NCBI RefSeq assembly: GCF_963676275.1
Contig: NZ_OY781091.1
Span: 1,218,775-1,282,774 of the forward strand
Direction: 5' to 3'
DNA: 64,000 nt
DNA from: an uncultured Cohaesibacter sp.
Lineage (GTDB): Bacteria; Pseudomonadota; Alphaproteobacteria; Rhizobiales; Cohaesibacteraceae
Shown here: piece after piece, positions 1-64,000 of the stretch
Layout: every line of letters starts with the position of its first letter
Numbering within the stretch: the stretch's first letter is position 1
Position numbers and translations under genes: made by a program
The notes under the pieces: generated by a model
Database searches by the model: none
What the model saw: the letters and a program-made list of their open reading frames with translations, nothing else
What the model was told of the DNA's origin: nothing

Positions 1-1
1 G

Positions 2-682
2 ACGCCCGCCGTCTGGCAGCGTCGTCTGGAAGGGGCTTTCGGTGATCGCCTTGTGCTGGATCGCATGCTCAAAAGGCTGGAACAGGGTGGCTCCGAGAGC
101 CATGGTGCTTCGGCCGGTCTTGCCCGCATTCTGGAAGGCAAGGCACCGGAAGATGTGCGCGAAGCGGTCGAGGAAATGCTCGATATTGCAGGGCTTGCCG
201 CCGTCGGCGGTCGTTCCGTCGGTGATATTGCCGAGCGTTACATGGAAAAGGCCGAGCTCGCCGCCATGGCTGGCTGGGATGCCGACAAGCTGGCAATCAT
301 CGCCCGCTATCTTTCCATCGCCGGATCGCTTGATGAAAGCCTTGATCAACTGCGCGCTTTCGATGTCGAGGCAGGTGGATTGCTGGGTGATGCGCTCGCC
401 ACGCTGGCAGATCGCATTGCGGCCATTCGTGCTGCGGTGCCTGATGGCACCGAACTGGTCTTCAAGGCCGATTTCGGGCGTCGCCTCGATTATTATTCCG
501 GCTTCAATTATGAACTGCATTTTGCGGGCGAAGCCAAGCCCGTAGCCGGTGGTGGTCGCTATGACCGGCTGCTTGGCATTCTGGCCTCGCGGGCCAAGCG
601 CGGCAAGCCGGTTGATGCGGTGCCAGCCATCGGCTTTGTCGTCTGGCTGGATCGTCTCGCCTCACAGGCAAAAGAAAGCTAG
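2..682 (+). CDS. hisZ: ATP phosphoribosyltransferase regulatory subunit HisZ (3' part)
   Basis: The reading frame is open from the window edge, so the start lies upstream. HisZ is a catalytically inactive relative of histidyl-tRNA synthetase that activates HisG in the first step of histidine synthesis. The visible part keeps the class II synthetase-like core, with the YYSGFNYELH and GGGRYDRLLG motifs typical of HisZ and HisRS near the C-terminus. It ends 12 bp before hisG, preceded there by a purine-rich AGGGAGAGAG ribosome site, so the two genes are co-transcribed. HisRS itself is less likely because the fragment ends shortly after the GGRYD motif and lacks an anticodon-binding domain. Confidence 0.93.
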   Translation, partial: TPAVWQRRLEGAFGDRLVLDRMLKRLEQGGSESHGASAGLARILEGKAPEDVREAVEEMLDIAGLAAVGGRSVGDIAERYMEKAELAAMAGWDADKLAIIARYLSIAGSLDESLDQLRAFDVEAGGLLGDALATLADRIAAIRAAVPDGTELVFKADFGRRLDYYSGFNYELHFAGEAKPVAGGGRYDRLLGILASRAKRGKPVDAVPAIGFVVWLDRLASQAKES

Positions 683-694
683 GGAGAGAGCAAC

Positions 695-1675
695 ATGAGC
701 AAGACACCTCTTATCATCGCGATCCCTTCCAAAGGCCGCTTGCAGGAAAATACCAATGCCTTCTTTGCTCGCGCCGGGCTCGATGTTGCCCGCCCGGGTG
801 GTGCGCGCAATTATCGTGGTCATCTCACCGGTATCGACAATGTCGAGATCGCCTTTCTTTCCGCCTCGGAAATTGCCAAGGAGCTGAAAGTCGGTTCCGT
901 GCATCTGGGTGTGACGGGCGAGGATCTGATCCGCGAACATCTGGCCGCCCCCGAGAGCTATGTCGACCTGCTGATCAAGCTCGGTTTCGGCCATGCCAAT
1001 GTGGTCATTGCCGTGCCCAAGGCCTGGATTGATGTGCGCAACATGGAAGATCTGGGCGATGTCGCCATGGATATGCCTGCCCGCTATGGTCACCGCCTGC
1101 GCGTTGCCACCAAATATATCAACCTGACCCGCGCCTTCTTTGCCAGCCACGGCATCATCGACTACAAGATTGTCGAAAGCCTTGGCGCAACAGAAGGGGC
1201 TCCGGCCGCCGGTTCGGCTGATATCATCGTTGACATCACCTCCACCGGCTCGACCCTTGAGGCCAACAATCTCAAGATTCTCGATGATGGCGTCATGCTG
1301 CGTTCCGAGGCCAATCTTGTGGCGTCGCTGACAGCGGACTGGTCCGAGGAAGCCAAATCTGCACTGGGCGAGATCCTTGATCGCATTCAGGCCGAAGAAG
1401 CGGCCCGCACAGTGCGTGAGATCACGGCAGCCCATTCTGAAGCGGCAGCCATCAGTCAGCAGATTTGCGATGAGTTCAAGCAGGAGGGTGTCACGGCTCC
1501 CTATGGCCATAATGACCATATCCTGCGATTGCATGCGCCGCAGGGCAAGGTCTATGCCATCGCCCGGCGCCTCAGGGAGCTGGGGGCTGTTACGGTTTCT
1601 GTGGCGCATCTGGACTATGTCTTCGAGGCTTCCAATCCGCTGTTCGACCACATGCTGGCGCGCCTTGCCCAATAG
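695..1675 (+). CDS. hisG: ATP phosphoribosyltransferase HisG
   Basis: This is the first committed enzyme of histidine biosynthesis, condensing ATP and PRPP. The 326-residue protein starts IAIPSKGRLQ, the expected N-terminus, and carries the PRPP-binding stretch around residues 165-190 (DIIVDITSTGSTLEANNLK). The ATG follows a strong AGGGAGAGAG site. It is about 100 residues longer than the short HisG form that normally depends on HisZ. The extra C-terminal segment (about 230-326) resembles the regulatory extension of longer forms. Long HisG together with hisZ is, as I recall, seen in some Rhizobiales such as Brucella, so this is probably lineage-typical. Confidence 0.95.
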   Translation: MSKTPLIIAIPSKGRLQENTNAFFARAGLDVARPGGARNYRGHLTGIDNVEIAFLSASEIAKELKVGSVHLGVTGEDLIREHLAAPESYVDLLIKLGFGHANVVIAVPKAWIDVRNMEDLGDVAMDMPARYGHRLRVATKYINLTRAFFASHGIIDYKIVESLGATEGAPAAGSADIIVDITSTGSTLEANNLKILDDGVMLRSEANLVASLTADWSEEAKSALGEILDRIQAEEAARTVREITAAHSEAAAISQQICDEFKQEGVTAPYGHNDHILRLHAPQGKVYAIARRLRELGAVTVSVAHLDYVFEASNPLFDHMLARLAQ

Positions 1676-1867
1676 TCCGGTGCATCCGCATCCGTAAGGG
1701 GCGGTTGGCCTTGATTTGGACTTATTGCTGAGGACAATCTTGCAGCTCGCAAGATGGGTGGAGATTCGGCAGACCCGCCTTGAATTTGCCTGTCGGGAAG
1801 TCTCATGCCGGACTTTTCCTGATGACTGGGCTGGGTTTTGAGTGGCCAATCAGCAGATGAGCATCAT

Positions 1868-2968
1868 ATGAGCATGAAAAGAGACATTTCCCGCCGCGCC
1901 ACTCTCAAGATGGTTGCGGCCGGACTGGCAGCACCGGCGCTCATTCGCGCCTCCGTTGTCAATGCCGCCGAGCTTGATCGGGCCATCGGAAGCCTCATCA
2001 TGGTCGGCTTTTCAGGCAAGAGCGCAGGCGGCAGCTTTGTGCGCACCATCGCCGGCCATATTGCCAAGGGCAGGGCCGCTTCCGTGGTCTATCTTTCCAC
2101 CAATGTTGGAACGCGCAAGGATGTTCTGGATCTCAACAAGCTGTTCCATGACGCTGGCGTCACCCATATTGCCATCGATCACGAAGGAGGCACGGTGCAG
2201 CGCCTCAAGAAGGCGCAGGGCTTTACCCGCATCGGCTCCGCGCTCAGCATCGCCCAGAGCACCAGCCCCGGCGGTGCCGAGAAGATTTATGAAGTGGCAG
2301 CAAGAGAACTTGCCGAAGCGGGCTTTACCTTCAATCTGGGACCGGTTGCCGATCTGCATCGTTCCTACAATCCGGTTATCGGCCAGAACAAGCGCGCCTA
2401 TGGCGAGGATGCCGCAACGGTGATCCGCTATGCCGGGGCATTCGTCAAGGCCCACCGGCGCCATGGCATAACCACTGCACTCAAGCATTTTCCCGGCCAT
2501 GGTCTCTCCAGAGCCGATAGCCATAATGGCTTTGTCGATATTCGGGACAGCTGGAAGCCGGAAGAATTGACGCCCTTCGCCGAACTGGTGCGTCAGGGGC
2601 TTGCCGATGTCGTCATGTCCGGCCATCTCTATGTGCGTGTCGGCAAGGATAGCGATGGTGAATTGACAACCTTCTCACGCGCTTTGGTGCGCGATGCCTT
2701 GCGCCGCCGCATGGGCTTCAACGGCCTGATCATGACGGACGATCTGAATATGGGGGCCGTGCGCAAAGTGGCGGCACCAAAAGAGGCGACCCTTCGCGCC
2801 GCCTCCGCTGGCTATGACATCCTTCTGCTCTCCAACAGCCTAAAGCCTGATGCCGACCTGCCCGCCGAGGCTGTCGGCTGGATCCGTGATGCGGTTCGCC
2901 ACGGCCAGATCAGCGAGAAGCAGATTCTGGACACGGCAACCCGCCTGAGGCGATCCCGTTCGGCCTGA
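1868..2968 (+). CDS. Tat-exported glycoside hydrolase family 3 protein (NagZ-like)
   Basis: The protein resembles the N-terminal TIM-barrel domain of family 3 glycosidases, such as beta-N-acetylhexosaminidase NagZ of peptidoglycan recycling. The signature KHFPGHG and the following DSH (about residues 210-225) match the NagZ loop, and IMTDDLNMGA carries the nucleophile Asp. The N-terminus (KRDISRRATLKMVAAGLAAPAL) is a twin-arginine signal, so unlike cytoplasmic NagZ this enzyme is predicted to be exported to the periplasm. An in-frame TTG at 1838 is possible, but the ATG codons at 1868 and 1874 place the RR motif properly. It stands alone downstream of hisG. Confidence 0.88.
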   Translation: MSMKRDISRRATLKMVAAGLAAPALIRASVVNAAELDRAIGSLIMVGFSGKSAGGSFVRTIAGHIAKGRAASVVYLSTNVGTRKDVLDLNKLFHDAGVTHIAIDHEGGTVQRLKKAQGFTRIGSALSIAQSTSPGGAEKIYEVAARELAEAGFTFNLGPVADLHRSYNPVIGQNKRAYGEDAATVIRYAGAFVKAHRRHGITTALKHFPGHGLSRADSHNGFVDIRDSWKPEELTPFAELVRQGLADVVMSGHLYVRVGKDSDGELTTFSRALVRDALRRRMGFNGLIMTDDLNMGAVRKVAAPKEATLRAASAGYDILLLSNSLKPDADLPAEAVGWIRDAVRHGQISEKQILDTATRLRRSRSA

Positions 2969-3014
2969 TGGGCCGGGCCACCACTATGTGAGCGAATGGA
3001 CGTGAGAAGCCCCT

Positions 3015-3359
3015 TCAGCGAGGGCTGCGGCTATATTTGCGCGCCAGATCCGGATAATGATAGACAAGCGTTGCAAACACGGTTTCATCGACCGCAGAGC
3101 CAAGACCGGCTGCAATCAGCCTTGCGCTTTGCTCTGTGCGGACTTTCAGGCTGGAAAGGCAAAGACCGCTGCGCGCACCCAGATCATAGGCTTCCCTGAA
3201 GGACATGATGCGGGCGCGGAACCCGGCCTTGAGAACGGCAATTGTTTCCGGGCCGATTGTCTTTGCTGCATGAATGTCTTTTCTGCTGTCAGTATGCCCG
3301 GTCAAATCGGAGGCGTGATTGACAGGAAAATCAAAATTCTGATCGACTGCTTCAAACAT
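3015..3359 (-). CDS. Small conserved-looking hypothetical protein
   Basis: I do not recognise this 114-residue protein. The ATG is preceded at good distance by AGGAAGGA, which supports translation. The N-terminal half is polar and probably flexible (FDFPVNHASDLTGHTDSRKD). The C-terminal half looks folded, with helical segments such as IGPETIAVLKAGFRARIMSFREA. No signal peptide or membrane segment is seen. It is the only gene between the GH3 gene and a 1.1-kb gene-poor region, and is convergent with the GH3 gene. Confidence 0.55.
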   Translation of the reverse strand: MFEAVDQNFDFPVNHASDLTGHTDSRKDIHAAKTIGPETIAVLKAGFRARIMSFREAYDLGARSGLCLSSLKVRTEQSARLIAAGLGSAVDETVFATLVYHYPDLARKYSRSPR

Positions 3360-4512
3360 TGTGTTTCCTTCCTAACATGCCCATGGACAACGCCCATGCA
3401 GGGGTTTGGAAGACTGACGACAACAGGTATGGGAACTCCGCTTGGTTGCGTCCATCTTCGCGGTTTAGCAAAGATGCCGCCACATCCCCGTACAGGTGCC
3501 ACCTTGCCGCGGTTTGGCAGGTTGGCGAGGGCGTCAGCCCTTCTCATGATGATGGCTGGATAAATAAAGCATCTTTGCGGCAGACGCAAGCCTGTTGTGG
3601 ATAGTGGGCCAAAAATGGAAATTTCTGAAGGAAAAATCGCTCTGGACGGATGTCCAATTTGCTCGTATAGATTGAATGAAGGCCTTGAGAGATGGTTTTA
3701 TCAGGCATTGTATGGTGGCAATGCTTGATAAAAATACCGGAATTGGTGTGGCGCTTTTTGATGGCAATTTCAGGTTTATGTTTCTCAAAAAAAATAAGAG
3801 GCCGTCTGGTGACGACCTCTAGTGACGGTAAATTGTGGGGACCGTCCTTAGAAAGACTTTTTCTGAGCAACTCCGACATCTCGTTGGGGGACCGACATCG
3901 AACTGCATTTATTCTTGGGCCTTTCTTGATTTTGATAATACTCAAAATTGCAGAGATTTTCTATAGGTATCGAGTGTAAGCCTTGTGTTTCTGCCGTATT
4001 TGGCAAGGTTATAAAGTGTGTGAAGACGATTACCTTATTGAGTTAGGTGGTTTTTATAATTTTTTTATCAAGTAATGCTATTCGTATTTGTGCGACATTA
4101 CAATGTAATCCTTCTAAATAGTCATATATACGTACCATATATTGTTTTATGTCTAAATATTTCTTGTTTGACTGGCCAAGTAAAAGTTGGAAATTAATTG
4201 CGCAATTTCGCAAGTTTGCTTTGTCTTCCATGGTGCAGACGGGTGAATCGAATTTAACTCGAAATCTAATAAAAAATATGCACCGACTTTGCATTGTTTC
4301 ACGGGCGTAGCGCTTCTCCTTTACTCGGAGAGTTCGGGCAATACGAAAGGGGATAAGAAATTTTTAACCGCAAAGCACATTCTGCGCCCTTTACCTGTGG
4401 TTGCACGTCAATTTTTCGACTCGCAGCATGCTATCTTGCATTTGGCTGTCCAAAAGCGCATGCATCACAGGGACGCTTGCAAGCTGCCTGATCCGTTCGG
4501 AGCCTGCATGTC
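3360..4512. other. Gene-poor AT-rich region
   Basis: No convincing protein gene is seen in these 1.15 kb. Open frames on both strands (for example 3692-3979 plus and 3544-3945 minus) lack ribosome sites and recognisable domains. The region becomes markedly AT-rich after 3700. The one structured element is a terminator-like hairpin at 3787-3820, annotated separately. Confidence 0.6.
3787..3820 (-). terminator. Orphan Rho-independent terminator-like hairpin
   Basis: Read on the minus strand this is a 10-bp stem (AGAGGTCGTC, loop ACCA, GACGGCCTCT, one mismatch) followed by a TATTTTTTTT tract. It has the full form of an intrinsic terminator, but no annotated minus-strand gene ends near it. It would terminate a transcript coming from 3830-4500. 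Confidence 0.5.
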
Positions 4513-5304
4513 ATGGTGAATTTTGTCAGCCCGAGATCTCTCGCTGACTGCATGTGGAGAGTGGCGTTGCTGTGCGCTTTGGATTTCGGATTGGCTCAAG
4601 GTGTGGATGATGCCATCATCCATCTGGTCAGGGCAGGAAAAGTGGGGGCCTTGGCTGCTTTGCCAATATCGGACCTCTGGCCCAAAAGCGCCGCTGGCCT
4701 GCAGACCTTTCTGGCTGCTGCCCCCAAAAGGCCTATTGTCGGCCTGTCTTTGACCTTGTCGGGAGAATTCTCACCTTTATCGACCGGTTTCTCTCCCGAC
4801 AATCGTGATCAGCAGGGGCATCTGCCGCGTCTTGAGGATCTGGCCCGCGCTGCGTTGCGCTTCGAGCTGGACGAGAAAATACTTGAAGCCGAGTTTCGCG
4901 CTCAGCATCGGCGGTTCACTGCCCATTTGGGTGCGGCTCCACATTTTCTGGTTCTGCAACCCGAAATCCTGTATTTCGCAGCTGCCGCGCGCGCCGTTAC
5001 CCGCACGATTACCAATTTCAAGAGCAATACCATTCCGGTGATCTGCCCGCTTCTGCCGCAAGCCGATGGTTTTCGGGACAAATTGCTAAAGCGCCATGTC
5101 TGGCGTTCCAATGATCACATGCGCGAACCCTGGGTGCGCCGCGCGATGATGGAAGTGCCCTCGGCGAGCAAAATGCCACCCAAAAGCAGCTGGCTACAGG
5201 ATGGCAAGATATGGACAGCCATCCGACCGTCCTTCCCTGATGAAAGGCTCGCCCGCTTTGACAAAAACTGGGAAAAGCGGCTTGAGCAGGTAAACTGGCT
5301 GTGA
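4513..5304 (+). CDS. ChbG/HpnK (YdjC) family deacetylase-like protein with degenerate metal site
   Basis: The fold-level pattern follows carbohydrate deacetylases of the ChbG/HpnK family: an N-terminal DFGL with VDDAI, a GLxLTL strand (77-82), and an ExxAQ-RFTAHLG helix before the third metal motif. The family's metal ligands are missing. The ADDFG motif reads ALDFG, the His of GLHLTL is Ser, and the HQH motif region reads LQPEI (148-152). Family enzymes remove acetyl groups from chitooligosaccharides or hopanoid precursors using these ligands, so this copy is probably inactive or altered in function. The ATG at 4513 has a GGAG site; Met14 (4552) is an alternative start nearer the usual N-terminus. 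Confidence 0.7.
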   Translation: MVNFVSPRSLADCMWRVALLCALDFGLAQGVDDAIIHLVRAGKVGALAALPISDLWPKSAAGLQTFLAAAPKRPIVGLSLTLSGEFSPLSTGFSPDNRDQQGHLPRLEDLARAALRFELDEKILEAEFRAQHRRFTAHLGAAPHFLVLQPEILYFAAAARAVTRTITNFKSNTIPVICPLLPQADGFRDKLLKRHVWRSNDHMREPWVRRAMMEVPSASKMPPKSSWLQDGKIWTAIRPSFPDERLARFDKNWEKRLEQVNWL

Positions 5305-6055
5305 TTTCTTACCCTATTTTTGCCTCTTGTTATGGATGATTCAGCTTTTTACCCTGCGTTCTGCGAAACAATTTTATGAAAATACAACATTTCCGAGTAA
5401 AAACTCAAATACGCCACTTGAGTTCCTCTTAGGGCGCGGTATTCTTGTATTGCACGATGGGTGTGGCCAGTTGCGAGCAAAGCCCAGCTTCTACAACTTT
5501 AGTGGCCCTGTTCATTGTTGAGGAAAACGCAATATAACATATAGATATGAATATGTGACTGAGCCGGCTTCCTTCTTTGCCGGGAAATGACATTGGGTAA
5601 ATAGGGCGAGATCTGAACAGACGCCCAAATTCAATGCAATAGATGGAACAAGTCGCTAGGCAGTTTGCGGTTTCTTCAATTTGAGCTTGTATTTGGCCAA
5701 TTTGCATCAAGAAAGCCTTCTTGGCCAAACAGGATCAGACCATCGGTTGAGGCTCGTTTTCTACGGGCATGTACGAACATAGTCGCGGTCGGATTTCATT
5801 CGATGCTGCGACAAGGCGGGTCGCTTTTCGGGGGACTGGTGGCCCGCCTCTTTCAACCTCACCATCATGATCGTCGCTTCTTTCTCTCATATCGATTCTC
5901 ATCGACCTGTTGCTATCAATCTGGACAGATCAGGCTGAATTGTAAGCCTGATTTTGCACAATTATCGATTTCATCATTTTGGTGCCCGTTTTTTCAACAT
6001 GGAGAAAATGCGCTTTGAGTACAGTCGTGTTCCCTTGGATTTTACCCAAATATGT
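5305..6055. other. Intergenic region without recognisable gene
   Basis: About 750 bp between the ChbG-like gene and the convergent Cas6-like gene. Short open frames here show no ribosome site or family likeness. A long-looped GC-rich inverted repeat (AGGCGGG at about 5814 pairing with CCCGCCT at about 5847) is present, but it lacks a clear T-tract for either strand. Confidence 0.5.
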
Positions 6056-7054
6056 CTAAATCAGGTATAGATCATAGCGACCTTGCCCGAATGCAACCAT
6101 CGGGCCTGCATGCAGCAATTCTCCCAGACGAAGCAGCTGAATGATTTCCGCCCGCTTCTCTTGAGGGAGATGGATCTGCAACAGACCGGTCTGCCCATTC
6201 ATGGCAATGGATGCACTGCGCTTCTGACTGACAGACCGGTGCCATTTCAGCTCGGTCAATCCTGCTTCATCAATCTTGCAGGCCTTGATTGCCTCTCCCA
6301 CCGCTTGCAAATCCTGTCCCGGTTCGAGCCCATGCCAGCGGGCGACATCCGACGCACGGCTGATCAGCGCTTGAAGAAACTGTTCTCCGGGGGATAGCTC
6401 GGGCTGGCTGGCATCACAATGAAAAGGAGTGACGAAAGAGACCATGGCGCGTTCGGCAAGCTCCTGTTCCCGATCCTGTCCCGTCCAGACATTTTCAACA
6501 GACCGAATGATGACGCTGTCACAAACCGGTCCCAGTCCGCCAATAAAGACGCCCTGTTCAATGGCGCGGTGACAGGCGTCTGAAATTTCACTGCCCCAAA
6601 GCAGGCCCAGTCCGAACAGTCGCAGGGTGATGCGAACGCTTGTCGCATCGGCAGTTTCGCTGCGCACGACCCAGGGCAGGGCGCGGTCCGAACTGGTCTC
6701 TTCACTCTTGTCCTGCGGCATGTTGAAGAAAACCTGAAAGCCGCTGGCAGGCCCCCAGGGGCAGGGGAGTCCGGCGAGCGCTTCCCGGGATGCGGTTTTC
6801 ATCAATTGCGACCCGATGGCCTGCCGGACAGCACCGGGAAATCCCGGATGCTGGGCCTGCGGTCCGTCTCCCTCGCATTCGAAAGTGATGTCCCTTATGG
6901 TCAGGCTTTGCAAAAAATGATCAAAGCCGCAGTCGCTTTCCGGCCTTGCAAGCAGATGCAAAAGATCGTTGCCGGTGGGCGCAATGGCTGGAGCAAACAG
7001 GAATGTTGGGCTCAGGGTTGCGCAGTCCATATCATGTGCGGATATCTTGTTCAT
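6056..7054 (-). CDS. Stand-alone Cas6-like RAMP protein
   Basis: The 332-residue protein has the layout of the Cas6 C-terminal-domain family (PF10040-type pre-crRNA endoribonucleases). An N-terminal RAMP half carries a PGAVRQAIGSQL segment, then LPCPWGP and FQVFFN, corresponding to the usual RGAFG and CPYA-FE pattern. A C-terminal RAMP half includes VSFVTPF and ends LGELLHAGP followed by the Gly-rich FGQGRYDL loop. Cas6 cuts CRISPR transcripts, but no repeat array or other cas gene lies in the window. The ATG at 7054 is preferred because AGGTGA sits just upstream; GTG at 7063 is the alternative. The active-site His cannot be assigned by eye. It could be a domesticated RNA-processing enzyme. 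Confidence 0.72.
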   Translation of the reverse strand: MNKISAHDMDCATLSPTFLFAPAIAPTGNDLLHLLARPESDCGFDHFLQSLTIRDITFECEGDGPQAQHPGFPGAVRQAIGSQLMKTASREALAGLPCPWGPASGFQVFFNMPQDKSEETSSDRALPWVVRSETADATSVRITLRLFGLGLLWGSEISDACHRAIEQGVFIGGLGPVCDSVIIRSVENVWTGQDREQELAERAMVSFVTPFHCDASQPELSPGEQFLQALISRASDVARWHGLEPGQDLQAVGEAIKACKIDEAGLTELKWHRSVSQKRSASIAMNGQTGLLQIHLPQEKRAEIIQLLRLGELLHAGPMVAFGQGRYDLYLI

Positions 7055-7196
7055 GAAGCTCACCTAAAAACACGAAGGTCAATTGATCTGGCATGCCGGA
7101 GCTGCATGCCCTTTTCGTGCCTAGTCTGGAATGCCAGAGGCGACTTGTCGATTAAAACAGGGCGGGGATTTTTAAGATGCATCCCTTCTTGAAGGC

Positions 7197-7250
7197 AAGG
7201 GATTGGCCGACAAGGGATTGGTCGACAAGGGATTGGCCGACAAGGGCTCC
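7197..7250. repeat. Short tandem repeat, 15-bp unit
   Basis: Three near-identical copies of AAGGGATTGGCCGAC (7197-7211, 7212-7226 with one change, 7227-7241) are followed by a partial fourth. They lie in the 260-bp space between the Cas6-like gene and the CII-like gene. Just upstream, AAGATGCATCC at 7174-7184 resembles one half of an NsrR operator, but the second half is poor. Confidence 0.8.
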
Positions 7251-7315
7251 AGACAATCGTCTTGCACCGGGCAGAAAGGACAGGGCCTCAGCTGGAAAAA
7301 GGAACTGGGCGGGCG

Positions 7316-7783
7316 TCAGCTTCTCATGCCGGAAACAAATTCGCGCAGGGAAATGAGACTGCGCTCCGCATCGTCGATCGCCTCCATGATGGTGATCGCT
7401 TCCCGATGATCAATGCGCCGATCTTTCAGCGCCTGATCTATGGTCTCCAGCACGTCCGAGGCCTCGAAAACGATCCGGTGTGCTGCCTGAAAAATATGGT
7501 CTTCGTGATCCTCCGGAGCGGGGTCAATCCGCTCGGCGGCAACGAAGGCCGTGCCCTTGAGCAGATAGCTGACCAGAGAGGGATCCGGGAAAAAGGCAAT
7601 CAGCCGACGGATTTCGTCTGCCGAAAATGGTGTCATGCCCTGTAGCCGCTGATAGAAAGACTGATAGCTCATGTCCGTTCCCTTGGCGACGGAGGCTATG
7701 TCATGTCTTTTGCTTTCCGTGATGGCTTTGCGGACCAGAAAGCCGAAATGCTTCCCTCTGTCCTTGGTCTTGAGTGGGGTCAT
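7316..7783 (-). CDS. Phage CII (CP76)-like regulatory protein
   Basis: The 155-residue protein resembles the phage regulatory protein CII family (PF06892). An N-terminal helix-turn-helix region (DIASVAKGTDMSYQSFYQRL, about 28-47) is followed by FSADEIRRLIAFFPDP and a helical C-terminus with EASDVLETIDQALKDRRI, as in that family. Such proteins control lysogeny or plasmid functions in mobile elements, but no other phage gene is nearby, so this is an isolated chromosomal copy. GGGAG lies six bases before the ATG. It sits upstream of the Cas6-like gene on the same strand, separated by 260 bp with a tandem repeat. Confidence 0.65.
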   Translation of the reverse strand: MTPLKTKDRGKHFGFLVRKAITESKRHDIASVAKGTDMSYQSFYQRLQGMTPFSADEIRRLIAFFPDPSLVSYLLKGTAFVAAERIDPAPEDHEDHIFQAAHRIVFEASDVLETIDQALKDRRIDHREAITIMEAIDDAERSLISLREFVSGMRS

Positions 7784-7908
7784 TCAGGGCTCCCGCAGCG
7801 AAGATTTGAGAGTCGATTTTCTTGCCACAACCTTATATTGAATATGGTTGCGCAAAAAGACCCTGATATCTCAGGATTGCGAGAAGGACTGATTTTTTGG
7901 GAATAACT

Positions 7909-8391
7909 CTACTGATCTTGAGCGCAGGGCATGACGCTTCCATCCGGCGCAAGCACCAGATGCTTGGCATTTTTCGACTTCTCGACGATTTCTGCCAAAC
8001 TATGCTCATTCAGACTGGCCACAAACTGCTTGATCGAACGCGACATCACCCGCGACATTTCACAGCCGCCGAACATCGGGCAATCCGGTTGTGGTTCATC
8101 ATTGCAGCGCGGGCAAAGGCATTCGACGACGCCAAAGTCCGCTTCCATCGCCTTGGCCACATCGCCCATGCGAATATCTTCTGCGGCCATGCCCAGCACA
8201 AGACCACCGCCGCGCCCGCGCGTGGTTTTGAGGAAGCCGCTATTGGACAATTTGGCGATCAGCTTCATACAATGTGTGCGGGAAAGGCGCAGGGCCGAGG
8301 CGACCGTTTCCACAGTCAGGCTGCGCTCGTCATTCATCGCGACCAGCATCAAAATGCGATAAGCAAAATCCGTCCCTTTGGCCAATCTCAT
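7909..8391 (-). CDS. Rrf2-family Fe-S transcriptional regulator, NsrR-like
   Basis: The protein begins MRLAKGTDFAYRILM, the standard Rrf2 start, with a winged helix (LTVETVASALRLSRTHCMKL) and the GRGGGLVLG wing. Rrf2 proteins such as NsrR and IscR sense nitric oxide or Fe-S status through a cluster bound by three cysteines. Here the cluster loop holds five: Cys91, 93, 96, 104 and 110, with eight extra residues compared with typical NsrR. The VECL start and the spacing to the last Cys favour NsrR over IscR. The start at 8391 is chosen over the longer frame to 8460 because of GAGGTG just upstream and family length. It is divergent from slyX. Confidence 0.85.
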   Translation of the reverse strand: MRLAKGTDFAYRILMLVAMNDERSLTVETVASALRLSRTHCMKLIAKLSNSGFLKTTRGRGGGLVLGMAAEDIRMGDVAKAMEADFGVVECLCPRCNDEPQPDCPMFGGCEMSRVMSRSIKQFVASLNEHSLAEIVEKSKNAKHLVLAPDGSVMPCAQDQ

Positions 8392-8579
8392 GTGGCACCT
8401 CACTGTGGTTGTCATGCATAACTGAAGGGGTGCAAGCGGATTTTCTTTGAGCTGCATCAATTATCGAGATCAAAGTCATGTTTTTACCGTTTCATCTTGC
8501 GTGCCGGACATGAAAATATGCTATGAGCCGCCAGACGATTTGCCATATAATCCTGACGAAAAGAAAAGGGAGACACCAA

Positions 8580-8789
8580 GTGACACAGGAGCTCGAAAGC
8601 CGCGTTGTCGATCTGGAGATCCAGATTACGCATCAGGCCAATACCATCGAGGATCTTTCGCAGATGGTATCCCGTCAGTGGGACATCATTGATCGGCTGA
8701 CAAGGCAGGTCACAATGCTACAGGATACGCTGGTCGAACTGGAGGAGAATATGCCCCCTCCGAGCAATGAGAAACCGCCCCATTATTGA
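8580..8789 (+). CDS. slyX: SlyX family protein
   Basis: This is a small coiled-coil protein of 69 residues. Leu/Val/Ile heptads (LESRVVDLEIQ, MVSRQWDIIDRLTRQV, LQDTLVELEE) and the C-terminal PPPSNEKPPHY ending are the hallmarks of SlyX. Its molecular role is not well defined. The start is GTG at 8580, where AAGGGAG lies eight bases upstream; the longer open frame from 8523 has no ribosome site. It is followed by a palindromic terminator. Confidence 0.88.
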   Translation: MTQELESRVVDLEIQITHQANTIEDLSQMVSRQWDIIDRLTRQVTMLQDTLVELEENMPPPSNEKPPHY

Positions 8790-8818
8790 GCCTTTATCCG
8801 GCATGTGGGCGCAATGAA

Positions 8819-8844
8819 AAAGGCCAGCTCATGAGCTGGCCTTT
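8819..8844. terminator. Palindromic bidirectional terminator
   Basis: A perfect 26-bp palindrome (AAAGGCCAGCTCA and its complement) with A-rich and T-containing flanks lies between the convergent slyX and chemoreceptor genes. Its symmetry suits termination from both sides. Confidence 0.75.
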
Positions 8845-8885
8845 CGTCGTTGATACAGACTGCCTCGCCTTGATGGCTCGGCTTG

Positions 8886-10370
8886 TCAAGAAGCAAGCTG
8901 GCGAGATGCTTCGCGCACGCTGCGCGTCGAATTGTCCATTTGCGATGTTGCCTGCGAGATGGATTCCACATTCTGTGTAATGGTGGAAACGCCAACCGAA
9001 GCGGTTTGCATATTGCCCGAAATATCCCGCGTCACGGCCGACTGTTCCTCGATCGCAGAGGCGATGCTGGTCGAGATATCCCGAACCTGCTGAATCACAT
9101 CCTTGATCGCATTGATCGCATTGACGGCACCGGCTGTTGACGTCTGCACGGAATTGATGCGCGCACTGATATTCTCGGTCGCCTTGGTGGTCTGGGAGGC
9201 AAGCTCCTTGACCTCGGAGGCCACAACGGCAAAACCCTTGCCGGCCTCTCCGGCGCGCGCTGCCTCGATCGTGGCATTCAGCGCCAGCAAGTTGGTCTGT
9301 GCCGCGATGGTGTCGATCAGTTCAATGACATCGCCGATGCTCTGTGCGTCCTCAGCCAGACCGCTCATGATGGTCTCGGACTGGTTGGCCTCATTCACGG
9401 CCTGATTGGAAACGGCGGTTGCCTGATTGACCTGACGGCTGATTTCTTCAATCGAAGCCACCAGCTCTTCAGCGGCCGCAGCCACGGTCTGAACGCTCGA
9501 AGAAGCCTGCAGCGCAGCGCTGGCGGCATTGGCTGCCTGTTCATTGGTGATGGACACCGTATCAGCCATTTCATTCAGATCGCTATCGATCTGTTTCTGA
9601 ACCTTCCTGCGGCGCAGGCGCTCTTCCACATCGGCTGAGATGTCGGTGGCGAACTTTACCACGCTGACAGGTTTGCCATATGGATCATAGATCGGATTAT
9701 AGGTCGCCTGAATCCAGACATCATGCCCATCCTTGGCGATGCGTCTGAATTCGCCGGAATGGAACTTGCCATCCTCCAGCTTCTTCCAGAAAGCCTTGTA
9801 CTCGCTGCTGGCGGCATATTCCTTGTCAACAAACATGCGGTGATGCTTGCCCTTAATCTCTTCAAGGCGATACCCCACAGCATTGCAGAAATTCTCATTC
9901 GCTGTGATGATCGTCCCCGTCATGTCGAATTCGATGACTGCCTGAGACCGGTGGATGGCTTCCATCTGTCCCTGAAGGGAAATCGCCTTCCGCTTGCGCG
10001 AGGTGATATCGGAGGCGATCTTGATGACCTTGACCGGCTTGCCCGCGCCATTGGTTATGACGCTATAAGATGCTTCAATCCAGATCTCTTCGTCGGATTT
10101 GGTATAGCGCTTGAATTCGCCGGACTGGCTCTTGCCCTGCGCAAGCTCTCGCCAGAAGTCTTTATATTCAGGCGAGCTGCGATAGGCTTTCTCAACAAAC
10201 ATGCTGTGATGCTTGCCCTTGATCTCGTCAAGTTTATAGCCCAGTGCCTTGCAGAAATTCTCATTGGCATGCAGAATCGTGCCATCGAGTTGGAATTCGA
10301 TGATCGCCCATGAGCGACCAATTGCTGCCATTCTTGCCGTGTCTTCTTTTTTGCCCGTAAAGGAGATCAT
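8886..10370 (-). CDS. Soluble PAS-PAS chemoreceptor (methyl-accepting chemotaxis protein)
   Basis: Two similar PAS domains (about 15-125 and 135-245) each carry the ANENFCxAxGYxLxEIKGKHH pattern, so they arose by duplication. They are followed by a PAC-like ITS/IS-A linker and a chemoreceptor signalling domain (260-494) with the conserved hairpin [21 protein letters not shown]. There is no membrane segment, so it is a cytoplasmic receptor, possibly sensing redox or energy state. No CheR-docking pentapeptide is seen at the C-terminus. The ATG at 10370 has GAGGGA upstream; a TTG at 10388 is less likely. Confidence 0.92.
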
Positions 10371-10889
10371 GGAGGTTCCCTCGCACAAATTTATCGTTGG
10401 AGGCCATTGTGCGCCCTCATAGTAAAGACAGGTTTAATGATTTTGATTGCTTCTAAGTCAAATCTGGGAATGTACTTATATGGTTCCAGTTTTATAAAGA
10501 ATCAAACGAGTTTTGCGGCAATGCATAAAGGTGTTGATAAGGATAAATACTAAGTGTTTGGTGCTCTCAGCTGCTGGCGGGCGATGATCGTCTGGTTTCT
10601 ACTAGGCGTAGAAAATTGAAAATATTGTAATATTGGCATTTCCGTTGTTGAATCTGTTTTTGTAGACCTTTGCTAGAAAAACCATGCCTTCAGGTTGTTT
10701 TTCCTAAATGGACACGATAAGTCAAATCGCGTTGCGACCGCTTGATCGTGGAATATCGCAACTAATCGAGTTAGGGCGCTTGCTGATTTTCCCACCGGGG
10801 CTGCTGTGGAAAAAGAAATCGATGCATGACAATAGCCCCACACTTCCGGGCCAACGGCCTGTTGTCAAAGCATAATCGAGAGCGATCTT
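10371..10889. other. Intergenic region without recognisable gene
   Basis: These 520 bp between the PAS chemoreceptor start and the hydrolase end are AT-rich and hold no supported gene. The part next to 10371 must carry the chemoreceptor promoter, but no clear box stands out. Confidence 0.5.
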
Positions 10890-11738
10890 TTAGCGCTGGA
10901 TCAGCCGGTTGATCCAGTCTCGTGCCAGGGCTGGCCAGCTTGCCTGAGTGCCATCAAGATTGCGCAAGGCAAAGCCATGCGGGGCGCTCCCGAAAATATG
11001 GGCGTCTACAGTAATATTATTGCGGCTGGCTGTTTGCAGCAGGTTGAGCGCATGCTGGACGGGAACCGAGCGATCCTGCAAGGCATAGGCAAGAAAGAGC
11101 GGGCAGTGCGGCAGCCCATGGGGCTGATCCTCAAGGCCGATGGCCCAGTCATCATAGAAATCCTGTTTTTGCTGAGGAGGATAGTCTGCCTTGTCCTGCG
11201 GATATTTATGCTGTCGATGATTGGCATTGATCGGGGCATAGGCGAGCAATGCACCACAGACATTCAGGCTGCTTGGCTGGCAAGCCATGAGGCCGGCCAT
11301 ATGGCCACCGGATGAAAGGCCGATATGAAAGAGCGGAAGGCCCGTATTCATCCCTTCCAGAAGTGAAAGCGCTGTTTTGCCATCAGTGAGGGCGATGCTC
11401 TTGTTATAGACCCCTCCGGTCCCGCTGTCTGCGCCGGGAAGGCGATGCACCAGAATATGAGCGTCGATCCCCAGACTGTTCAGCCACAATGCAACATCGA
11501 CCCCTTCCTTGTCGTAAATCAGTTTGGTGTAGCCGCCCCCGGCATAGACCAGAGCCTGCGCACGGGGCTGACGAACCCGAAAGCTGTGCAGCTCCGGAGC
11601 ATGAACCGCAGTGATCTGGCGGTCTGGCCATACGCCTGAAAGGCTGTTGGTGGCATGGATGCGATCATCGAGGCTGATGATCTCGGCAACAGGCGGCTGT
11701 GCAGGCAAGAAATAGGGCATGATGGCAATCCGGGACAT
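10890..11738 (-). CDS. Alpha/beta hydrolase, BD-FAE/acetyl xylan esterase-like
   Basis: This alpha/beta hydrolase has a recognisable catalytic triad: the nucleophile elbow GLSSGGH, the Asp region ALQDRSVPV and the His in APHGFAL. The oxyanion region reads YAGGGYTKL, replacing the HGGG of hormone-sensitive-lipase-type enzymes. That pattern fits esterases acting on acetylated or feruloylated polysaccharides (BD-FAE group), though the substrate is not shown. There is no signal peptide in the chosen frame. The start is uncertain: ATG at 11738 and 11720 are the best candidates, while the frame runs open to a TTG at 11792. It stands alone. Confidence 0.8.
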   Translation of the reverse strand: MSRIAIMPYFLPAQPPVAEIISLDDRIHATNSLSGVWPDRQITAVHAPELHSFRVRQPRAQALVYAGGGYTKLIYDKEGVDVALWLNSLGIDAHILVHRLPGADSGTGGVYNKSIALTDGKTALSLLEGMNTGLPLFHIGLSSGGHMAGLMACQPSSLNVCGALLAYAPINANHRQHKYPQDKADYPPQQKQDFYDDWAIGLEDQPHGLPHCPLFLAYALQDRSVPVQHALNLLQTASRNNITVDAHIFGSAPHGFALRNLDGTQASWPALARDWINRLIQR

Positions 11739-12361
11739 ACGAAAACAGGCTGTTGCCGGAGACTTTACAACGGAACAGCGGAGCAAATGCAATCTGATGC
11801 CATTGTATCGCCTTAAGCAATTGAGATCAAACAGGGTTTTCTGTGATAGCGGCGCATGGTTAATCCATTTGTGCTTGCTTTATGAGTGAAATGGAGATTT
11901 CCGTAGAGATTTTTGGCAATAAGCTTCAGCTCTCTTCATGCCAACGCATGTTGGCGTCCATATTGGCACTCTCAAGCGCAGTTATTGCCGGTGGATGACG
12001 CCTCAAGGCAACGATGCCTGCCTGCCTCTGGCGCAGACGAACCTGCTCCATCTGCATGATATACGGGAGTTCAGAGGCGGGTTGCGGGCAGATGAAGATA
12101 CACAGATAGATCGTGTTGTCTAAGTCGTTTAGGTTGTTGAAGATGGTGTTTGCTAAAGTAAAAATTGTGAAAATTCAATTGTATAAATTGTGTTGGAAAA
12201 CTTTTGGTTTTGTAAATGCCTAAAATTTTAAATTTATTATTTTCTATTTGTAGTTTTAAAGAAATTGAATATTTGAAAACTAGGTAGAAATTGCAGTGCT
12301 GAAGGAAGTTGTTAAGTATTTTCCCGCAGATTTTAATCAAAATTCTAACGAGGAAACGTCA
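11739..12361. other. AT-rich upstream region of the split chemoreceptor operon
   Basis: Most of this 620-bp stretch, especially 12120-12340, is very AT-rich and has no supported gene. It presumably holds the promoter of the PDC-sensor/chemoreceptor operon. Confidence 0.5.
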
Positions 12362-12970
12362 ATGAAACAGCTCCTTGGCGCTTTGAGCGCGTGCATGCTG
12401 GCTATGAGCTCGCCAACCTTTGCTTCTTCTTCCGCTCCGGTTCTTGACCAGAAGGACGTTACGGCACTTCAGCAGGAAATCGACGCCTGGCTGAATAAGG
12501 AAATCGTCGCCATGAGCATCAATGCTCACAATGACAAATATGGTCATATCAACGAAGCCGAGATCATCGCTCTCGACAAGCAGTGGCGCGCGGAAACCGA
12601 AGCTGAAGACAAGCCACTGATCGCGGCGACACTCTCCAGCCCCCTCTCTGTCTATCTCTCCCGTATGCAGGGGCAGTCCGTTGGCCTGTTTGTCGAAATC
12701 TTCGTTATGGACAATCTGGGCCTGAATGTCGGGCAATCCTCGATAACCTCCGACTTCTGGCAGGGTGACGAGGCCAAATTCCAGAAAACTTATCAGGTCG
12801 GCCCCGATGCGGTGTTTGTCGATGAGCCTGAATGGGACGACAAATTTAAGGTCTGGCGGGCGCAGATCAACAAGAGCCTGACCGACCCGAAAACCGGCTC
12901 GCTGATTGGTGCTGCGACCATCGAAGTGAATCTGACCGAATGGTCTCGCCGACAGGCAGCAGCGAATTAG
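12362..12970 (+). CDS. Secreted PDC/Cache-fold sensor protein paired with a chemoreceptor
   Basis: A Sec signal peptide (MKQLLGALSACMLAMSSPTFA) precedes a single folded domain of about 175 residues. The segment VEIFVMDNLGLNVGQS, then TSDFWQGDEAKFQKTY, and the late DPKTGSLIGAATIEVNL match the PDC (Cache) ligand-sensor fold normally found as the outer part of chemoreceptors and kinases. Here it is a free periplasmic protein. The downstream chemoreceptor begins only nine bases later, its ribosome site overlapping the stop, so the two are translated together. This suggests a soluble sensing partner that docks on the receptor. The start at 12362 has GAGGAAA upstream and gives a complete signal peptide. 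Confidence 0.8.
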   Translation: MKQLLGALSACMLAMSSPTFASSSAPVLDQKDVTALQQEIDAWLNKEIVAMSINAHNDKYGHINEAEIIALDKQWRAETEAEDKPLIAATLSSPLSVYLSRMQGQSVGLFVEIFVMDNLGLNVGQSSITSDFWQGDEAKFQKTYQVGPDAVFVDEPEWDDKFKVWRAQINKSLTDPKTGSLIGAATIEVNLTEWSRRQAAAN

Positions 12971-12979
12971 GAGGCTGAC

Positions 12980-14635
12980 ATGCTGAACAACTTTTCACTT
13001 ACCTTTAAGAGCCTGTTGTTTTTCGGCCTGCTGGCGATGGTCGGCGTGTCCGTCGGACTGCTGAGCTATTTCAAGTCGGATGCAGCGCGTCAGGCCGTGG
13101 CTCAGCGTGCTGTGATGGAGACACAGGTGTCTTCGATGCAGGCGCTGAAGATTGACATGCAGAATCAGGCCATGGCGCTCAAATCCTTTCTTTTGACAGG
13201 CGATTTGAGCTGGTCGGATACCGTGAGAGCTGACCATGACGATCTGTCTGCCCATTTTGACCAGATGGCCTCTCAGGCCGGTATTACCGAGGTCAAGAAG
13301 GAATGGCTGAGCTGGTATGACAGCTTTGCCGGCAAGCAATTGAGCCTGATGCGCGATCCGATGACCGTCGAACTGGCGCGCGCCATCGAAGTATCCGGTC
13401 AGAGCAATAATCAGCTCAAGGCGATGCTGGATCTCATCGATGAGCAGATCATGGGCCTGAAAAGCCAGATGGACCAATTGACCGCGGAACAGAATGCCGA
13501 GTTGAAGAGCGTAACCAGCGCCGCCCTGATCGGCCTTGTCCTGATGATTGCCGCAACCCTTGTTCTGGCCTTCCTCAACAACCTGATCATTTCCCGGCCA
13601 CTGGTCAAGATGGTGCATGTCACCGGCGCTCTGGCAGAAGGCAAACTTGACGTCGATATCAGCAACAATCGCGGCGATGAAATTGGCGAAATGTATAAGG
13701 CACTCTCGGTCTTCCAGAGCAATCTTGTGCGTTCCAGAGAACTGGAAGAGCAGACCGAAGGGCAGCGCAAGCAGGCTGAACTGAACCGTAAGGAACAGAT
13801 GCGTCGTCTGGCAGACGAATTCGACAATGTTGTTGGTTCGATTGTCACCAGACAGGCCGAACTCTGCGCCCAGATGGAACAGAATTCTGGTCATCTGGCG
13901 CAAAAGGCTGGCCAGACCATTGAGCGCTCTGTTGCCGTGTCTGCCTCCACCCAGCAGGCCAATGCCAACGTGCAGGCCGTTGCCAGCGCCACAGAGGAGC
14001 TTTCCGCGTCCATTCAGGAAATCTCCGGTCAGGTAACCAGCGCGGCCCGTCTGGCCAGTGAGGCCAACCACGAGGTCGAACTGACCAGCCAGTCCGTGGC
14101 GGATCTGCAGCGGGTTCTGCAAGAAGTCGGATCGGTTACGCGCCTGATCAATGACATCGCCGAGCAGACCAACCTGCTGGCCCTCAATGCGACCATCGAA
14201 GCGGCACGTGCCGGTGAGGCTGGCAAGGGCTTTGCCGTCGTGGCAGCCGAGGTGAAAGATCTGGCCAACCAGACCGCCAAGGCAACCGAAGAAATCGATC
14301 GTCAGCTGACCAACATGGAGAATGCCGCCAACAGCTCGATCAGTGCCACTGAAACCGTTGCCAACAAGGTGCTCGAAATCACCGAGCAGACAACGGCCAT
14401 GGCGACGGCAACCGATCAGCAGTCTGCGGCAACCACGGAGATTGCCCAGAATGTGACGGAAGCGGCCACTGGCACCAATCATGTAAGTCAGGATATCGAA
14501 ACCGTTTCCAGCATCGCCAAGGAAACCGGCGATCTGGCAACATCGGTTCAGGCCATGATCGCGGACATGAACAACCAGACCCGCGAATTGCAGTCCAAGG
14601 CGGAAAAATTCATCGCCCATGTTCTCGCTGCATAG
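12980..14635 (+). CDS. Membrane chemoreceptor with CHASE3-like helical ligand domain
   Basis: The 551-residue receptor has TM1 at about 12-28, a helical periplasmic domain resembling CHASE3/four-helix-bundle sensors ([14 protein letters not shown] pattern), TM2 at about 178-200, HAMP, and the signalling hairpin [21 protein letters not shown] around 390-440. It signals to CheA/CheW. Its own periplasmic part is purely helical, so the PDC protein encoded immediately upstream may supply ligand recognition. No C-terminal CheR-binding pentapeptide is present. AGGAGG sits directly before the ATG. Confidence 0.93.
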
Positions 14636-14677
14636 CATTTGCGAGCACCAGACTGAGCCTGACAAGCATTAGAAATG

Positions 14678-14711
14678 AAAAAGGGCCGGTTGGATTTCCG
14701 GCCCTTTTTGC
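14678..14711 (+). terminator. Rho-independent terminator of the sensor-chemoreceptor operon
   Basis: A 12-bp stem AAAAAGGGCCGG / CCGGCCCTTTTT with an 8-base loop ends in a T run, 42 bp after the chemoreceptor stop codon. Confidence 0.9.
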
Positions 14712-14791
14712 ATCAGCCATTGCGAACCTGCCAGATCGGTGCCCGGTGTACGGCAAAGGGCGCCTGATCAAGCGACAGCAGCAATTCTGGT

Positions 14792-15040
14792 TTATTCCAT
14801 CTCAGGAATGATTTCGGCGTCATAGGCTGCTGCGATCTCTTCATCGGAGAGCAGGCCGTCGGAGTCCGTGTCGGCATCATTGAAAATTGTCTCTGCATCT
14901 TCAAGTGTCGGATAGGCTGCAACGAATTCTTCAAGAGTAACGCTGCCATTCTCATCGGCGTCCATGGCCGGGGCTTCCTGCGCCAATGCAGGGAAGCTCA
15001 TTGCTGCAAGAATACTGGATAGGATCAATAGCTTTTTCAT
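14792..15040 (-). CDS. Small secreted EF-hand protein
   Basis: This 82-residue protein has a Sec signal peptide (MKKLLILSSILAAMSFPALA) and two canonical EF-hand loops, DADENGSVTLEE (27-38) and DADTDSDGLLSDEE (55-68, slightly long). The mature protein is strongly acidic and probably binds calcium in the periplasm. AAGGAGA lies seven bases before the ATG. It is convergent with the chemoreceptor operon. It is one of four EF-hand proteins in the window but does not share their repeat tails. Confidence 0.85.
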   Translation of the reverse strand: MKKLLILSSILAAMSFPALAQEAPAMDADENGSVTLEEFVAAYPTLEDAETIFNDADTDSDGLLSDEEIAAAYDAEIIPEME

Positions 15041-15604
15041 TTGGCTTCTCCTTGTATCAACCTGACTTTTCTACACCGTCAGAGCGTTGCATTTGCAGCG
15101 CCTCCATATTTGACAGGGCGACTGAGGCAAAATGCGAGCTAATGTTGGGAAAGATTGTGCCAGTGCGTCTGTGTGGCGATTTTGCCACCAAATCTCGGTG
15201 CGACAGCCGCTCCGGGGAGAGCCGGAGATGCATGTGACTGGCTGCGATCAATAAAAATTCGCAAGATTTTGCTGGTTTGCATCTATGCTGGTCAACCGGC
15301 ATGGCTGGGGCGTGGTGGTTTGACAAAGCTGTGCAAATCACTTTTGCAACCCCGGAAACGGAGAGGCAAAAGGCCCGCCAAAGGATCAATCGTGGCGGCG
15401 CCATGGCGCAAGGCAAGAAAAAGCCACAGTTGGGAAAGGCTCAGTCTCAATCGTGAGGCAGTCCTAAGAACCGCTGGGGGAGGCGAAGCAACACCTGCTC
15501 GCAAGGCTGGCGCAACACTTGCGGCCAGCCTCATTTGACGACGATAATGCACGCGCCTGCCTTGCTGATCCATACCTTGCTGGCCGCGCCCGGCCTATCG
15601 GGTT
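15041..15604. other. Intergenic region without recognisable gene
   Basis: About 560 bp with no supported gene. An inverted repeat at 15504-15531 (AGGCTGGC with a 12-base loop and GCCAGCCT) could end the DUF1349 transcript, but it lacks a T-tract. Confidence 0.5.
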
Positions 15605-16204
15605 TTAGCTGGCGTGCAGAGGATCATCCGGAGCATCTGTTATGGTAAAGCGGCTGAAGCTGCATCTGAACCCCTTGAGCTCGGAAAGGTCTCTGAGCGG
15701 CGCGCAGGCCATCGGTCCCACCATGACGTCTTGCGGGGCTTCAAAATTGGCCAGCCGCATCAACCGCCATCTGCCGTTGGTATCCTTGAAATGGGTGTAG
15801 ATGACATTGCCCTTACGCACCAGCCGGACCGATTGCGGCCCTGACAAATAGGGGCATTGCACCGCTGACCAGTCCGACACCCCTTGCGTTACGACGGTGG
15901 TGAAATTCGTTACGCGGTCAAAATACTCGATCCCGCATTTCACCCAATGATTTTTGTCGACACGCAGCATCAGGCCGACCTGATCGTAGAGCACTTCATA
16001 ATTGCCGGTAAATTCGGCGACCACTGAAAAATCACCCTTGCAGGCGACCGAAAAGAAATGCCCGCTATCGGGATGAGCGCCGGAATTGGTTTCGCGCCAA
16101 AAATCGGATTTTGGCTCGGCCACAATGGAGAGGCTGTTGGTGTTGAAGGTCCAGCGAGATGGCTCATTATGCCAGCTTGCTGACGTTAGAAATGAGAGAG
16201 GCAT
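15605..16204 (-). CDS. DUF1349 family protein
   Basis: The 199-residue protein matches the DUF1349 family, a concanavalin-like beta-sandwich: FWRETNSG near the start, then YDQVGLMLRVDKNHWVKCGIE and VVTQGVSDWSAV in the core. Relatives include fungal and bacterial proteins of unknown function that may bind carbohydrate. There is no signal peptide. It is a single-gene unit. Confidence 0.85.
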   Translation of the reverse strand: MPLSFLTSASWHNEPSRWTFNTNSLSIVAEPKSDFWRETNSGAHPDSGHFFSVACKGDFSVVAEFTGNYEVLYDQVGLMLRVDKNHWVKCGIEYFDRVTNFTTVVTQGVSDWSAVQCPYLSGPQSVRLVRKGNVIYTHFKDTNGRWRLMRLANFEAPQDVMVGPMACAPLRDLSELKGFRCSFSRFTITDAPDDPLHAS

Positions 16205-16331
16205 GGAAGGACCCTTCAGCTTGGTTTAGGGACCACAAGTTTAGCAAATCATAACTAAGGCGAATAGGGAAATGCTTGCTATCAATAGTCGAAGAGAGGA
16301 GGGGCTTTCCATGCCATCTTGGCTTGATTGC

Positions 16332-16625
16332 CTATTTCTGTGGCAACTCCGGCAACAGTTTCTTCTGCTGCTTCTTGTCTTTGGCTGGCTGAGGCTGCTT
16401 GTCGGAATTCTTGGTTTTCTGGGTAGCTGGTGCTTTTGCCTTTTTCTGCGGGCTGGCCTTCTGCGCCTTTGGTACAGGCTTTTTCACCAGTTCGGGCTTC
16501 ACAGGCGGGCATTTGATGTTGGGTTTGCCGGGCTGCTCGACACATTGGGGTGGCTTTGGAGCAGCAAAGCTGGTGGTTGGTGCAATCAGGATGGAAAGGG
16601 CGACAACTGGCATGATCAGGCGCAT
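16332..16625 (-). CDS. Small secreted Lys/Pro-rich protein
   Basis: Not assigned to a family. A signal peptide (MRLIMPVVALSILIAPTTSFA) is followed by a short Cys-containing segment (PPQCVEQ-GKPNIKCPP) and a low-complexity Lys/Pro/Gln tail to residue 97. The two cysteines could form a disulfide. GAAGGAAA sits before the ATG. The basic tail suggests interaction with an acidic polymer or the envelope, which is inference only. Confidence 0.6.
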   Translation of the reverse strand: MRLIMPVVALSILIAPTTSFAAPKPPQCVEQPGKPNIKCPPVKPELVKKPVPKAQKASPQKKAKAPATQKTKNSDKQPQPAKDKKQQKKLLPELPQK

Positions 16626-16890
16626 GTTTTTTCCTTCAGAAAGATAAGAGAGCGTTTGACATTCTGGCCTTCTACATCAGTCAATTGGGCGAATTATGCG
16701 CTGGCAACAATGGAAATCGGCTTTTCATCGGAAAAAGGAAAATTTCAGCATTGGGAAATGAAATGGAAATGAACAGCAAAGAAACATGTCGAATATTCTC
16801 GGTTTTGACATGATTGTTTCTCTGTGAAAATGCGTAACGCCTCCTTGCGCGGATGCACAAAAAGGAAAGAGAGCATGGGCTCGCCGAGGA

Positions 16891-16924
16891 CAAAAAGAAA
16901 AAGGCCGGTGCATTGACCGGCCTT
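16891..16924 (-). terminator. Terminator of groES-groEL
   Basis: On the minus strand a stem AAAGGCCGGT / ACCGGCCTTT with a 5-6 base loop is followed by TTTCTTTTTG. It lies 37 bp beyond the groEL stop codon. Confidence 0.85.
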
Positions 16925-16960
16925 TCTCAAGAACTAAGCAGAGTGCCTAGAAGGTCATGA

Positions 16961-18658
<1,698 letters not shown>

Positions 18659-18674
18659 TCAAGGATTCCGGCTA

Positions 18675-18962
18675 TTAGCCCAGAATGCCCATGATGTCGG
18701 ACTCTTTCATGATCAGCAGGTCTTGACCATCGATCTTGACTTCGGTGCCGGACCATTTGCCGAACAGAACGCGGTCGCCGGCTTTGACATCGAGCGCGAC
18801 CAGATTGCCTGCATCGTCACGCACGCCGCTGCCAACAGCAACGACTTCGCCTTCGCTCGGCTTTTCTTTAGCGGTATCAGGAATGATGATACCACCGGCG
18901 GTTTTCTCTTCGGATTCAACGCGACGTACAACGACGCGGTCATGCAGAGGACGGAATTTCAT
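18675..18962 (-). CDS. groES: Co-chaperonin GroES
   Basis: The 95-residue lid of the chaperonin has the typical start [15 protein letters not shown], the mobile loop [18 protein letters not shown] and the end [13 protein letters not shown]. The start at 18962 is chosen over the longer open frame because AGGGAAA precedes it and the family begins here. It is expressed from a heat-shock promoter region with a CIRCE operator directly upstream. Confidence 0.98.
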
Positions 18963-19075
18963 TGTCTGAACTTTCCCTAAGCTGTTATGCAGTCTGTCGG
19001 ACCCATTTACGGGCATTGCGTGCCCCTAAATCGCTAGCGGCATCCGAGCAGTCTGCTCCTCGATTAACAAGTGCG

Positions 19076-19102
19076 TTAGCACTCTCTTGCCGTGAGTGCT
19101 AA
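19076..19102. promoter_or_regulatory. CIRCE operator (HrcA binding site)
   Basis: A perfect match to the consensus: TTAGCACTC, nine-base spacer, GAGTGCTAA. It lies between the groES promoter and the start codon, where HrcA repressor would block transcription until heat shock. Confidence 0.97.
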
Positions 19103-19112
19103 CAGCGATCTT

Positions 19113-19141
19113 CATTTAGGGGTAGCGGACTAAGAAGTCAA
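19113..19141 (-). promoter_or_regulatory. Housekeeping-type promoter of groES-groEL
   Basis: On the minus strand TTGACT, 17 bases, TAAATG forms a good -35/-10 pair. The CIRCE element follows within the likely transcribed start region, as in other CIRCE-controlled operons. Confidence 0.7.
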
Positions 19142-19632
19142 TAAAATGGCCGAAAAAAATTGTGATCGATCTGTTCACTCAATCCCCGGTCAGGCCGGAT
19201 CAAAATTCGAAAAGCGAAAGCATGAAGAGGGACGCTTTATGACAGAAGCGCTCTGTCTTATCTCCTGTCTCCTGACGATAGAAGCTATCTTTTGGTTATG
19301 CTCTCTCAACCAGAAGCGGGATAAAACCGACGATTTAAAAATAATTTGGATGTGTTTTGAAGTGTGAATGTATTCATTAAATATAATTTGAGTAATTGTG
19401 GAAAATAAACTACCATTTTCAAATGAACTATCAAATTGAAAATTTGAATATTATTTTGAATTGAGTAAAATAAATAAAATATAGTATTTCTATTGTTTTT
19501 ACTGAATAATATTTCATGATTTAGTTTTTTGTTAAGCTCATTACTCGAGATTGGCATGCAGTAGGCGAAGCGGGGAGTTTATGCCTCAGAGTTTTTCGCA
19601 ATGAGTAATTATCTCTAAGTGGGTAGAGAGAT
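19142..19632. other. AT-rich intergenic region before the third chemoreceptor
   Basis: This region is strongly AT-rich, especially 19360-19530, and holds the upstream side of both the groES promoter and the chemoreceptor gene. A possible 42-codon ORF at 19239-19367 (GAGGGA before its ATG, hydrophobic start TEALCLISCLLTIEAIFWL) could encode a tiny membrane peptide, but the support is weak. Confidence 0.4.
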
Positions 19633-21660
19633 ATGTTGAGTAAACTATTTTCTTTCCTGACCATCCGTCAGCGCATCGGCGCGCTCGTGGTCCTGATGCT
19701 CATGGGTTTTATGGGCATGCTTCTGGTCAATATACAGACAACTGCAACGCTCGATGAAGCGCGTAAAATGGAGCAGGCCACCCAGAAGAGGGCGCGCCTG
19801 TTCGAGGATCTTCAGGCCGCAAGCCTCAAGGCTGCCAAATTGTCTGAAGAGTTTCTGCTAGAGAGGGATGACCGCAAGGCTGATGCCACTTCGGATATCT
19901 TCTCAAATGCTTTATCGCAGTCTGCGGATGAACAGGTACTTGGAGCATTCAGTGGCCGTTATTACAGCAGTCTGGATCATTTGTCCGAGGTCTCGAAGAT
20001 TTTCAATGAAATCCGAAAACGCAGGGAAGAGGTCGGGCTGGGCGAAGAAGACGGCTTACGTGGCAAACTGAATGCTGCAGTAAGGCGCGCAGGCGAGAAG
20101 CTGGCCTTTTTCACCGAAAAAAGCAAACTGGGCGCATCTGCCGGTGTGGTTGAAGCAAAAATGCTTCAACTGCGGCATCATGAGAAGGACTATATGTTGT
20201 TTGGTGATCCGGCGATCATCGAGAAATTTGATGCCTCTTATGATGAGTTGCTGAAATCGATGAAACCGGCCGGTTTCAAGATTGTTGCCCGGATGGAGAT
20301 GAAGGGATTCCTCAAGGTATATCGTCAGGACTTCACAGATTGGGTCGCTGGAAAAAAGGCACTCGATGACGAAGTTGTGCTCTTTCGGCAAAAAATCAGC
20401 GCGCTTGTCGCCGATGTTGAAAAGCAGTCTGCTGAGGTCATTGAAAATGGTGCCAACCAGATGGCTGATGCGATTATCCGTAAGGAAACGGCCCAGAAGA
20501 CCTTCTATGCCATTACTGTCGGCATCGTTTTGCTGTCCATTCTGCTTTCGCTGTTGATTGCCCGTTCCATCACCAGACCTCTGGCCCGGCTTGCTGACGT
20601 GATGGACCGCATTCGTGTGAATGATCTTTCGGTGCAGCTGCCCGAGATTCGCTCCCGCGACGCGTTGGGGCGCCTGTCTGTCGCCGCGCGCAACTTCCTT
20701 GAATCCGTTATCCAGAGTGAGCGCCTGAAAGACAATGCAAGATTGGATCGGCAAAAGGAGATTGATCGGCAGGTTGCTCTGGAAAAGATGCTCATGAGCT
20801 TTCGCAAGGAAACCGAAGCCGTCATGCAGCAGGTTTCTTCTCAGGCTGGCGAAGTGATCAGGCGCACCGCACTTCTCAATGAAATATCTCACGATGCGCA
20901 GGCTTCTTCCGATCTGGCAAGAAACTCCACCGCATCCAGCGTGGAACATGCAAAGTCTGTGAGTGTAAAGGCGCAGGATCTGCAAGCTGCTGCAAGCGAT
21001 ATCATCGAACAAACCGAAAAAGCCCATAATGTGGTGGCCGAGGCAGATGCCGTTTCCCTGTCGGCCAACGGGACCATGGAAAAACTAAATAAGGCGAGCG
21101 CCCAGATCGGAGATATCGTGCAGATGATCGGCAAGATTGCCGGGCAAACCAACCTGCTGGCGCTCAATGCGACGATCGAGGCTGCTCGTGCCGGAGAGGC
21201 GGGCAAGGGCTTTGCTGTTGTGGCCGAAGAAGTCAAGGAACTGTCATCCCAGACAGCCAAGGCGACCGAGACCATTTCCACCCAGATCATGGATGTCCAG
21301 CAGGCTGCTTCCGAGACAGGGAGCCTCATTCATACCATTTCCGACATGATCGTCGGGATCAATGAGGTGACGGGCGCCATCGCACAGGCCGTCGATGTTC
21401 AAAGGCAAGCGACCAACCAGATGGATGGAGACATCGAGATCGCACTGAGGGAGAGCTGTGGAGCGAGTGACAGGGTCGGCGATGTGGCCGACAAGATTGC
21501 GCAATCGAGCCGGGAGGCAAAGGCCTTCAGTTCGGTCTCAACCCAGCTTGAAGATGTCATCGCGACCATGCAAGGCTCGGTTCATGCCTTTCTTGATGCC
21601 GTTGAGCAGGATCTGGCCGCGCGCAGGGCGGAAATGCAGGCAGAGCGTGATGTGGCCTAG
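19633..21660 (+). CDS. Large membrane chemoreceptor
   Basis: The 675-residue receptor has TM1 near residues 15-35, a long helical periplasmic domain of about 250 residues, TM2 at about 290-310 ([19 protein letters not shown]), a HAMP domain, and the conserved signalling hairpin around 495-545 ([21 protein letters not shown]). The ligand domain length and helical nature fit a helical bimodular (HBM)-type sensor, which is inference. It is a single-gene unit; a purine-rich AGAGAG site precedes the ATG. No CheR pentapeptide is seen. Confidence 0.93.
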
Positions 21661-21714
21661 GGACACGGTTCTTGAATGCACTGCTCGCAAGCGGCAATTA
21701 ATCCGGGCTCGGCT

Positions 21715-22299
21715 TTAGGCCTTGTTCATGCAATTGCGGACCAGATGGGCGAGCACCGCATTCAGGCGTTCGTCCAGAGTGCCGCTCACCGTCAGATGAT
21801 CCAGTTCCTGACTTTGCAATTCGGCCCTGAACTTGTTGAAAAATTGCGGTCTCAGATCCGGCGCATCCCGCTGTTCATCGGCAACCCATGGCCAGTCCAC
21901 ATCACACAGGATATAGAGCCGCGGCTGGAAGGGCATGTTTTTGAGCCGTCGCTTGTGGCGCTCGGCCCATTGTTCCCATTGTGCCCACAGCGGGCCATTC
22001 ATTTCATCCGCATAATAATGGGCGTTATAGACCAGTGAGGAAACCAGATCGGTGTCGCAAATGAGAAGCTTGTTGCCTGCCGAAGCCTGCTCGGCTCCGC
22101 GCTCTTCATTCACCCATTGGCCTTGCGCGACGGGAATGGCATCCTCAAGCGTCAGGGTTCCCTGAACATCAAAATAATCACGCAAATATTCGCAAACCAA
22201 TATACCGTCGAGATGCTCGACGAGGGCTTGGGCCAGAGCTGACTTGCCGGTGCTTTCCGGGCCGGTCAGAATGAGACGGGGCAGGCGGGAAAATGGCAT
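21715..22299 (-). CDS. NadR-like AAA ATPase / nicotinamide riboside kinase-like protein
   Basis: The protein matches the C-terminal kinase half of NadR (AAA_28 type): P-loop GPESTGKS near the N-terminus, then the EYLRDYFD segment, CDTDLVSS, and the lid CDVDWPWVADEQRD. In NadR this domain phosphorylates nicotinamide riboside. Here it stands alone without the adenylyltransferase or DNA-binding parts, so the substrate is uncertain. ATG at 22299 is preferred; the frame is open to a TTG at 22329. No strong ribosome site is seen for either. Confidence 0.82.
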   Translation of the reverse strand: MPFSRLPRLILTGPESTGKSALAQALVEHLDGILVCEYLRDYFDVQGTLTLEDAIPVAQGQWVNEERGAEQASAGNKLLICDTDLVSSLVYNAHYYADEMNGPLWAQWEQWAERHKRRLKNMPFQPRLYILCDVDWPWVADEQRDAPDLRPQFFNKFRAELQSQELDHLTVSGTLDERLNAVLAHLVRNCMNKA

Positions 22300-22445
22300 G
22301 TTTCTGCTGTGTCCAATAAGATCCAACAATGGCTTTTTGTCTCAAAGAGCACAGAAATTGTCAATCCCGTTCAGCCTGTATAAAGGAGGGAGGAGGGCTG
22401 ATCTGCCGTATTTTCAGCCAAGGCTGATAGTTTTGCGCCTCAGGC

Positions 22446-23876
22446 TCAGCTCGGATCCGCGTTGTTGGACGCAGACGCTGGCTGAACGCCTTGAACGGTT
22501 TGCATCATGCCTTCGACTTCTTGCACGATCTCTCCAACCTCTTGCGCCACGATCCCCAGATCAGGCCCCACAGGCCCCATGGCTTCGGCTTCTTCCTCTG
22601 TCACCGTCCATGAGCGTTCCGGCGTGGTCCAGTCGCTGGCCGCGGAGCGTTTTTCCCACCAGCGCAAGGCGAGGCCGAGACAGACACCAACCCCGATCGC
22701 AACAGTCAGATCGACCAGCACCGTGAGTGCAAGCGTCAGGACCAGCAGCACAAGGTCACTGCGCCGACCGGCGGCATAGCTTTTCCATTTGTGCGGCTCG
22801 CTCATGTTCCATGCGGTCATCATCAGAAGGGCGGCAAGGGCTGGCATTGCCAGATTACCGGCGAGAGGAGCGGCAACCAGCATGACCAGCAGCACGACAA
22901 TGGCATGCACGATCCCGGCGACCGGCGTCTGGCCGCCTGCCTTGACGTTGGTCGCCGTGCGGGCAATGGCGCCTGTGGCTGGCAAGCCGCAAAAGAGCGA
23001 AGAGGCAATGTTGGCAAAGCCTTGAGCGGTCAGTTCGGCATTGGGCCGATGGTGACCATCGATCATGCGATCGGCAACCATGGCAGAGAGCAGGGATTCA
23101 ACACCAGCCAGAAAAGCGATGATGAGAGCGGATGGAAACAGCTCCACGATCCGGTCCCAGCCAAGTGCGGGCAGGGCAGGAACTGGCAGGCTCTCGGGCA
23201 AGGCACCAAAGCGCGAATAGAGCGTGTCTACCGGTAAATGCAAAGCGACGATCATGAGGGAGCCCAGCGCCACCGCAACAATCAGGCCCGGAAAGCGCGG
23301 AAAAGCTCGCCGCAGCCCGATAATCAGGCCAAGCGTTACAAGCGCCACTGCAAAGGCGGAGAGGTTGAAACTGTCCCTTGCCCCCCAAAGGGCCGGTATC
23401 TTTTCGAGAAAGTCTGCCGGAACCGAGGCCAGTTGCAGCCCCATGAAATCCTTCAACTGGCTGGAGGCAATGATCAGGCCGATACCGATGGTAAAGCCGT
23501 TGACCACCGCTTCAGGGATGAAGGCAATCAGCCGACCAACGCGGAAATAGCCCGCCGCAACCAGAATGATGCCCGCCATGAAGGTCGCCAGCACCAGACC
23601 GTCATAGCCATGGGTGGCGATGACATCGAAAACCACGACGATAAAGGCGCCCGTCGGTCCGCCAATCTGCACCCGGCTGCCACCCAGAAGCGAAATGAAA
23701 AAGCCTCCGATGATCGCCGTTACAAGCCCTTTGGCCGGATCGGCCCCCGATGCAATGGCGATCGCCAGACTGAGCGGCATCGCCACCATCGCCACCGTGA
23801 TCCCTGCGATGCAGTCGGATAGAAACTGGTCGCGATTATAGCTTTTGCACGTCGTGATGATCTTGGGCTGGCGCAT
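22446..23876 (-). CDS. SulP family anion permease without STAS domain
   Basis: This is a multi-pass inner-membrane transporter of the SulP (SLC26-like) family: DCIAGITVAMVAMPLSLAIAIASG near the start, GGSRVQIGGPTGAF, and the central VESLLSAMVADRMI-G-HRPNAEL motif, with about 10-14 hydrophobic segments. Substrates in the family include sulfate, bicarbonate and other anions. The usual C-terminal STAS domain is absent. After the last membrane segment there is only an acidic, Val/Glu-rich tail of about 60 residues. Start ATG 23876 precedes RQPKIITTCKSY; the frame is open to a TTG at 23957. Confidence 0.9.
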   Translation of the reverse strand: MRQPKIITTCKSYNRDQFLSDCIAGITVAMVAMPLSLAIAIASGADPAKGLVTAIIGGFFISLLGGSRVQIGGPTGAFIVVVFDVIATHGYDGLVLATFMAGIILVAAGYFRVGRLIAFIPEAVVNGFTIGIGLIIASSQLKDFMGLQLASVPADFLEKIPALWGARDSFNLSAFAVALVTLGLIIGLRRAFPRFPGLIVAVALGSLMIVALHLPVDTLYSRFGALPESLPVPALPALGWDRIVELFPSALIIAFLAGVESLLSAMVADRMIDGHHRPNAELTAQGFANIASSLFCGLPATGAIARTATNVKAGGQTPVAGIVHAIVVLLVMLVAAPLAGNLAMPALAALLMMTAWNMSEPHKWKSYAAGRRSDLVLLVLTLALTVLVDLTVAIGVGVCLGLALRWWEKRSAASDWTTPERSWTVTEEEAEAMGPVGPDLGIVAQEVGEIVQEVEGMMQTVQGVQPASASNNADPS

Positions 23877-24165
23877 GGCATTAACTGACTGAATGGGGAA
23901 ACGGCTGATGCCGTTGCGGGAGTATATTTGACTATTGTCTAACAAGACCCAATTCAAGTCTGATTAGCTCACAGCTTCCATGCATAAATAGCTGTGCTTG
24001 CATTCGTCAATTGGCACAATCGTATATGTGCAAATGATCTTCATCTTTTGCGTGAGCAAAAAAAAAGCTGCGCCAATCCCTTACGAAAATGCGCGCAAGA
24101 ATGTTCGTGAGGGTAGATATGCGATAGATATGAGAATACCGGTGAGAATTTCGAGGTTGAGACCG

Positions 24166-24696
24166 TCAGGCAATCTGACGGTCATGCTCATATTCGAAAT
24201 CCATGCTCTGGTCGCTCAGGCTGATCGGCTTGCAAAAATGCACGCGCTTGAACGTATCGCGTCCGTGAGAGGGCAAAGCCCGATGGGTTTCGCGGAAACC
24301 ACGGCGATTGTAAAAAGCGATCAAGTCTTCCATCACTTCCGGCGTATGCAGCCGCAGCTGATGCAACTCGCGGGACTCGGTCAGCATTTCCAGTTCTGCA
24401 AGCATCCGCTTGCCCAAACCTTCTTTCTGGTGATCGCGATGAACCGCCAGATAGTCGATATACAGTGCGCCATCCACTTCGTGCAGCGCAGCCGCTGCCA
24501 GCACAACGCCCCGATCTTCCAGCACATAGAGATTACCGCACTGGTAAAAGTCGCGCATGTTGGAGAAGGCATTTGCCGGCTGGCCAACGCCCATACGGTC
24601 GCCGATATAAGCCATGGATTTGAGGAAAATGGACCGGATTTCGACGAGTTGATGCGATTTGGCCAATGAGAATGAGGGTGAGAATGAGAGTGTCAT
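24166..24696 (-). CDS. GNAT family N-acetyltransferase
   Basis: The 176-residue protein carries the acetyl-CoA binding motif A as LAVHRDHQKEGLGKRML, with preceding strand ALYIDY and following LRLHTPEVMEDLIAFYNRRGF. Its ending, with the neutral-to-basic tail after FKRVHF, is not family-specific, so the substrate is unknown. The ATG is preceded by AGGAT. It is a single gene. Confidence 0.85.
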   Translation of the reverse strand: MTLSFSPSFSLAKSHQLVEIRSIFLKSMAYIGDRMGVGQPANAFSNMRDFYQCGNLYVLEDRGVVLAAAALHEVDGALYIDYLAVHRDHQKEGLGKRMLAELEMLTESRELHQLRLHTPEVMEDLIAFYNRRGFRETHRALPSHGRDTFKRVHFCKPISLSDQSMDFEYEHDRQIA

Positions 24697-25005
24697 TGAT
24701 TTTTATCCTGTTCTTGTTCCGGCGGGTCAACCCTTCCATTCTGGCGCTTTTCCTTAAGCGCGGATGCAAATGAAACGGGAGCCGGATATTGATTAAGGTC
24801 GTTTTGTTCACCGACAGGATATGTTGTCATGATCGTGACATTACAATGACGAGCCCTACGAAATTGCATTTATTCCGTCTGTACTAATACGAAAGCATTA
24901 GGCGAAAGCGCCAAGAGAAAGACGGGCCGAAGAACCAGAGGGCACAAGGCCCGCCACTCTCTGGTCCGAGCGTGACAGGCCGGTTCGTTGAATAGGAGGG
25001 GAGGG
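24697..25005. other. Intergenic region with possible terminator of the kinase operon
   Basis: No gene is seen. An inverted repeat (CGGGCC at 24923-24928 pairing with GGCCCG at 24948-24953) is followed on the minus strand by a pyrimidine-rich TCTTTCTCTT run. It may end the two-component transcript. Confidence 0.45.
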
Positions 25006-26691
25006 CTATTTGCGCGGCAGGATGATCGTCGCTTCAAGACCGCCTTCCTTGCGGTTTTTCAGCGTTACGTCGCCGCCATGGCTGCGCACGATGGTCCGCG
25101 TGATCGATAGCCCCAGCCCGACCCCGCCGGTTTCCAGATTGCGTGATCCTTCCACCCGGAAGAAGGGGGCAAAGACGTCATCAAGCTTTTCTTCCGGAAT
25201 GCCCGGTCCATTGTCGCAGACCCTGATTTCAATCTGGCGTGGTGTCTCATCCAGCTTGATTGCGGCATTGCCAGCATAGCGCAGGGCGTTTTCAGTCAGG
25301 TTCCGCAAGGCCCGCTTGAGGCTGAGCTGGCGGCAGGAGAAGGTCAGGCTGTCCGGCCCTTCGAAACTGACATTCTTGCCCAGTTCCTGATAATCTTCCG
25401 CCATGGAAGACAACAGTGCGGCGAGATTGACATCGCGGGTTTCTTCCTGATTGGCGTCTTCTCTGGCAAAGGCAAGAACCGCATCGGTCATGGCCTGCAT
25501 TTCTTCAAGGGTTTCCTGCAGCTTGTCGCGCATTTCCTCGTCTTCGATGAACTCGGTTCTCAGCCGCAGGGTGGTGATCGGCGTGCGCAAGTCATGGCTG
25601 ACGGCGGCGAGCATGCGGGTGCGATCCTGCACGAAGCGCATCAGGCGTTCCTGCATGGCGTTGAAGGCGCTGATGGTGCCCTGAATTTCGGTCGGTCCCT
25701 CTTCTTTCAGTGGTTCAATGGCTTCGCCGCGCCCCAGTTTGCGCGATGCACTCTCCAGCTCCCGCAAGGGCGCCGTGAGCTTGCGGACGATAAGCACCAC
25801 GACCATGACAATCAGGATTGCCGTCATGATGAGAGAGGCGAGAAAGGGGCGGCCCCATTTCTCCGGAGGATTGGGCAGTTCCGACTTGGCGATCAGCCAC
25901 TGGCCACTGTCCAGTGGAACGGCAATCTTCATGTCCTGTGCCCAGAAGGCATCACGCTCCCGGAAACGGCGCCACTGGGCGGCCTTGTCCGGCCAATCCT
26001 TGCGGCGGCCCAACCCCTGACCTCCCATCGGCCCTTGACCATTCATGAGCCCCTGACCATTGATGGGTGTCTGGCCAATTATAGGATTCTGGCCATTGAT
26101 GGGGCCCTGGGCATTCATGGGGCCTTGGCCATTCATCATGCCACGCCCGCCCATCATGTCATGCTCGTCCATCATGTCCGATGGGTGAATATCACTTGGA
26201 ACGGCGGCATTCCTTGCAGCCATACGCTCTCTTGCAGCGAGGAAGAACGGGTCATTGGGCAGTTTGCTAAAGCGCACTGACTTGTCCGCAAGGCCCGCCC
26301 GACGCTCAACCCGAAGGGCAAAATCCGCTTCAATGCTGCCTGCTTTGGGCAAGGGCAGATCGGTCTTGTCCGCCAATTCAAAGCGAATGCCCTGTCCCTC
26401 GGCGGCTTTGAGGAAACGATGATGAAGATCCATGTCCGTCTGGTTGAGAACGCGCACCACCGAAGCCGTGCGGTCCAGAATCTGGCCGCGCGTTGCTGTC
26501 AGCGTGATATTCTTGCGTTCGAAGGCGAACATGGTGATCGAAAGGATCTGGGCGACAACAAGCGCGATGAGCAACGCTGCAATCAATTGCCCGGCTAGAG
26601 AGCGGGGCCAGAAGTGAAAGCCGTTTCTTTTCATCCTGACGAAAGAGCGCTTTGCCTGACGGCTGCCTTTCTGCATTGTGGATCGGATCAA
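25006..26691 (-). CDS. EnvZ-like sensor histidine kinase with Met-rich periplasmic repeat
   Basis: This membrane kinase has TM1 about 33-55, a periplasmic domain about 56-280, TM2 about 283-303, HAMP, the phosphoacceptor His366 in VSHDLRTPI, and the ATP-binding N (NLTENALRYA), G1 (DNGPGIP) and G2 (GVGLGLSI) boxes. The periplasmic part holds an Asp/His/Met-rich stretch (170-184) and seven Met/Ile-Asn-Gly-Gln-Gly-Pro-like hexapeptides (186-227). This region may bind metal ions. The start overlaps the regulator gene by four bases (ATGA), so the two are translationally coupled. The divergent EF-hand genes are likely targets. Confidence 0.92.
   Translation of the reverse strand: MIRSTMQKGSRQAKRSFVRMKRNGFHFWPRSLAGQLIAALLIALVVAQILSITMFAFERKNITLTATRGQILDRTASVVRVLNQTDMDLHHRFLKAAEGQGIRFELADKTDLPLPKAGSIEADFALRVERRAGLADKSVRFSKLPNDPFFLAARERMAARNAAVPSDIHPSDMMDEHDMMGGRGMMNGQGPMNAQGPINGQNPIIGQTPINGQGLMNGQGPMGGQGLGRRKDWPDKAAQWRRFRERDAFWAQDMKIAVPLDSGQWLIAKSELPNPPEKWGRPFLASLIMTAILIVMVVVLIVRKLTAPLRELESASRKLGRGEAIEPLKEEGPTEIQGTISAFNAMQERLMRFVQDRTRMLAAVSHDLRTPITTLRLRTEFIEDEEMRDKLQETLEEMQAMTDAVLAFAREDANQEETRDVNLAALLSSMAEDYQELGKNVSFEGPDSLTFSCRQLSLKRALRNLTENALRYAGNAAIKLDETPRQIEIRVCDNGPGIPEEKLDDVFAPFFRVEGSRNLETGGVGLGLSITRTIVRSHGGDVTLKNRKEGGLEATIILPRK
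26011..26136 (-). repeat. Seven 18-bp coding repeats in the sensor kinase
   Basis: The DNA encodes seven consecutive hexapeptides: MNGQGP, MNAQGP, INGQNP, IIGQTP, INGQGL, MNGQGP, MGGQGL. The repeat is exact in length (7 x 18 bp) and keeps Gln at position 4 throughout and Asn at position 2 in most, so it is probably a functional low-complexity spacer or ligand region that can expand or contract. Confidence 0.9.
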
Positions 26692-27455
26692 GCAGAGCCC
26701 TCCGCATCGTCATAATCCATTGGCGCATCCTCTACCTTGCCGGTCACCTTGGCGGTGAAGACATAACCGCCGCCGCGCACGGTCTTGATCATTTTCGGGG
26801 TCTTGGGGTCTTCCTCGATCTTCTTGCGCAGACGGGAGACCTGATTGTCGATGGAACGGTCAAAAATCTGAGCCGTGCGACCGGAGGTCAGATCCAGCAA
26901 CTGGTCGCGCGAGAGCACCATGGTGGGGCGTTTGAGAAAGGTGATAAGCAGCCGATAGTCCGCAGCGCTCAAAGGAACGGTAACGCCGCCCGGGCTGACC
27001 AGTTCGCGCTGATGCACATAGAGTATCCAGTCATCAAAGGTCAGCACTTCGGGCTCATCGGGCTTCTGTGCCTCGCGTGGCATCGACTGGCTGCGTCGCA
27101 GCACCGATTTGATGCGGGCCAGAAGCTCTCGCGGATTGAACGGTTTGGTCAGATAGTCATCGGCACCGATCTCCAGCCCGATGATCCGGTCAGTCTCTTC
27201 GCCCAGAGCCGTGAGCAGGATAACCGGAATATTCTCATTCTCCCGGACATAGCGGCAAAGGGTCAGCCCGTCCTCGCCGGGCATCATCACATCAAGCACG
27301 ATGAGATCAATGGCTGCGGTCTTCAGGGTCTGGCGCATCTTGGCCCCGCCATCGGCGTCGCTCACCCGGAAGCCATTCTTCGAGAGATATTTTGACAACA
27401 GCTCGCGAATGTCCCGATGATCATCCACCACCAGAATATGTGCTGATTGTTCCAT
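26688..27455 (-). CDS. OmpR-family response regulator
   Basis: The receiver domain has DD at 11-12, phosphoacceptor Asp55 in LIVLDVMMP, and Lys in YLTKPF. A winged-helix DNA-binding domain follows (LLDLTSGRTAQIFDRSIDNQVSRLRKKIEEDP, then GGGYVF). The receiver is complete, so normal phosphorelay from the kinase encoded just downstream is expected. GGAGAA lies before the ATG. Regulators of this type bind direct repeats of about 6 bp at 10-bp spacing, which is what is found upstream of both neighbouring EF-hand genes. Confidence 0.94.
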   Translation of the reverse strand: MEQSAHILVVDDHRDIRELLSKYLSKNGFRVSDADGGAKMRQTLKTAAIDLIVLDVMMPGEDGLTLCRYVRENENIPVILLTALGEETDRIIGLEIGADDYLTKPFNPRELLARIKSVLRRSQSMPREAQKPDEPEVLTFDDWILYVHQRELVSPGGVTVPLSAADYRLLITFLKRPTMVLSRDQLLDLTSGRTAQIFDRSIDNQVSRLRKKIEEDPKTPKMIKTVRGGGYVFTAKVTGKVEDAPMDYDDAEGSA

Positions 27456-27639
27456 ATCAGAATTCTCCGTTGCCTTTCGAGACCTGCACCTCCCGGCATT
27501 TCTGCCGTTTTTGCAAAGAGGCGGTCCTTCCTCCTCGATATATTGTCCTGCAGTTATCCTATATCAATTATCAGATATCATGAAATTTGTTGCTGTCGAG
27601 AAAAATATACGTGCTTTTTCAAGCACTAACGAAGGAAAT

Positions 27640-27674
27640 TGTAACCGTCTGTATCAACCGCCAAAAGCGATACA
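27640..27674. promoter_or_regulatory. Operator-like block shared by the EF-hand genes (copy 1)
   Basis: TGTAAC at 27640, TGTATC at 27650 and the inverted GATACA at 27669. The first two are direct hexamers at 10-bp spacing, the usual footprint of an OmpR-type dimer. The block lies in the divergent region, 185 bp from the regulator gene and 211 bp from the EF-hand gene. The same elements at the same spacing recur at 29113-29147. I infer binding by the adjacent regulator. Confidence 0.6.
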
Positions 27675-27702
27675 TTGAGAGACATTCTGACAGAATCCAG
27701 CG

Positions 27703-27888
27703 ATGGACCTGAGCAAAAAAGATCCTAAATTGAGCTCATCAGGCAAGCGAACAAAACCAACAACCAGCGCTCCTGAAACCAGCAAACCGGCCCTGCACAA
27801 TCTACAGGGCTCAACAGAAACTGTAGAATGTCTGGGCTCCATGGCCAATGAGGAATTGGCCCCAGAGACAAGAGGAAAAAAGAAATGA
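27703..27888 (+). CDS. Possible short leader ORF before the EF-hand gene
   Basis: A 61-codon Lys/Ser/Thr-rich frame ends so that its TGA overlaps the ATG of the EF-hand gene as ATGA. No good ribosome site precedes its ATG and it matches no family, so it may be untranslated leader. It is listed because a similar overlapping frame stands before the second EF-hand gene. Confidence 0.25.
   Translation: MDLSKKDPKLSSSGKRTKPTTSAPETSKPALHNLQGSTETVECLGSMANEELAPETRGKKK
27843..27861 (+). promoter_or_regulatory. Leader hairpin with GAGGA loop (copy 1)
   Basis: A perfect 7-bp stem GGCCAAT / ATTGGCC closes a five-base GAGGA loop, 23 bases before the start codon and just ahead of the ribosome site. The same loop on a stem differing by a compensated base pair occurs before the second EF-hand gene. 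A second stem lies upstream (TCTACAG 27801-27807 with CTGTAGA 27821-27827). Confidence 0.55.
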
Positions 27889-28907
27889 AAAACCTTACCA
27901 AATTTGCATTGGCTATCGCATTGGTCAGCGGCGCATCCGCTACGGCACTCAGCGTTAACAGCGCCTCGGCCAAGGGCTGGGAGCATGGCCGCGGCACGGG
28001 GCCTGCAATGGCACAGCCATTCAACGGCCCGCGCGGCATTCTGGATCTGAAGGCAAGTGATACCGACAAGGACGGTACCCTGACCAAGGATGAGCTGGAC
28101 ACAGCCCTCGCCAAGAAGGTCACCGACAATGACAAGGATGGTGACAATGCCGTATCGCTTGAGGAATTCAAGGCCGAATGGATGGCCATGACCAAGGATC
28201 GCATGGTCCGCGCCTTCCAGCGCTTCGACCGCGATGGCGATGGCAAGGTGACACTTGAAGAATTTTCTGATCCGGCAACAGCGCGTTTCGACAGGCTCGA
28301 CGCCAACAATGACGGCAAGGTAGATAATGCCGATCGTCAGGTCCGCCGCAATCAGGGGCCGCGTCAGGATTTCGCAAGAGGCGGTTTCGCCCATCATGGC
28401 GGCATGAAAGGTCCGCGTGGTGGCCAGTTCCAGAAGGGGCAGTTCCAGATGGGGCAGTTTGGTCCTCAGGGCAACATGATGGGTGGCCCGCGTGGTGGTC
28501 AGTTCCACATGGGTCATGCGCAGATGGGGCATCACCAGATGGGCCAGTTCCCGATGGGTCAGTTCCAGATGGGACAGTTCGGCCCGCAGAGTGGTCCTCA
28601 ATTCGGCCCCCAGTTTGGTCCTCAGGGCAACATGATGGGCGGTCCGCGTGGTGGAAACTTCCCGATGGGCCAATTCCCGATGGGTCAGTTCCAGATGGGG
28701 CAGTTCGGCCCTCAGGGTGGCTCACAATTCGGCCCTCAGTTTGGATCTCAGGGCAACATGATGCCATTCCCGCCAGCACCGGCTTCTGCGCCAGCTCCGC
28801 AGCTCGCCCCTACAGCGGCTCCTCAGGCCCAGGCTCCTGTTCCGGCGCCTGATGCCGCCTCCGCTCCAGCTCCGGACATGCCTCCTCTTGCCATGGTGCA
28901 GGAATAG
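27885..28907 (+). CDS. Secreted EF-hand protein with long Met/Gln/Gly/Phe repeat tail
   Basis: The 340-residue protein has a signal peptide (MKNLTKFALAIALVSGASATALS), then four EF-hand loops: DTDKDGTLTKDE (59-70), DNDKDGDNAVSLEE (81-94, extended), DRDGDGKVTLEE (115-126) and DANNDGKVDNAD (139-150). A repetitive tail (about 168-293) of GQFQMGQFGPQ-like units follows, then a Pro/Ala end. The EF-hands should bind calcium; the Met/His-rich tail could bind soft metals such as copper, which is inference. It is divergent from the two-component genes and followed by a strong terminator. GAGGAAAAA precedes the ATG. Confidence 0.88.
   Translation: MKNLTKFALAIALVSGASATALSVNSASAKGWEHGRGTGPAMAQPFNGPRGILDLKASDTDKDGTLTKDELDTALAKKVTDNDKDGDNAVSLEEFKAEWMAMTKDRMVRAFQRFDRDGDGKVTLEEFSDPATARFDRLDANNDGKVDNADRQVRRNQGPRQDFARGGFAHHGGMKGPRGGQFQKGQFQMGQFGPQGNMMGGPRGGQFHMGHAQMGHHQMGQFPMGQFQMGQFGPQSGPQFGPQFGPQGNMMGGPRGGNFPMGQFPMGQFQMGQFGPQGGSQFGPQFGSQGNMMPFPPAPASAPAPQLAPTAAPQAQAPVPAPDAASAPAPDMPPLAMVQE
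28386..28763 (+). repeat. Coding repeats in the EF-hand protein tail
   Basis: The DNA encodes repeated MGQF, GPQ and GNMMGGPRGG units. The block GPQGNMMGGPRGG occurs twice and NMM a third time, showing internal duplication of about 150-170 bp units. The composition (Met, Gln, Gly, Phe, Pro) recalls the hexapeptide repeat of the nearby kinase. Confidence 0.85.
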
Positions 28908-29001
28908 CACTGCAAGGCCGATGGCCTGCTTTGGATAACCAGCCAAGAATATGAGATCGGCACCTTCGGTTAGCCGGTCCGCCATGAGGCTTCTTCTTTT
29001 T

Positions 29002-29044
29002 ACGCCCGTTAGTCCACCCCTGTGGCTGGCGGGCGTTTTTTTTT
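29002..29044 (+). terminator. Terminator of the first EF-hand gene
   Basis: Stem ACGCCCG / CGGGCGT with an internal smaller hairpin, followed by eight or more T residues, about 95 bp after the stop codon. It separates the first EF-hand gene from the second, which therefore needs its own promoter. Confidence 0.88.
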
Positions 29045-29112
29045 CAAATATCGACAATTGGACGAACAACATGATCCCTTGCCAGCTTGCTGGTGGAAAA
29101 GTTCAGAAAAAA

Positions 29113-29147
29113 TGTATCTGTCTGTATCCAGCCAATGAGGCGATACA
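29113..29147. promoter_or_regulatory. Operator-like block shared by the EF-hand genes (copy 2)
   Basis: TGTATC at 29113, TGTATC at 29123 and inverted GATACA at 29142. Element order and spacing (10 and 19 bp) are identical to the block at 27640-27674, and bases around the elements are also partly kept (GTCTGTATC, GCGATACA). It is 190 bp upstream of the second EF-hand gene. Confidence 0.6.
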
Positions 29148-29199
29148 GAAGGTGACAAATCTTCCCGTTTCTTCCCTAAAAAGGCGCTATTCTAGGGCC

Positions 29200-29340
29200 A
29201 TGTTAATGACATCAGCCGAGCGGACGGATGACCGGCTGAAGGACGGGAAGATCCGAACAGCCGGATCACTCGGGACTTGGAAACGAAAGACCGTGCCGAT
29301 GAGGAATCGGCCGAAATCTGACAAAGGACTAGTGATATGA
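29200..29340 (+). CDS. Possible short leader ORF before the second EF-hand gene
   Basis: A 46-codon basic frame whose stop overlaps the EF-hand start as ATGA, the same arrangement as at 27885. No clear ribosome site, no family and no sequence likeness to the first leader frame. It may be leader RNA only. A TATTCT -10-like box at about 29188 lies just upstream. Confidence 0.2.
   Translation: MLMTSAERTDDRLKDGKIRTAGSLGTWKRKTVPMRNRPKSDKGLVI
29295..29311 (+). promoter_or_regulatory. Leader hairpin with GAGGA loop (copy 2)
   Basis: A 6-bp stem GCCGAT / ATCGGC closes the same GAGGA loop as at 27843-27861, 25 bases before the start codon. One stem pair differs as G-C here against A-T there, so pairing is kept. 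Another stem lies upstream (CCGGCTG 29232-29238 with CAGCCGG 29258-29264). Confidence 0.55.
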
Positions 29341-29972
29341 AAAACGGAACTAAAATCGCTCTTGCAGTAGCATTGGTTGCAGGCCTGTCAGCAACGACCA
29401 TGGCCGTAACAGGCGCCTCGGCAGGTGGTTGGGGCTACGGTTGGAACAATAACCAGCAGGACGGCAACTGGATGGGCCGCGGCGGCATGATGCGCGGTGG
29501 CTACAATATGGGACCGCGTGGCGGCATGATGGCCGGTGGTTTCATGAATGGTGGTTTCATGGGTGGTCCTGGCGCGTTTCGCGGTGGCATGATGCTGCAG
29601 CAGTTTGACACCGACAAGGATGGCACCCTGACAAAGGCAGAGCTGGACGCCGGATTTGACAAGAAACTCGCCGACAATGACAAGGACGGCGACAATGCCA
29701 TCAATCTTGAAGAATTCAAGGCTGAATGGCTCAGACTGACTCAGGATCGCATGGTTCGCGGCTTCCAGTTCATGGATAGCAACGCCGACGGCAAGATCAC
29801 CCCGGAAGAGCTGAAGGCTCACGCAGACCAGATGTTTGCCTTCATGGACCGCAATAATGATGGCAAGCTCGACCCGACAGATGCTCCGCGCCGTGGTGGC
29901 CGTGGATATGGTCCTCGCTTCATGCAGGCACCAGCTCCGGCAGCTCCTGCGCCTAGCGACAGCGCCCAGTAA
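29337..29972 (+). CDS. Secreted Met/Gly-rich EF-hand protein
   Basis: A paralogue of the preceding EF-hand gene with a near-identical signal region (MKNGTKIALAVALVAGLSATTMA). A Met/Gly/Arg-rich segment (45-86, MGRGGMMRGG, MMAGGFMNGG) here precedes the EF-hands, whereas in the paralogue the repeats follow them. Four loops: DTDKDGTLTKAE (91-102), DNDKDGDNAINLEE (113-126), DSNADGKITPEE (147-158) and DRNNDGKLDPTD (171-182). The extended second loop is shared by both. AAGGA precedes the ATG. Probably periplasmic, calcium-binding, and co-regulated through the shared operator block. Confidence 0.88.
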   Translation: MKNGTKIALAVALVAGLSATTMAVTGASAGGWGYGWNNNQQDGNWMGRGGMMRGGYNMGPRGGMMAGGFMNGGFMGGPGAFRGGMMLQQFDTDKDGTLTKAELDAGFDKKLADNDKDGDNAINLEEFKAEWLRLTQDRMVRGFQFMDSNADGKITPEELKAHADQMFAFMDRNNDGKLDPTDAPRRGGRGYGPRFMQAPAPAAPAPSDSAQ

Positions 29973-30009
29973 AGCAAGCCATTCTGACCTTCATTTGAGT
30001 ATGACAAAG

Positions 30010-30039
30010 CCTGCGGCCCTCTGGGCTGCAGGTTTTTTT
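30010..30039 (+). terminator. Terminator of the second EF-hand gene
   Basis: Stem CCTGCGGCCC / GGGCTGCAGG (one mismatch) with a three-base loop and seven T residues, 37 bp after the stop. Confidence 0.9.
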
Positions 30040-30107
30040 GATCCAAGCGAACGCTATTCAGCTTTATTCAGCCATATACAGCTGGAGCTGTTCTCAATGA
30101 GAGCGGA

Positions 30108-30599
30108 TCAATCCGCTTCATGTGCCTCAAGGCGGTAGCCATATTCCCAGCTATTGGAGAAATCGCCCAGAAAGCGTATGACCGGCACTTTGGTAAAGCC
30201 GATCTTTTCATAAAAGGCATGTCCTTCCAGAAAGCGGGTGTCGCTCCAGAGCCGGATCGTCTTGCCCTGACGGCTATCGATCAGATCGGTTGCCAGATTA
30301 TACATCGACCATGCCAGGCCCTGTCCACGAGCCTTCTTGGAAACATAGACCTTGTGCAGTTCGAAAATCCCCGGCGTCAGAGACTCCGATACGGCCAGAG
30401 AGCCAACGATTTCGCCATCCTGTTCGGCAACCCAGATCTGCCCGCCCATGGCGGCATAATAGCTGCTGGGATGTTCCAGCTCTGGAAATTCATCTTCGAT
30501 ATAATGGCAATTTTCATAATCGGCGAAAACCGACGCAATCAGCTTGCCGATCGCAGCTCCATCTTCATCGGTTGCTGAACGGATCAACGCGTAACTCAT
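30108..30599 (-). CDS. GNAT family N-acetyltransferase
   Basis: The 163-residue protein has the GNAT core: strand IWVAEQDGEIVGSLAV, then LHKVYVSKKARGQGLAWSM as motif A, and a C-terminal LEGHAFYEKIGFTK. The substrate is not evident. It is convergent with the second EF-hand gene and belongs to no obvious operon. Confidence 0.87.
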   Translation of the reverse strand: MSYALIRSATDEDGAAIGKLIASVFADYENCHYIEDEFPELEHPSSYYAAMGGQIWVAEQDGEIVGSLAVSESLTPGIFELHKVYVSKKARGQGLAWSMYNLATDLIDSRQGKTIRLWSDTRFLEGHAFYEKIGFTKVPVIRFLGDFSNSWEYGYRLEAHEAD

Positions 30600-30683
30600 G
30601 GCTAAATCTCTCGTGCAAATTCTTTCGGGGGTAGAAAGCCTGTTGGCCAGAATGTCTATCGGCCCAAATGCCCATCAGACTGC

Positions 30684-30712
30684 AAAACCGGCAAGGGAGG
30701 GGGGGCTGCCGG
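30684..30712 (-). terminator. Terminator downstream of the small gene at 30726
   Basis: On the minus strand CCGGCA, a pyrimidine-rich 13-base loop, TGCCGG and TTTTGC. It lies 14 bp past the stop of the 88-codon gene, which supports that gene being real. Confidence 0.6.
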
Positions 30713-30725
30713 GCTTTTCTTTCCA

Positions 30726-30992
30726 TCAACGATAGATGGCGATGCCGATGCCGTTGCGGCGTGCCTGATCGACGATCTCGGCGATCGCCGGATCAGCTAT
30801 ATCCCCTTGCGGACGCAATACCCGGGAAACGGTAATAAAATTATAGCCAGCCTTGATCAGCACCTGCTTTGCCGTCTCTCTTGCAAAACCGGCATGTTCG
30901 CTCTCTATCGCCACAATGAAATTGCGGCGTTGGGGTTGCGTTTGCGGTGGCTTGGGGGCTTCGCTTGCCCGTCCCTGAACACAGAAAATCAT
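30726..30992 (-). CDS. Small hypothetical protein
   Basis: Not recognised. The 88-residue protein has a Pro/Gln-rich start and an alpha/beta-looking rest (NFIVAIESEHAGFARETAKQVLIKAGY and a C-terminal ARRNGIGIAIYR). No signal or membrane segment. An AAAGAGA site lies before the ATG and a terminator hairpin follows the stop. Confidence 0.55.
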   Translation of the reverse strand: MIFCVQGRASEAPKPPQTQPQRRNFIVAIESEHAGFARETAKQVLIKAGYNFITVSRVLRPQGDIADPAIAEIVDQARRNGIGIAIYR

Positions 30993-31213
30993 GCGCTTGT
31001 CTCTTTAGATCCCATCAACCTCAACTCATAATGGCCTATCTGCCTTATGTCGAGATGTTATCACCAATTATGCCATAGAAGACGGGGATGACCGAAACAA
31101 GGCGGCAAATAAGGGCATAAGCAAGCCCTGATGCAGGCGGGCAGAAAGAGGCCCGCCAAAGGCAAAGCGCCCCATGACCAGCTCTGCTTGCTCTTTGGCT
31201 TTGCCAAACGGAA

Positions 31214-32707
31214 TCAGGCGGTTTCTTTCTGGGCCCAGCTCATGCGCTTGCGATAGATGGTCGAGGGGCTGATCTCCAACGCCGCAGCAGCCCGGGAAAT
31301 ATTGCCATCGAAATAGCTCAAGGCTCCCTCAATGATCTGCTTTTCCTGCTGCCAGAAGGGCTGAATCGAATCCGACATCGCCTTGCCCATCTGTCTGAGG
31401 TCGCTGATGGCCTGATCCAGATCCTGTTCGAAACCTGCGTCATTATGCAGAAGCTCGGGCAGATGATCCGGTTCGACAATGGCTCCGTCATACATCACGG
31501 TGAGGCGGCGAATGGTATTTTGCAGCTGCCGCACATTGCCCGGCCAGCGATAGGCCGAGAGCATATGCTCCGCTTCGGTGCTGAAGATATGAAAGCCTTT
31601 GCCTTCCTCATGGGCATATTGATGCAGAAAGCTTTTGGCCAGAGGCACGATATCGCCAGACCGGTCGCGCAGCGGCGGCAGATGGATCGGCAGGACATGC
31701 ATGCGATAGAAAAGATCTTCGCGGAAACGGCCCGCCCGGACCTCTTCCAGAGGATCACGATTGGTTGCGGCGATGAAGCGGATATCAAGGGAAATCTCTT
31801 CATTGCCGCCCACCCGGCGCAGAGTGCCCGTCTGGATCAGACGCAGCAATTTTGCCTGTAGATCAAGCGGCATCTCGCCGATTTCATCGAGGAACAATGT
31901 GCCACCGTCGGCCAGTTCGGCTGCGCCCTTGCGATCATCATTGGCGCCGGTAAAGGCTCCACGCATATGGCCGAACACTTCCGATTCCATCAGGTCGGCG
32001 GGAATGGCGCTACAGTTGATGGCGATGAAGGGGCCGGAACTGCGGGCAGAGCGGGCATGCAGCGCCTGTGCGCAGACTTCCTTGCCCGTACCGGATTCGC
32101 CGGTGATGAAAACCGGGGCCTTCGAATTGGCAATGCGCATGATCTGGTCATAAACGCCCTGCATGGCTGGCGACTTGCCGATGAAGCCTTCGAAATCACG
32201 CATGATTTCATAATCGGCTGCCAGCTCGCCCATCGTCGCGGCACTGCCTCCGACATGGGAAGAAGAAGGGCTTTTGCTGGCGGAGACGAGAATGTCGCCA
32301 TGGGGAGCCGGGCGATGATGGGTAATCATCTCGCTCATGCGGCCACTCAGCGCTTCGGCCGAAACCGGGCGGGCGATGAAATCATGTGCGCCAGCCTGCA
32401 TGGAAGCGACGGCGCGCGAGACCGAGCCATTCTTGCTCAGTGCCAATAGCAACATGTTCGGATGGCGGCTTGCCAGACGTGACAGGACCTTAAGCTCCTC
32501 CTCGCCTTCAAAGGTAATGAGGGCGCAGGCCGGCTCCATAAGGAAGCTGTTGGGGGCTTTGTCGTCAAACATCTGAATGTCGCAAGTCTGCTGGAGCTTG
32601 TCCTCGAGCAGGTCCGTCAATTGATCATTGATCATGCGGCGAAATGCGGGATCAGAACTAACGACTGCAATGCGGACAGAATTCAGATCCGCGTGTCCTG
32701 ATGACAT
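31214..32707 (-). CDS. Sigma-54-dependent activator with degenerate receiver domain
   Basis: This is an NtrC-type regulator of 497 residues. The central AAA+ domain is complete: Walker A GESGTGKE, the sigma-54 contact loop GAFTGA, Walker B TLFLDEIGEM. A Fis-type helix-turn-helix ends the protein (NISRAAAALEISPSTIYRK). The N-terminal receiver-like domain lacks the usual phosphorylation residues: the strand where the acceptor Asp belongs reads CALITFEGE (61-69) and the conserved Lys is Arg in FIARPVS. It is therefore unlikely to be a standard phosphorylation-controlled regulator. It has no neighbouring kinase or obvious target operon here. Confidence 0.9.
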   Translation of the reverse strand: MSSGHADLNSVRIAVVSSDPAFRRMINDQLTDLLEDKLQQTCDIQMFDDKAPNSFLMEPACALITFEGEEELKVLSRLASRHPNMLLLALSKNGSVSRAVASMQAGAHDFIARPVSAEALSGRMSEMITHHRPAPHGDILVSASKSPSSSHVGGSAATMGELAADYEIMRDFEGFIGKSPAMQGVYDQIMRIANSKAPVFITGESGTGKEVCAQALHARSARSSGPFIAINCSAIPADLMESEVFGHMRGAFTGANDDRKGAAELADGGTLFLDEIGEMPLDLQAKLLRLIQTGTLRRVGGNEEISLDIRFIAATNRDPLEEVRAGRFREDLFYRMHVLPIHLPPLRDRSGDIVPLAKSFLHQYAHEEGKGFHIFSTEAEHMLSAYRWPGNVRQLQNTIRRLTVMYDGAIVEPDHLPELLHNDAGFEQDLDQAISDLRQMGKAMSDSIQPFWQQEKQIIEGALSYFDGNISRAAAALEISPSTIYRKRMSWAQKETA

Positions 32708-33065
32708 GATTGGGCACCCCTGTTGAATTGACTTGTACCGCTATGTTGCTCAAACAGGGTAAACAAAGTCTTTTCATTTACGCGCCCAGAGCCAAATAGC
32801 GCAACTTTTTGTCGCATTTTGCGAAAATAGGCGGAAAATATGGTGTGCAAAGAATTGCTTTGTCGCGCGCTTGTGGCCTCGGAGGGAGAAAGTCCTCCAG
32901 CTGTGGGTAAAATGGTCGATTAAAATCGGGACACGAGACGGGGCACAAGAAAGGCCGGGTATTGAAGAAAACCCAGCCATTCGCTCTGATGATCAATTGC
33001 CCGAGGCGTGCAATGCCTCAATCATCGACTGTGACAGCAAAGCGGGCTGTCGAAAGAGTGGGATA
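32708..33065. other. Intergenic region
   Basis: About 360 bp between the sigma-54 activator start and the metallochaperone-like gene end. No gene or clear terminator is seen. Confidence 0.45.
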
Positions 33066-33263
33066 TCAGGCAAGCGCTGCCGGGAAGCCAGCTTCTTCGA
33101 TGGCGCTGCGGATGCTTTCCGGGTTGGCACCCGATGTTACCTTCACTTCGCCGGTCTCCAGACTGGCATCCACTTCGGCTGAAGCATCAACGCTCTTGAC
33201 CGCTTCGGTTACCGATTTGACGCAGCCACCGCAGGCCATTTCCTTTACATTCAACGTGATCAT
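33066..33263 (-). CDS. Heavy-metal-associated (HMA) domain protein, copper chaperone-like
   Basis: This is a single 65-residue HMA domain: MITLNVKEMACGGCVKSV carries the metal-binding CxxC (Cys11, Cys14), followed by the usual VDASAEVDASLETGEVKV strand and the AGFPA end. Such CopZ-like proteins carry copper(I) in the cytoplasm to P-type ATPases, but no ATPase gene is close. ATG at 33263 is chosen because GGAG lies eight bases upstream; the longer open frame to 33449 has no family support. Confidence 0.9.
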   Translation of the reverse strand: MITLNVKEMACGGCVKSVTEAVKSVDASAEVDASLETGEVKVTSGANPESIRSAIEEAGFPAALA

Positions 33264-33531
33264 GGGACGGTCTCCATTCTTCAATCTGTTAAAGTTGAAT
33301 AATAAACATATATTTCCTGTATGAAGCCGATGCAATGCTTTTGGATTGCGGCAGGCCTTAAGGGCGCAGGGAAATGGATCTGAGCCGCATAGCCCACGCA
33401 TAAAGCGCGTTGAGGGAACTGCCCGAAGACCGCCTTGCATTTGAAGCATTTCATTTTGAACCGATTTCTATAGAATGCCATTTTTTACAATGGTAAATCC
33501 GATAGATCGAACCCCACTTGCAGGAATAATC

Positions 33532-34368
33532 ATGAGTGACAAAACAGTAGCAGTAGCCTTCGGAGGCGGTGGCGCGCGCGGCATTTCCCATATCTGGGTC
33601 ATGGAGGCGCTCGATGAGCTGGGCGTCCGTCCGGTTGCCCTGTCCGGCACCTCGATCGGCTCTCTGGCTGCTGCCTGCTATGCTTCGGGCTATTCCGGGG
33701 CTGATTTGCGCCACTATATGCAGGATTTGTTTGGCAATACCGGCGAGGTGCTTTCCCGCTTCTGGAAGCATAGGCCGAGAAGCTTTTCCGGGCTATTTGC
33801 CGTCCAGAATCCGATGGCAAACTGGGCCCAGTTCGATCCTGTCTGGTTGGTGGAATCCTTTTTGCCGCACGATATCAAGAAGCAGTTCAGTGAGTTGGAA
33901 ATTCCGTCCAGCTTTTCTGCCACGGATTATTTCACCGGCCACGAGGTGATCTTCGATGAGGGCGGGCTAACCCACGCTCTGGCCGCCTCGATTGCCATTC
34001 CGGCACTGTTTCGGCCGCTTGAGGTCAACGGGCAATTGCTGATCGATGGCGGTTGCGTCAATCCCATGCCGGTGGATCATATTCGCGCCAAGGCCGATAT
34101 CGTGATCGGTGTGGACGTCGTGGGGCTACCGCAAAAGCCTGAGGATGGCAAGATCGGCTCTTTCGAAATGGGCTTCGGTGCCACCCAGATTTTGATGCAG
34201 ACCATCCAGCGCGAAAAAATGCGCCATGACAAGGTCGATATTCTGGTCAGGCCCCGAGTGGACGACTACCGTCCGCTTGATTTTCTCAAGACCTCGGACA
34301 TTCTCAAAGCCAGTCAGGCCACAAAGGAAGAAGTCAAGCAGCGTCTGGCAAAGCTTATGGAATGCTGA
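33532..34368 (+). CDS. Patatin-like phospholipase family protein
   Basis: The 278-residue protein has the patatin catalytic features: oxyanion loop FGGGGARG near the N-terminus, nucleophile Ser in GTSIG, and the dyad Asp in LIDGG. It resembles the RssA/YchK type of cytoplasmic serine esterases. ATG at 33532 follows AGGAATAATC and gives the normal family start (MSDKTVAVAFGGGG); upstream in-frame ATG codons at 33475 and 33490 are less likely. No signal peptide. Confidence 0.9.
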   Translation: MSDKTVAVAFGGGGARGISHIWVMEALDELGVRPVALSGTSIGSLAAACYASGYSGADLRHYMQDLFGNTGEVLSRFWKHRPRSFSGLFAVQNPMANWAQFDPVWLVESFLPHDIKKQFSELEIPSSFSATDYFTGHEVIFDEGGLTHALAASIAIPALFRPLEVNGQLLIDGGCVNPMPVDHIRAKADIVIGVDVVGLPQKPEDGKIGSFEMGFGATQILMQTIQREKMRHDKVDILVRPRVDDYRPLDFLKTSDILKASQATKEEVKQRLAKLMEC

Positions 34369-34485
34369 TCGGTTGAACCGGGCGTGAATTGCTGTTGCAG
34401 TTGCTGAGGCAGGGGCTGGGGCAGGGCATGTGCATGGGGTAGAAGCTGATCTTGCTTAGCGCCCCGATCTGCCTGCATTCCATAT

Positions 34486-34509
34486 GAAAAGAGGGCCATG
34501 CGGCCCTCT
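34486..34509 (-). terminator. Terminator between convergent genes
   Basis: Perfect 8-bp stem AGAGGGCC / GGCCCTCT with loop ATGC. The minus strand continues with TTTT, so it mainly serves the DUF6101-like gene and may also slow plus-strand readthrough from the patatin gene. Confidence 0.7.
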
Positions 34510-34548
34510 GTCTATGGATATTCCTATTGCTCCATATCGCCCACCCCA

Positions 34549-35196
34549 TCAGTTGCGTGCGATGATTTCGCGACCATCGAAGCGTGGCATGGATCCCGCT
34601 TTGCCTGTTTTGCGGCGGGCAAGGAAACGGGGTCGGCGAATGGAGAATTGCGCATGCGGGCGCCTCGCCATCTGCGGACCTCGGATCAGCTCGGAAAGTG
34701 GGCCTTTATTGTCCGTTGCCGTCTCATAGTCGCCTGCGCCCAGAGGCTTGTGCAGCATGGGCAGATTATAAAGCTTGGACCAGCTTTGCCAGTCGACGGC
34801 AGCCTCTTCCAGATCCGTGCTGACCATAAGGGGCAGCGTCAGGTTCGGATCGTCATGTACCAGTTCCAATATGCAGATCAGCGGGCTGCCCTCGCGTTTG
34901 CCGACGATGAAGCGGACACCCACTCCCTTATAATAGGAGAGAGGAACGCGCACGAGCAGTGGCAGGCCGCAAGTCAGCTTGCATTCCACCAGCGCCTGAT
35001 CGGCCTTGATCTGAACAATGCCGGGCAGTTGAGCGCCGAACAGGGCCGTTTCGCTGAAACCACTCAGTTTTACCGCTTGTGATCTGATATCTGCGGATTG
35101 GAAATATTTGGCCAGATCGTGGGGAGCGATGCGCGCTTCCCCCACAGTCTGGTAGGAAATGGCTTCCGTGTATTTCTGATTTTCTTGACGCCTCAC
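34549..35196 (-). CDS. DUF6101-like conserved alphaproteobacterial protein
   Basis: The 215-residue protein ends ARRPHAQFSIRRPRFLARRKTG and then FDGREIIARN. I associate that ending with the DUF6101 family of Rhizobiales, from memory. The central part is rich in short strands (GVGVRFIVGKREGSPLICILELVH). The function is unknown. No signal peptide or membrane segment. It is divergent from pmbA. Confidence 0.65.
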   Translation of the reverse strand: MRRQENQKYTEAISYQTVGEARIAPHDLAKYFQSADIRSQAVKLSGFSETALFGAQLPGIVQIKADQALVECKLTCGLPLLVRVPLSYYKGVGVRFIVGKREGSPLICILELVHDDPNLTLPLMVSTDLEEAAVDWQSWSKLYNLPMLHKPLGAGDYETATDNKGPLSELIRGPQMARRPHAQFSIRRPRFLARRKTGKAGSMPRFDGREIIARN

Positions 35197-35480
35197 GAGC
35201 CTTCTCCTTCGAGCCCCTTTTAGGGTGCTTCTTTTGAACAGGCTCAGCCTAGCAAACAGGCTTCATTATTTGCTTAATCAAGAGGGTTAAAAAAGCGTGA
35301 TATTATATAGGGTTAGGGAATTGTTACCGCGCCCGGATCTTCACCTTTTGGCAACCACTTTGCCTCAGATTGTGCTCAGAGCCCCTATGCCTTTTTACTT
35401 GCTCAAGCCGCTGCAAGCCCCTAAGACAGAGGGAACAGATATTTTTTCGCTCCACCCTTTCAGAAAAAAGACAACCCTTT

Positions 35481-36851
35481 ATGTCAGACCTTCTTGATCA
35501 ATCCATTATTGAGGAAAGAGCCCACCATCTGGTGAAGGCGGCCATGAAAGCGGGAGCGGATTCCGCCGATGCGGTTGCGGCCAGAGCCATTTCGAGTTCA
35601 GTCGGTCTGCGCGATGGAAAGCTGGAGGAAAATGAGCATTCGGAAAATGACTCGATGGCTTTGCGCGTCTTTATCGATGGCTGCAAGGCGTCTATTTCCA
35701 CCAATACCACAGATGATCTTTCCATTCTGACAAAACTGGCCGAGCGGGCAGTTGCCATGGCGCATATGTCGCCACCGGACCCCTTTGCCCGTCTGGCGGC
35801 GCGCAGCGACCTGATGGAGCCGTCGCTGGTGGCCGCACGCGTCAAGGCGCTCGATCCGGCCGATCTCAATATTCCTTCATCGGAAGATCTGACCCGCATG
35901 GCGCAAGAGGCAGAAGATGCTGCCATGGCGGTTGACGGAGTTGCCAAGTCTGGCGGTGCCGGGGCCGGGCATTTTCTCGGCGGTGCCGTTCTGGCCACCT
36001 CGCACGGCTTTGTTGGCTCCTATATGTCTTCGCGTATCTCTTTTTCCGTGACTGCGATTGCCGGCAGCGGAACGACAATGGAGCGCGATTATTCCTTTTC
36101 CGCCGCTGTGCACAAGGCAGATCTGCGCGCCCCCGGACTGGTCGGGCGCAGGGCTGGCGAGCGTGCGGTCAGACGTCTCCATCCCGCCAAGCTGGAAACA
36201 GGCACCTACGACATTCTATTCGAGCCAAGGGTGGCGACGACACTGGTCGGCCATTTTGCTTCGGCGATCAACGGGGCGGCGATTGCCCGTCACACGTCTT
36301 TTCTCAATGACAAGCTGGGACGGAAGATTTTCCCCTCCGGCATTTTCATCAATGATGATCCGACCCTGCCGCGCGGTCTGGGCTCGCGTCCCTTCGACGG
36401 TGAAGGGGTGGATTGCCAGCCGCTGGCGCTGGTGGAGGATGGCTATCTGAACCAGTGGGTTCTCGATAGCGCCACGGCGGCGGAACTGGGCCTGAAAACC
36501 AACGGCCGGGCCTCCCGTTCCGGGGCCAATCCCTATCCTTCGACCACCAATCTGCGTCTGGAAAAGGGCAAGCACAGCCAGCAGGATCTGATTTCCGGCA
36601 TCAAGGACGGCATTTACATCACCGACCTGATCGGGCAGGGCGTCAACGGTGTGACGGGGGATTATTCCCGTGGCGCATCGGGCATCCGCATCAAGGATGG
36701 CAAGCTGGCCGAATCCATCTCCGAGATCACCATCGCTGGCAATCTGGTGGATATGTTCGCACGGATGATACCAGCCGATGATCTTTCCTTTGAACATGCG
36801 GTCAACGCACCATCCATCCTGATAGAGGGCATGACCGTTGCCGGACGATAA
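35481..36851 (+). CDS. pmbA: Metalloprotease TldE/PmbA
   Basis: This 456-residue protein is the PmbA/TldE half of the TldD-TldE heterodimeric peptidase. It matches family motifs such as GVDCQPLALVEDGYLNQWVLDS and GVNGVTGDYSRGASGI near the C-terminus, and lacks the HExxxH metal site, as expected for TldE. The partner tldD lies in this same window at 48141-49640. The start at 35481 gives the usual N-terminus; the frame extends upstream to 35370 without support. It overlaps the next gene, cysQ, by 14 bp. Confidence 0.93.
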   Translation: MSDLLDQSIIEERAHHLVKAAMKAGADSADAVAARAISSSVGLRDGKLEENEHSENDSMALRVFIDGCKASISTNTTDDLSILTKLAERAVAMAHMSPPDPFARLAARSDLMEPSLVAARVKALDPADLNIPSSEDLTRMAQEAEDAAMAVDGVAKSGGAGAGHFLGGAVLATSHGFVGSYMSSRISFSVTAIAGSGTTMERDYSFSAAVHKADLRAPGLVGRRAGERAVRRLHPAKLETGTYDILFEPRVATTLVGHFASAINGAAIARHTSFLNDKLGRKIFPSGIFINDDPTLPRGLGSRPFDGEGVDCQPLALVEDGYLNQWVLDSATAAELGLKTNGRASRSGANPYPSTTNLRLEKGKHSQQDLISGIKDGIYITDLIGQGVNGVTGDYSRGASGIRIKDGKLAESISEITIAGNLVDMFARMIPADDLSFEHAVNAPSILIEGMTVAGR

Positions 36852-37680
36852 AGAGATCAAGGCATCTGCCGGTTTCAAATATGCCTATCAGGAAGACAAA
36901 CAGCTCCTCGAAGATGCTGCGCGAGAAGCGGGCGAACTGGCCTTGCGCTATTTCAACCGCGATCCTCAGGTCTGGACCAAGCAGAATTACAGCCCCGTTA
37001 CCGAAGCCGATCTGGCGGTTGACAAATATCTCAAAGAGCGTCTGATGGTAGCGCGCTCCGATTATGGCTGGCTTTCCGAGGAGAGCGAGGACAATACCGA
37101 TCGCCTCGACAAGCAGCGGGTTTTTGTCATCGATCCGATTGATGGTACCCGCGCCTTCATTGATGGCGGCAGTGAGTGGACCATATCGCTCGCCGTTGTC
37201 GAGAATAACAGGCCGGTCGCCGCCGTGCTTTACGCGCCCGTGCGCGGCGAGCTTTATTGCGCCTCGCGCTTTGGTGGAACGCAACTGAACAATGTGCCGG
37301 TCATCTGCCCGCGGCTGGCGAGCTTGGATGGCGCAAGGGCAGCAGGGCCACGCCCGGCGATAGCCCGCGGGCCGCTGGCCCGCGCCGGAGTGCAGAATGC
37401 CGGATATGTCCGCTCTCTGGCCTATCGTATCGTCATGGTCACCACTGGAGCGCTTGATCTGGCGCTGGCGCGGGAAGATGCCAATGACTGGGATCTGGCC
37501 GCCGCAGACCTCATCGTGGAAGAGGCAAATGGCATTCTGCGGGACAAGTCAAACAGGGTGCTGAAATATAATCTGCCCAACGTGCATCATGACAGTCTTT
37601 ATGCTTCCAGCAAGGCTTTGGGGCGGCTGGTGGCTCCAATCATGCCAGCCCTTCAGTTCCCCCAAAGGCGACATGGCTAA
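36838..37680 (+). CDS. cysQ: 3'(2'),5'-bisphosphate nucleotidase CysQ-like
   Basis: This inositol-monophosphatase-fold enzyme has the metal-binding motifs WLSEES and DPIDGTRAF, and a later WDLAAADLIVEEANG. It probably hydrolyses PAP, the by-product of sulfate assimilation. It starts with TTG overlapping the end of pmbA by 14 bp, so the two are co-translated; no better start is seen. The pmbA-cysQ pair followed by the lipid A block is a common order in Rhizobiales. Confidence 0.92.
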   Translation: MPDDKEIKASAGFKYAYQEDKQLLEDAAREAGELALRYFNRDPQVWTKQNYSPVTEADLAVDKYLKERLMVARSDYGWLSEESEDNTDRLDKQRVFVIDPIDGTRAFIDGGSEWTISLAVVENNRPVAAVLYAPVRGELYCASRFGGTQLNNVPVICPRLASLDGARAAGPRPAIARGPLARAGVQNAGYVRSLAYRIVMVTTGALDLALAREDANDWDLAAADLIVEEANGILRDKSNRVLKYNLPNVHHDSLYASSKALGRLVAPIMPALQFPQRRHG

Positions 37681-37955
37681 TGGCTATAATGGCCTTGGCT
37701 GATGCACAAAGGACGCGTGTTTTCAGTAGGCATATCCGGGGTGAATGATACAGGGCGAACGCTTCACCCTTGTGGATTTTGATGGCCCATTGCATCCTTG
37801 CAATGCCTTATGCCTGCTCCTTTGCCACTCAAGCACTTCCGGCTCTTCCATTTGCTGAAAAATAGCACTATATGGAGAGCGCAAAAGACGGAGCTGGCTG
37901 ACTTTCTCGAGCAGGATTTTCTCTTCGTCAAGTCAGATCGGAGTAGACGCAGACC

Positions 37956-38651
37956 GTGCCAGAGGTGAAGAAAATTTTTCGCTCCAAGCCAATATTGACA
38001 TTGGGTGGACGGCTGATTGCGCTTTGGCTCCGGCTGGTGCATGCCACCAACCGTATGGTCACGGACCCAACCGGGGATTACGCCAGAGTCGAGGGGCATT
38101 TCCCCGCGATTGTCGCGCTTTGGCATGGGCAGCATTTCATGGTTCCGCTGGTCCGGCGCAAAAGCGATTCTTTCAGGGCTCTGGTGTCCCGTTCCGGGGA
38201 TGGTCACCTCAACAGCGTCGCCGCTCAGGCGCTGGGGGTAGATGTGGTGCGCGGCTCAGGCGGGCGCAACCGCTCCAAGACCCTCACCAAGGGCGGCATA
38301 TCCGCCCTCAAGAATCTGATTTCCTGCCTGCATGACGGGGTCAGCGTAGCCATGACGGCGAATGTTCCCAAGACCGGAGCGCGGGAATGTGGTCTGGGAG
38401 TTGTCACTCTGGCCAAACTGAGCGGACGTCCCATCATTCCGGCCGCTTATGCCTCCTCGCGCCGGATCGATCTCGATAGTTGGGACAAGGCATCGATCAA
38501 TCTGCCTTTCGGCCGGGCTGCCTTCATCATCGGCGAGCCGATCTATGTATCGCGTGAAGCCGATGAAGAAGAACTCGAAGTCATGCGCCAGAAAGTGGAA
38601 GCCGCTCTCAATGAAGCGACCCGAAAAGCCTATGATGCTCTCAAGCATTAA
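37956..38651 (+). CDS. DUF374 lysophospholipid acyltransferase family protein
   Basis: The 231-residue protein matches the DUF374 family: AIVALWHGQHFM holds the short His motif, followed by SRSGDGHLN, VVRGSGGRNR, and the GLGVVTLAKLSGRPIIP segment. Proteins of this group lie next to waaA and lpxK in many alphaproteobacteria and may act in lipid A or Kdo-lipid assembly at the inner membrane. It starts with GTG and has no strong ribosome site. The preceding 275 bp hold no recognisable gene. Confidence 0.88.
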   Translation: MPEVKKIFRSKPILTLGGRLIALWLRLVHATNRMVTDPTGDYARVEGHFPAIVALWHGQHFMVPLVRRKSDSFRALVSRSGDGHLNSVAAQALGVDVVRGSGGRNRSKTLTKGGISALKNLISCLHDGVSVAMTANVPKTGARECGLGVVTLAKLSGRPIIPAAYASSRRIDLDSWDKASINLPFGRAAFIIGEPIYVSREADEEELEVMRQKVEAALNEATRKAYDALKH

Positions 38652-38880
38652 TCGGAGCCCTTGGCTCCATGAAATCATTTCCAATTGCTTCCAACTGGTA
38701 ATTTTAACTTTAGTTTTTTGTTTGAATGCTTTCTGCCTCTTGCAAAAGGCTTGAAACGCCTGCATGTTTAGGCATCTTTAAGAATTGTAGTCAGTGTTGA
38801 TTAAAACTGTTGTGTAAAAACAGCTTGGTCAATTGCTGGGACATTTGTAGCATGCAATAGGCACCGATAGGGACAGTCTG

Positions 38881-38973
38881 ATGAATAGCAACAAGACTGT
38901 TAAATATGGCGCCGCCGCCATCTTTTGGACTATAAGTTTAGGCCATAGTGAGGAAAACAGAACGGAAGATTGA
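38881..38973 (+). CDS. Possible 30-codon ORF coupled to waaA
   Basis: The ATG at 38881 has AGGGA seven bases upstream. The frame (MNSNKTVKYGAAAIFWTISL...) runs 30 codons and its TGA overlaps the waaA ATG as TGATG. It could encode a short peptide or only serve translational coupling. No family is known to me. Confidence 0.35.
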   Translation: MNSNKTVKYGAAAIFWTISLGHSEENRTED

Positions 38974-40298
38974 TGGACTGGTCAGGAAGATTTGCACTTT
39001 CCTCCTATCGGATAGCGGGATATGCGGCGAGCCCGTTGGCTCCTCTGCTCGTGGCCTTGCGTGCGCGCAAGGGCAAGGAGATACCTGCGCGCTGTAAGGA
39101 GCGCTATGGCAAGACGACAATTGCCCGTCCGGCGGGGCCTCTGATCTGGGTGCATGCGGCCTCGGTTGGTGAAACCAATGCTGTTCTGCCTCTCATCAAC
39201 CTGATCACGGAAACCGGCACTCAGGTGCTGCTGACAACGGTCACGGTGACTTCGGCACAGGTTGCCAGAAAGCATCTGCCCAACGGGGCATTCCATCAGT
39301 TCGTGCCTTTCGATATGGCGCCTTTCGTCAACCGTTTCCTGAGTTTCTGGCGCCCCGATCTGGCCCTGTTCGTGGAATCAGAGATTTGGCCCAATATCCT
39401 TTCCGAGCTCAACAATCGTGACATCCCGATGATCGTGGTCAATGGCCGCATGTCCGAGCGGTCTTTCGAGCGTTGGTCCAAATTCCCCTCCGCCTTCCGG
39501 CAGATGTTCGGCAATGTTCCGATGTGTCTGGCCCAGACCGAAGAAGACCGCGATCGCTATACCCGTCTGGGCGTTGCGCAGGTCGAGGTTACCGGCAATC
39601 TTAAATTCGACGTACCGCCGCCACAGGCCGACGAGATGCAATTGCTGCGCATGCGGCAGGATATCGCTAACCGCCCCGTCTGGGTGGCGGCAAGCACCCA
39701 TCCGGGTGAAGAGCGCCTGCTGGCGCAGGCTCATAGCCGCATGGCGGTGCGCATTCCCAATTTGCTGACAATCATTGTGCCGCGCCATCCCGAGCGCAGC
39801 CACGATATCATGAAGGAACTGGTCGGCATCGTTCCGCGCATCCAGTGCCGTTCCGATGAGCCGGATCTTTTCCCCAAGACCGATATCTATCTTGCCGATA
39901 CCATCGGTGAAATGGGGCTGTTCTATCGCCTGTCTCGTATTGCCTTTGTCGGTGGCTCGCTGGTCAATCACGGCGGACAAAACCCGATTGAACCTGCGCG
40001 GCTGGGCTGCACCATTCTGCATGGTCCCAGCGTCGGCAATTTCCATAATATCTATGATGCACTTGACCAGACCGGTGGCGCTCAATGTCTGCATAATGAG
40101 CGTGAGCTGATCCAGACGCTGGCGCGTCTCATCTCCTCTCCTGCCGAGATCGACAGACGGGTGGAACTGGCCCGTCGTGCCCTGCGACCTTTTTCCGGGG
40201 CACTTGACAAAACCATGATGGCGCTCAATCCTTTCCTTGAGCCCCTCAAGATCAATGCCGAGCTGAACCGGGCCAACAGTAACCCTGCCTTGGGCTGA
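38973..40298 (+). CDS. waaA: 3-deoxy-D-manno-octulosonic acid transferase (Kdo transferase)
   Basis: WaaA/KdtA adds Kdo to the lipid A precursor on the inner leaflet. The 441-residue protein has the N-terminal membrane-associated segment, the catalytic-Glu motif WVHAASVGE, the VESEIWPN motif, and GGSLVNHGGQNPIEPA in the nucleotide-sugar domain. ATG 38973 follows GGAAG; a TTG immediately before it is also in frame. lpxK follows after 17 bp. Confidence 0.97.
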   Translation: MDWSGRFALSSYRIAGYAASPLAPLLVALRARKGKEIPARCKERYGKTTIARPAGPLIWVHAASVGETNAVLPLINLITETGTQVLLTTVTVTSAQVARKHLPNGAFHQFVPFDMAPFVNRFLSFWRPDLALFVESEIWPNILSELNNRDIPMIVVNGRMSERSFERWSKFPSAFRQMFGNVPMCLAQTEEDRDRYTRLGVAQVEVTGNLKFDVPPPQADEMQLLRMRQDIANRPVWVAASTHPGEERLLAQAHSRMAVRIPNLLTIIVPRHPERSHDIMKELVGIVPRIQCRSDEPDLFPKTDIYLADTIGEMGLFYRLSRIAFVGGSLVNHGGQNPIEPARLGCTILHGPSVGNFHNIYDALDQTGGAQCLHNERELIQTLARLISSPAEIDRRVELARRALRPFSGALDKTMMALNPFLEPLKINAELNRANSNPALG

Positions 40299-40315
40299 GG
40301 TTTCCAACAGGAGAG

Positions 40316-41341
40316 ATGGACATGAAGGCTCCCGGCTTCTGGACGGAGCGTAACACGCTGGCCTGGCTGCTTTATCCATTCAGTCTTGTTTATGGTCGAA
40401 TCTCTCTCTCCCGCTTCAACAAGAAAGAACGCTACAAGGCGCATATGCCGGTGCTTTGTGTCGGCAATCTCGTGATGGGTGGTGCAGGCAAAACCCCCAC
40501 GGCGCTGGCGCTGGGGCGTGCGGCGGCAGGTCTCAATCTGTCTCCCATCTTTCTCACCCGCGGCTTCAAGGGCAGCGAAAGCGGTCCGCTGCTGGTCGAT
40601 CCTGTGCATCATTCCATTGCTGAAGTCGGCGATGAAGCCTTGCTGCTGGCGCGGGTCGCGCCGACCATCGTCGCCAAAGATCGCGTGGCGGGAGCCAAAC
40701 TTGCCGAGGAACTGAACAGGGAGAAGGACGGCAGCATCATCATCATGGATGACGGCTTTCAGAATCCCTATCTCTACAAGGATTTCAATCTTATCATCGT
40801 CGATTCCCAGCAGAGCATTGGCAACGGTTTCATCTTTCCTGCCGGTCCCTTGCGGGCACCCCTGAATCCGCAGGTGCGGCGCGCTGACCAGTTCGTCATC
40901 GTCGGCGAGGGGGGCAAGGCTCCGCAGTTACGCCAGCTTCTGGCGCGGTTGGGAAAGGCTTCCAGCCACGCCAGCCTGCAACCATCCAGATGCAGTCTTC
41001 TGGGCGGAACGCGCGTTTTTGCCTTTTGCGGCATCGGGCATCCGGACAAATTCTACCGGACGCTGGAGCAGTTGGAGCTGGAGGTGATCGATTATCAGGA
41101 TTTCGACGATCACCACACTTTCTCCTACGAGGAGATTGAGGCTATTTTGAATAGGGCCGAGGCGCAGGATCTGGACATCGTCACCACGTCGAAGGACCAT
41201 GTCCGGTTGCAGCAATTGGGAGAGGTTGGCGCTCGACTGGCGCAGAAGGCCCATGTCATCGAGGTGGACATGACCTTTGACGACAAAAGCTTCCCCCGAC
41301 ATGCACTGGAGCAGGCGCGCAGGAAATTTTCGCGCCGCTGA
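40316..41341 (+). CDS. lpxK: Tetraacyldisaccharide 4'-kinase LpxK
   Basis: LpxK phosphorylates the 4' position of the lipid A disaccharide at the inner membrane. The 341-residue protein carries the P-loop GNLVMGGAGKTPTALAL, TRGFKG, the DDGFQN motif and the C-terminal TTSKDHVRL. AGGAG precedes the ATG at 40316, with a second ATG two codons on. It is co-transcribed with waaA. Confidence 0.97.
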   Translation: MDMKAPGFWTERNTLAWLLYPFSLVYGRISLSRFNKKERYKAHMPVLCVGNLVMGGAGKTPTALALGRAAAGLNLSPIFLTRGFKGSESGPLLVDPVHHSIAEVGDEALLLARVAPTIVAKDRVAGAKLAEELNREKDGSIIIMDDGFQNPYLYKDFNLIIVDSQQSIGNGFIFPAGPLRAPLNPQVRRADQFVIVGEGGKAPQLRQLLARLGKASSHASLQPSRCSLLGGTRVFAFCGIGHPDKFYRTLEQLELEVIDYQDFDDHHTFSYEEIEAILNRAEAQDLDIVTTSKDHVRLQQLGEVGARLAQKAHVIEVDMTFDDKSFPRHALEQARRKFSRR

Positions 41342-41483
41342 GTTTCTTTGTCTGTTTGATACAGGAAGAGTGATGCTCGCACGAATAAGCGGGAAGAGGG
41401 CTAAGGGCCAAGAAAATTAAGGGCCAAGAATATTGGGCTCATCGGCCTTGCGCATCAGCCCAGCCGTCCCGCAGACGGAGCGT

Positions 41484-41705
41484 CTAGAGCTTCTGCTCTG
41501 CGGCTGCCTTCTCCGCCTTATAGGATGCCTCGCAGTCAATATAGGCTTCCTGCCTGTCAACCGACCAATATTTCAGATCATCCAGAGGGATGGGACGGCC
41601 CGTGACCGCGCAGGTGACATAGGATCCTGAATGGATGATCTGCAGGTCACCGTCCATATAGCGCACCACGGCTTCCTTGCCGGAATTGGGCAGAGTGATC
41701 ATCAT
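41484..41705 (-). CDS. DUF2093 family protein
   Basis: This 73-residue protein matches DUF2093: GKEAVVRYMDGDLQII, then CAVTGRPIPLDDLKYWSVDRQEAY. The family is of unknown function and is regularly next to lpxK in Rhizobiales, as here (convergent). GAGGA lies eight bases before the ATG. Confidence 0.92.
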   Translation of the reverse strand: MMITLPNSGKEAVVRYMDGDLQIIHSGSYVTCAVTGRPIPLDDLKYWSVDRQEAYIDCEASYKAEKAAAEQKL

Positions 41706-41810
41706 GATATTGTCCTCGCTTCTTTTCTTTTCTTGCCCTGTTTTAGCCTTCTATCTTGGCCGTGACCAGTCCCCGGACAGAAATGAGCGCAATTAACTTG
41801 GGCGCTGGAG

Positions 41811-43313
41811 CTACATGTTTCCCTTGCCGGAAGAGAAAGGCGAAAGGGCGCGGCGGTACCAGCTTTCAACAGGATGCTGCTCCATGCCGGCCGGGCCTTG
41901 CGGCCCCCCATGCTGCTTGTTGATGACATGGAAGCAGGTCAGAATTGCCATCAGGCCGAAGATGACGCTGCCAAAGGCCTGCCCCAGCAGAGCCCCTTCC
42001 GCTCCGGCCCAATAGGTGCCGAGCATCACGGTGGGAATCGTACCTAAAGTCGAGCGTCCCCAGTTGAAGGCCGTGGAATAGGCTGGATGACCCAGATTGT
42101 TGAAGGCTGCGTTGGAAACGAACAGGAAGCCCATGAAAATGCTGCTCGGTGCGATCCAGCTACAGAAGAAATAGACAAAACTGGCAGCATCGCCTTCCGC
42201 GCCGAAGATCTTGACGATCATGCCCTGCGCGACAAACAGAATGAGCCAGACAACCAGCGAATAGCCCAAAATGAAATACATGCTGTCGCTCAGGGTTCGC
42301 TTGACGCGATCATGAAGACCGGCACCCAGATTTTGCCCGAAGATCGGACCGACCGATCCGGAAAGCGCGAACAGGGCCGTCCATGCCAGCGGCTGGATGC
42401 GGCCGATGATGGCCCAGCCAGCCACCGCATGATCACCGAAATCGGCAATCGACATGGTGACATAGGCATTGCCGACGGGGGTGGCCACATTGGTCAGCAT
42501 CGCCGGAATGGCAATGGGAAACAGCACCCGCCACTGGCTGAAAAGATCCTCAAGGCCCGCTGGTCTGGCAAGAATCTGCCTGACAAACAGGGTTCCCCGA
42601 ATCCCCATGCCGATCATCACGAAACGGGACAGCACCGAGGCGATGGCCGCCCCTTCAATGCCCAGCCCAAAGCCGAAAATGAAGATCGGGTCGAGGATCG
42701 CTGAAGCAAAACCACCTGCCAGGGTCACATACATCGAGCCCTTGGCATCGCCATTAGCCCGCATGATGCCAGCCAGCATCATCGAGATGCCGAGAAATGG
42801 CATCGAGGGAATGACGATGGACAGAAAGCTGGTGGCAATCGCGTGGGTCTCGCCTTTGGCGCCGATGAAAGACAGCAGTTCGGGGATAAAGGTGAAGACC
42901 AGTCCCGCCATGACGATCATCATCAAAAAGACCGCGATCAGGGCGCTGCCTGCGCGTCTCTTGGCAAGCTCTCGCTTCTCTTCGCCCAGCGCGCGGGCAA
43001 TGATCGCCGAGCCGCCAATCATCATGCCGATGCTGAGCGAATTGTTGAAAAACATGATGGTCGCCGAATAGCCGATTGCCGCGGCCAATTCAGCCTGCCC
43101 CAGCAGGGAGATATAGAACAGGTTGGCCAGATCCACCATGAAAACGGCGATCATGCCCACCGCGCCGGTGGCCGTCATCGTTACCACATGGCGGAAGATG
43201 GAACCGGTTACGAATTTCGCTCGTCTGTTATCCGTTCCCTGTTGCGCTTCCTCGGGGCTGGAGGCGGGGCCTGTCGCGGATGCCGAAGACGGCTGCGTGA
43301 TCTTGTTGGTCAT
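41811..43313 (-). CDS. MATE family efflux transporter
   Basis: About twelve membrane segments in two related halves, 500 residues, typical of MATE (DinF/NorM-like) drug or metabolite/cation antiporters: VDLANLFYISLLGQAELAAAIGYS, and AIPAMLTNVATPVGNAYVT at the start of the second half. A 50-residue polar N-terminus precedes the first segment. ATG at 43313 follows AGGAA; the frame is open further up without support. The 330 bp up to the helicase gene hold no gene. Confidence 0.92.
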   Translation of the reverse strand: MTNKITQPSSASATGPASSPEEAQQGTDNRRAKFVTGSIFRHVVTMTATGAVGMIAVFMVDLANLFYISLLGQAELAAAIGYSATIMFFNNSLSIGMMIGGSAIIARALGEEKRELAKRRAGSALIAVFLMMIVMAGLVFTFIPELLSFIGAKGETHAIATSFLSIVIPSMPFLGISMMLAGIMRANGDAKGSMYVTLAGGFASAILDPIFIFGFGLGIEGAAIASVLSRFVMIGMGIRGTLFVRQILARPAGLEDLFSQWRVLFPIAIPAMLTNVATPVGNAYVTMSIADFGDHAVAGWAIIGRIQPLAWTALFALSGSVGPIFGQNLGAGLHDRVKRTLSDSMYFILGYSLVVWLILFVAQGMIVKIFGAEGDAASFVYFFCSWIAPSSIFMGFLFVSNAAFNNLGHPAYSTAFNWGRSTLGTIPTVMLGTYWAGAEGALLGQAFGSVIFGLMAILTCFHVINKQHGGPQGPAGMEQHPVESWYRRALSPFSSGKGNM

Positions 43314-43642
43314 GCAAATTCCTGTTTGTTGGCATCCGGTAGGGCGAGAAAGGCCAAGCCCGAAGGATCCTTGCAGCAACGGATCCGGCTTTCAGGATGG
43401 GCTGAGCTCACTAGATAGGCAATCTTTCCCGATTTTGAAAGGGGCAGGGCGGTTTTCTCTGCCGCCATCGGCTCCCGGCCAGTCTCGGTCTCTGTCCCTG
43501 TTCCGCTTCTCATATGGCAGCAAGGGCACCCCTTGCAGGGAGGGGCTGATACAAGTCAGCCCATGCGACTTGTGGCACGGGCTGAGCAATTCTTGAAATG
43601 ATGGGGATGGTGCGAAGGCAAAAGCACCGCCTGCTGAAGAGA

Positions 43643-45442
43643 TCAGTCGTTCAGCGGATGGTAATTCTTGTTGCCACCCTTGCCCCTGCTGGGCTTTCTG
43701 TCCTTGCGGTAGCCGTCATCGCGCCCGCCGCGACCTTCATTGCGGCCATCACGACGACGCGGGCGAGGCCCGTCATTGAAGCGTCCCTTGCCCTGACTGC
43801 GCGGTTTGCCGCGTCCACTCGGAGAGCCGAGCAGATGCTCCGGGCGCTCGCCGATCTTGGTGATCCGGAGGCTCTTCTCGCCGGTGCCTTCCGTTTCGGT
43901 CACATCCTGAAAACGCTCGGCAACATCGGGGGAGAGTTCAAATACGGTTTCTCCATCGAGAATGCGAATGAAACCGACCTTCTTCTTGCTGAAGCCGCCA
44001 ACCCGACAGATAAGCGGCAACAGCCAGCGCGGTTCGGCCCGGTGCTTGCGCCCGGCATTGATGCGGAACCAGACGCCATTATCGAAGTCGTTTCTTTCCT
44101 TCTCGCCCCTGCGGCCCTCGTCATTATAGTCGATTGTCAGCAATTCTTCCGGAGCGGGATAATTGGCCTGCTGGCTGGCCAGAAAAGCATGGGCAACCTG
44201 CTCCGCGCCATAGGTCGCCAGAAGGCTTTCTGCCAATGTCAGATCGTCACCGGTCGGGGTTTCGAGCAGTTTGGGATGCTCGAAAATGCGCGCCTGATCA
44301 TTCTTGAGAATATCGTCAATGCTCGGGACCGCATCCCAATGCACACGCACCTTGGCGAATTTCAAAAGCCGGTTGACCAGATTGCGCTTGTTCTGCGGCA
44401 CAATGATTGCGCAATTGCCCTTGCGCCCGGCGCGGCCGGTGCGGCCAGAGCGATGCAGCAGGGCTTCGGAATTGTTCGGCAGATCCGCATGGATCACCAG
44501 ATCAAGATTGGGCAGGTCGATGCCGCGGGCAGCCACGTCTGTGGCCACGCACACCCGCGCCCGGCCATCGCGCATGGATTGCAGCGCATGGGTGCGTTCG
44601 GCCTGACTCAGCTCGCCCGAAAGCGCCACAACGGCAAAGCCCCGGTTGGACAGACGCGAGGAGAGATGGCGCACCATTTCGCGCGTTGCGCAGAAAATCA
44701 TCGTGCTGGGCGATTCATGGAAACGCAACACGTTGATGACGGCCTTTTCCTTGTCCTTGGGGGAAACCAGATGCGCATGATAATCGATATCGGCATGCTG
44801 CTGGCGCTGTTCGGCGGTGGTGATGCGCAGGGCATCGCGCTGATAGGTCTTGGCCAGTTCCTCAATCTGGCGCGGTACGGTGGCCGAGAAGAGGAAGGTC
44901 TGTCTTTCTTCCGAAGCGTTGGAGAGAATGAATTCCAGATCTTCGCGGAAGCCCAGATCAAGCATCTCGTCGGCTTCATCAAGCACCGAGACGCGCAGCC
45001 ATTGCAGATCCAGCGAGCCGCGCTCGATATGGTCGCGCAGGCGTCCCGGCGTTCCAACAAGGATATGGCAGCCGTGGGAAAGATCCCGACGCTCGCGGCG
45101 GATATCCATGCCGCCGACACAGGAAGCAATATGCGCACCGCAATCGGCGTAAAGCCAGGTCAGTTCCGCCTTGACCTGCATGGCCAATTCACGCGTCGGG
45201 GCGATGACCAAGGCCAGCGGTTCGGCGGCGCGCGGCAATTTGCCTTCTTCATCCAGCAGGCTTTCGGCCATGCCGAGCCCGAATGCCACGGTTTTGCCCG
45301 ATCCGGTCTGGGCCGACACCAGCAGGTCGCGCCCTTTTACATCGGCTTCGGTAACCGCTTGCTGTACGGATGTCAGATGATCATAGCCATGATTGCTCAG
45401 GGCAGTGGCGAGCACAGGATGCACGCTTTCGAAATTCGTCAT
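43643..45442 (-). CDS. DEAD-box RNA helicase with DbpA-like RNA-binding domain
   Basis: The 599-residue helicase has all core motifs: Q motif region LTSVQQAV, Walker A AQTGSGKT, DEAD in VLDEADEM, SAT, and HRSGRTGRAG. A C-terminal domain after about residue 470 (LICRVGGFSKKKVGFIRILDGETVFEL) matches the DbpA RNA-binding fold, followed by an Arg/Gly/Lys-rich tail. It resembles CsdA/DeaD, acting in ribosome assembly or mRNA turnover, often at low temperature. A single gene. Confidence 0.95.
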   Translation of the reverse strand: MTNFESVHPVLATALSNHGYDHLTSVQQAVTEADVKGRDLLVSAQTGSGKTVAFGLGMAESLLDEEGKLPRAAEPLALVIAPTRELAMQVKAELTWLYADCGAHIASCVGGMDIRRERRDLSHGCHILVGTPGRLRDHIERGSLDLQWLRVSVLDEADEMLDLGFREDLEFILSNASEERQTFLFSATVPRQIEELAKTYQRDALRITTAEQRQQHADIDYHAHLVSPKDKEKAVINVLRFHESPSTMIFCATREMVRHLSSRLSNRGFAVVALSGELSQAERTHALQSMRDGRARVCVATDVAARGIDLPNLDLVIHADLPNNSEALLHRSGRTGRAGRKGNCAIIVPQNKRNLVNRLLKFAKVRVHWDAVPSIDDILKNDQARIFEHPKLLETPTGDDLTLAESLLATYGAEQVAHAFLASQQANYPAPEELLTIDYNDEGRRGEKERNDFDNGVWFRINAGRKHRAEPRWLLPLICRVGGFSKKKVGFIRILDGETVFELSPDVAERFQDVTETEGTGEKSLRITKIGERPEHLLGSPSGRGKPRSQGKGRFNDGPRPRRRDGRNEGRGGRDDGYRKDRKPSRGKGGNKNYHPLND

Positions 45443-45746
45443 GATAGGTAGGCTTTCCGGGAAATCCTTGCCAGCAGAGCTCTGGCCCTCGTAAATTTAT
45501 ATCCCGCGTCCTGAAGCCTATCCCCTCGCAGCTTTATTGCATCAGCGCAAGCTGCACCATCGGCCAATCATATCACGGGGTGAGGCCCCCTTGTAGAGGA
45601 CGTCCGGGCAAAATGCAATCACTCCTTCGAACCTATTTCTCGATTGGGCATAAAAGGAGATTGGGGCGGCAATCCATGCCGCTTTCTCTGAAGGCTGCGT
45701 GCTGGCAAGACGCGCAGAAAATGATCGATAGGAGAGGGGATGGGCG
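45443..45746. other. Intergenic region
   Basis: About 300 bp between the helicase start and the DUF1992 gene end. No gene or distinct regulatory element is recognised. Confidence 0.45.
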
Positions 45747-46055
45747 CTAAAGACCTCGCTCCTTCTCTATCGCCATTCTGGTGCGCATGTCCGCGATCTG
45801 CGTCTCAAGCGCCTTGCGCCGGATGGGATCCTTGACCTGACCAAGCCGCTTGATCAGGGCCTGCAATTTTCCATTCAGCAGAATAAAAGCCGGTTTGCCA
45901 CCCTGTTCGCGCACCACGCGTGCCAGCAGGTCATCGGCCGACATGTCCAGATCAGACAGGGGGGTGCCTGCATTGGGCAGATTCGAAAGCTCGCCTTTGT
46001 CCATGGCTTCCTGAATGCGCTGCTCGATAAGGTGGTCAAGGGGATGTTTCATCAT
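45747..46055 (-). CDS. DUF1992 (DnaJ homologue subfamily C member 28-like) protein
   Basis: This small protein matches the DUF1992 domain: HPLDHLIEQRIQEAMDKGELSNLPNAGTPL is the family signature. The function is unknown; relatives occur near chaperone genes or alone. Tandem ATG codons at 46055 and 46052 are the likely starts; no ribosome site is clear, and the frame extends upstream to 46121. Confidence 0.85.
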   Translation of the reverse strand: MMKHPLDHLIEQRIQEAMDKGELSNLPNAGTPLSDLDMSADDLLARVVREQGGKPAFILLNGKLQALIKRLGQVKDPIRRKALETQIADMRTRMAIEKERGL

Positions 46056-46303
46056 TGCAAAGTCGCTGTAATCTGCCTTGTCTTTGCCCCGTTCGGCAGA
46101 AAAAATTGAAAAGGCAGGCAAGCCGGGATGAAAAATGCGAAAACTGCCCGTGTAAAAACGCAGTTTTTCCTGAATGTGGCAGAGATTTGGTGAAGTGATT
46201 TACCTTTCTATAACTCTGGGTGCGAAATAATACGTCAAAATTACGATGGCAAAAAAGCCAATATCAAGTTTGGAATGGTTTAAAACCAGCCCCGGAGCCA
46301 CAA

Positions 46304-47986
46304 ATGTCCCGAATTTTCCAAAATATATCGAGCCGTCTATACGCGCTCGTTGCCTTCTTCATTTTGTCCTTTATTGTCATGCTGGGGTATCAGCTTGTCA
46401 ATCTGGACACCAATCTGAATAGCTTTCAGCGGCACGAGATCCAAAGCGTTGTTGATGCAGCTTACAATGTGACGGACACCTTTTACAAGAAAGTCCAGAG
46501 CGGTGAACTGAGCGAAGAAGAAGCGCAGACCCGCGCCAAGACGGCACTTCGCGGCATGAAATATCAGGGCAAGGACTATGTTTTTGTCTATGATGTCAAT
46601 GGCGTCAATCTGGTTCATCCCGTAAAGCCGGACAGCGAGAATACCAACAAGATGGAAGCGCGCGACGGCAACGGGAAATATCACATTCGGGAATTTATCG
46701 AGAAAGCGGTTCAGGACGGTCAGGCCTATGTCGATTATGTCTGGAAAGATCCCCAAGGCGTCTTTCATGACAAGATTTCCTTTGTGAAGAATTTCAAGGC
46801 CTGGGGTTGGGTGCTCGGATCGGGCGTTCTGCTGGCAGATGTGCAGCAATCCTTCTGGGAAGCGGTCCGGGTTTCCGGCCTGATCGCGCTGTTGCTGATC
46901 GTCGTTGCCGGCGGGCTCGGCTTCTTTCTTGCCCGTTCCATTGCGCGACCGATCACTGCGCTCAATCAGGATATCATCGCCATCGGCGGCGAGCAGCTTG
47001 ACATCAAGATTGCAGGGCAGGAGCGGTCCGACGAGATCGGAGCCATGAGCCGCGCCGTTGAAGGGTTCCGCGTTGGTGCAATTGAACGCAAACGGCTTGC
47101 AGAACAGAAAAAGGAAAAGGATGCCGAGAGCATCCGCAAGGCAGAACGCATTGCCGAACTGATTTCCGATTTCCGCGAGGGCGTCAGCCTGAATCTGGGC
47201 GCAGTTGCCACACAGGTTGATGAAATGGACCGGGCTGCGGACAATCTGGAAAGCATCGCCAGCCAGGCTGAAGGCAGTTCATCACAGGCGTCAGCTTCCA
47301 GTCATGATGCATCAGCAAATGTGCGCTCGGTTGCTTCTGCAGCAGAAGAACTGACCGCTTCCATCAATGAGATCATGCAGCAGGCCGTGCGCAGCCGCGA
47401 AGTGGTTGCGGTTGCGACCGAGGATACCAAGATATCCAACAGCAAGGTGGCCGAGCTGGATGACGCTTCGCGCAAGATCGGAGAAGTCGTCAGCCTCATT
47501 CAGGCCATTGCCGAGCAGACCAACCTGCTGGCTCTGAACGCCACCATCGAGGCCGCGCGCGCTGGCGAGGCAGGCAAGGGCTTTGCTGTCGTGGCAGCAG
47601 AGGTCAAGGAATTGGCCAATCAGACTTCCAAGGCAACCGAAGAAATCAGCAGCCTGATCAACGCCATTCAGACATCGAGCGGTGAAACGGTCGACTCGAT
47701 TGCCAAGATCGCTCAGGTGATGGAAGAGGTTGACGGTTATACCACCGCCATTGCTTCTGCCGTTGAGGAGCAGGGGGCCGCAACGCGGGAGATTGCCTCC
47801 AACGTCCAGCAGGCGGCAGACAGCACCCAGTCGGCATCGCACAATATGAATACCGTTTCTGAAAAGGCGGCCCAGACCTCCGAGTCGGCCCATCAGGTGA
47901 AAAGCGCAACCGTCGAGCTGAACAGGAGTTCCGCCTCTCTGCAAAAGAGTATCGAGAAGTTCCTCGCCGACGTTTCTGCCGCCTGA
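46304..47986 (+). CDS. Membrane chemoreceptor with single Cache domain
   Basis: The 560-residue receptor has TM1 about 13-31, a periplasmic sCache_2-type domain (about 35-185, with [21 protein letters not shown] as its core), TM2 about 188-210, HAMP, and the signalling hairpin near 400-440 ([21 protein letters not shown]). sCache receptors often sense small organic acids. ATG at 46304 follows GGAGCCACAA; the upstream frame to 46220 is AT-rich and unlikely. A strong terminator follows. No CheR pentapeptide. Confidence 0.94.
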
Positions 47987-48045
47987 TACCCCTTGATGGT
48001 TCGGTAGCGACAGACGGTTGGCAAGCGCTGACCCTTGGAAAGAGA

Positions 48046-48082
48046 AAAGGAGCGAGACCCGGTGTCTCGCTCCTTTATTTTT
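48046..48082 (+). terminator. Terminator between Cache chemoreceptor and tldD
   Basis: Perfect 13-bp stem AAAGGAGCGAGAC / GTCTCGCTCCTTT with a five-base loop and ATTTTTT. It lies 60 bp after the chemoreceptor stop and, being symmetrical, may also act for the convergent tldD gene. Confidence 0.93.
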
Positions 48083-48140
48083 GTCGGGTTTGGCATTTTT
48101 CGATGCCGGATCCTGCATTATGCCTTCGCTTTTCAGGCCA

Positions 48141-49640
48141 TCAGGTGCGTGTGCCGCCTACCGTGATGCCGTCGATGCGCAAGGTTGGCTGGCCGACGCC
48201 GACCGGCACGCCTTGCCCCTGCTTGCCGCAGGTGCCGATGCCGGTATCCAGCTGCATGTCATTGCCGATCATCGAGATGCGCTTCATGGCGTCCGGACCA
48301 TTACCGATCAGGGTTGCCCCCTTGACCGGTGCGCCCACCTTGCCGTCTTCGATCAGATAGGCTTCGGTGCAGGAAAAGACGAATTTGCCAGAGGTGATAT
48401 CCACCTGACCACCACCGAAATTCACCGCATAGATGCCATTCCTGACTGATTTGAGGATTTCTTCCGGATCATGATTGCCTGCTTCCATGATGGTGTTGGT
48501 CATGCGCGGCATTGGCAAATGGGCATAGGACTGGCGCCGACCATTGCCGGTCGAGCCGGTCCCCATCAGGCGGCCATTCTGCCGGTCCTGCATATAGCCG
48601 ACCAGAATGCCATCCTCGATCAGCGTCGTGCGCTGGGAGGGGGTGCCTTCGTCGTCAATATTGAGCGAACCGCGCTTGCCGCGAATGGTGCCGTCATCGA
48701 CCACCGTCACGCCCTTGGCCGCGACCTTCTGGCCCATCAGTTCGGAAAAGGCGGAACTTTTGCGGCGGTTGAAGTCTCCTTCAAGTCCGTGCCCGACGGC
48801 CTCATGCAACAGCACGCCGGGCCAGCCCGGACCGAGCACCACATCCAGTTCGCCAGCCGGAGCGGCAACCGCTTCCAGATTGACCAGCGCCTGCCGGATC
48901 GCCTCATCGGCAGCATTTTTCCAGCCGCCTTCAAGACCATTATCCTCAAGGAAAAATTCATAGGCATTGCGACCGCCAAAGCCATGGCTGCCCGCTTCCT
49001 TGCGCTCGCCTTCACCAACAACGACCGACACATTCAGCCTGACCAGCGGGCGCACATCTTCGAACCATTGGCCATTCGGGCGCAGAATGCCCACCCGTCG
49101 CCAGTTGCCGACCAGCGAGGCCGTGACCTGCCTGACGCGGGGATCCTTCTCGCGGGCATAGGCGTCGATTTCTTCCAGCAGGGCAATTTTCTTGCCCAAT
49201 GTCAGATCGTCAACCGGATTGAAGCCGCGATAGATCGTGTGGTTGGCTCTTGGCGGAGCCATGTCCCACACGCCTTCATAGCCTTGCGCCACGCCCTTGA
49301 CGGATTCTGCCGCCCGGCGAATGGCTGCCATATTCAGCTCGCCCGAATGGGCATAGCCAGCCATCTCGCCAGCGACTGCCCTCAGACCAAATCCCTGACC
49401 GGTGTCGAAGGCGGAGCTTTTCAACCGGCCATTATCGAATACAAGGCTCTCGGACTGGGTCTGCTCGAAGAATAATTCGCCATCATCAGCGCCATGCACC
49501 GTGTCTGCCAGCAATTGCCTGACATGATCCTTGTCCAGCTCGTAGCTCTCTAGAAAATCCTTGCCTTCGCCTTTGATGAGACTTGATGCAGGCGAAAGCG
49601 CCTGAAAGGAAGCTGGCAAAGTCGAGGAAAAAGAATGCAT
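48141..49640 (-). CDS. tldD: Metalloprotease TldD
   Basis: TldD is the catalytic half of the TldD-TldE peptidase that trims unfolded peptides. The metal site HEAVGHGLEGDF gives the HExxxH motif, with the later GTCGKQGQGVPVGVGQP holding the third ligand Cys. At 499 residues it is about 25 longer at the N-terminus than usual, and the first 25 residues look unstructured, so a start further in is possible. The partner PmbA/TldE is at 35481-36851 in the opposite direction. Confidence 0.95.
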   Translation of the reverse strand: MHSFSSTLPASFQALSPASSLIKGEGKDFLESYELDKDHVRQLLADTVHGADDGELFFEQTQSESLVFDNGRLKSSAFDTGQGFGLRAVAGEMAGYAHSGELNMAAIRRAAESVKGVAQGYEGVWDMAPPRANHTIYRGFNPVDDLTLGKKIALLEEIDAYAREKDPRVRQVTASLVGNWRRVGILRPNGQWFEDVRPLVRLNVSVVVGEGERKEAGSHGFGGRNAYEFFLEDNGLEGGWKNAADEAIRQALVNLEAVAAPAGELDVVLGPGWPGVLLHEAVGHGLEGDFNRRKSSAFSELMGQKVAAKGVTVVDDGTIRGKRGSLNIDDEGTPSQRTTLIEDGILVGYMQDRQNGRLMGTGSTGNGRRQSYAHLPMPRMTNTIMEAGNHDPEEILKSVRNGIYAVNFGGGQVDITSGKFVFSCTEAYLIEDGKVGAPVKGATLIGNGPDAMKRISMIGNDMQLDTGIGTCGKQGQGVPVGVGQPTLRIDGITVGGTRT

Positions 49641-49973
49641 GGTGAACCCGTACTGATGATTACAATTGTGTGACTATACTTATTCTAGACATAAGGCCCT
49701 TGTCCCCCAATATCCAGTTAAAGAATGAAATAATAAAAGTTTCCTCGCTTAAAGGCCTGTGGATCCGGCTAAAAATGCCGAATGGCAACCACATGGCAAC
49801 CGCATGGCATCACGCAACCAGAGGCAATATGTCTGATTTTTGAAGATTGTTGCTGAAGATGAAAAATAAACGATGATTTAACCATGTTCCCGTAAATTCA
49901 TTAACCATGATGGTCAACCATTCCAGAAGGGAATGGCCTCGGCCAGATACGCGCTGAGCGAAGGAGTGTCGCC
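49641..49973. promoter_or_regulatory. Upstream region of EF-hand gene with two TTAACCATG elements and a hairpin
   Basis: TTAACCATG occurs at 49878-49886 and again at 49901-49909; TTAACCAT is close to the half-site recognised by the alphaproteobacterial regulator CtrA. A 7-bp hairpin CCATTCC / GGAATGG with loop AGAAG stands at 49918-49936, 37 bases before the start codon. No gene is seen in the 330 bp. Confidence 0.4.
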
Positions 49974-50420
49974 ATGATCAGTGGAGCGTCCGCCTATATG
50001 CCGGTTTTCCGGATCAGCAATCGCGATGCGATCGATCTGATGCGGGATAAATATGATCTGGACAAGTCCGGCGATCTGGATATCGACGAAGCGCAGAATG
50101 TTCCCATCCTCAGCCGCAAGAATTTCGAGACCGCCGACAGCTTTGGCGATGGCAAGCTTTCCGATCAGGAATTTTCCACCTATCTTGACCAGATGAAAAT
50201 GGAAATCGGTCAGGGCAACAGCACCAATCCGCTCGCTCTGCTGATGGGGGGAACGGCGATTGACGAGGATGTCTTTTCCGAGATTGTCTCCGAAGTTGAA
50301 AATCTGGAAAGCAAACAGAATTTCATCGACTATATGCTGCATCTGACGCAGGAATATGAAAGCGCCCAAAAGGCTGCGGCCAGCGCAGAAGATGGTTCCA
50401 GTCTGGACCTGTCTGCCTGA
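49974..50420 (+). CDS. EF-hand-like protein, probably cytoplasmic
   Basis: The 148-residue protein has one good EF-hand loop, DLDKSGDLDIDE (about 28-39), and one degenerate partner ending SFGDGKLSDQEF. The C-terminal half is helical and acidic. No signal peptide is present, unlike the other three EF-hand proteins of the window. AAGGAG precedes the ATG. It may be a calcium-responsive regulator or structural protein; nothing nearby fixes its role. Confidence 0.75.
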   Translation: MISGASAYMPVFRISNRDAIDLMRDKYDLDKSGDLDIDEAQNVPILSRKNFETADSFGDGKLSDQEFSTYLDQMKMEIGQGNSTNPLALLMGGTAIDEDVFSEIVSEVENLESKQNFIDYMLHLTQEYESAQKAAASAEDGSSLDLSA

Positions 50421-50787
50421 TGAGACCTGATGAGATGGTGAAGGGCTGACCAGTTTTCGCCTCGTAAACAGACAGCCTTTCAGCCTTTCTGACCTTCAGC
50501 TTCTCTCCCTTCAATGCATGTGGTTCCTTTCCGCCCTGTCTTTTTTAGCGGGGCTGCCTCCTATGTGGCGGCGCTCTTCACGGGGAGCGGCGAGGCCCGG
50601 CCATTTTGGAATCTTTCCGATCTGCTTGATTTCAGATCGATCAATGCGCACACTTGCGGCCAATGGCGAATCTTGCCCCGATTGCTCAAAATGACTGCTG
50701 CTCCGGCCTTGGCACTGGCCTGTACTATACTGGTGCGAGCAGTCGGCACTGCATAGCAAAAGACCGCGCAAAGACAGGACGATATCT
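50421..50787. other. Intergenic region before mutY
   Basis: About 370 bp without a convincing gene. Open frames on both strands overlap each other and lack ribosome sites. Confidence 0.45.
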
Positions 50788-51909
50788 TTGGACCGCAAGC
50801 CCTCCTTGAATGAAGCTGACAGGAATGATGCCGCACTCTCGCTGCCTGCCGTTGATCCTTCGGCACTGCTGGCATGGTATGACAGGCATCATCGCAACTT
50901 GCCATGGCGCGTCTCGCCTGCTGATGTTGCTGTGGGCATCGTGCCCGATCCCTATCATGTCTGGCTGAGCGAGATCATGCTGCAACAGACAACTGTGGGG
51001 GCAGTGAAGGACTATTTCACGGCATTCCTTGACCGTTGGCCTACGGTTGGAGATCTGGCCGCAGCGCAGGAGGATGACATCCTCAAGGCATGGGCCGGAC
51101 TTGGATATTATTCCCGTGCGCGCAATCTGCATAAATGTGCCCGCGCCGTGGTTACATTGCATGATGGACGCTTTCCGCAAACCACCGTCGAGCTCAAGAG
51201 CCTGCCGGGCATTGGCGACTATACCGCCGCTGCCATCGCTGCAATTGCCTTTGATGAACCGGTTGCTGTGGTTGATGGCAATATCGAGCGGATCATCGCT
51301 CGCCTTTATCGCATCGATGAGGCGCTGCCTGCGGCCAAGAAGCCGATCAGGGAGAAAATGGCGCTTCTGACGCCCAATGCCCGCCCCGGCGATTTTGCTC
51401 AGGCCATGATGGATCTGGGCGCCAGCCTGTGCAGCCCCAAAAAGCCGGCCTGCGCACTGTGTCCCTTTACGGGGAGCTGTGCGGCCGAAGCAGTCGGCGA
51501 TATGGTGCGCTATCCGGTCAAGGCAGCAAAGAAGGAGAAGCCAACCAGACGGGGTGCAGCTTTCCTCATTCGCCGCGCCGATGGTGCGCTCTGGCTGATC
51601 AAACGCCCTGACAAGGGGCTGCTTGCATCCATGTCTGCAGTGCCGAGCAGCAACTGGTTTGACAAAAGGGCCGGAGAGGGCTTTGATCCTGACAAGGCAA
51701 TGGAACAGGCACCTGCCGGTTTGCGCTTTGCCAGAAAGACAGGGCAGGTGAGCCACACCTTCACCCATTTCCATCTGCTGCTTGATATCTATGAAGCCAG
51801 CTCTGACTTGCCCCGGCCGCTGGATGAGGGCTGGTGGTCCGAACCCGATGCCATCAGGGGCGAGGCATTGCCAACCGTCTTCCGCAAGGTTGTGGAGTTT
51901 GATCAATGA
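50788..51909 (+). CDS. mutY: A/G-specific adenine glycosylase MutY
   Basis: MutY removes adenine mispaired with 8-oxoguanine. The 373-residue protein has the catalytic Glu in LSEIMLQQTTV, the HhH motif LPGIGDYTAAAI, catalytic Asp in VVDGNIERI, and the 4Fe-4S loop Cys-X6-Cys-X2-Cys-X5-Cys (CSPKKPACALCPFTGSC). A NUDIX-like C-terminal domain follows for 8-oxoG recognition. It starts with TTG, AGGA seven bases upstream. The next gene overlaps by four bases. Confidence 0.97.
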   Translation: MDRKPSLNEADRNDAALSLPAVDPSALLAWYDRHHRNLPWRVSPADVAVGIVPDPYHVWLSEIMLQQTTVGAVKDYFTAFLDRWPTVGDLAAAQEDDILKAWAGLGYYSRARNLHKCARAVVTLHDGRFPQTTVELKSLPGIGDYTAAAIAAIAFDEPVAVVDGNIERIIARLYRIDEALPAAKKPIREKMALLTPNARPGDFAQAMMDLGASLCSPKKPACALCPFTGSCAAEAVGDMVRYPVKAAKKEKPTRRGAAFLIRRADGALWLIKRPDKGLLASMSAVPSSNWFDKRAGEGFDPDKAMEQAPAGLRFARKTGQVSHTFTHFHLLLDIYEASSDLPRPLDEGWWSEPDAIRGEALPTVFRKVVEFDQ

Positions 51910-52379
51910 TAAGGAATGCAATCCGCCATCGGCCCGAGGATGCCGCGCTCAAAGACATATTGCTGCTGATCCGCAAATGCTTTGCCTATATGGATGGGCG
52001 CATCGATCCTCCAAGTTCGATGCATCGGTTGACGGAGGCCGCCATTGCCCGTCAATGTCAAAGCGGGGAGGTCTGGTCGCTGGAACAGCCGATCAGGGCC
52101 TGTGTCTTCCTCACGCCCAAAGATGATTGCCTCTATCTGGGCAAGATGGCCGTTGACAGCGAGGCCAGAGGGCTGGGGCTTGGTCGATCTCTCGTGGCGC
52201 TCGCCGAGGAGAGAGCGCGGGCTTTGGGGTATCACGCGCTGGAGCTGGAAACCCGCATCGAGCTGGTTGAAAATCACAAGATCTTCGCCTCTTTCGGCTT
52301 TGTGAAAACCGCCGAAACCGCCCATGAGGGGTATGACCGGATGACCGCCATTACCATGCGCAAGGCTGTGGCAGGCTGA
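51906..52379 (+). CDS. GNAT family N-acetyltransferase coupled to mutY
   Basis: The 157-residue protein shows the GNAT fold: CVFLTPKDDCLYLGKMAVDSEARGLGLGRSLV is the beta4-motif A region, and ELVENHKIFASFGFV the C-terminal part. Its start overlaps the mutY stop (ATGA), so the two are translationally coupled. The substrate is unknown, and the link to DNA repair is by position only. Confidence 0.88.
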   Translation: MIRNAIRHRPEDAALKDILLLIRKCFAYMDGRIDPPSSMHRLTEAAIARQCQSGEVWSLEQPIRACVFLTPKDDCLYLGKMAVDSEARGLGLGRSLVALAEERARALGYHALELETRIELVENHKIFASFGFVKTAETAHEGYDRMTAITMRKAVAG

Positions 52380-52500
52380 GCACGCCATCGCTCATCAAGA
52401 CCCGCCCAACGTCCATCATGCTTTGCCCATGACCCATCAGGGGTCTTGAGCAGGATGGGTCGACGATCAGGGGTATCATCCATTTACAAGGGTATTTATC

Positions 52501-52854
52501 ATGCCGGACCGATTTGCCAACACGCCCGAGCCACCCTATTACGCGGTGATCTTTACCAACCGACTAAGGCAGGCCCATGAGGGTTACGAGGCCATGGGCG
52601 AAGCCATGGCCGAATTGGCGTTGAAACAGCCCGGCTGCCTTGGGGCTGAAAGCTGCCGCGATGCTTCCCTGTTCGGTATTACCGTTTCCTATTGGGCCGA
52701 CGAGAAAAGCCTGCTTGCATGGAAAGCCAATGCCGAGCATCTGGTTGCCCAGCGCCTTGGTATCGAAAAATGGTACGAACATTACGAATTGCGCGTCGCC
52801 CGCATAGAACGCGCCTATTCCGGCCCTGAGGGGAGGGGCGAAGGAATGAAGTGA
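52501..52854 (+). CDS. Antibiotic biosynthesis monooxygenase (ABM) domain protein
   Basis: The 117-residue protein is a ferredoxin-like ABM domain: YYAVIFTNRLRQAHEGYEAMGEAMAELA, then QPGCLGAESCRD and ITVSYWADEKSLLAWK. Such proteins are cofactor-free oxygenases, heme-degrading relatives, or of unknown role. AAGGG precedes the ATG at normal spacing. It lies 120 bp after the GNAT gene on the same strand. Confidence 0.88.
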   Translation: MPDRFANTPEPPYYAVIFTNRLRQAHEGYEAMGEAMAELALKQPGCLGAESCRDASLFGITVSYWADEKSLLAWKANAEHLVAQRLGIEKWYEHYELRVARIERAYSGPEGRGEGMK

Positions 52855-53100
52855 AGGATTGGAGTGAAGGTGTGGGGGCAAAGAGTGTAAGCCATGCCCC
52901 TTTGCTTGCCGCTTCTACTGCCCGTTCACCTTGCAAGGGTTTCCCGAGCCTGTGGTAAAAAAGTAAGAGCCCATTCAAAGTTTCCATTGTCTTTGTATTT
53001 ATTTCTGACTAAAGTCAGATAAATTGGAATTGGCCCATGCTGACCAAGGCAGCATGCATGCAAGCGACAAGCTCGCCAAGCAATGGAAGGAACCATCGGA

Positions 53101-53976
53101 ATGTTGTCAGACCCGGTTGCTCGAACGCGCCGTTTTCACCGCGCCGTCACCACTGAAGCTGGCGTGCTGGATGCCTCTTTCCTCGGGCGAGGCCGTCCAC
53201 TCGGGCCCGCGCGCGTGCTCAATGCCATCGGTCGCGGTATCAATGACATTGCCGAAATTCGCGCCTATCTGCGGCTGGATTCCGGTCTCATGAGCCGCAT
53301 TCTGCGCGGGCTTGAGGAGGAGGCGCTGATCACGGTGACCGCCAGCGAAAGCGACGCCCGGCGCCGCATTGCCTCGCTGACAAAGGCTGGCGAGGCGGAA
53401 TTTTCCGCCTATGAAGCGCTGTCAGACAAGCAGGCCGCCGATATCATCGCTCGCCATCCGCATCCGGAAGTGTTGCTGCAGGCGATGGATGTGGTTGCCA
53501 CCGCGCTCGGCTTTGACCGAACGGTGATTGAGCGGGTTTCGCCGCTTGATCCGCGCGCTGTTGTCTGTCTGGAAGCCTATTATGACGAATTGTCGAGGCG
53601 CCTTAAGAGCGGCTTTGATGTCAATCTCTCCGCAGATCCCGAAGCCAGCGACATGGAGAACCCGCGCGGCGCGTTCCTGCTGGCCATTCTGGATGGCATG
53701 CCGATTGGCTGCATTGGCCTTAAAGGCACCAACAAGGGCTATGCGGAGCTGAAACGGCTCTGGATCGTGCCGACTGCCCGAGGTATGGGGCTGGCCCAGC
53801 GCATGATGGCCGAAGCCGAGGCCGAGGCCAGAGCGCTCGGGATCAAATGTCTCAGGCTGGATACCAACAGCGTGCTCAGCGACGCGGTGGCCATGTATCA
53901 CAAGCTGGGATGGTCAGAAATTGACCGTTTCAACGAAGATCCCTATCCGGATCTCTTTTTCGAAAAGCGGATCTGA
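53101..53976 (+). CDS. MarR-type regulator fused to GNAT acetyltransferase
   Basis: This is a two-domain protein. Residues about 25-140 form a MarR-like winged helix (RVLNAIGRGINDIAEIRAYLRLDSGLMSRILRGLEEEALI). About 150-291 form a GNAT domain (LKRLWIVPTARGMGLAQRMM, YHKLGWSEIDRF). Such bifunctional HTH/GNAT proteins are known in actinobacteria and proteobacteria; ligand and target genes are unknown. ATG 53101 has GGAAGGA upstream; ATG at 53083 is the alternative. Confidence 0.87.
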   Translation: MLSDPVARTRRFHRAVTTEAGVLDASFLGRGRPLGPARVLNAIGRGINDIAEIRAYLRLDSGLMSRILRGLEEEALITVTASESDARRRIASLTKAGEAEFSAYEALSDKQAADIIARHPHPEVLLQAMDVVATALGFDRTVIERVSPLDPRAVVCLEAYYDELSRRLKSGFDVNLSADPEASDMENPRGAFLLAILDGMPIGCIGLKGTNKGYAELKRLWIVPTARGMGLAQRMMAEAEAEARALGIKCLRLDTNSVLSDAVAMYHKLGWSEIDRFNEDPYPDLFFEKRI

Positions 53977-54020
53977 CAGTCAGGACATGACCGTTTTCGA
54001 GATGGCCTTGCTCCTCGTGC

Positions 54021-54047
54021 AAAACAAAAGGCGGCCAGTTGGCCGCC
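54021..54047 (-). terminator. Terminator downstream of ccrM
   Basis: On the minus strand GGCGGCCA, two bases, TGGCCGCC and TTTTGTTTT. It lies about 180 bp beyond the ccrM stop; the interval holds no gene. Confidence 0.75.
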
Positions 54048-54228
54048 ATAGTTAGGTGTAATCTGTGGTCGCAAATTGGGTCAGATCAAGCCACCATCAT
54101 CTGTTACGAAATACTCTGGACAGATGACGGCGGATCTTGAGTAGATTTCACCGGAAAATCGAAGGTCGAACATCTCCTTGATTAAAAGCTTGCAACAAGA
54201 CCAAATGGTCTCGCAATGCTCACAGCCC

Positions 54229-55359
<1,131 letters not shown>

Positions 55360-55538
55360 CTACTCAACTGAATTACACCCGAGAGCAAATCCTGTGAAAC
55401 TGATATCGCGGGAACTGCTGCAACTGCCGAAAGAACGGCCTTTCCGAGCCTGCGCAAATCGCGGGTTATCTGGAAAGTCCCGGGGAGTGGATCAAAACGC
55501 GATCATCCTTCCGACAGGGCTATCCTGAGCCATCATGG

Positions 55539-55638
55539 TAAACCAGCGGTTAAATAAAATGCTCAACTTGTTCTTTTTGAAAATTTTCATCCATGACTTT
55601 AGCAAAAGTCAAAAATTTATGGATAACAAATGGTTAAC
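55539..55638. promoter_or_regulatory. Two near-consensus CtrA-like boxes upstream of ccrM
   Basis: TAAA-N7-TTAA at 55539-55553 and ATAA-N7-TTAAC at 55623-55638 each miss the CtrA consensus TTAA-N7-TTAA(C) by one base in the first half. They lie 183-282 bp upstream of the ccrM start within the 608-bp gene-free interval 55357-55964. In Caulobacter ccrM is a CtrA target, so this is plausible but unproven. Confidence 0.4.
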
Positions 55639-55964
55639 GGAAGATGCCCCTGCGTTGCTATTGCCATTCCTTGCGCGAGGGGCGCGCAGGTTGCTCCATT
55701 TCTGCGAAAGGGGTGACGTTACTTCAGCTTTTCATTCACAGGATATTCACTCTACTTTCATTTCTTGAGCGAATGCGGTCAAGCACATGAAAAGAATCGC
55801 AAATTTGCCGCATTCTTTACTCTATCTCGTATTTCTTGATTGATAATCTGGATTAACTACGCAAATCAGCTTAATGAATAACAGGTAGCTCCTTTTCAAC
55901 TGGCCGGGGCGCCAGCGGGGGTGTCACTGGTTAATCAGTCGGATAAACAGGATCGGCTGTTGGC

Positions 55965-56513
55965 ATGAAAAAAGAACAAGACAAAGAAAACAGAATTTCT
56001 GATCAGCGCTTCAGGAATGCCGCCAACACCGGCTTCCGGAAAAAGGGAGCGGTGCAGCTGCGCGACGTGATCGGCTCGACGCTGACTCCGCTTTGCAGGA
56101 AACAGGGATTTGCCTCTTCCGATATTCTGCGCTACTGGGGTGAAATCGTCGGACCGCAATTTGCCGATTGCACGGAACCCGAACGCATCCGCTGGCCGCG
56201 CCGCAACGAGGCGGAAGGCTTCAGACCCGGAACGCTCGTGCTGCATTGCGAGGGCGCGCAGTCGGTTTTCCTTCAGCATGAGCAGGCAACCATCATTCAG
56301 CGGGTCAATGCCTATTTCGGCTATCCTGCCGTCGATCGCATCCAGATTTTGCAGCGCCCCGTCAATGCCAGATCATCCAGACGCCCAGACCCCTTGCGTC
56401 CTCTGACCGTGGTCGAGGCCGATACGCTCGAACACCAGATCGAAGGCGTCACCGATGACAAAATGGCCGCTGCCCTGCGCCGTCTCGGCCATGCGGTTCT
56501 GGCGCGCAATTAG
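55965..56513 (+). CDS. DUF721 domain protein
   Basis: The 182-residue protein has the DUF721 core: LTPLCRKQGFASSDILRYWGEIVGPQFADCTEPERIRW, then GTLVLHCEGAQSVFLQHEQATIIQRVNAYFGY. DUF721 includes DciA, a loader of replicative helicase DnaB in bacteria lacking DnaC, so a role in replication start is possible. In Rhizobiales it commonly precedes a dsbA-like gene and smc. Here ohrR-ohr and a methyltransferase lie between. Confidence 0.9.
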   Translation: MKKEQDKENRISDQRFRNAANTGFRKKGAVQLRDVIGSTLTPLCRKQGFASSDILRYWGEIVGPQFADCTEPERIRWPRRNEAEGFRPGTLVLHCEGAQSVFLQHEQATIIQRVNAYFGYPAVDRIQILQRPVNARSSRRPDPLRPLTVVEADTLEHQIEGVTDDKMAAALRRLGHAVLARN

Positions 56514-56674
56514 CAAATCTGCGCGGCTATTCCTTGCCGCTTCGCCCAACGCACCGGCTGGCCATTGATGACAAAAGCTTGGTGCGCCTGCCGGGTTAAC
56601 AGTCTAATGAACTATTGCTTGTAATTCCGATTGGTCATAACTACCTTGCGCGATAATCAATTCAGGAACGCGCC

Positions 56675-57112
56675 ATGACCGATATCATGCCTCTCGACAG
56701 GCAACTCTGCTTTTCGCTCTATTCGGCCTCTCTGGCCATGACACAGCTATACAAGCCCCTGTTGGCTCCGTTGGGGCTGACCTATCCGCAATATCTGATC
56801 ATGCTCATCCTGTGGGAACATGATGGAGTGAGCCTGAAGGATATCGGCGGCCGGCTTGGCCAGAAATCTGGCGCCCTGACCCCCGTACTCAAGCGGCTGG
56901 AGCAGGATGGGCTGGTGAAACGCATCCGCGATGAAAAAGACGAGCGGGCGCTCAATATCAAATTGACCGAGCAGGGCGAAGCACTGCGCAAGGAAGCTGC
57001 CAAGGTTGGCCCCTGTGTGGCTGAAGCATGTGGCATGCCCATCCCCGAGCTTGTAGCGCTCAAAGCCAAGCTGGAAGAATTGCGCGCCAATCTGCTGGCT
57101 TCTGAAAAATAG
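56675..57112 (+). CDS. ohrR: MarR-family organic peroxide sensor OhrR
   Basis: This 145-residue repressor matches OhrR: the redox-sensing N-terminal Cys12 in RQLCFSLYSAS, then YKPLLAPLGLTYPQYLIML, and the winged helix GGRLGQKSGALTPVLKRLEQDGLVKRIRDEKDER. Oxidation of the Cys by organic hydroperoxide releases it from the ohr promoter. AGGAACGCGCC precedes the ATG. ohr lies downstream in the same direction with two operator copies between. Confidence 0.93.
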   Translation: MTDIMPLDRQLCFSLYSASLAMTQLYKPLLAPLGLTYPQYLIMLILWEHDGVSLKDIGGRLGQKSGALTPVLKRLEQDGLVKRIRDEKDERALNIKLTEQGEALRKEAAKVGPCVAEACGMPIPELVALKAKLEELRANLLASEK

Positions 57113-57126
57113 CCTGTGCATTAATC

Positions 57127-57204
57127 GTTATCGCAATAACTAAATGCTGGAAATTTTCTTTTTGCGGTCGTATGGTTGCATTTAGTTACTGCGATAACTA
57201 AATG
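57127..57204. promoter_or_regulatory. Duplicated OhrR operator between ohrR and ohr
   Basis: A 20-bp element, GTTA(T/C)(C/T)GC(A/G)ATAACTAAATG, occurs at 57127-57146 and 57185-57204. The second copy is part of a perfect inverted repeat, CATTTAGTTA-N6-TAACTAAATG (57179-57204). Placement directly ahead of ohr suits peroxide-responsive repression by OhrR. Confidence 0.75.
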
Positions 57205-57258
57205 ATGGATAACCGATCACATATCGCGAAACCCTTTTTCTAAGAGAGGAATAAAATC

Positions 57259-57678
57259 ATGAAAGTTCTTTACAGCACCAGCGCAACTGCAAACGGCGGC
57301 CGCGAAGGCTCTGCCAAATCCGAAGACGGCAAACTGGACGTCACTCTGGTCACCCCGAAGGAACTTGGCGGCGCTGGTGGCAACGGCACCAACCCCGAAC
57401 AGCTTTTCGCAGCCGGCTATGCCGCCTGCTTCCTGAGCGCCCTGAAACTGGTCGCTTCGCAGGAAAAGGTTGCGCTCAAGGATCCCGCCATCACCGCTCA
57501 GGTCGGCATTGGTCCCAATGACAATGGCGTTGGTTTTTCCCTGAAAGTCGATCTGGTTGCCGATCTGAAAGACCTTGATGCGCAAACCGCCGCTGCCCTG
57601 CTGGAAAAGGCCCATCAGGTCTGCCCATATTCCAACGCAACCCGCAACAATATCGAAGTGACGGTTTCTGCCAAGTAA
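57259..57678 (+). CDS. ohr: Organic hydroperoxide resistance peroxidase Ohr
   Basis: Ohr reduces organic hydroperoxides using two cysteines: Cys57 in AAGYAACFLSAL and Cys122 in AHQVCPYSNATR. Length (139) and start (MKVLYSTSATANGGREG) are typical. It is transcribed from its own operator region downstream of ohrR and followed by a strong terminator. Confidence 0.96.
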   Translation: MKVLYSTSATANGGREGSAKSEDGKLDVTLVTPKELGGAGGNGTNPEQLFAAGYAACFLSALKLVASQEKVALKDPAITAQVGIGPNDNGVGFSLKVDLVADLKDLDAQTAAALLEKAHQVCPYSNATRNNIEVTVSAK

Positions 57679-57751
57679 TGTACCGCGAGGCAATCGCATG
57701 TCATTGAGCTGAAGGTTCCAGGCAACAACAAAAGGAACCAGGCGCATATCG

Positions 57752-57779
57752 GGCGCTCCATTGCGGAGCGCCTTTTTTT
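57752..57779 (+). terminator. Terminator of ohr
   Basis: Stem GGCGCTCC / GGAGCGCC, five-base loop, seven T residues, about 75 bp after the stop codon. Confidence 0.92.
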
Positions 57780-57908
57780 ATCAATATGCGGTATCAGGCT
57801 TTACTTTCCTTATAAGTATTATCATCTAATATGGACGAGACACCGCAGCACCGGCAGCAAAGAAGAGGAAACAAGGCGCCATAAAGGGCTCATGGTGGGA
57901 GGAGAGAC

Positions 57909-58535
57909 ATGCCGACTTCAGAGCAATTCTGGGACAGGATAGCGAGCAACTATGCGGCGAAGCCGATCAGGAATGTTGCTGCCTATGAAAAGACGATGGA
58001 GCGCACGCGCCTTTATCTGAAGAAGGGAGATCTTCTTCTCGAACTCGGATGCGGATCAGGCTCCACCGCGCTGCTTCTCTCCGGTCATGTGGGGCATATC
58101 TGGGCCAACGACCTGTCCTCGCGCCTTGTCGACATCGGTCGGCAGAAGGCAAAGGAGCAGGGCGTTTCCAATGTCGATTTCATCCATGGTGACATCTCGG
58201 CGGCCGCCATTGATGAAAAGGCCCCTTACAATTGCATTTGCGCCTTCAATTTTCTCCATCTGCTTGAGGATATTCCGTCCGCTCTTGAGCGCATTCACGG
58301 GCTGCTCAGACCCGGCGGTCTGCTGATTTCCAAAACGGCCTGTCTTTCCGGCTGGCATGGGCTCATGCGCATCCCGATCACCGTCATGCAATGGCTGGGC
58401 AAGGCCCCCCATGTTACCTTCATTTCAGCGATCGAGCTGGAAGAGGCCATGAAGGCACAGGGCTTCGAGCTTCTGGAATCCTGCACCTTTCCCAAGGCCG
58501 CGGAGGCGCAATTTATCGTGGCGCGCAAACTCTAG
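57909..58535 (+). CDS. Class I SAM-dependent methyltransferase
   Basis: The 208-residue protein has motif I LLELGCGSGSTALLLS, motif II region IWANDLSSRLVDIGRQKA, DFIHGDIS, and the later LLRPGGLLISKT strand. The substrate is unknown; short length and ending (FIVARKL) fit ubiquinone-biosynthesis-like small-molecule methyltransferases. A strong GGAGGAGAG site precedes the ATG. A single gene. Confidence 0.9.
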   Translation: MPTSEQFWDRIASNYAAKPIRNVAAYEKTMERTRLYLKKGDLLLELGCGSGSTALLLSGHVGHIWANDLSSRLVDIGRQKAKEQGVSNVDFIHGDISAAAIDEKAPYNCICAFNFLHLLEDIPSALERIHGLLRPGGLLISKTACLSGWHGLMRIPITVMQWLGKAPHVTFISAIELEEAMKAQGFELLESCTFPKAAEAQFIVARKL

Positions 58536-58726
58536 AAGGTTTTCTGGAAGTTTCGTAAAATAGAAAATTACAAATTTGTAACGAACGACATTTTGTCACA
58601 TCTTGCCCTCTCGTCGCCAAAATGTGATTGGATAGAGTAAGACAGACAAGCAACTGCCGGGGCTTCCGCCTTCAGACGCAGGCAAATGTCCCCAACGATG
58701 ATATCGTAACCCCAAGGAAATATATC

Positions 58727-59383
58727 ATGGCTTTGAACCGTAGAGAATTTCTGATCACCGGCGCAAAAGCAACTGCTGGCTTCTTTGCCCTGGCGGGTCT
58801 TCCTCTTGCAATGGCCGCTCCGGCCGCTGCCGAATCCTTTCCTCTTGATGAAATGCTCAAGACAAGTGGAGATCTGGAGGATATTTCTGTCGGTCAGGAA
58901 GATGCGCCGATCACGGTGATCGAATATTTTTCGATGACCTGCAGTCACTGTGCGCATTTCCACGGCACGACCTATGAATATCTCAAGGAGAAATATATCG
59001 ACACCGGCAAGATGCGTTTCATCTTCAGGGAATTTCCCCTTGATCCGTTGGCAACCGCTGGTGCCATGCTGGCGCGTCGCACTCCCGGTGGCAAGGCAAC
59101 AGCCATGATCGGTCTTCTGCTTGACCAGCAGCGCAGCTGGGCTTTCACCGATGATCCGGTAGGAAATCTGCAAAGGCTTGCAAAATTGGCCGGTTTTTCA
59201 CAGGAAAGCTTTGAGAAAGCGGTTTCAGACGATAAATTGCTGGACGCCATCGAAGCAGTACGTGAACGTGGTCATAGTGAGTTTGGAATCAATTCCACCC
59301 CGACCTTCTTTGTGAATGGCGAGAAGCATATTGGAGCCCTGTCGAGTGAGGAATTCGACAAGATACTGGAACCATTGCTGTAA
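58727..59383 (+). CDS. DsbA-family thiol-disulfide oxidoreductase, Tat-exported
   Basis: A twin-arginine signal (NRREFLITGAKATAGFFALAGLPLAMA) leads to a thioredoxin-fold DsbA domain with active site Cys72-Ser-His-Cys75 and the cis-Pro loop GINSTPTFFVNG. It oxidises thiols or acts as a disulfide carrier in the periplasm. ATG 58727 follows AAGGAAA. smc begins 144 bp later in the same direction, the arrangement seen in other Rhizobiales. Confidence 0.94.
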   Translation: MALNRREFLITGAKATAGFFALAGLPLAMAAPAAAESFPLDEMLKTSGDLEDISVGQEDAPITVIEYFSMTCSHCAHFHGTTYEYLKEKYIDTGKMRFIFREFPLDPLATAGAMLARRTPGGKATAMIGLLLDQQRSWAFTDDPVGNLQRLAKLAGFSQESFEKAVSDDKLLDAIEAVRERGHSEFGINSTPTFFVNGEKHIGALSSEEFDKILEPLL

Positions 59384-59527
59384 TTTGAATTCCGTTGGCA
59401 GGGGCTTCCCTGTCGACCCCTTTAGGGCGCGCCCTGTTGCCTCCCTCATGTCACTTCTGAGGGGCTTTCAGGGGCGCCTTTTTGATTCCTGCCATGACCT
59501 CTCGACAAGTGAGAGGGGAACGACGCG

Positions 59528-62500
59528 ATGAAATTCACCAAATTGCGCCTTCTGGGCTTCAAGTCCTTTGTCGAGCCCATGGACTTCATTATCGAGACCG
59601 GACTGACCGGTGTCGTCGGTCCAAATGGCTGCGGCAAGTCCAATCTGGTGGAATCCCTGCGTTGGGTGATGGGCGAGAATAGCTACAAGAATATGCGCGC
59701 CTCGGGCATGGATGATGTCATCTTTGCCGGCTCGACCAACAGGCCCGCACGCAACACCGCAGAAGTGACGGTCTATCTCGACAACAGCACCCGCACCGCG
59801 CCTGCGGGCTTTAACGACAGTGACGAGCTGGAAATCTCGCGCCGCATCGAGCGCGAAAGCGGCTCCAACTATCGCATCAATGGCAAGGATGCCCGCGCCC
59901 GTGACATCCAGTTGCTGTTTGCCGATGCATCCACCGGAGCTCGCTCGCCTTCGCTGGTGGGGCAGGGGCGTATCGGCGAAATCATCAGTCAGAAACCGAC
60001 CCAGCGGCGCGGCCTGCTGGAAGAAGCTGCCGGGATTTCCGGTCTTCACAGTCGCCGCCATGAAGCGGAATTGCGCCTGAAGGCCGCCGAAACCAATCTT
60101 GAGCGCCTTGAAGATATCATGGCGCAAATCTCCACTCAGCTTGAAGGGCTCAAGCGACAGGCACGGCAGGCCAACCGCTATCGCAATCTCTCCTCCGATA
60201 TCCGCGCGACCGAAGCAACGCTTTATCATCTGCGCTGGCAGGAATTGCTCACCGAAGAGGAAAAGGCGAGGGAGGCCTTGCGTCTGGCCGATCTCAAGGT
60301 TGCCGAGGCGACCACGGCCCAGTCTGCCGCAGCCCGTCAGGAAGCCGTTGCCGATCATGCCTTGCCCGCCCTGCGCGATGAAGCCGCCGCCAAAGGTGCC
60401 GCTTTGCAGCGCCTGACCCTTGCCGCCCGCGAGCTTGACAGCGAGGAAAAGCGGGTTGAGGAAAAGCTGGCAGATCTCGCCCGCCGCATCGAGCAGCTCA
60501 AGGCCGACAAGGACCGCGAGACGCAGATGATCAATGAAAATGCCGATCTGCTCAGGACGCTCGACGAGGAAAGGGCGGAACTGACCGCCGAGGAAGAAGG
60601 CGCGGCAGAGACCCAGCTTGCGGCCAACGAAGCCCAGCAGAAGGCGGAAGCCGAACTGGCCGAAGCCGAGCGCCTCGCCAGCGAATGGACTTCGCGTCTG
60701 GCCGAGGCTGAAGGGGCGGCCCGCCAGTTGCAGCAGGCAACAGAAGCCGCACGTGGTCGGGTGGCGCGGCTTTCCAGCCAGAAGGCCCAGAGCGAACGCG
60801 ATCTGGATCGCGTCAATGAGCAATTGAACAAGGATGCCGGACTGGACAGCCTGCGCGAACAGGTGGAAAGCTCTCTGGAAGTGCTCGAAATGCTCGAGCA
60901 TGAGGCTGAAACCGCCACCAGCGCCGTCGCCGAGGCACGAGACGCCGAGACGGCCGCCCGCCGAACCCGCGCCGACGCCGAAAGTGCCTTCAACAGGCTT
61001 GATACCGAGGCGCGCACGCTAGCCAAGATCGTGGAAGGCGGGCAGGACAAACGCTATCCGCCGGTGCTCGACAGTCTCAAGGTGGATGCCGGTTTCGAAG
61101 TGGCACTGGCCGCAGCACTGGGGGAAGACCTTGATGCGCCGCTTGATGCTGCCGCACCGCGCCACTGGGGCGAGGCCGACAGCGATGTCTCCGATCCGGC
61201 CATACCCGATGAACTGCCCCGTTTGAGCAACCATGTTTCCGGCCCGGCCCGGCTCAGCCGTCGCCTTGAACAGATTGGCATCGTTGAGTCCAGCCGGGGA
61301 GCGGAACTGCAAAAGCAGTTGAAGCCGGGGCAGCGGCTCGTCAGTCCCGAGGGAGACCTGTGGCGCTGGGATGGTCTGGTTATTCGCGCCGGAGCGCCCA
61401 CACCAGCAGCCCAGCGCCTTGAGCAGCGCAATCGCCTGGAAGAGCTGGAAGGCCGCCTTGCCGAAGCCGAAGAGCGCCTCGACATTGCTCGCACTGCCTT
61501 TGAGGAAAAGCGCACCATCGCCTCCGATATGGCGCGGGACGAACAGAGCGCCCGCAACCGCTGGCGCGATGCGCAGAAGCGGCTGTCCAGCTTGCGCGAC
61601 AGTCTGGCCAAGGCCGAGCGCGACGCCAACCAGATCTTGGCCCGCAAGGCCACCCTTGAAGCCACCATTGGCCGTCTGGCCGAGGAAGAGGCGGAAGCCC
61701 GTGCGGCCTTTGCCGAGTCGGAGAAACAGCAAAAGGAACTGCCCGCGATCGATCATCTCCAGCGCGAGCGGGATATCGCCCGTCTGGAGCAAACCGAAAA
61801 GCGAACCTTGCTGACCGAAGCCAGAACCCGCGCCGATGGTCTGGTGCGCGATGCCCTGATGCGCAGCAAGCGGCTTGCTGCCATTGAGCGCGAGCGCTCA
61901 AGCTGGGTTTCCCGCGCAGAGAATGCCGACGCCCAGATTGCCACGCTGGACGCCCGAATGGCCGAAACCGAGCAAGAGCGCGAAGCCTTGCAGGACAGCC
62001 CCGACGAGATCACCATCAAGCGCCGCTCTCTGCTCTCCGAAATTGCCAAGGTGGAAGAAGCCGTGCAGGAAGCCGGTGACAAGCTGGCCCTTGCCGAGCG
62101 CGAGGCCATGGAAGCCGGGCTCGCCGCCAGAAGCAGCATGGAGGCTCTGGGCACCACCCGCGAAGCACGCAGCCGCGCAGACGAGCGCGTCAATGGCATC
62201 AGGGCGCGCAAAGATGAGCTGACCCGCCAGATTGATGACGCCATGGACTGCGCTCCGGCGGCTACCTTCGGCCTTTCCGGCCTCAAGAAAGACGCTCCGC
62301 TGCCCTCCATGGTGGCTGTGGAGGGGCGGCTTGATCGCCTGAAGAATGAACGGGAACGGCTCGGTGGCGTCAATTTGCGCGCCGATGAAGAAGCCAATGA
62401 GATTTCCGAGCAGCTCACCACCATGGAAACCGAGCGTGATGATCTGATAGAAGCCATCAAGAAGCTGCGCACTGGCATTTTTAACCTCAACAAGGAAGCC

Positions 62501-63034
62501 CGCGCGCGCCTGCTTTCATCCTTCGATGTGGTCAATGGTCATTTCAAGGCCCTGTTTGCCAAGCTTTTCGGCGGGGGCGAGGCGGAACTGATCCTGACCG
62601 AAGCGGATGACCCCTTGCAGGCTGGCCTTGACATCATCGCCCGCCCTCCGGGCAAGAAACCCCAGACCATGACCCTGCTTTCCGGTGGTGAACAGGCATT
62701 GACGGCAATGGCGCTGATCTTTGCTGTCTTCCTGACCAATCCCGCCCCGATCTGTGTGCTCGATGAGGTCGATGCACCGCTGGACGACGCCAATGTCGAG
62801 CGCTTCTGCGCCTTGCTGGAAGAAATGCGCTCGCTCACCGAGACGCGCTTTGTGACCATCACGCACAATCCGATCACCATGTCGCGCATGGATCGGCTGT
62901 TCGGTGTGACCATGGCCGAGCGCGGGGTATCGCAGCTGGTGTCTGTCAATCTCGAGGCCGCCGAGGAACTGATTGCCGAGGATGAAAGCCGCGCAGCCAT
63001 CGCCACGGTTCCCCCCGGTTATCCCCGTCCGTGA
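59528..63034 (+). CDS. smc: Chromosome segregation protein SMC
   Basis: The 1168-residue SMC ATPase compacts and segregates the chromosome with ScpA/ScpB. N-terminal Walker A GPNGCGKS (31-38), two long coiled coils (about 170-500 and 650-960, very rich in Ala/Glu/Arg), a hinge about 510-640, C-terminal signature LSGGEQ (1051-1056) and Walker B CVLDEVDAPLDD (about 1075-1086). The hinge region lacks an obvious conserved glycine pattern by eye, so its bounds are approximate. Confidence 0.97.
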   Translation: MKFTKLRLLGFKSFVEPMDFIIETGLTGVVGPNGCGKSNLVESLRWVMGENSYKNMRASGMDDVIFAGSTNRPARNTAEVTVYLDNSTRTAPAGFNDSDELEISRRIERESGSNYRINGKDARARDIQLLFADASTGARSPSLVGQGRIGEIISQKPTQRRGLLEEAAGISGLHSRRHEAELRLKAAETNLERLEDIMAQISTQLEGLKRQARQANRYRNLSSDIRATEATLYHLRWQELLTEEEKAREALRLADLKVAEATTAQSAAARQEAVADHALPALRDEAAAKGAALQRLTLAARELDSEEKRVEEKLADLARRIEQLKADKDRETQMINENADLLRTLDEERAELTAEEEGAAETQLAANEAQQKAEAELAEAERLASEWTSRLAEAEGAARQLQQATEAARGRVARLSSQKAQSERDLDRVNEQLNKDAGLDSLREQVESSLEVLEMLEHEAETATSAVAEARDAETAARRTRADAESAFNRLDTEARTLAKIVEGGQDKRYPPVLDSLKVDAGFEVALAAALGEDLDAPLDAAAPRHWGEADSDVSDPAIPDELPRLSNHVSGPARLSRRLEQIGIVESSRGAELQKQLKPGQRLVSPEGDLWRWDGLVIRAGAPTPAAQRLEQRNRLEELEGRLAEAEERLDIARTAFEEKRTIASDMARDEQSARNRWRDAQKRLSSLRDSLAKAERDANQILARKATLEATIGRLAEEEAEARAAFAESEKQQKELPAIDHLQRERDIARLEQTEKRTLLTEARTRADGLVRDALMRSKRLAAIERERSSWVSRAENADAQIATLDARMAETEQEREALQDSPDEITIKRRSLLSEIAKVEEAVQEAGDKLALAEREAMEAGLAARSSMEALGTTREARSRADERVNGIRARKDELTRQIDDAMDCAPAATFGLSGLKKDAPLPSMVAVEGRLDRLKNERERLGGVNLRADEEANEISEQLTTMETERDDLIEAIKKLRTGIFNLNKEARARLLSSFDVVNGHFKALFAKLFGGGEAELILTEADDPLQAGLDIIARPPGKKPQTMTLLSGGEQALTAMALIFAVFLTNPAPICVLDEVDAPLDDANVERFCALLEEMRSLTETRFVTITHNPITMSRMDRLFGVTMAERGVSQLVSVNLEAAEELIAEDESRAAIATVPPGYPRP

Positions 63035-63113
63035 GACGATCAGGCCCGAAAGCCTCCTCAAGATGCCTTGCAAGGCGTGCGAACCTGATCTTGTCTATTC
63101 CGGGCAGGGATAA

Positions 63114-63518
63114 TCAATCCTCTTCCTGAGGCAGTTGATCGGCAATATCGTAATAGTCGCCCTTATGGGCGGTGAAAATATGCTTGGCCAGCCGCCGTCC
63201 ATGGACATCATCGATACAGCCGACCGAAACCGCGATCTCGTCGCGCCATTCCGCATGGCGATCTGCATGCCAGAACAGGGAAGAGCCGCAATGGGAGCAA
63301 AAACCACGGCGGGCAAAGTCCGAAGACTCATACCAACGTAGCTTGTCTTGCCCCTTCTTGATCACCAACTGGCTGAAAGCAATCGTAATGCTCGGCCATG
63401 CATGACCACCCCATTGGCGGCATTGTTTGCAATGACACATCACCATGGGATTCAACAGGCCGGGAAATTCGAATTCAACAGCGCCACACAGGCAATGTCC
63501 GGTCAGCATTTCATCCAT
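63114..63518 (-). CDS. GFA/CENP-V family zinc protein
   Basis: This 134-residue protein resembles the glutathione-dependent formaldehyde-activating (GFA) family: GHCLCGAVEFEF, CHCKQCRQWGG and FCSHCGSSLFW hold the zinc cysteines. Many members have no proven formaldehyde role. The start at 63518 gives the family N-terminus; the frame is open to 63575. Confidence 0.9.
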   Translation of the reverse strand: MDEMLTGHCLCGAVEFEFPGLLNPMVMCHCKQCRQWGGHAWPSITIAFSQLVIKKGQDKLRWYESSDFARRGFCSHCGSSLFWHADRHAEWRDEIAVSVGCIDDVHGRRLAKHIFTAHKGDYYDIADQLPQEED

Positions 63519-63700
63519 GATCAGTCTCTCTATTGCTATAAAATCAGTTGCTGAACGGACTATAGCGGCAACCATCGGTAACGGTCCAACATAACTTCTC
63601 GATCAAAGGATCAGAGAAATTGATGCACCAAGGCCGGGCGCACCTGTTGACACGCCCGGCGCTTGGACAAGTTTGCTACTCTGAGGCTTGCTGGGTAGGC

Positions 63701-64000
63701 CTAGAATGTCACAATTGCGCAAAATTCATTGCCGTAATCCTCAGCCAGCATTTCTCCTGTCAGAATATTGACCAGACTGAGGGAAGAAAAGCCCAACCCT
63801 TCCAGCTCCGCTTTCAGGCTGTCGGGGGAGAAATATTGCATCCAGTTGTAAATCTCGAAGCAATCCTGCGGGCTGGAAATCAGGTAATGGTCAAGCCCGA
63901 GATTGCGCTCGGGCCAAAGCCAGCTTTTCTTCAGCCCGACATAGGGCGATGGTGCCCAGAAACCGGCCATGAGATCTGTCTCGATGACCGTCTCCGGCTT
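63701..64000 (-). CDS. C-terminal part of a SAM-dependent methyltransferase-like protein
   Basis: The frame runs off the window end, so the start is missing. The visible 99 codons (MAGFWAPSPYVGLKKSW, LDHYLISSPQDCFEIYNWMQYFSPDSLKAEL) match the C-terminal end of a methyltransferase group that has FWxPxPYxGL, LDHY and YNWxQYFSPxSL in this order. The catalytic core is outside the window. A weak hairpin (63633-63660, GCCGGGCG / CGCCCGGC) lies downstream. Confidence 0.7.
   Translation of the reverse strand, partial: KPETVIETDLMAGFWAPSPYVGLKKSWLWPERNLGLDHYLISSPQDCFEIYNWMQYFSPDSLKAELEGLGFSSLSLVNILTGEMLAEDYGNEFCAIVTF

Follow-up and report, generated by a model that had tools for sequence, protein, structure and literature searches.

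A probable BfmR-like two-component system and its putative EF-hand protein targets in Cohaesibacter

Comparison of genomes gives good support to a link between an OmpR-type response regulator, a four-box operator and the genes of two EF-hand proteins, all encoded in the window analysed here (64,000 nucleotides of the genome of an uncultured Cohaesibacter sp., to which all coordinates refer), and the circuit appears to be a variant of the BfmR control circuit known from Pseudomonas aeruginosa. New here are an operator of two facing pairs set at a constant distance, putative EF-hand targets that have no bufferin domain, a putative target encoding a PepSY_TM protein, and a hairpin conserved ahead of the EF-hand start codons. 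The BfmR-efhP observation made in P. aeruginosa is extended in this way to a wider pattern, in which one branch of regulators, from both Alphaproteobacteria and Gammaproteobacteria, has one operator architecture and stands repeatedly beside EF-hand proteins predicted to be exported; the regulon offers a testable entry to the role of bacterial periplasmic EF-hand proteins.

A four-box operator at the EF-hand genes

The sensor histidine kinase gene (25006-26691, minus strand; Pfam HAMP, HisKA and HATPase_c above cut-off, with a periplasmic loop) starts as listed at a TTG that overlaps the stop codon of the OmpR-family response regulator gene (26688-27455, minus strand; Pfam Response_reg and Trans_reg_C). 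The genes of EF-hand protein 1 (27885-28907) and EF-hand protein 2 (29337-29972) lie on the plus strand and were assigned from Pfam EF-hand families and alignment; for all four genes the Pfam domains agree with the earlier calls.

The original prediction placed a three-box block upstream of both EF-hand genes, and the two copies are exact in sequence and spacing: TGTAACCGTCTGTATCAACCGCCAAAAGCGATACA at 27640-27674 and TGTATCTGTCTGTATCCAGCCAATGAGGCGATACA at 29113-29147, separated from the respective start codons by 210 and 189 bases. The block had a match in 0 of 100 dinucleotide shuffles, and the whole 5.03 Mb genome contains just these two (reversed control, 0). A fourth box that had been overlooked (GAGACA / GTGACA) lies 4 bp past box 3 in both copies, and the full operator reads TGTAWC-N4-TGTAWC-N13-GWTACA-N4-GNGACA. 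It spans 27640-27684 ahead of EF-hand gene 1 (boxes at 27640-45, 27650-55, 27669-74 and 27679-84) and 29113-29157 ahead of EF-hand gene 2 (boxes at 29113-18, 29123-28, 29142-47 and 29152-57), on the plus strand in both cases.

Absence of the block from relatives that keep the two-component genes had been named as the observation that would speak against a shared regulon. The regulator is kept in all 17 congeners, each with one or two EF-hand genes adjoining it, and the block is present at all 29 of these genes in its general form (A/T permitted at the variable base, at most one mismatch per box), while the strict GATACA form fails in some. With the two genes of the window included, the total is 31 EF-hand genes from 18 genomes of this genus, and every one has the four-box operator upstream at no more than one mismatch per box; boxes 1 to 4 are exact at 31, 30, 27 and 28 genes respectively, and every non-exact box has one mismatch. 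Comparison of sequences thus bears out the proposal of one regulon with an OmpR-type operator and EF-hand genes as putative targets.

Eleven further operator sites with no more than one mismatch were found in the genus. Of these, 10 precede, in the same orientation, either the gene of a PepSY_TM membrane protein or additional EF-hand genes, three of the 10 being the loci that supplied the reference proteins. A one-mismatch site in the genome studied here (L071) is without an assigned target, as are 5 of 19 two-mismatch sites; four more were left out of target assignment.

The regulator family and related systems

A regulator this close (E 1e-85) occurs in 29 of 289 genomes of the class. Of 73 related regulators from outside the genus, Pseudomonas among the sources, 30 have the two-box half-operator (no more than one mismatch) in the 300 bp upstream and the other 43 do not; it precedes none of 61 OmpR-type regulators that are less closely related. 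Within 1.5 kb, 39 of 91 regulator relatives are accompanied by a divergent frame that has two or more EF-hand motifs; by the same motif and span criteria these are 18 of 18 in the genus and 21 of 73 outside it (52 having none), and the frame is found beside 0 of the 61 less related regulators. Among 50 non-genus loci that have a pair, 18 show a facing pair at spacer 13, and any other spacer occurs at most 6 times. The EF-hand association clusters on the regulator tree (none of 500 shuffles gave as low a value), yet 14 changes are needed, and long branches limit the tree. Molybdoenzyme or RND-efflux genes adjoin the regulator in some relatives, and for this reason the family as a whole is not tied to metals.

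That no named system has this combination, as originally stated, does not hold: BfmR of P. aeruginosa shares the motif, and its targets include the EF-hand gene efhP, the most strongly activated of them, with a reported activation of 11,268-fold (PMC8025907, accessible part). The published motif, TACAA-N3-GATACA, reads TGTATC-N3-TTGTA on the other strand, with the same tandem half-sites as the operator here, while facing pairs at 13 bp are a feature of the present operator that does not figure in the accessible part of that account (PMC8025907). The BfmR-type TGTAWC-N4-TGTA tandem is seen in boxes 1-2 and, read from the opposite strand, in boxes 3-4. The recognition-helix residues DRSID..VSRLR are common to this regulator and its Pseudomonas relatives, one of which (L098) is 55% identical to it, groups apart from it in the tree, in a clade that is mostly gammaproteobacterial, and from its gene set is probably a bfmRS locus. 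As with BfmRS-efhP, an EF-hand gene lies under the operator near two-component genes. EfhP is, however, cited as one of the bufferin EGKC/EF-hand fusions (PMC12452194, in the part available), whereas domain searches found neither a bufferin (EGKCG) domain in EF-hand proteins 1 and 2 nor MNIO or DUF2063 genes beside them.

Other systems are more distant. The RstA box of Escherichia and Klebsiella, TACATNTNGTTACA, has tandem TACA sites ten bases apart (PMC4117788, accessible part), the same kind of half-site and 10-bp period as here, but the proteins score far under the NCBIfam cut-offs (RstA 161 vs 330 bits, RstB 149.6 vs 478). EnvZ and OmpR are the top-scoring NCBIfam families for kinase and regulator, both under the equivalog cut-off (217.4 vs 415 and 254.6 vs 331 bits); we know of no EF-hand target of EnvZ/OmpR. 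UzcRS of Caulobacter crescentus is likewise an alphaproteobacterial two-component system, metal-responsive and with many exported targets; its motif, CATTAC-N6-TTAA, is unlike TGTAWC-N4-TGTAWC and it was rejected as the system found here (PMC8963506, accessible part). Lanmodulin, also an EF-hand protein, was rejected as well, the match of the two EF-hand proteins to its profile (NF053806) being weak (34.4 and 32.1 bits vs a cut-off of 135). A loop proline is a mark of lanmodulin, and in the alignment the EF-hand loops here are without it.

Proposed mechanism and alternatives

We infer that, very probably, this is an OmpR-type two-component system of the BfmRS/RstAB-like kind that activates the EF-hand genes. 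The kinase would answer an envelope signal and phosphorylate the regulator, two dimers of which would bind the two tandem TGTAWC pairs, facing each other across 13 bp, with the last box placed at a potential -35 element. In the genus the regulon would also include the PepSY_TM protein and, in some species, more EF-hand proteins. The EF-hand proteins may act as periplasmic binders of a divalent ion, most likely Ca2+, that buffer the ion or feed back on the kinase, and the hairpin ahead of their start codons probably tunes translation. By eye, EF-hand protein 1 has four EF-hand loops; its tail is rich in Met, Gln and Gly. EF-hand protein 2 has a Met/Gly-rich N-terminal part and an EF-hand core, and from signals judged by eye both proteins appear to be exported. 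The model of EF-hand protein 2 is confident solely in the EF-hand core, and its fold search gave no PDB match under E 0.001, the best being calmodulin.

Somewhat unlikely, in our view, is a general envelope-stress regulon that senses no ion and in which the EF-hand proteins would be just two among a number of exported clients. The NCBIfam families nearest to the kinase are EnvZ, CpxA and RstB, the likely targets include the PepSY_TM protein, and BfmR controls many kinds of genes in P. aeruginosa (PMC8025907, accessible part); against this, EF-hand genes recur beside the regulator in many families and are also extra putative targets elsewhere in the genome. In addition, the efhP promoter is reported to respond to Ca2+ and Fe, which speaks for an ion link in P. 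aeruginosa, in a passage that then turns to another regulator, CarSR (PMC11559002, accessible part). Top matches in the fold search with the kinase were CpxA cytoplasmic cores; the best 50 covered the cytoplasmic part or were longer chains of poor rmsd, with none for the sensor domain.

Rather unlikely, in our estimate, is a regulon for copper or another soft metal, with the Met-rich kinase loop binding the metal and Met-rich EF-hand proteins sequestering it. Met/Gly-rich stretches are indeed present, as predicted, in the kinase loop (25996-26181, approximate ends, minus strand) and in both EF-hand proteins of this genome; in a plasmid relative (L099) a multicopper oxidase domain lies close to an EF-hand protein that is very rich in Met, and the L098 operator precedes an EF-hand bufferin precursor with MNIO, DUF2063 and DoxX genes, bufferins being reported to chelate copper (PMC12452194, accessible part). 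However, the kinase insert, predicted to be disordered (pLDDT <50), is absent or almost absent from nine of the 17 congeners (L041-L049), which all retain the regulator, the operator and the EF-hand genes, so that the proposed metal sensing by this loop is unsupported; on the alignment the insert is lineage-specific, and a role as conserved sensor was rejected. Both proteins also fall under the heavy-metal subfamily cut-offs (regulator, TIGR01387, 141.4 vs 279.2 bits; kinase, TIGR01386, 147.8 vs 292.55), by which CopRS, CzcRS and CusRS were rejected, and no copper gene is named beside any of the four annotated plasmid relatives examined.

The site could also be bound by other OmpR-type paralogs, and several congeners have a paralogous two-component pair, its regulator 45% identical, some 3-7 kb away from the PepSY_TM site; that the operator belongs to such a regulator, the adjacent one not being the binder, is nevertheless very improbable, as the site lies upstream of this regulator across families and in Pseudomonas and not of less related regulators.

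A hairpin in the EF-hand leaders

Besides the operator, both EF-hand leaders contain a hairpin near the start codon that the original prediction overlooked: GGCCAAT-GAGGA-ATTGGCC at 27843-27861 and GCCGAT-GAGGA-ATCGGC at 29295-29311 (plus strand), the second with one compensated pair relative to the first. It starts about 40 nt ahead of both start codons and is conserved in the leaders of the genus. The GAGGA loop also contains the beginning of a short upstream frame, MRNW..., which in the 31 leaders stops across the start codon in 9, fuses in frame in 9, stops earlier in 8, runs on out of frame in 2 and has no ATG in 3. Since the continuation and frame of this peptide vary, the stem is the better account of the conservation and a conserved peptide was rejected as its sole cause; a uORF may exist beside the stem.

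No Rfam match was found in 24000-31000 (E up to 5) or in L070 and L084 (gathering scores). Among the literature matches listed (titles and abstract openings, with few subscription papers) there was no description of the hairpin or of an alphaproteobacterial EF-hand/PepSY_TM regulon; if it has a function, the hairpin would be an RNA element not described before. CsrA was rejected as its binder, PF02599 being absent from the genome (three of 14 control genomes have it). CsrB is a decoy RNA for CsrA. By analogy, one might imagine two levels of control, the operator and a new cis-acting hairpin, with a short transcript, encoded near the paralogous two-component pair behind a two-box-like site and carrying an almost identical hairpin, as decoy for a hairpin-binding factor; taken jointly we consider this speculative and quite unlikely. 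Hairpin-like 17-mers (two mismatches) are in excess in the genus among the matches listed, and from a reading of that list the excess is mostly coding-sequence bias; of the exact matches listed, one (G011, L089) lies outside the EF-hand locus, within a reading frame.

The two-component locus and its four-box operator

A sensor kinase (25006-26691) and an OmpR-type regulator (26688-27455) are encoded on the minus strand of the window, divergent from the genes for two EF-hand proteins (27885-28907 and 29337-29972) whose N-termini resemble signal sequences. The closest NCBIfam families are OmpR for the regulator and EnvZ for the kinase, both under the cut-offs of those families; both proteins are also under the NCBIfam cut-offs of the RstA, RstB, CpxA and heavy-metal families. 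An HMA-domain, CopZ-like protein (33066-33449, under the CopZ cut-offs) lies 3 kb past the second EF-hand gene, with no sign of membership in the two-component/EF-hand system.

When the gene set and its operator were sought in related genomes, an ortholog of the regulator (80-96% identity) was found in all 17 congeners, with one or two EF-hand genes adjoining it in each, and the operator upstream. The original prediction had placed a three-box block, TGTA(A/T)C-N4-TGTATC-N13-GATACA, ahead of both EF-hand genes of the window; both copies are exact, there are no others in the same genome, and 0 of 100 shuffles match. The block is real, but the operator is longer: alignment of the regions upstream of 31 EF-hand genes (29 from the 17 congeners and two from the window) revealed a fourth box, giving TGTAWC-N4-TGTAWC-N13-GWTACA-N4-GNGACA, in which two tandem pairs of boxes, repeating every 10 bp, face each other. 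Boxes 1 to 4 are exact at 31, 30, 27 and 28 of the 31 genes respectively, and inexact boxes have one mismatch each. In the alignment, box 4 appears by eye about 17 bp ahead of a GATAG-like stretch in several first EF-hand genes; this box may serve the regulator as a half-site, act as a −35 element, or do both.

Distribution of the operator

Outside the genus we compared 73 relatives of the regulator (46-69% identity; the best matches among those listed, plus five plasmid loci picked by hand) with a control set of 61 less related regulators (35-48% identity). A TGTAWC-N4-TGTAWC site with at most one mismatch occurs within 300 bp upstream in 30/73 relatives versus 0/61 controls; three controls have a two-mismatch site. 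Divergent frames that carry two or more EF-hand motifs, by a simple pattern checked with Pfam in only a few of them, occur at 21/73 versus 0/61 loci. Among the 50 non-genus loci that have a pair when two mismatches are allowed, 18 show a facing pair at spacer 13 (at most five mismatches overall), as against no more than 6 at any other spacer from 3 to 30; control loci have no facing pairs. The recognition helix is similar among related regulators, and in Pseudomonas parakoreensis (L100) the three-box block occurs upstream of the regulator with zero mismatches. This comparison argues strongly that the operator belongs to the regulator family studied here. Several findings speak against it: a close two-box site is absent within 300 bp upstream at 43 of the 73 relatives; some relatives adjoin molybdoenzyme or RND-efflux genes; of the 289 genomes sampled from the class, no more than 29 have a regulator at E 1e-85 or better; and the EF-hand link needs 14 changes on the regulator tree.

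Searching 18 genomes for the three-box pattern, with up to two mismatches, gave 90 matches, versus 19 for the reversed pattern; many sites are counted on both strands because the operator halves face each other. Away from the main locus the search gave 11 sites with no more than one mismatch; 10 of them are upstream of, and co-directional with, PepSY_TM or EF-hand genes, at 100-127 bp for the PepSY_TM protein, 44 or about 115 bp for a Met/Gln/Gly-rich EF-hand protein, and about 195 bp for a third EF-hand protein. Three of these loci (L070, L078 and L075) supplied the reference proteins for target assignment, so seven of the remaining eight sites are independent. Of the 19 two-mismatch sites, 15 were retrieved; 10 of these are likewise placed and five lack an assigned gene. 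A PepSY_TM homolog stands behind an operator-like site in 13 of the 18 genomes, that of the window among them; the homologs have 57-85% identity to the copy in the genome of the window (L070 4862-6028, minus strand), whose own site lies 101 bp upstream, at 1370128-1370162. An Nramp-like transporter, named by eye, adjoins the PepSY_TM gene in L073 and L076. The same genome has a one-mismatch operator lacking an assigned target gene (L071 4188-4222), and a degenerate operator (L072 4037-4071). The latter adjoins a gene whose counterparts in L074, L078 and L079 stand next to an extra EF-hand gene; no EF-hand gene was matched behind the L072 site.

A hairpin in the EF-hand leaders

The stem-loop GCC(A/G)AT-GAG(G/A)A-AT(T/C)GGC occurs in 28 of the 31 EF-hand leaders of the genus, including both in the window; two others keep the stem with a different loop, and one has no stem. 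The outer pairs vary, as does one inner pair, and the L036 copy has a mismatch. Pairing holds for 94.3% of cells in the alignment of 28 sequences, 20 of them distinct, and both partners are altered in three of the seven pairs. The observed pairing was reached by 0/500 shuffles, the pairs changed by 3/500, the cells changed by 16/500, the pair types by 39/500 and the covariation by 3/500. Slid controls pair in 15.7-51.4% of cells, but the slide by +3 matches the hairpin in the number of changed cells and of pair types. Because the sequences are related, we consider the evidence for a conserved paired hairpin moderate. It has no Rfam match, no CsrA gene was found in the genome, and no such hairpin was seen by eye in EF-hand leaders of other families at six loci, where leaders are shorter.

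An ATG within these leaders, 32-39 nt ahead of the EF-hand start codon, opens a short frame, MRN(W/R)..., that starts inside the hairpin (27843-27884 and 29295-29336 in the window). In nine of the 31 leaders the stop of this frame overlaps the EF-hand start codon; in nine others the frame is in phase with the EF-hand gene and would extend the protein at its N-terminus.

A nearly identical hairpin lies in the intergenic stretch upstream of a paralogous regulator-kinase pair (45% identity; L070 8796-11578, about 1372795-1375577 in the genome). The sequence GACAATGAGGAATTGGCCAAGCAGA was found near this pair at 5 of 11 loci searched, some of the other six not spanning the place; the copies are preceded by a two-box-like site, and no reading frame is conserved beyond them. 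The stretch is a candidate short RNA.

Relation to BfmRS-EfhP and the nature of the signal

PMC8025907 gives the P. aeruginosa BfmR motif as TACAA-N3-GATACA, which matches the tandem half-sites described here on the opposite strand, and reports 11,268-fold activation of the EF-hand gene efhP by BfmR. In Pseudomonas sp. S31 (L098) a related regulator (55% identity) occurs with a kinase, DoxX, DUF2063 and an MNIO enzyme, and its EGKCG/EF-hand precursor has a tandem site upstream; this gene set fits the EfhP type as described in PMC12452194. The system is accordingly taken to work like BfmRS-EfhP, as a variant, because its EF-hand proteins, unlike the EfhP type, come with neither the bufferin part nor the bufferin enzymes. 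Systems of this kind are already known; what is added is the architecture of the operator, the set of targets and the hairpin.

The original prediction also suggested that the kinase, whose periplasmic loop carries Met/Gly-rich repeats, senses a divalent metal and controls periplasmic metal-binding proteins. Genome comparison backs the regulatory link strongly; the metal-sensing mechanism is hypothetical. The kinases of the window and its closest relatives have the Met-rich insert, those of L037-L039 carry Gly/Gln-rich sequence in its place, and in L041-L049 it is missing or nearly so; since it varies in this way and is predicted to be disordered, it is a poor sensor candidate, and metal sensing through it appears unlikely. 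The EF-hand loops of the products look canonical, so that Ca2+ binding is likely, a view based on family knowledge. A copper reading draws on two relatives only, L098 and L099. The latter, a Pseudohalocynthiibacter aestuariivivens plasmid locus (L099 3674-8305), combines a related two-component pair with a multicopper oxidase domain and an EF-hand protein that is very rich in Met. For P. aeruginosa, PMC11559002 describes the efhP promoter as responsive to Ca2+ and Fe.
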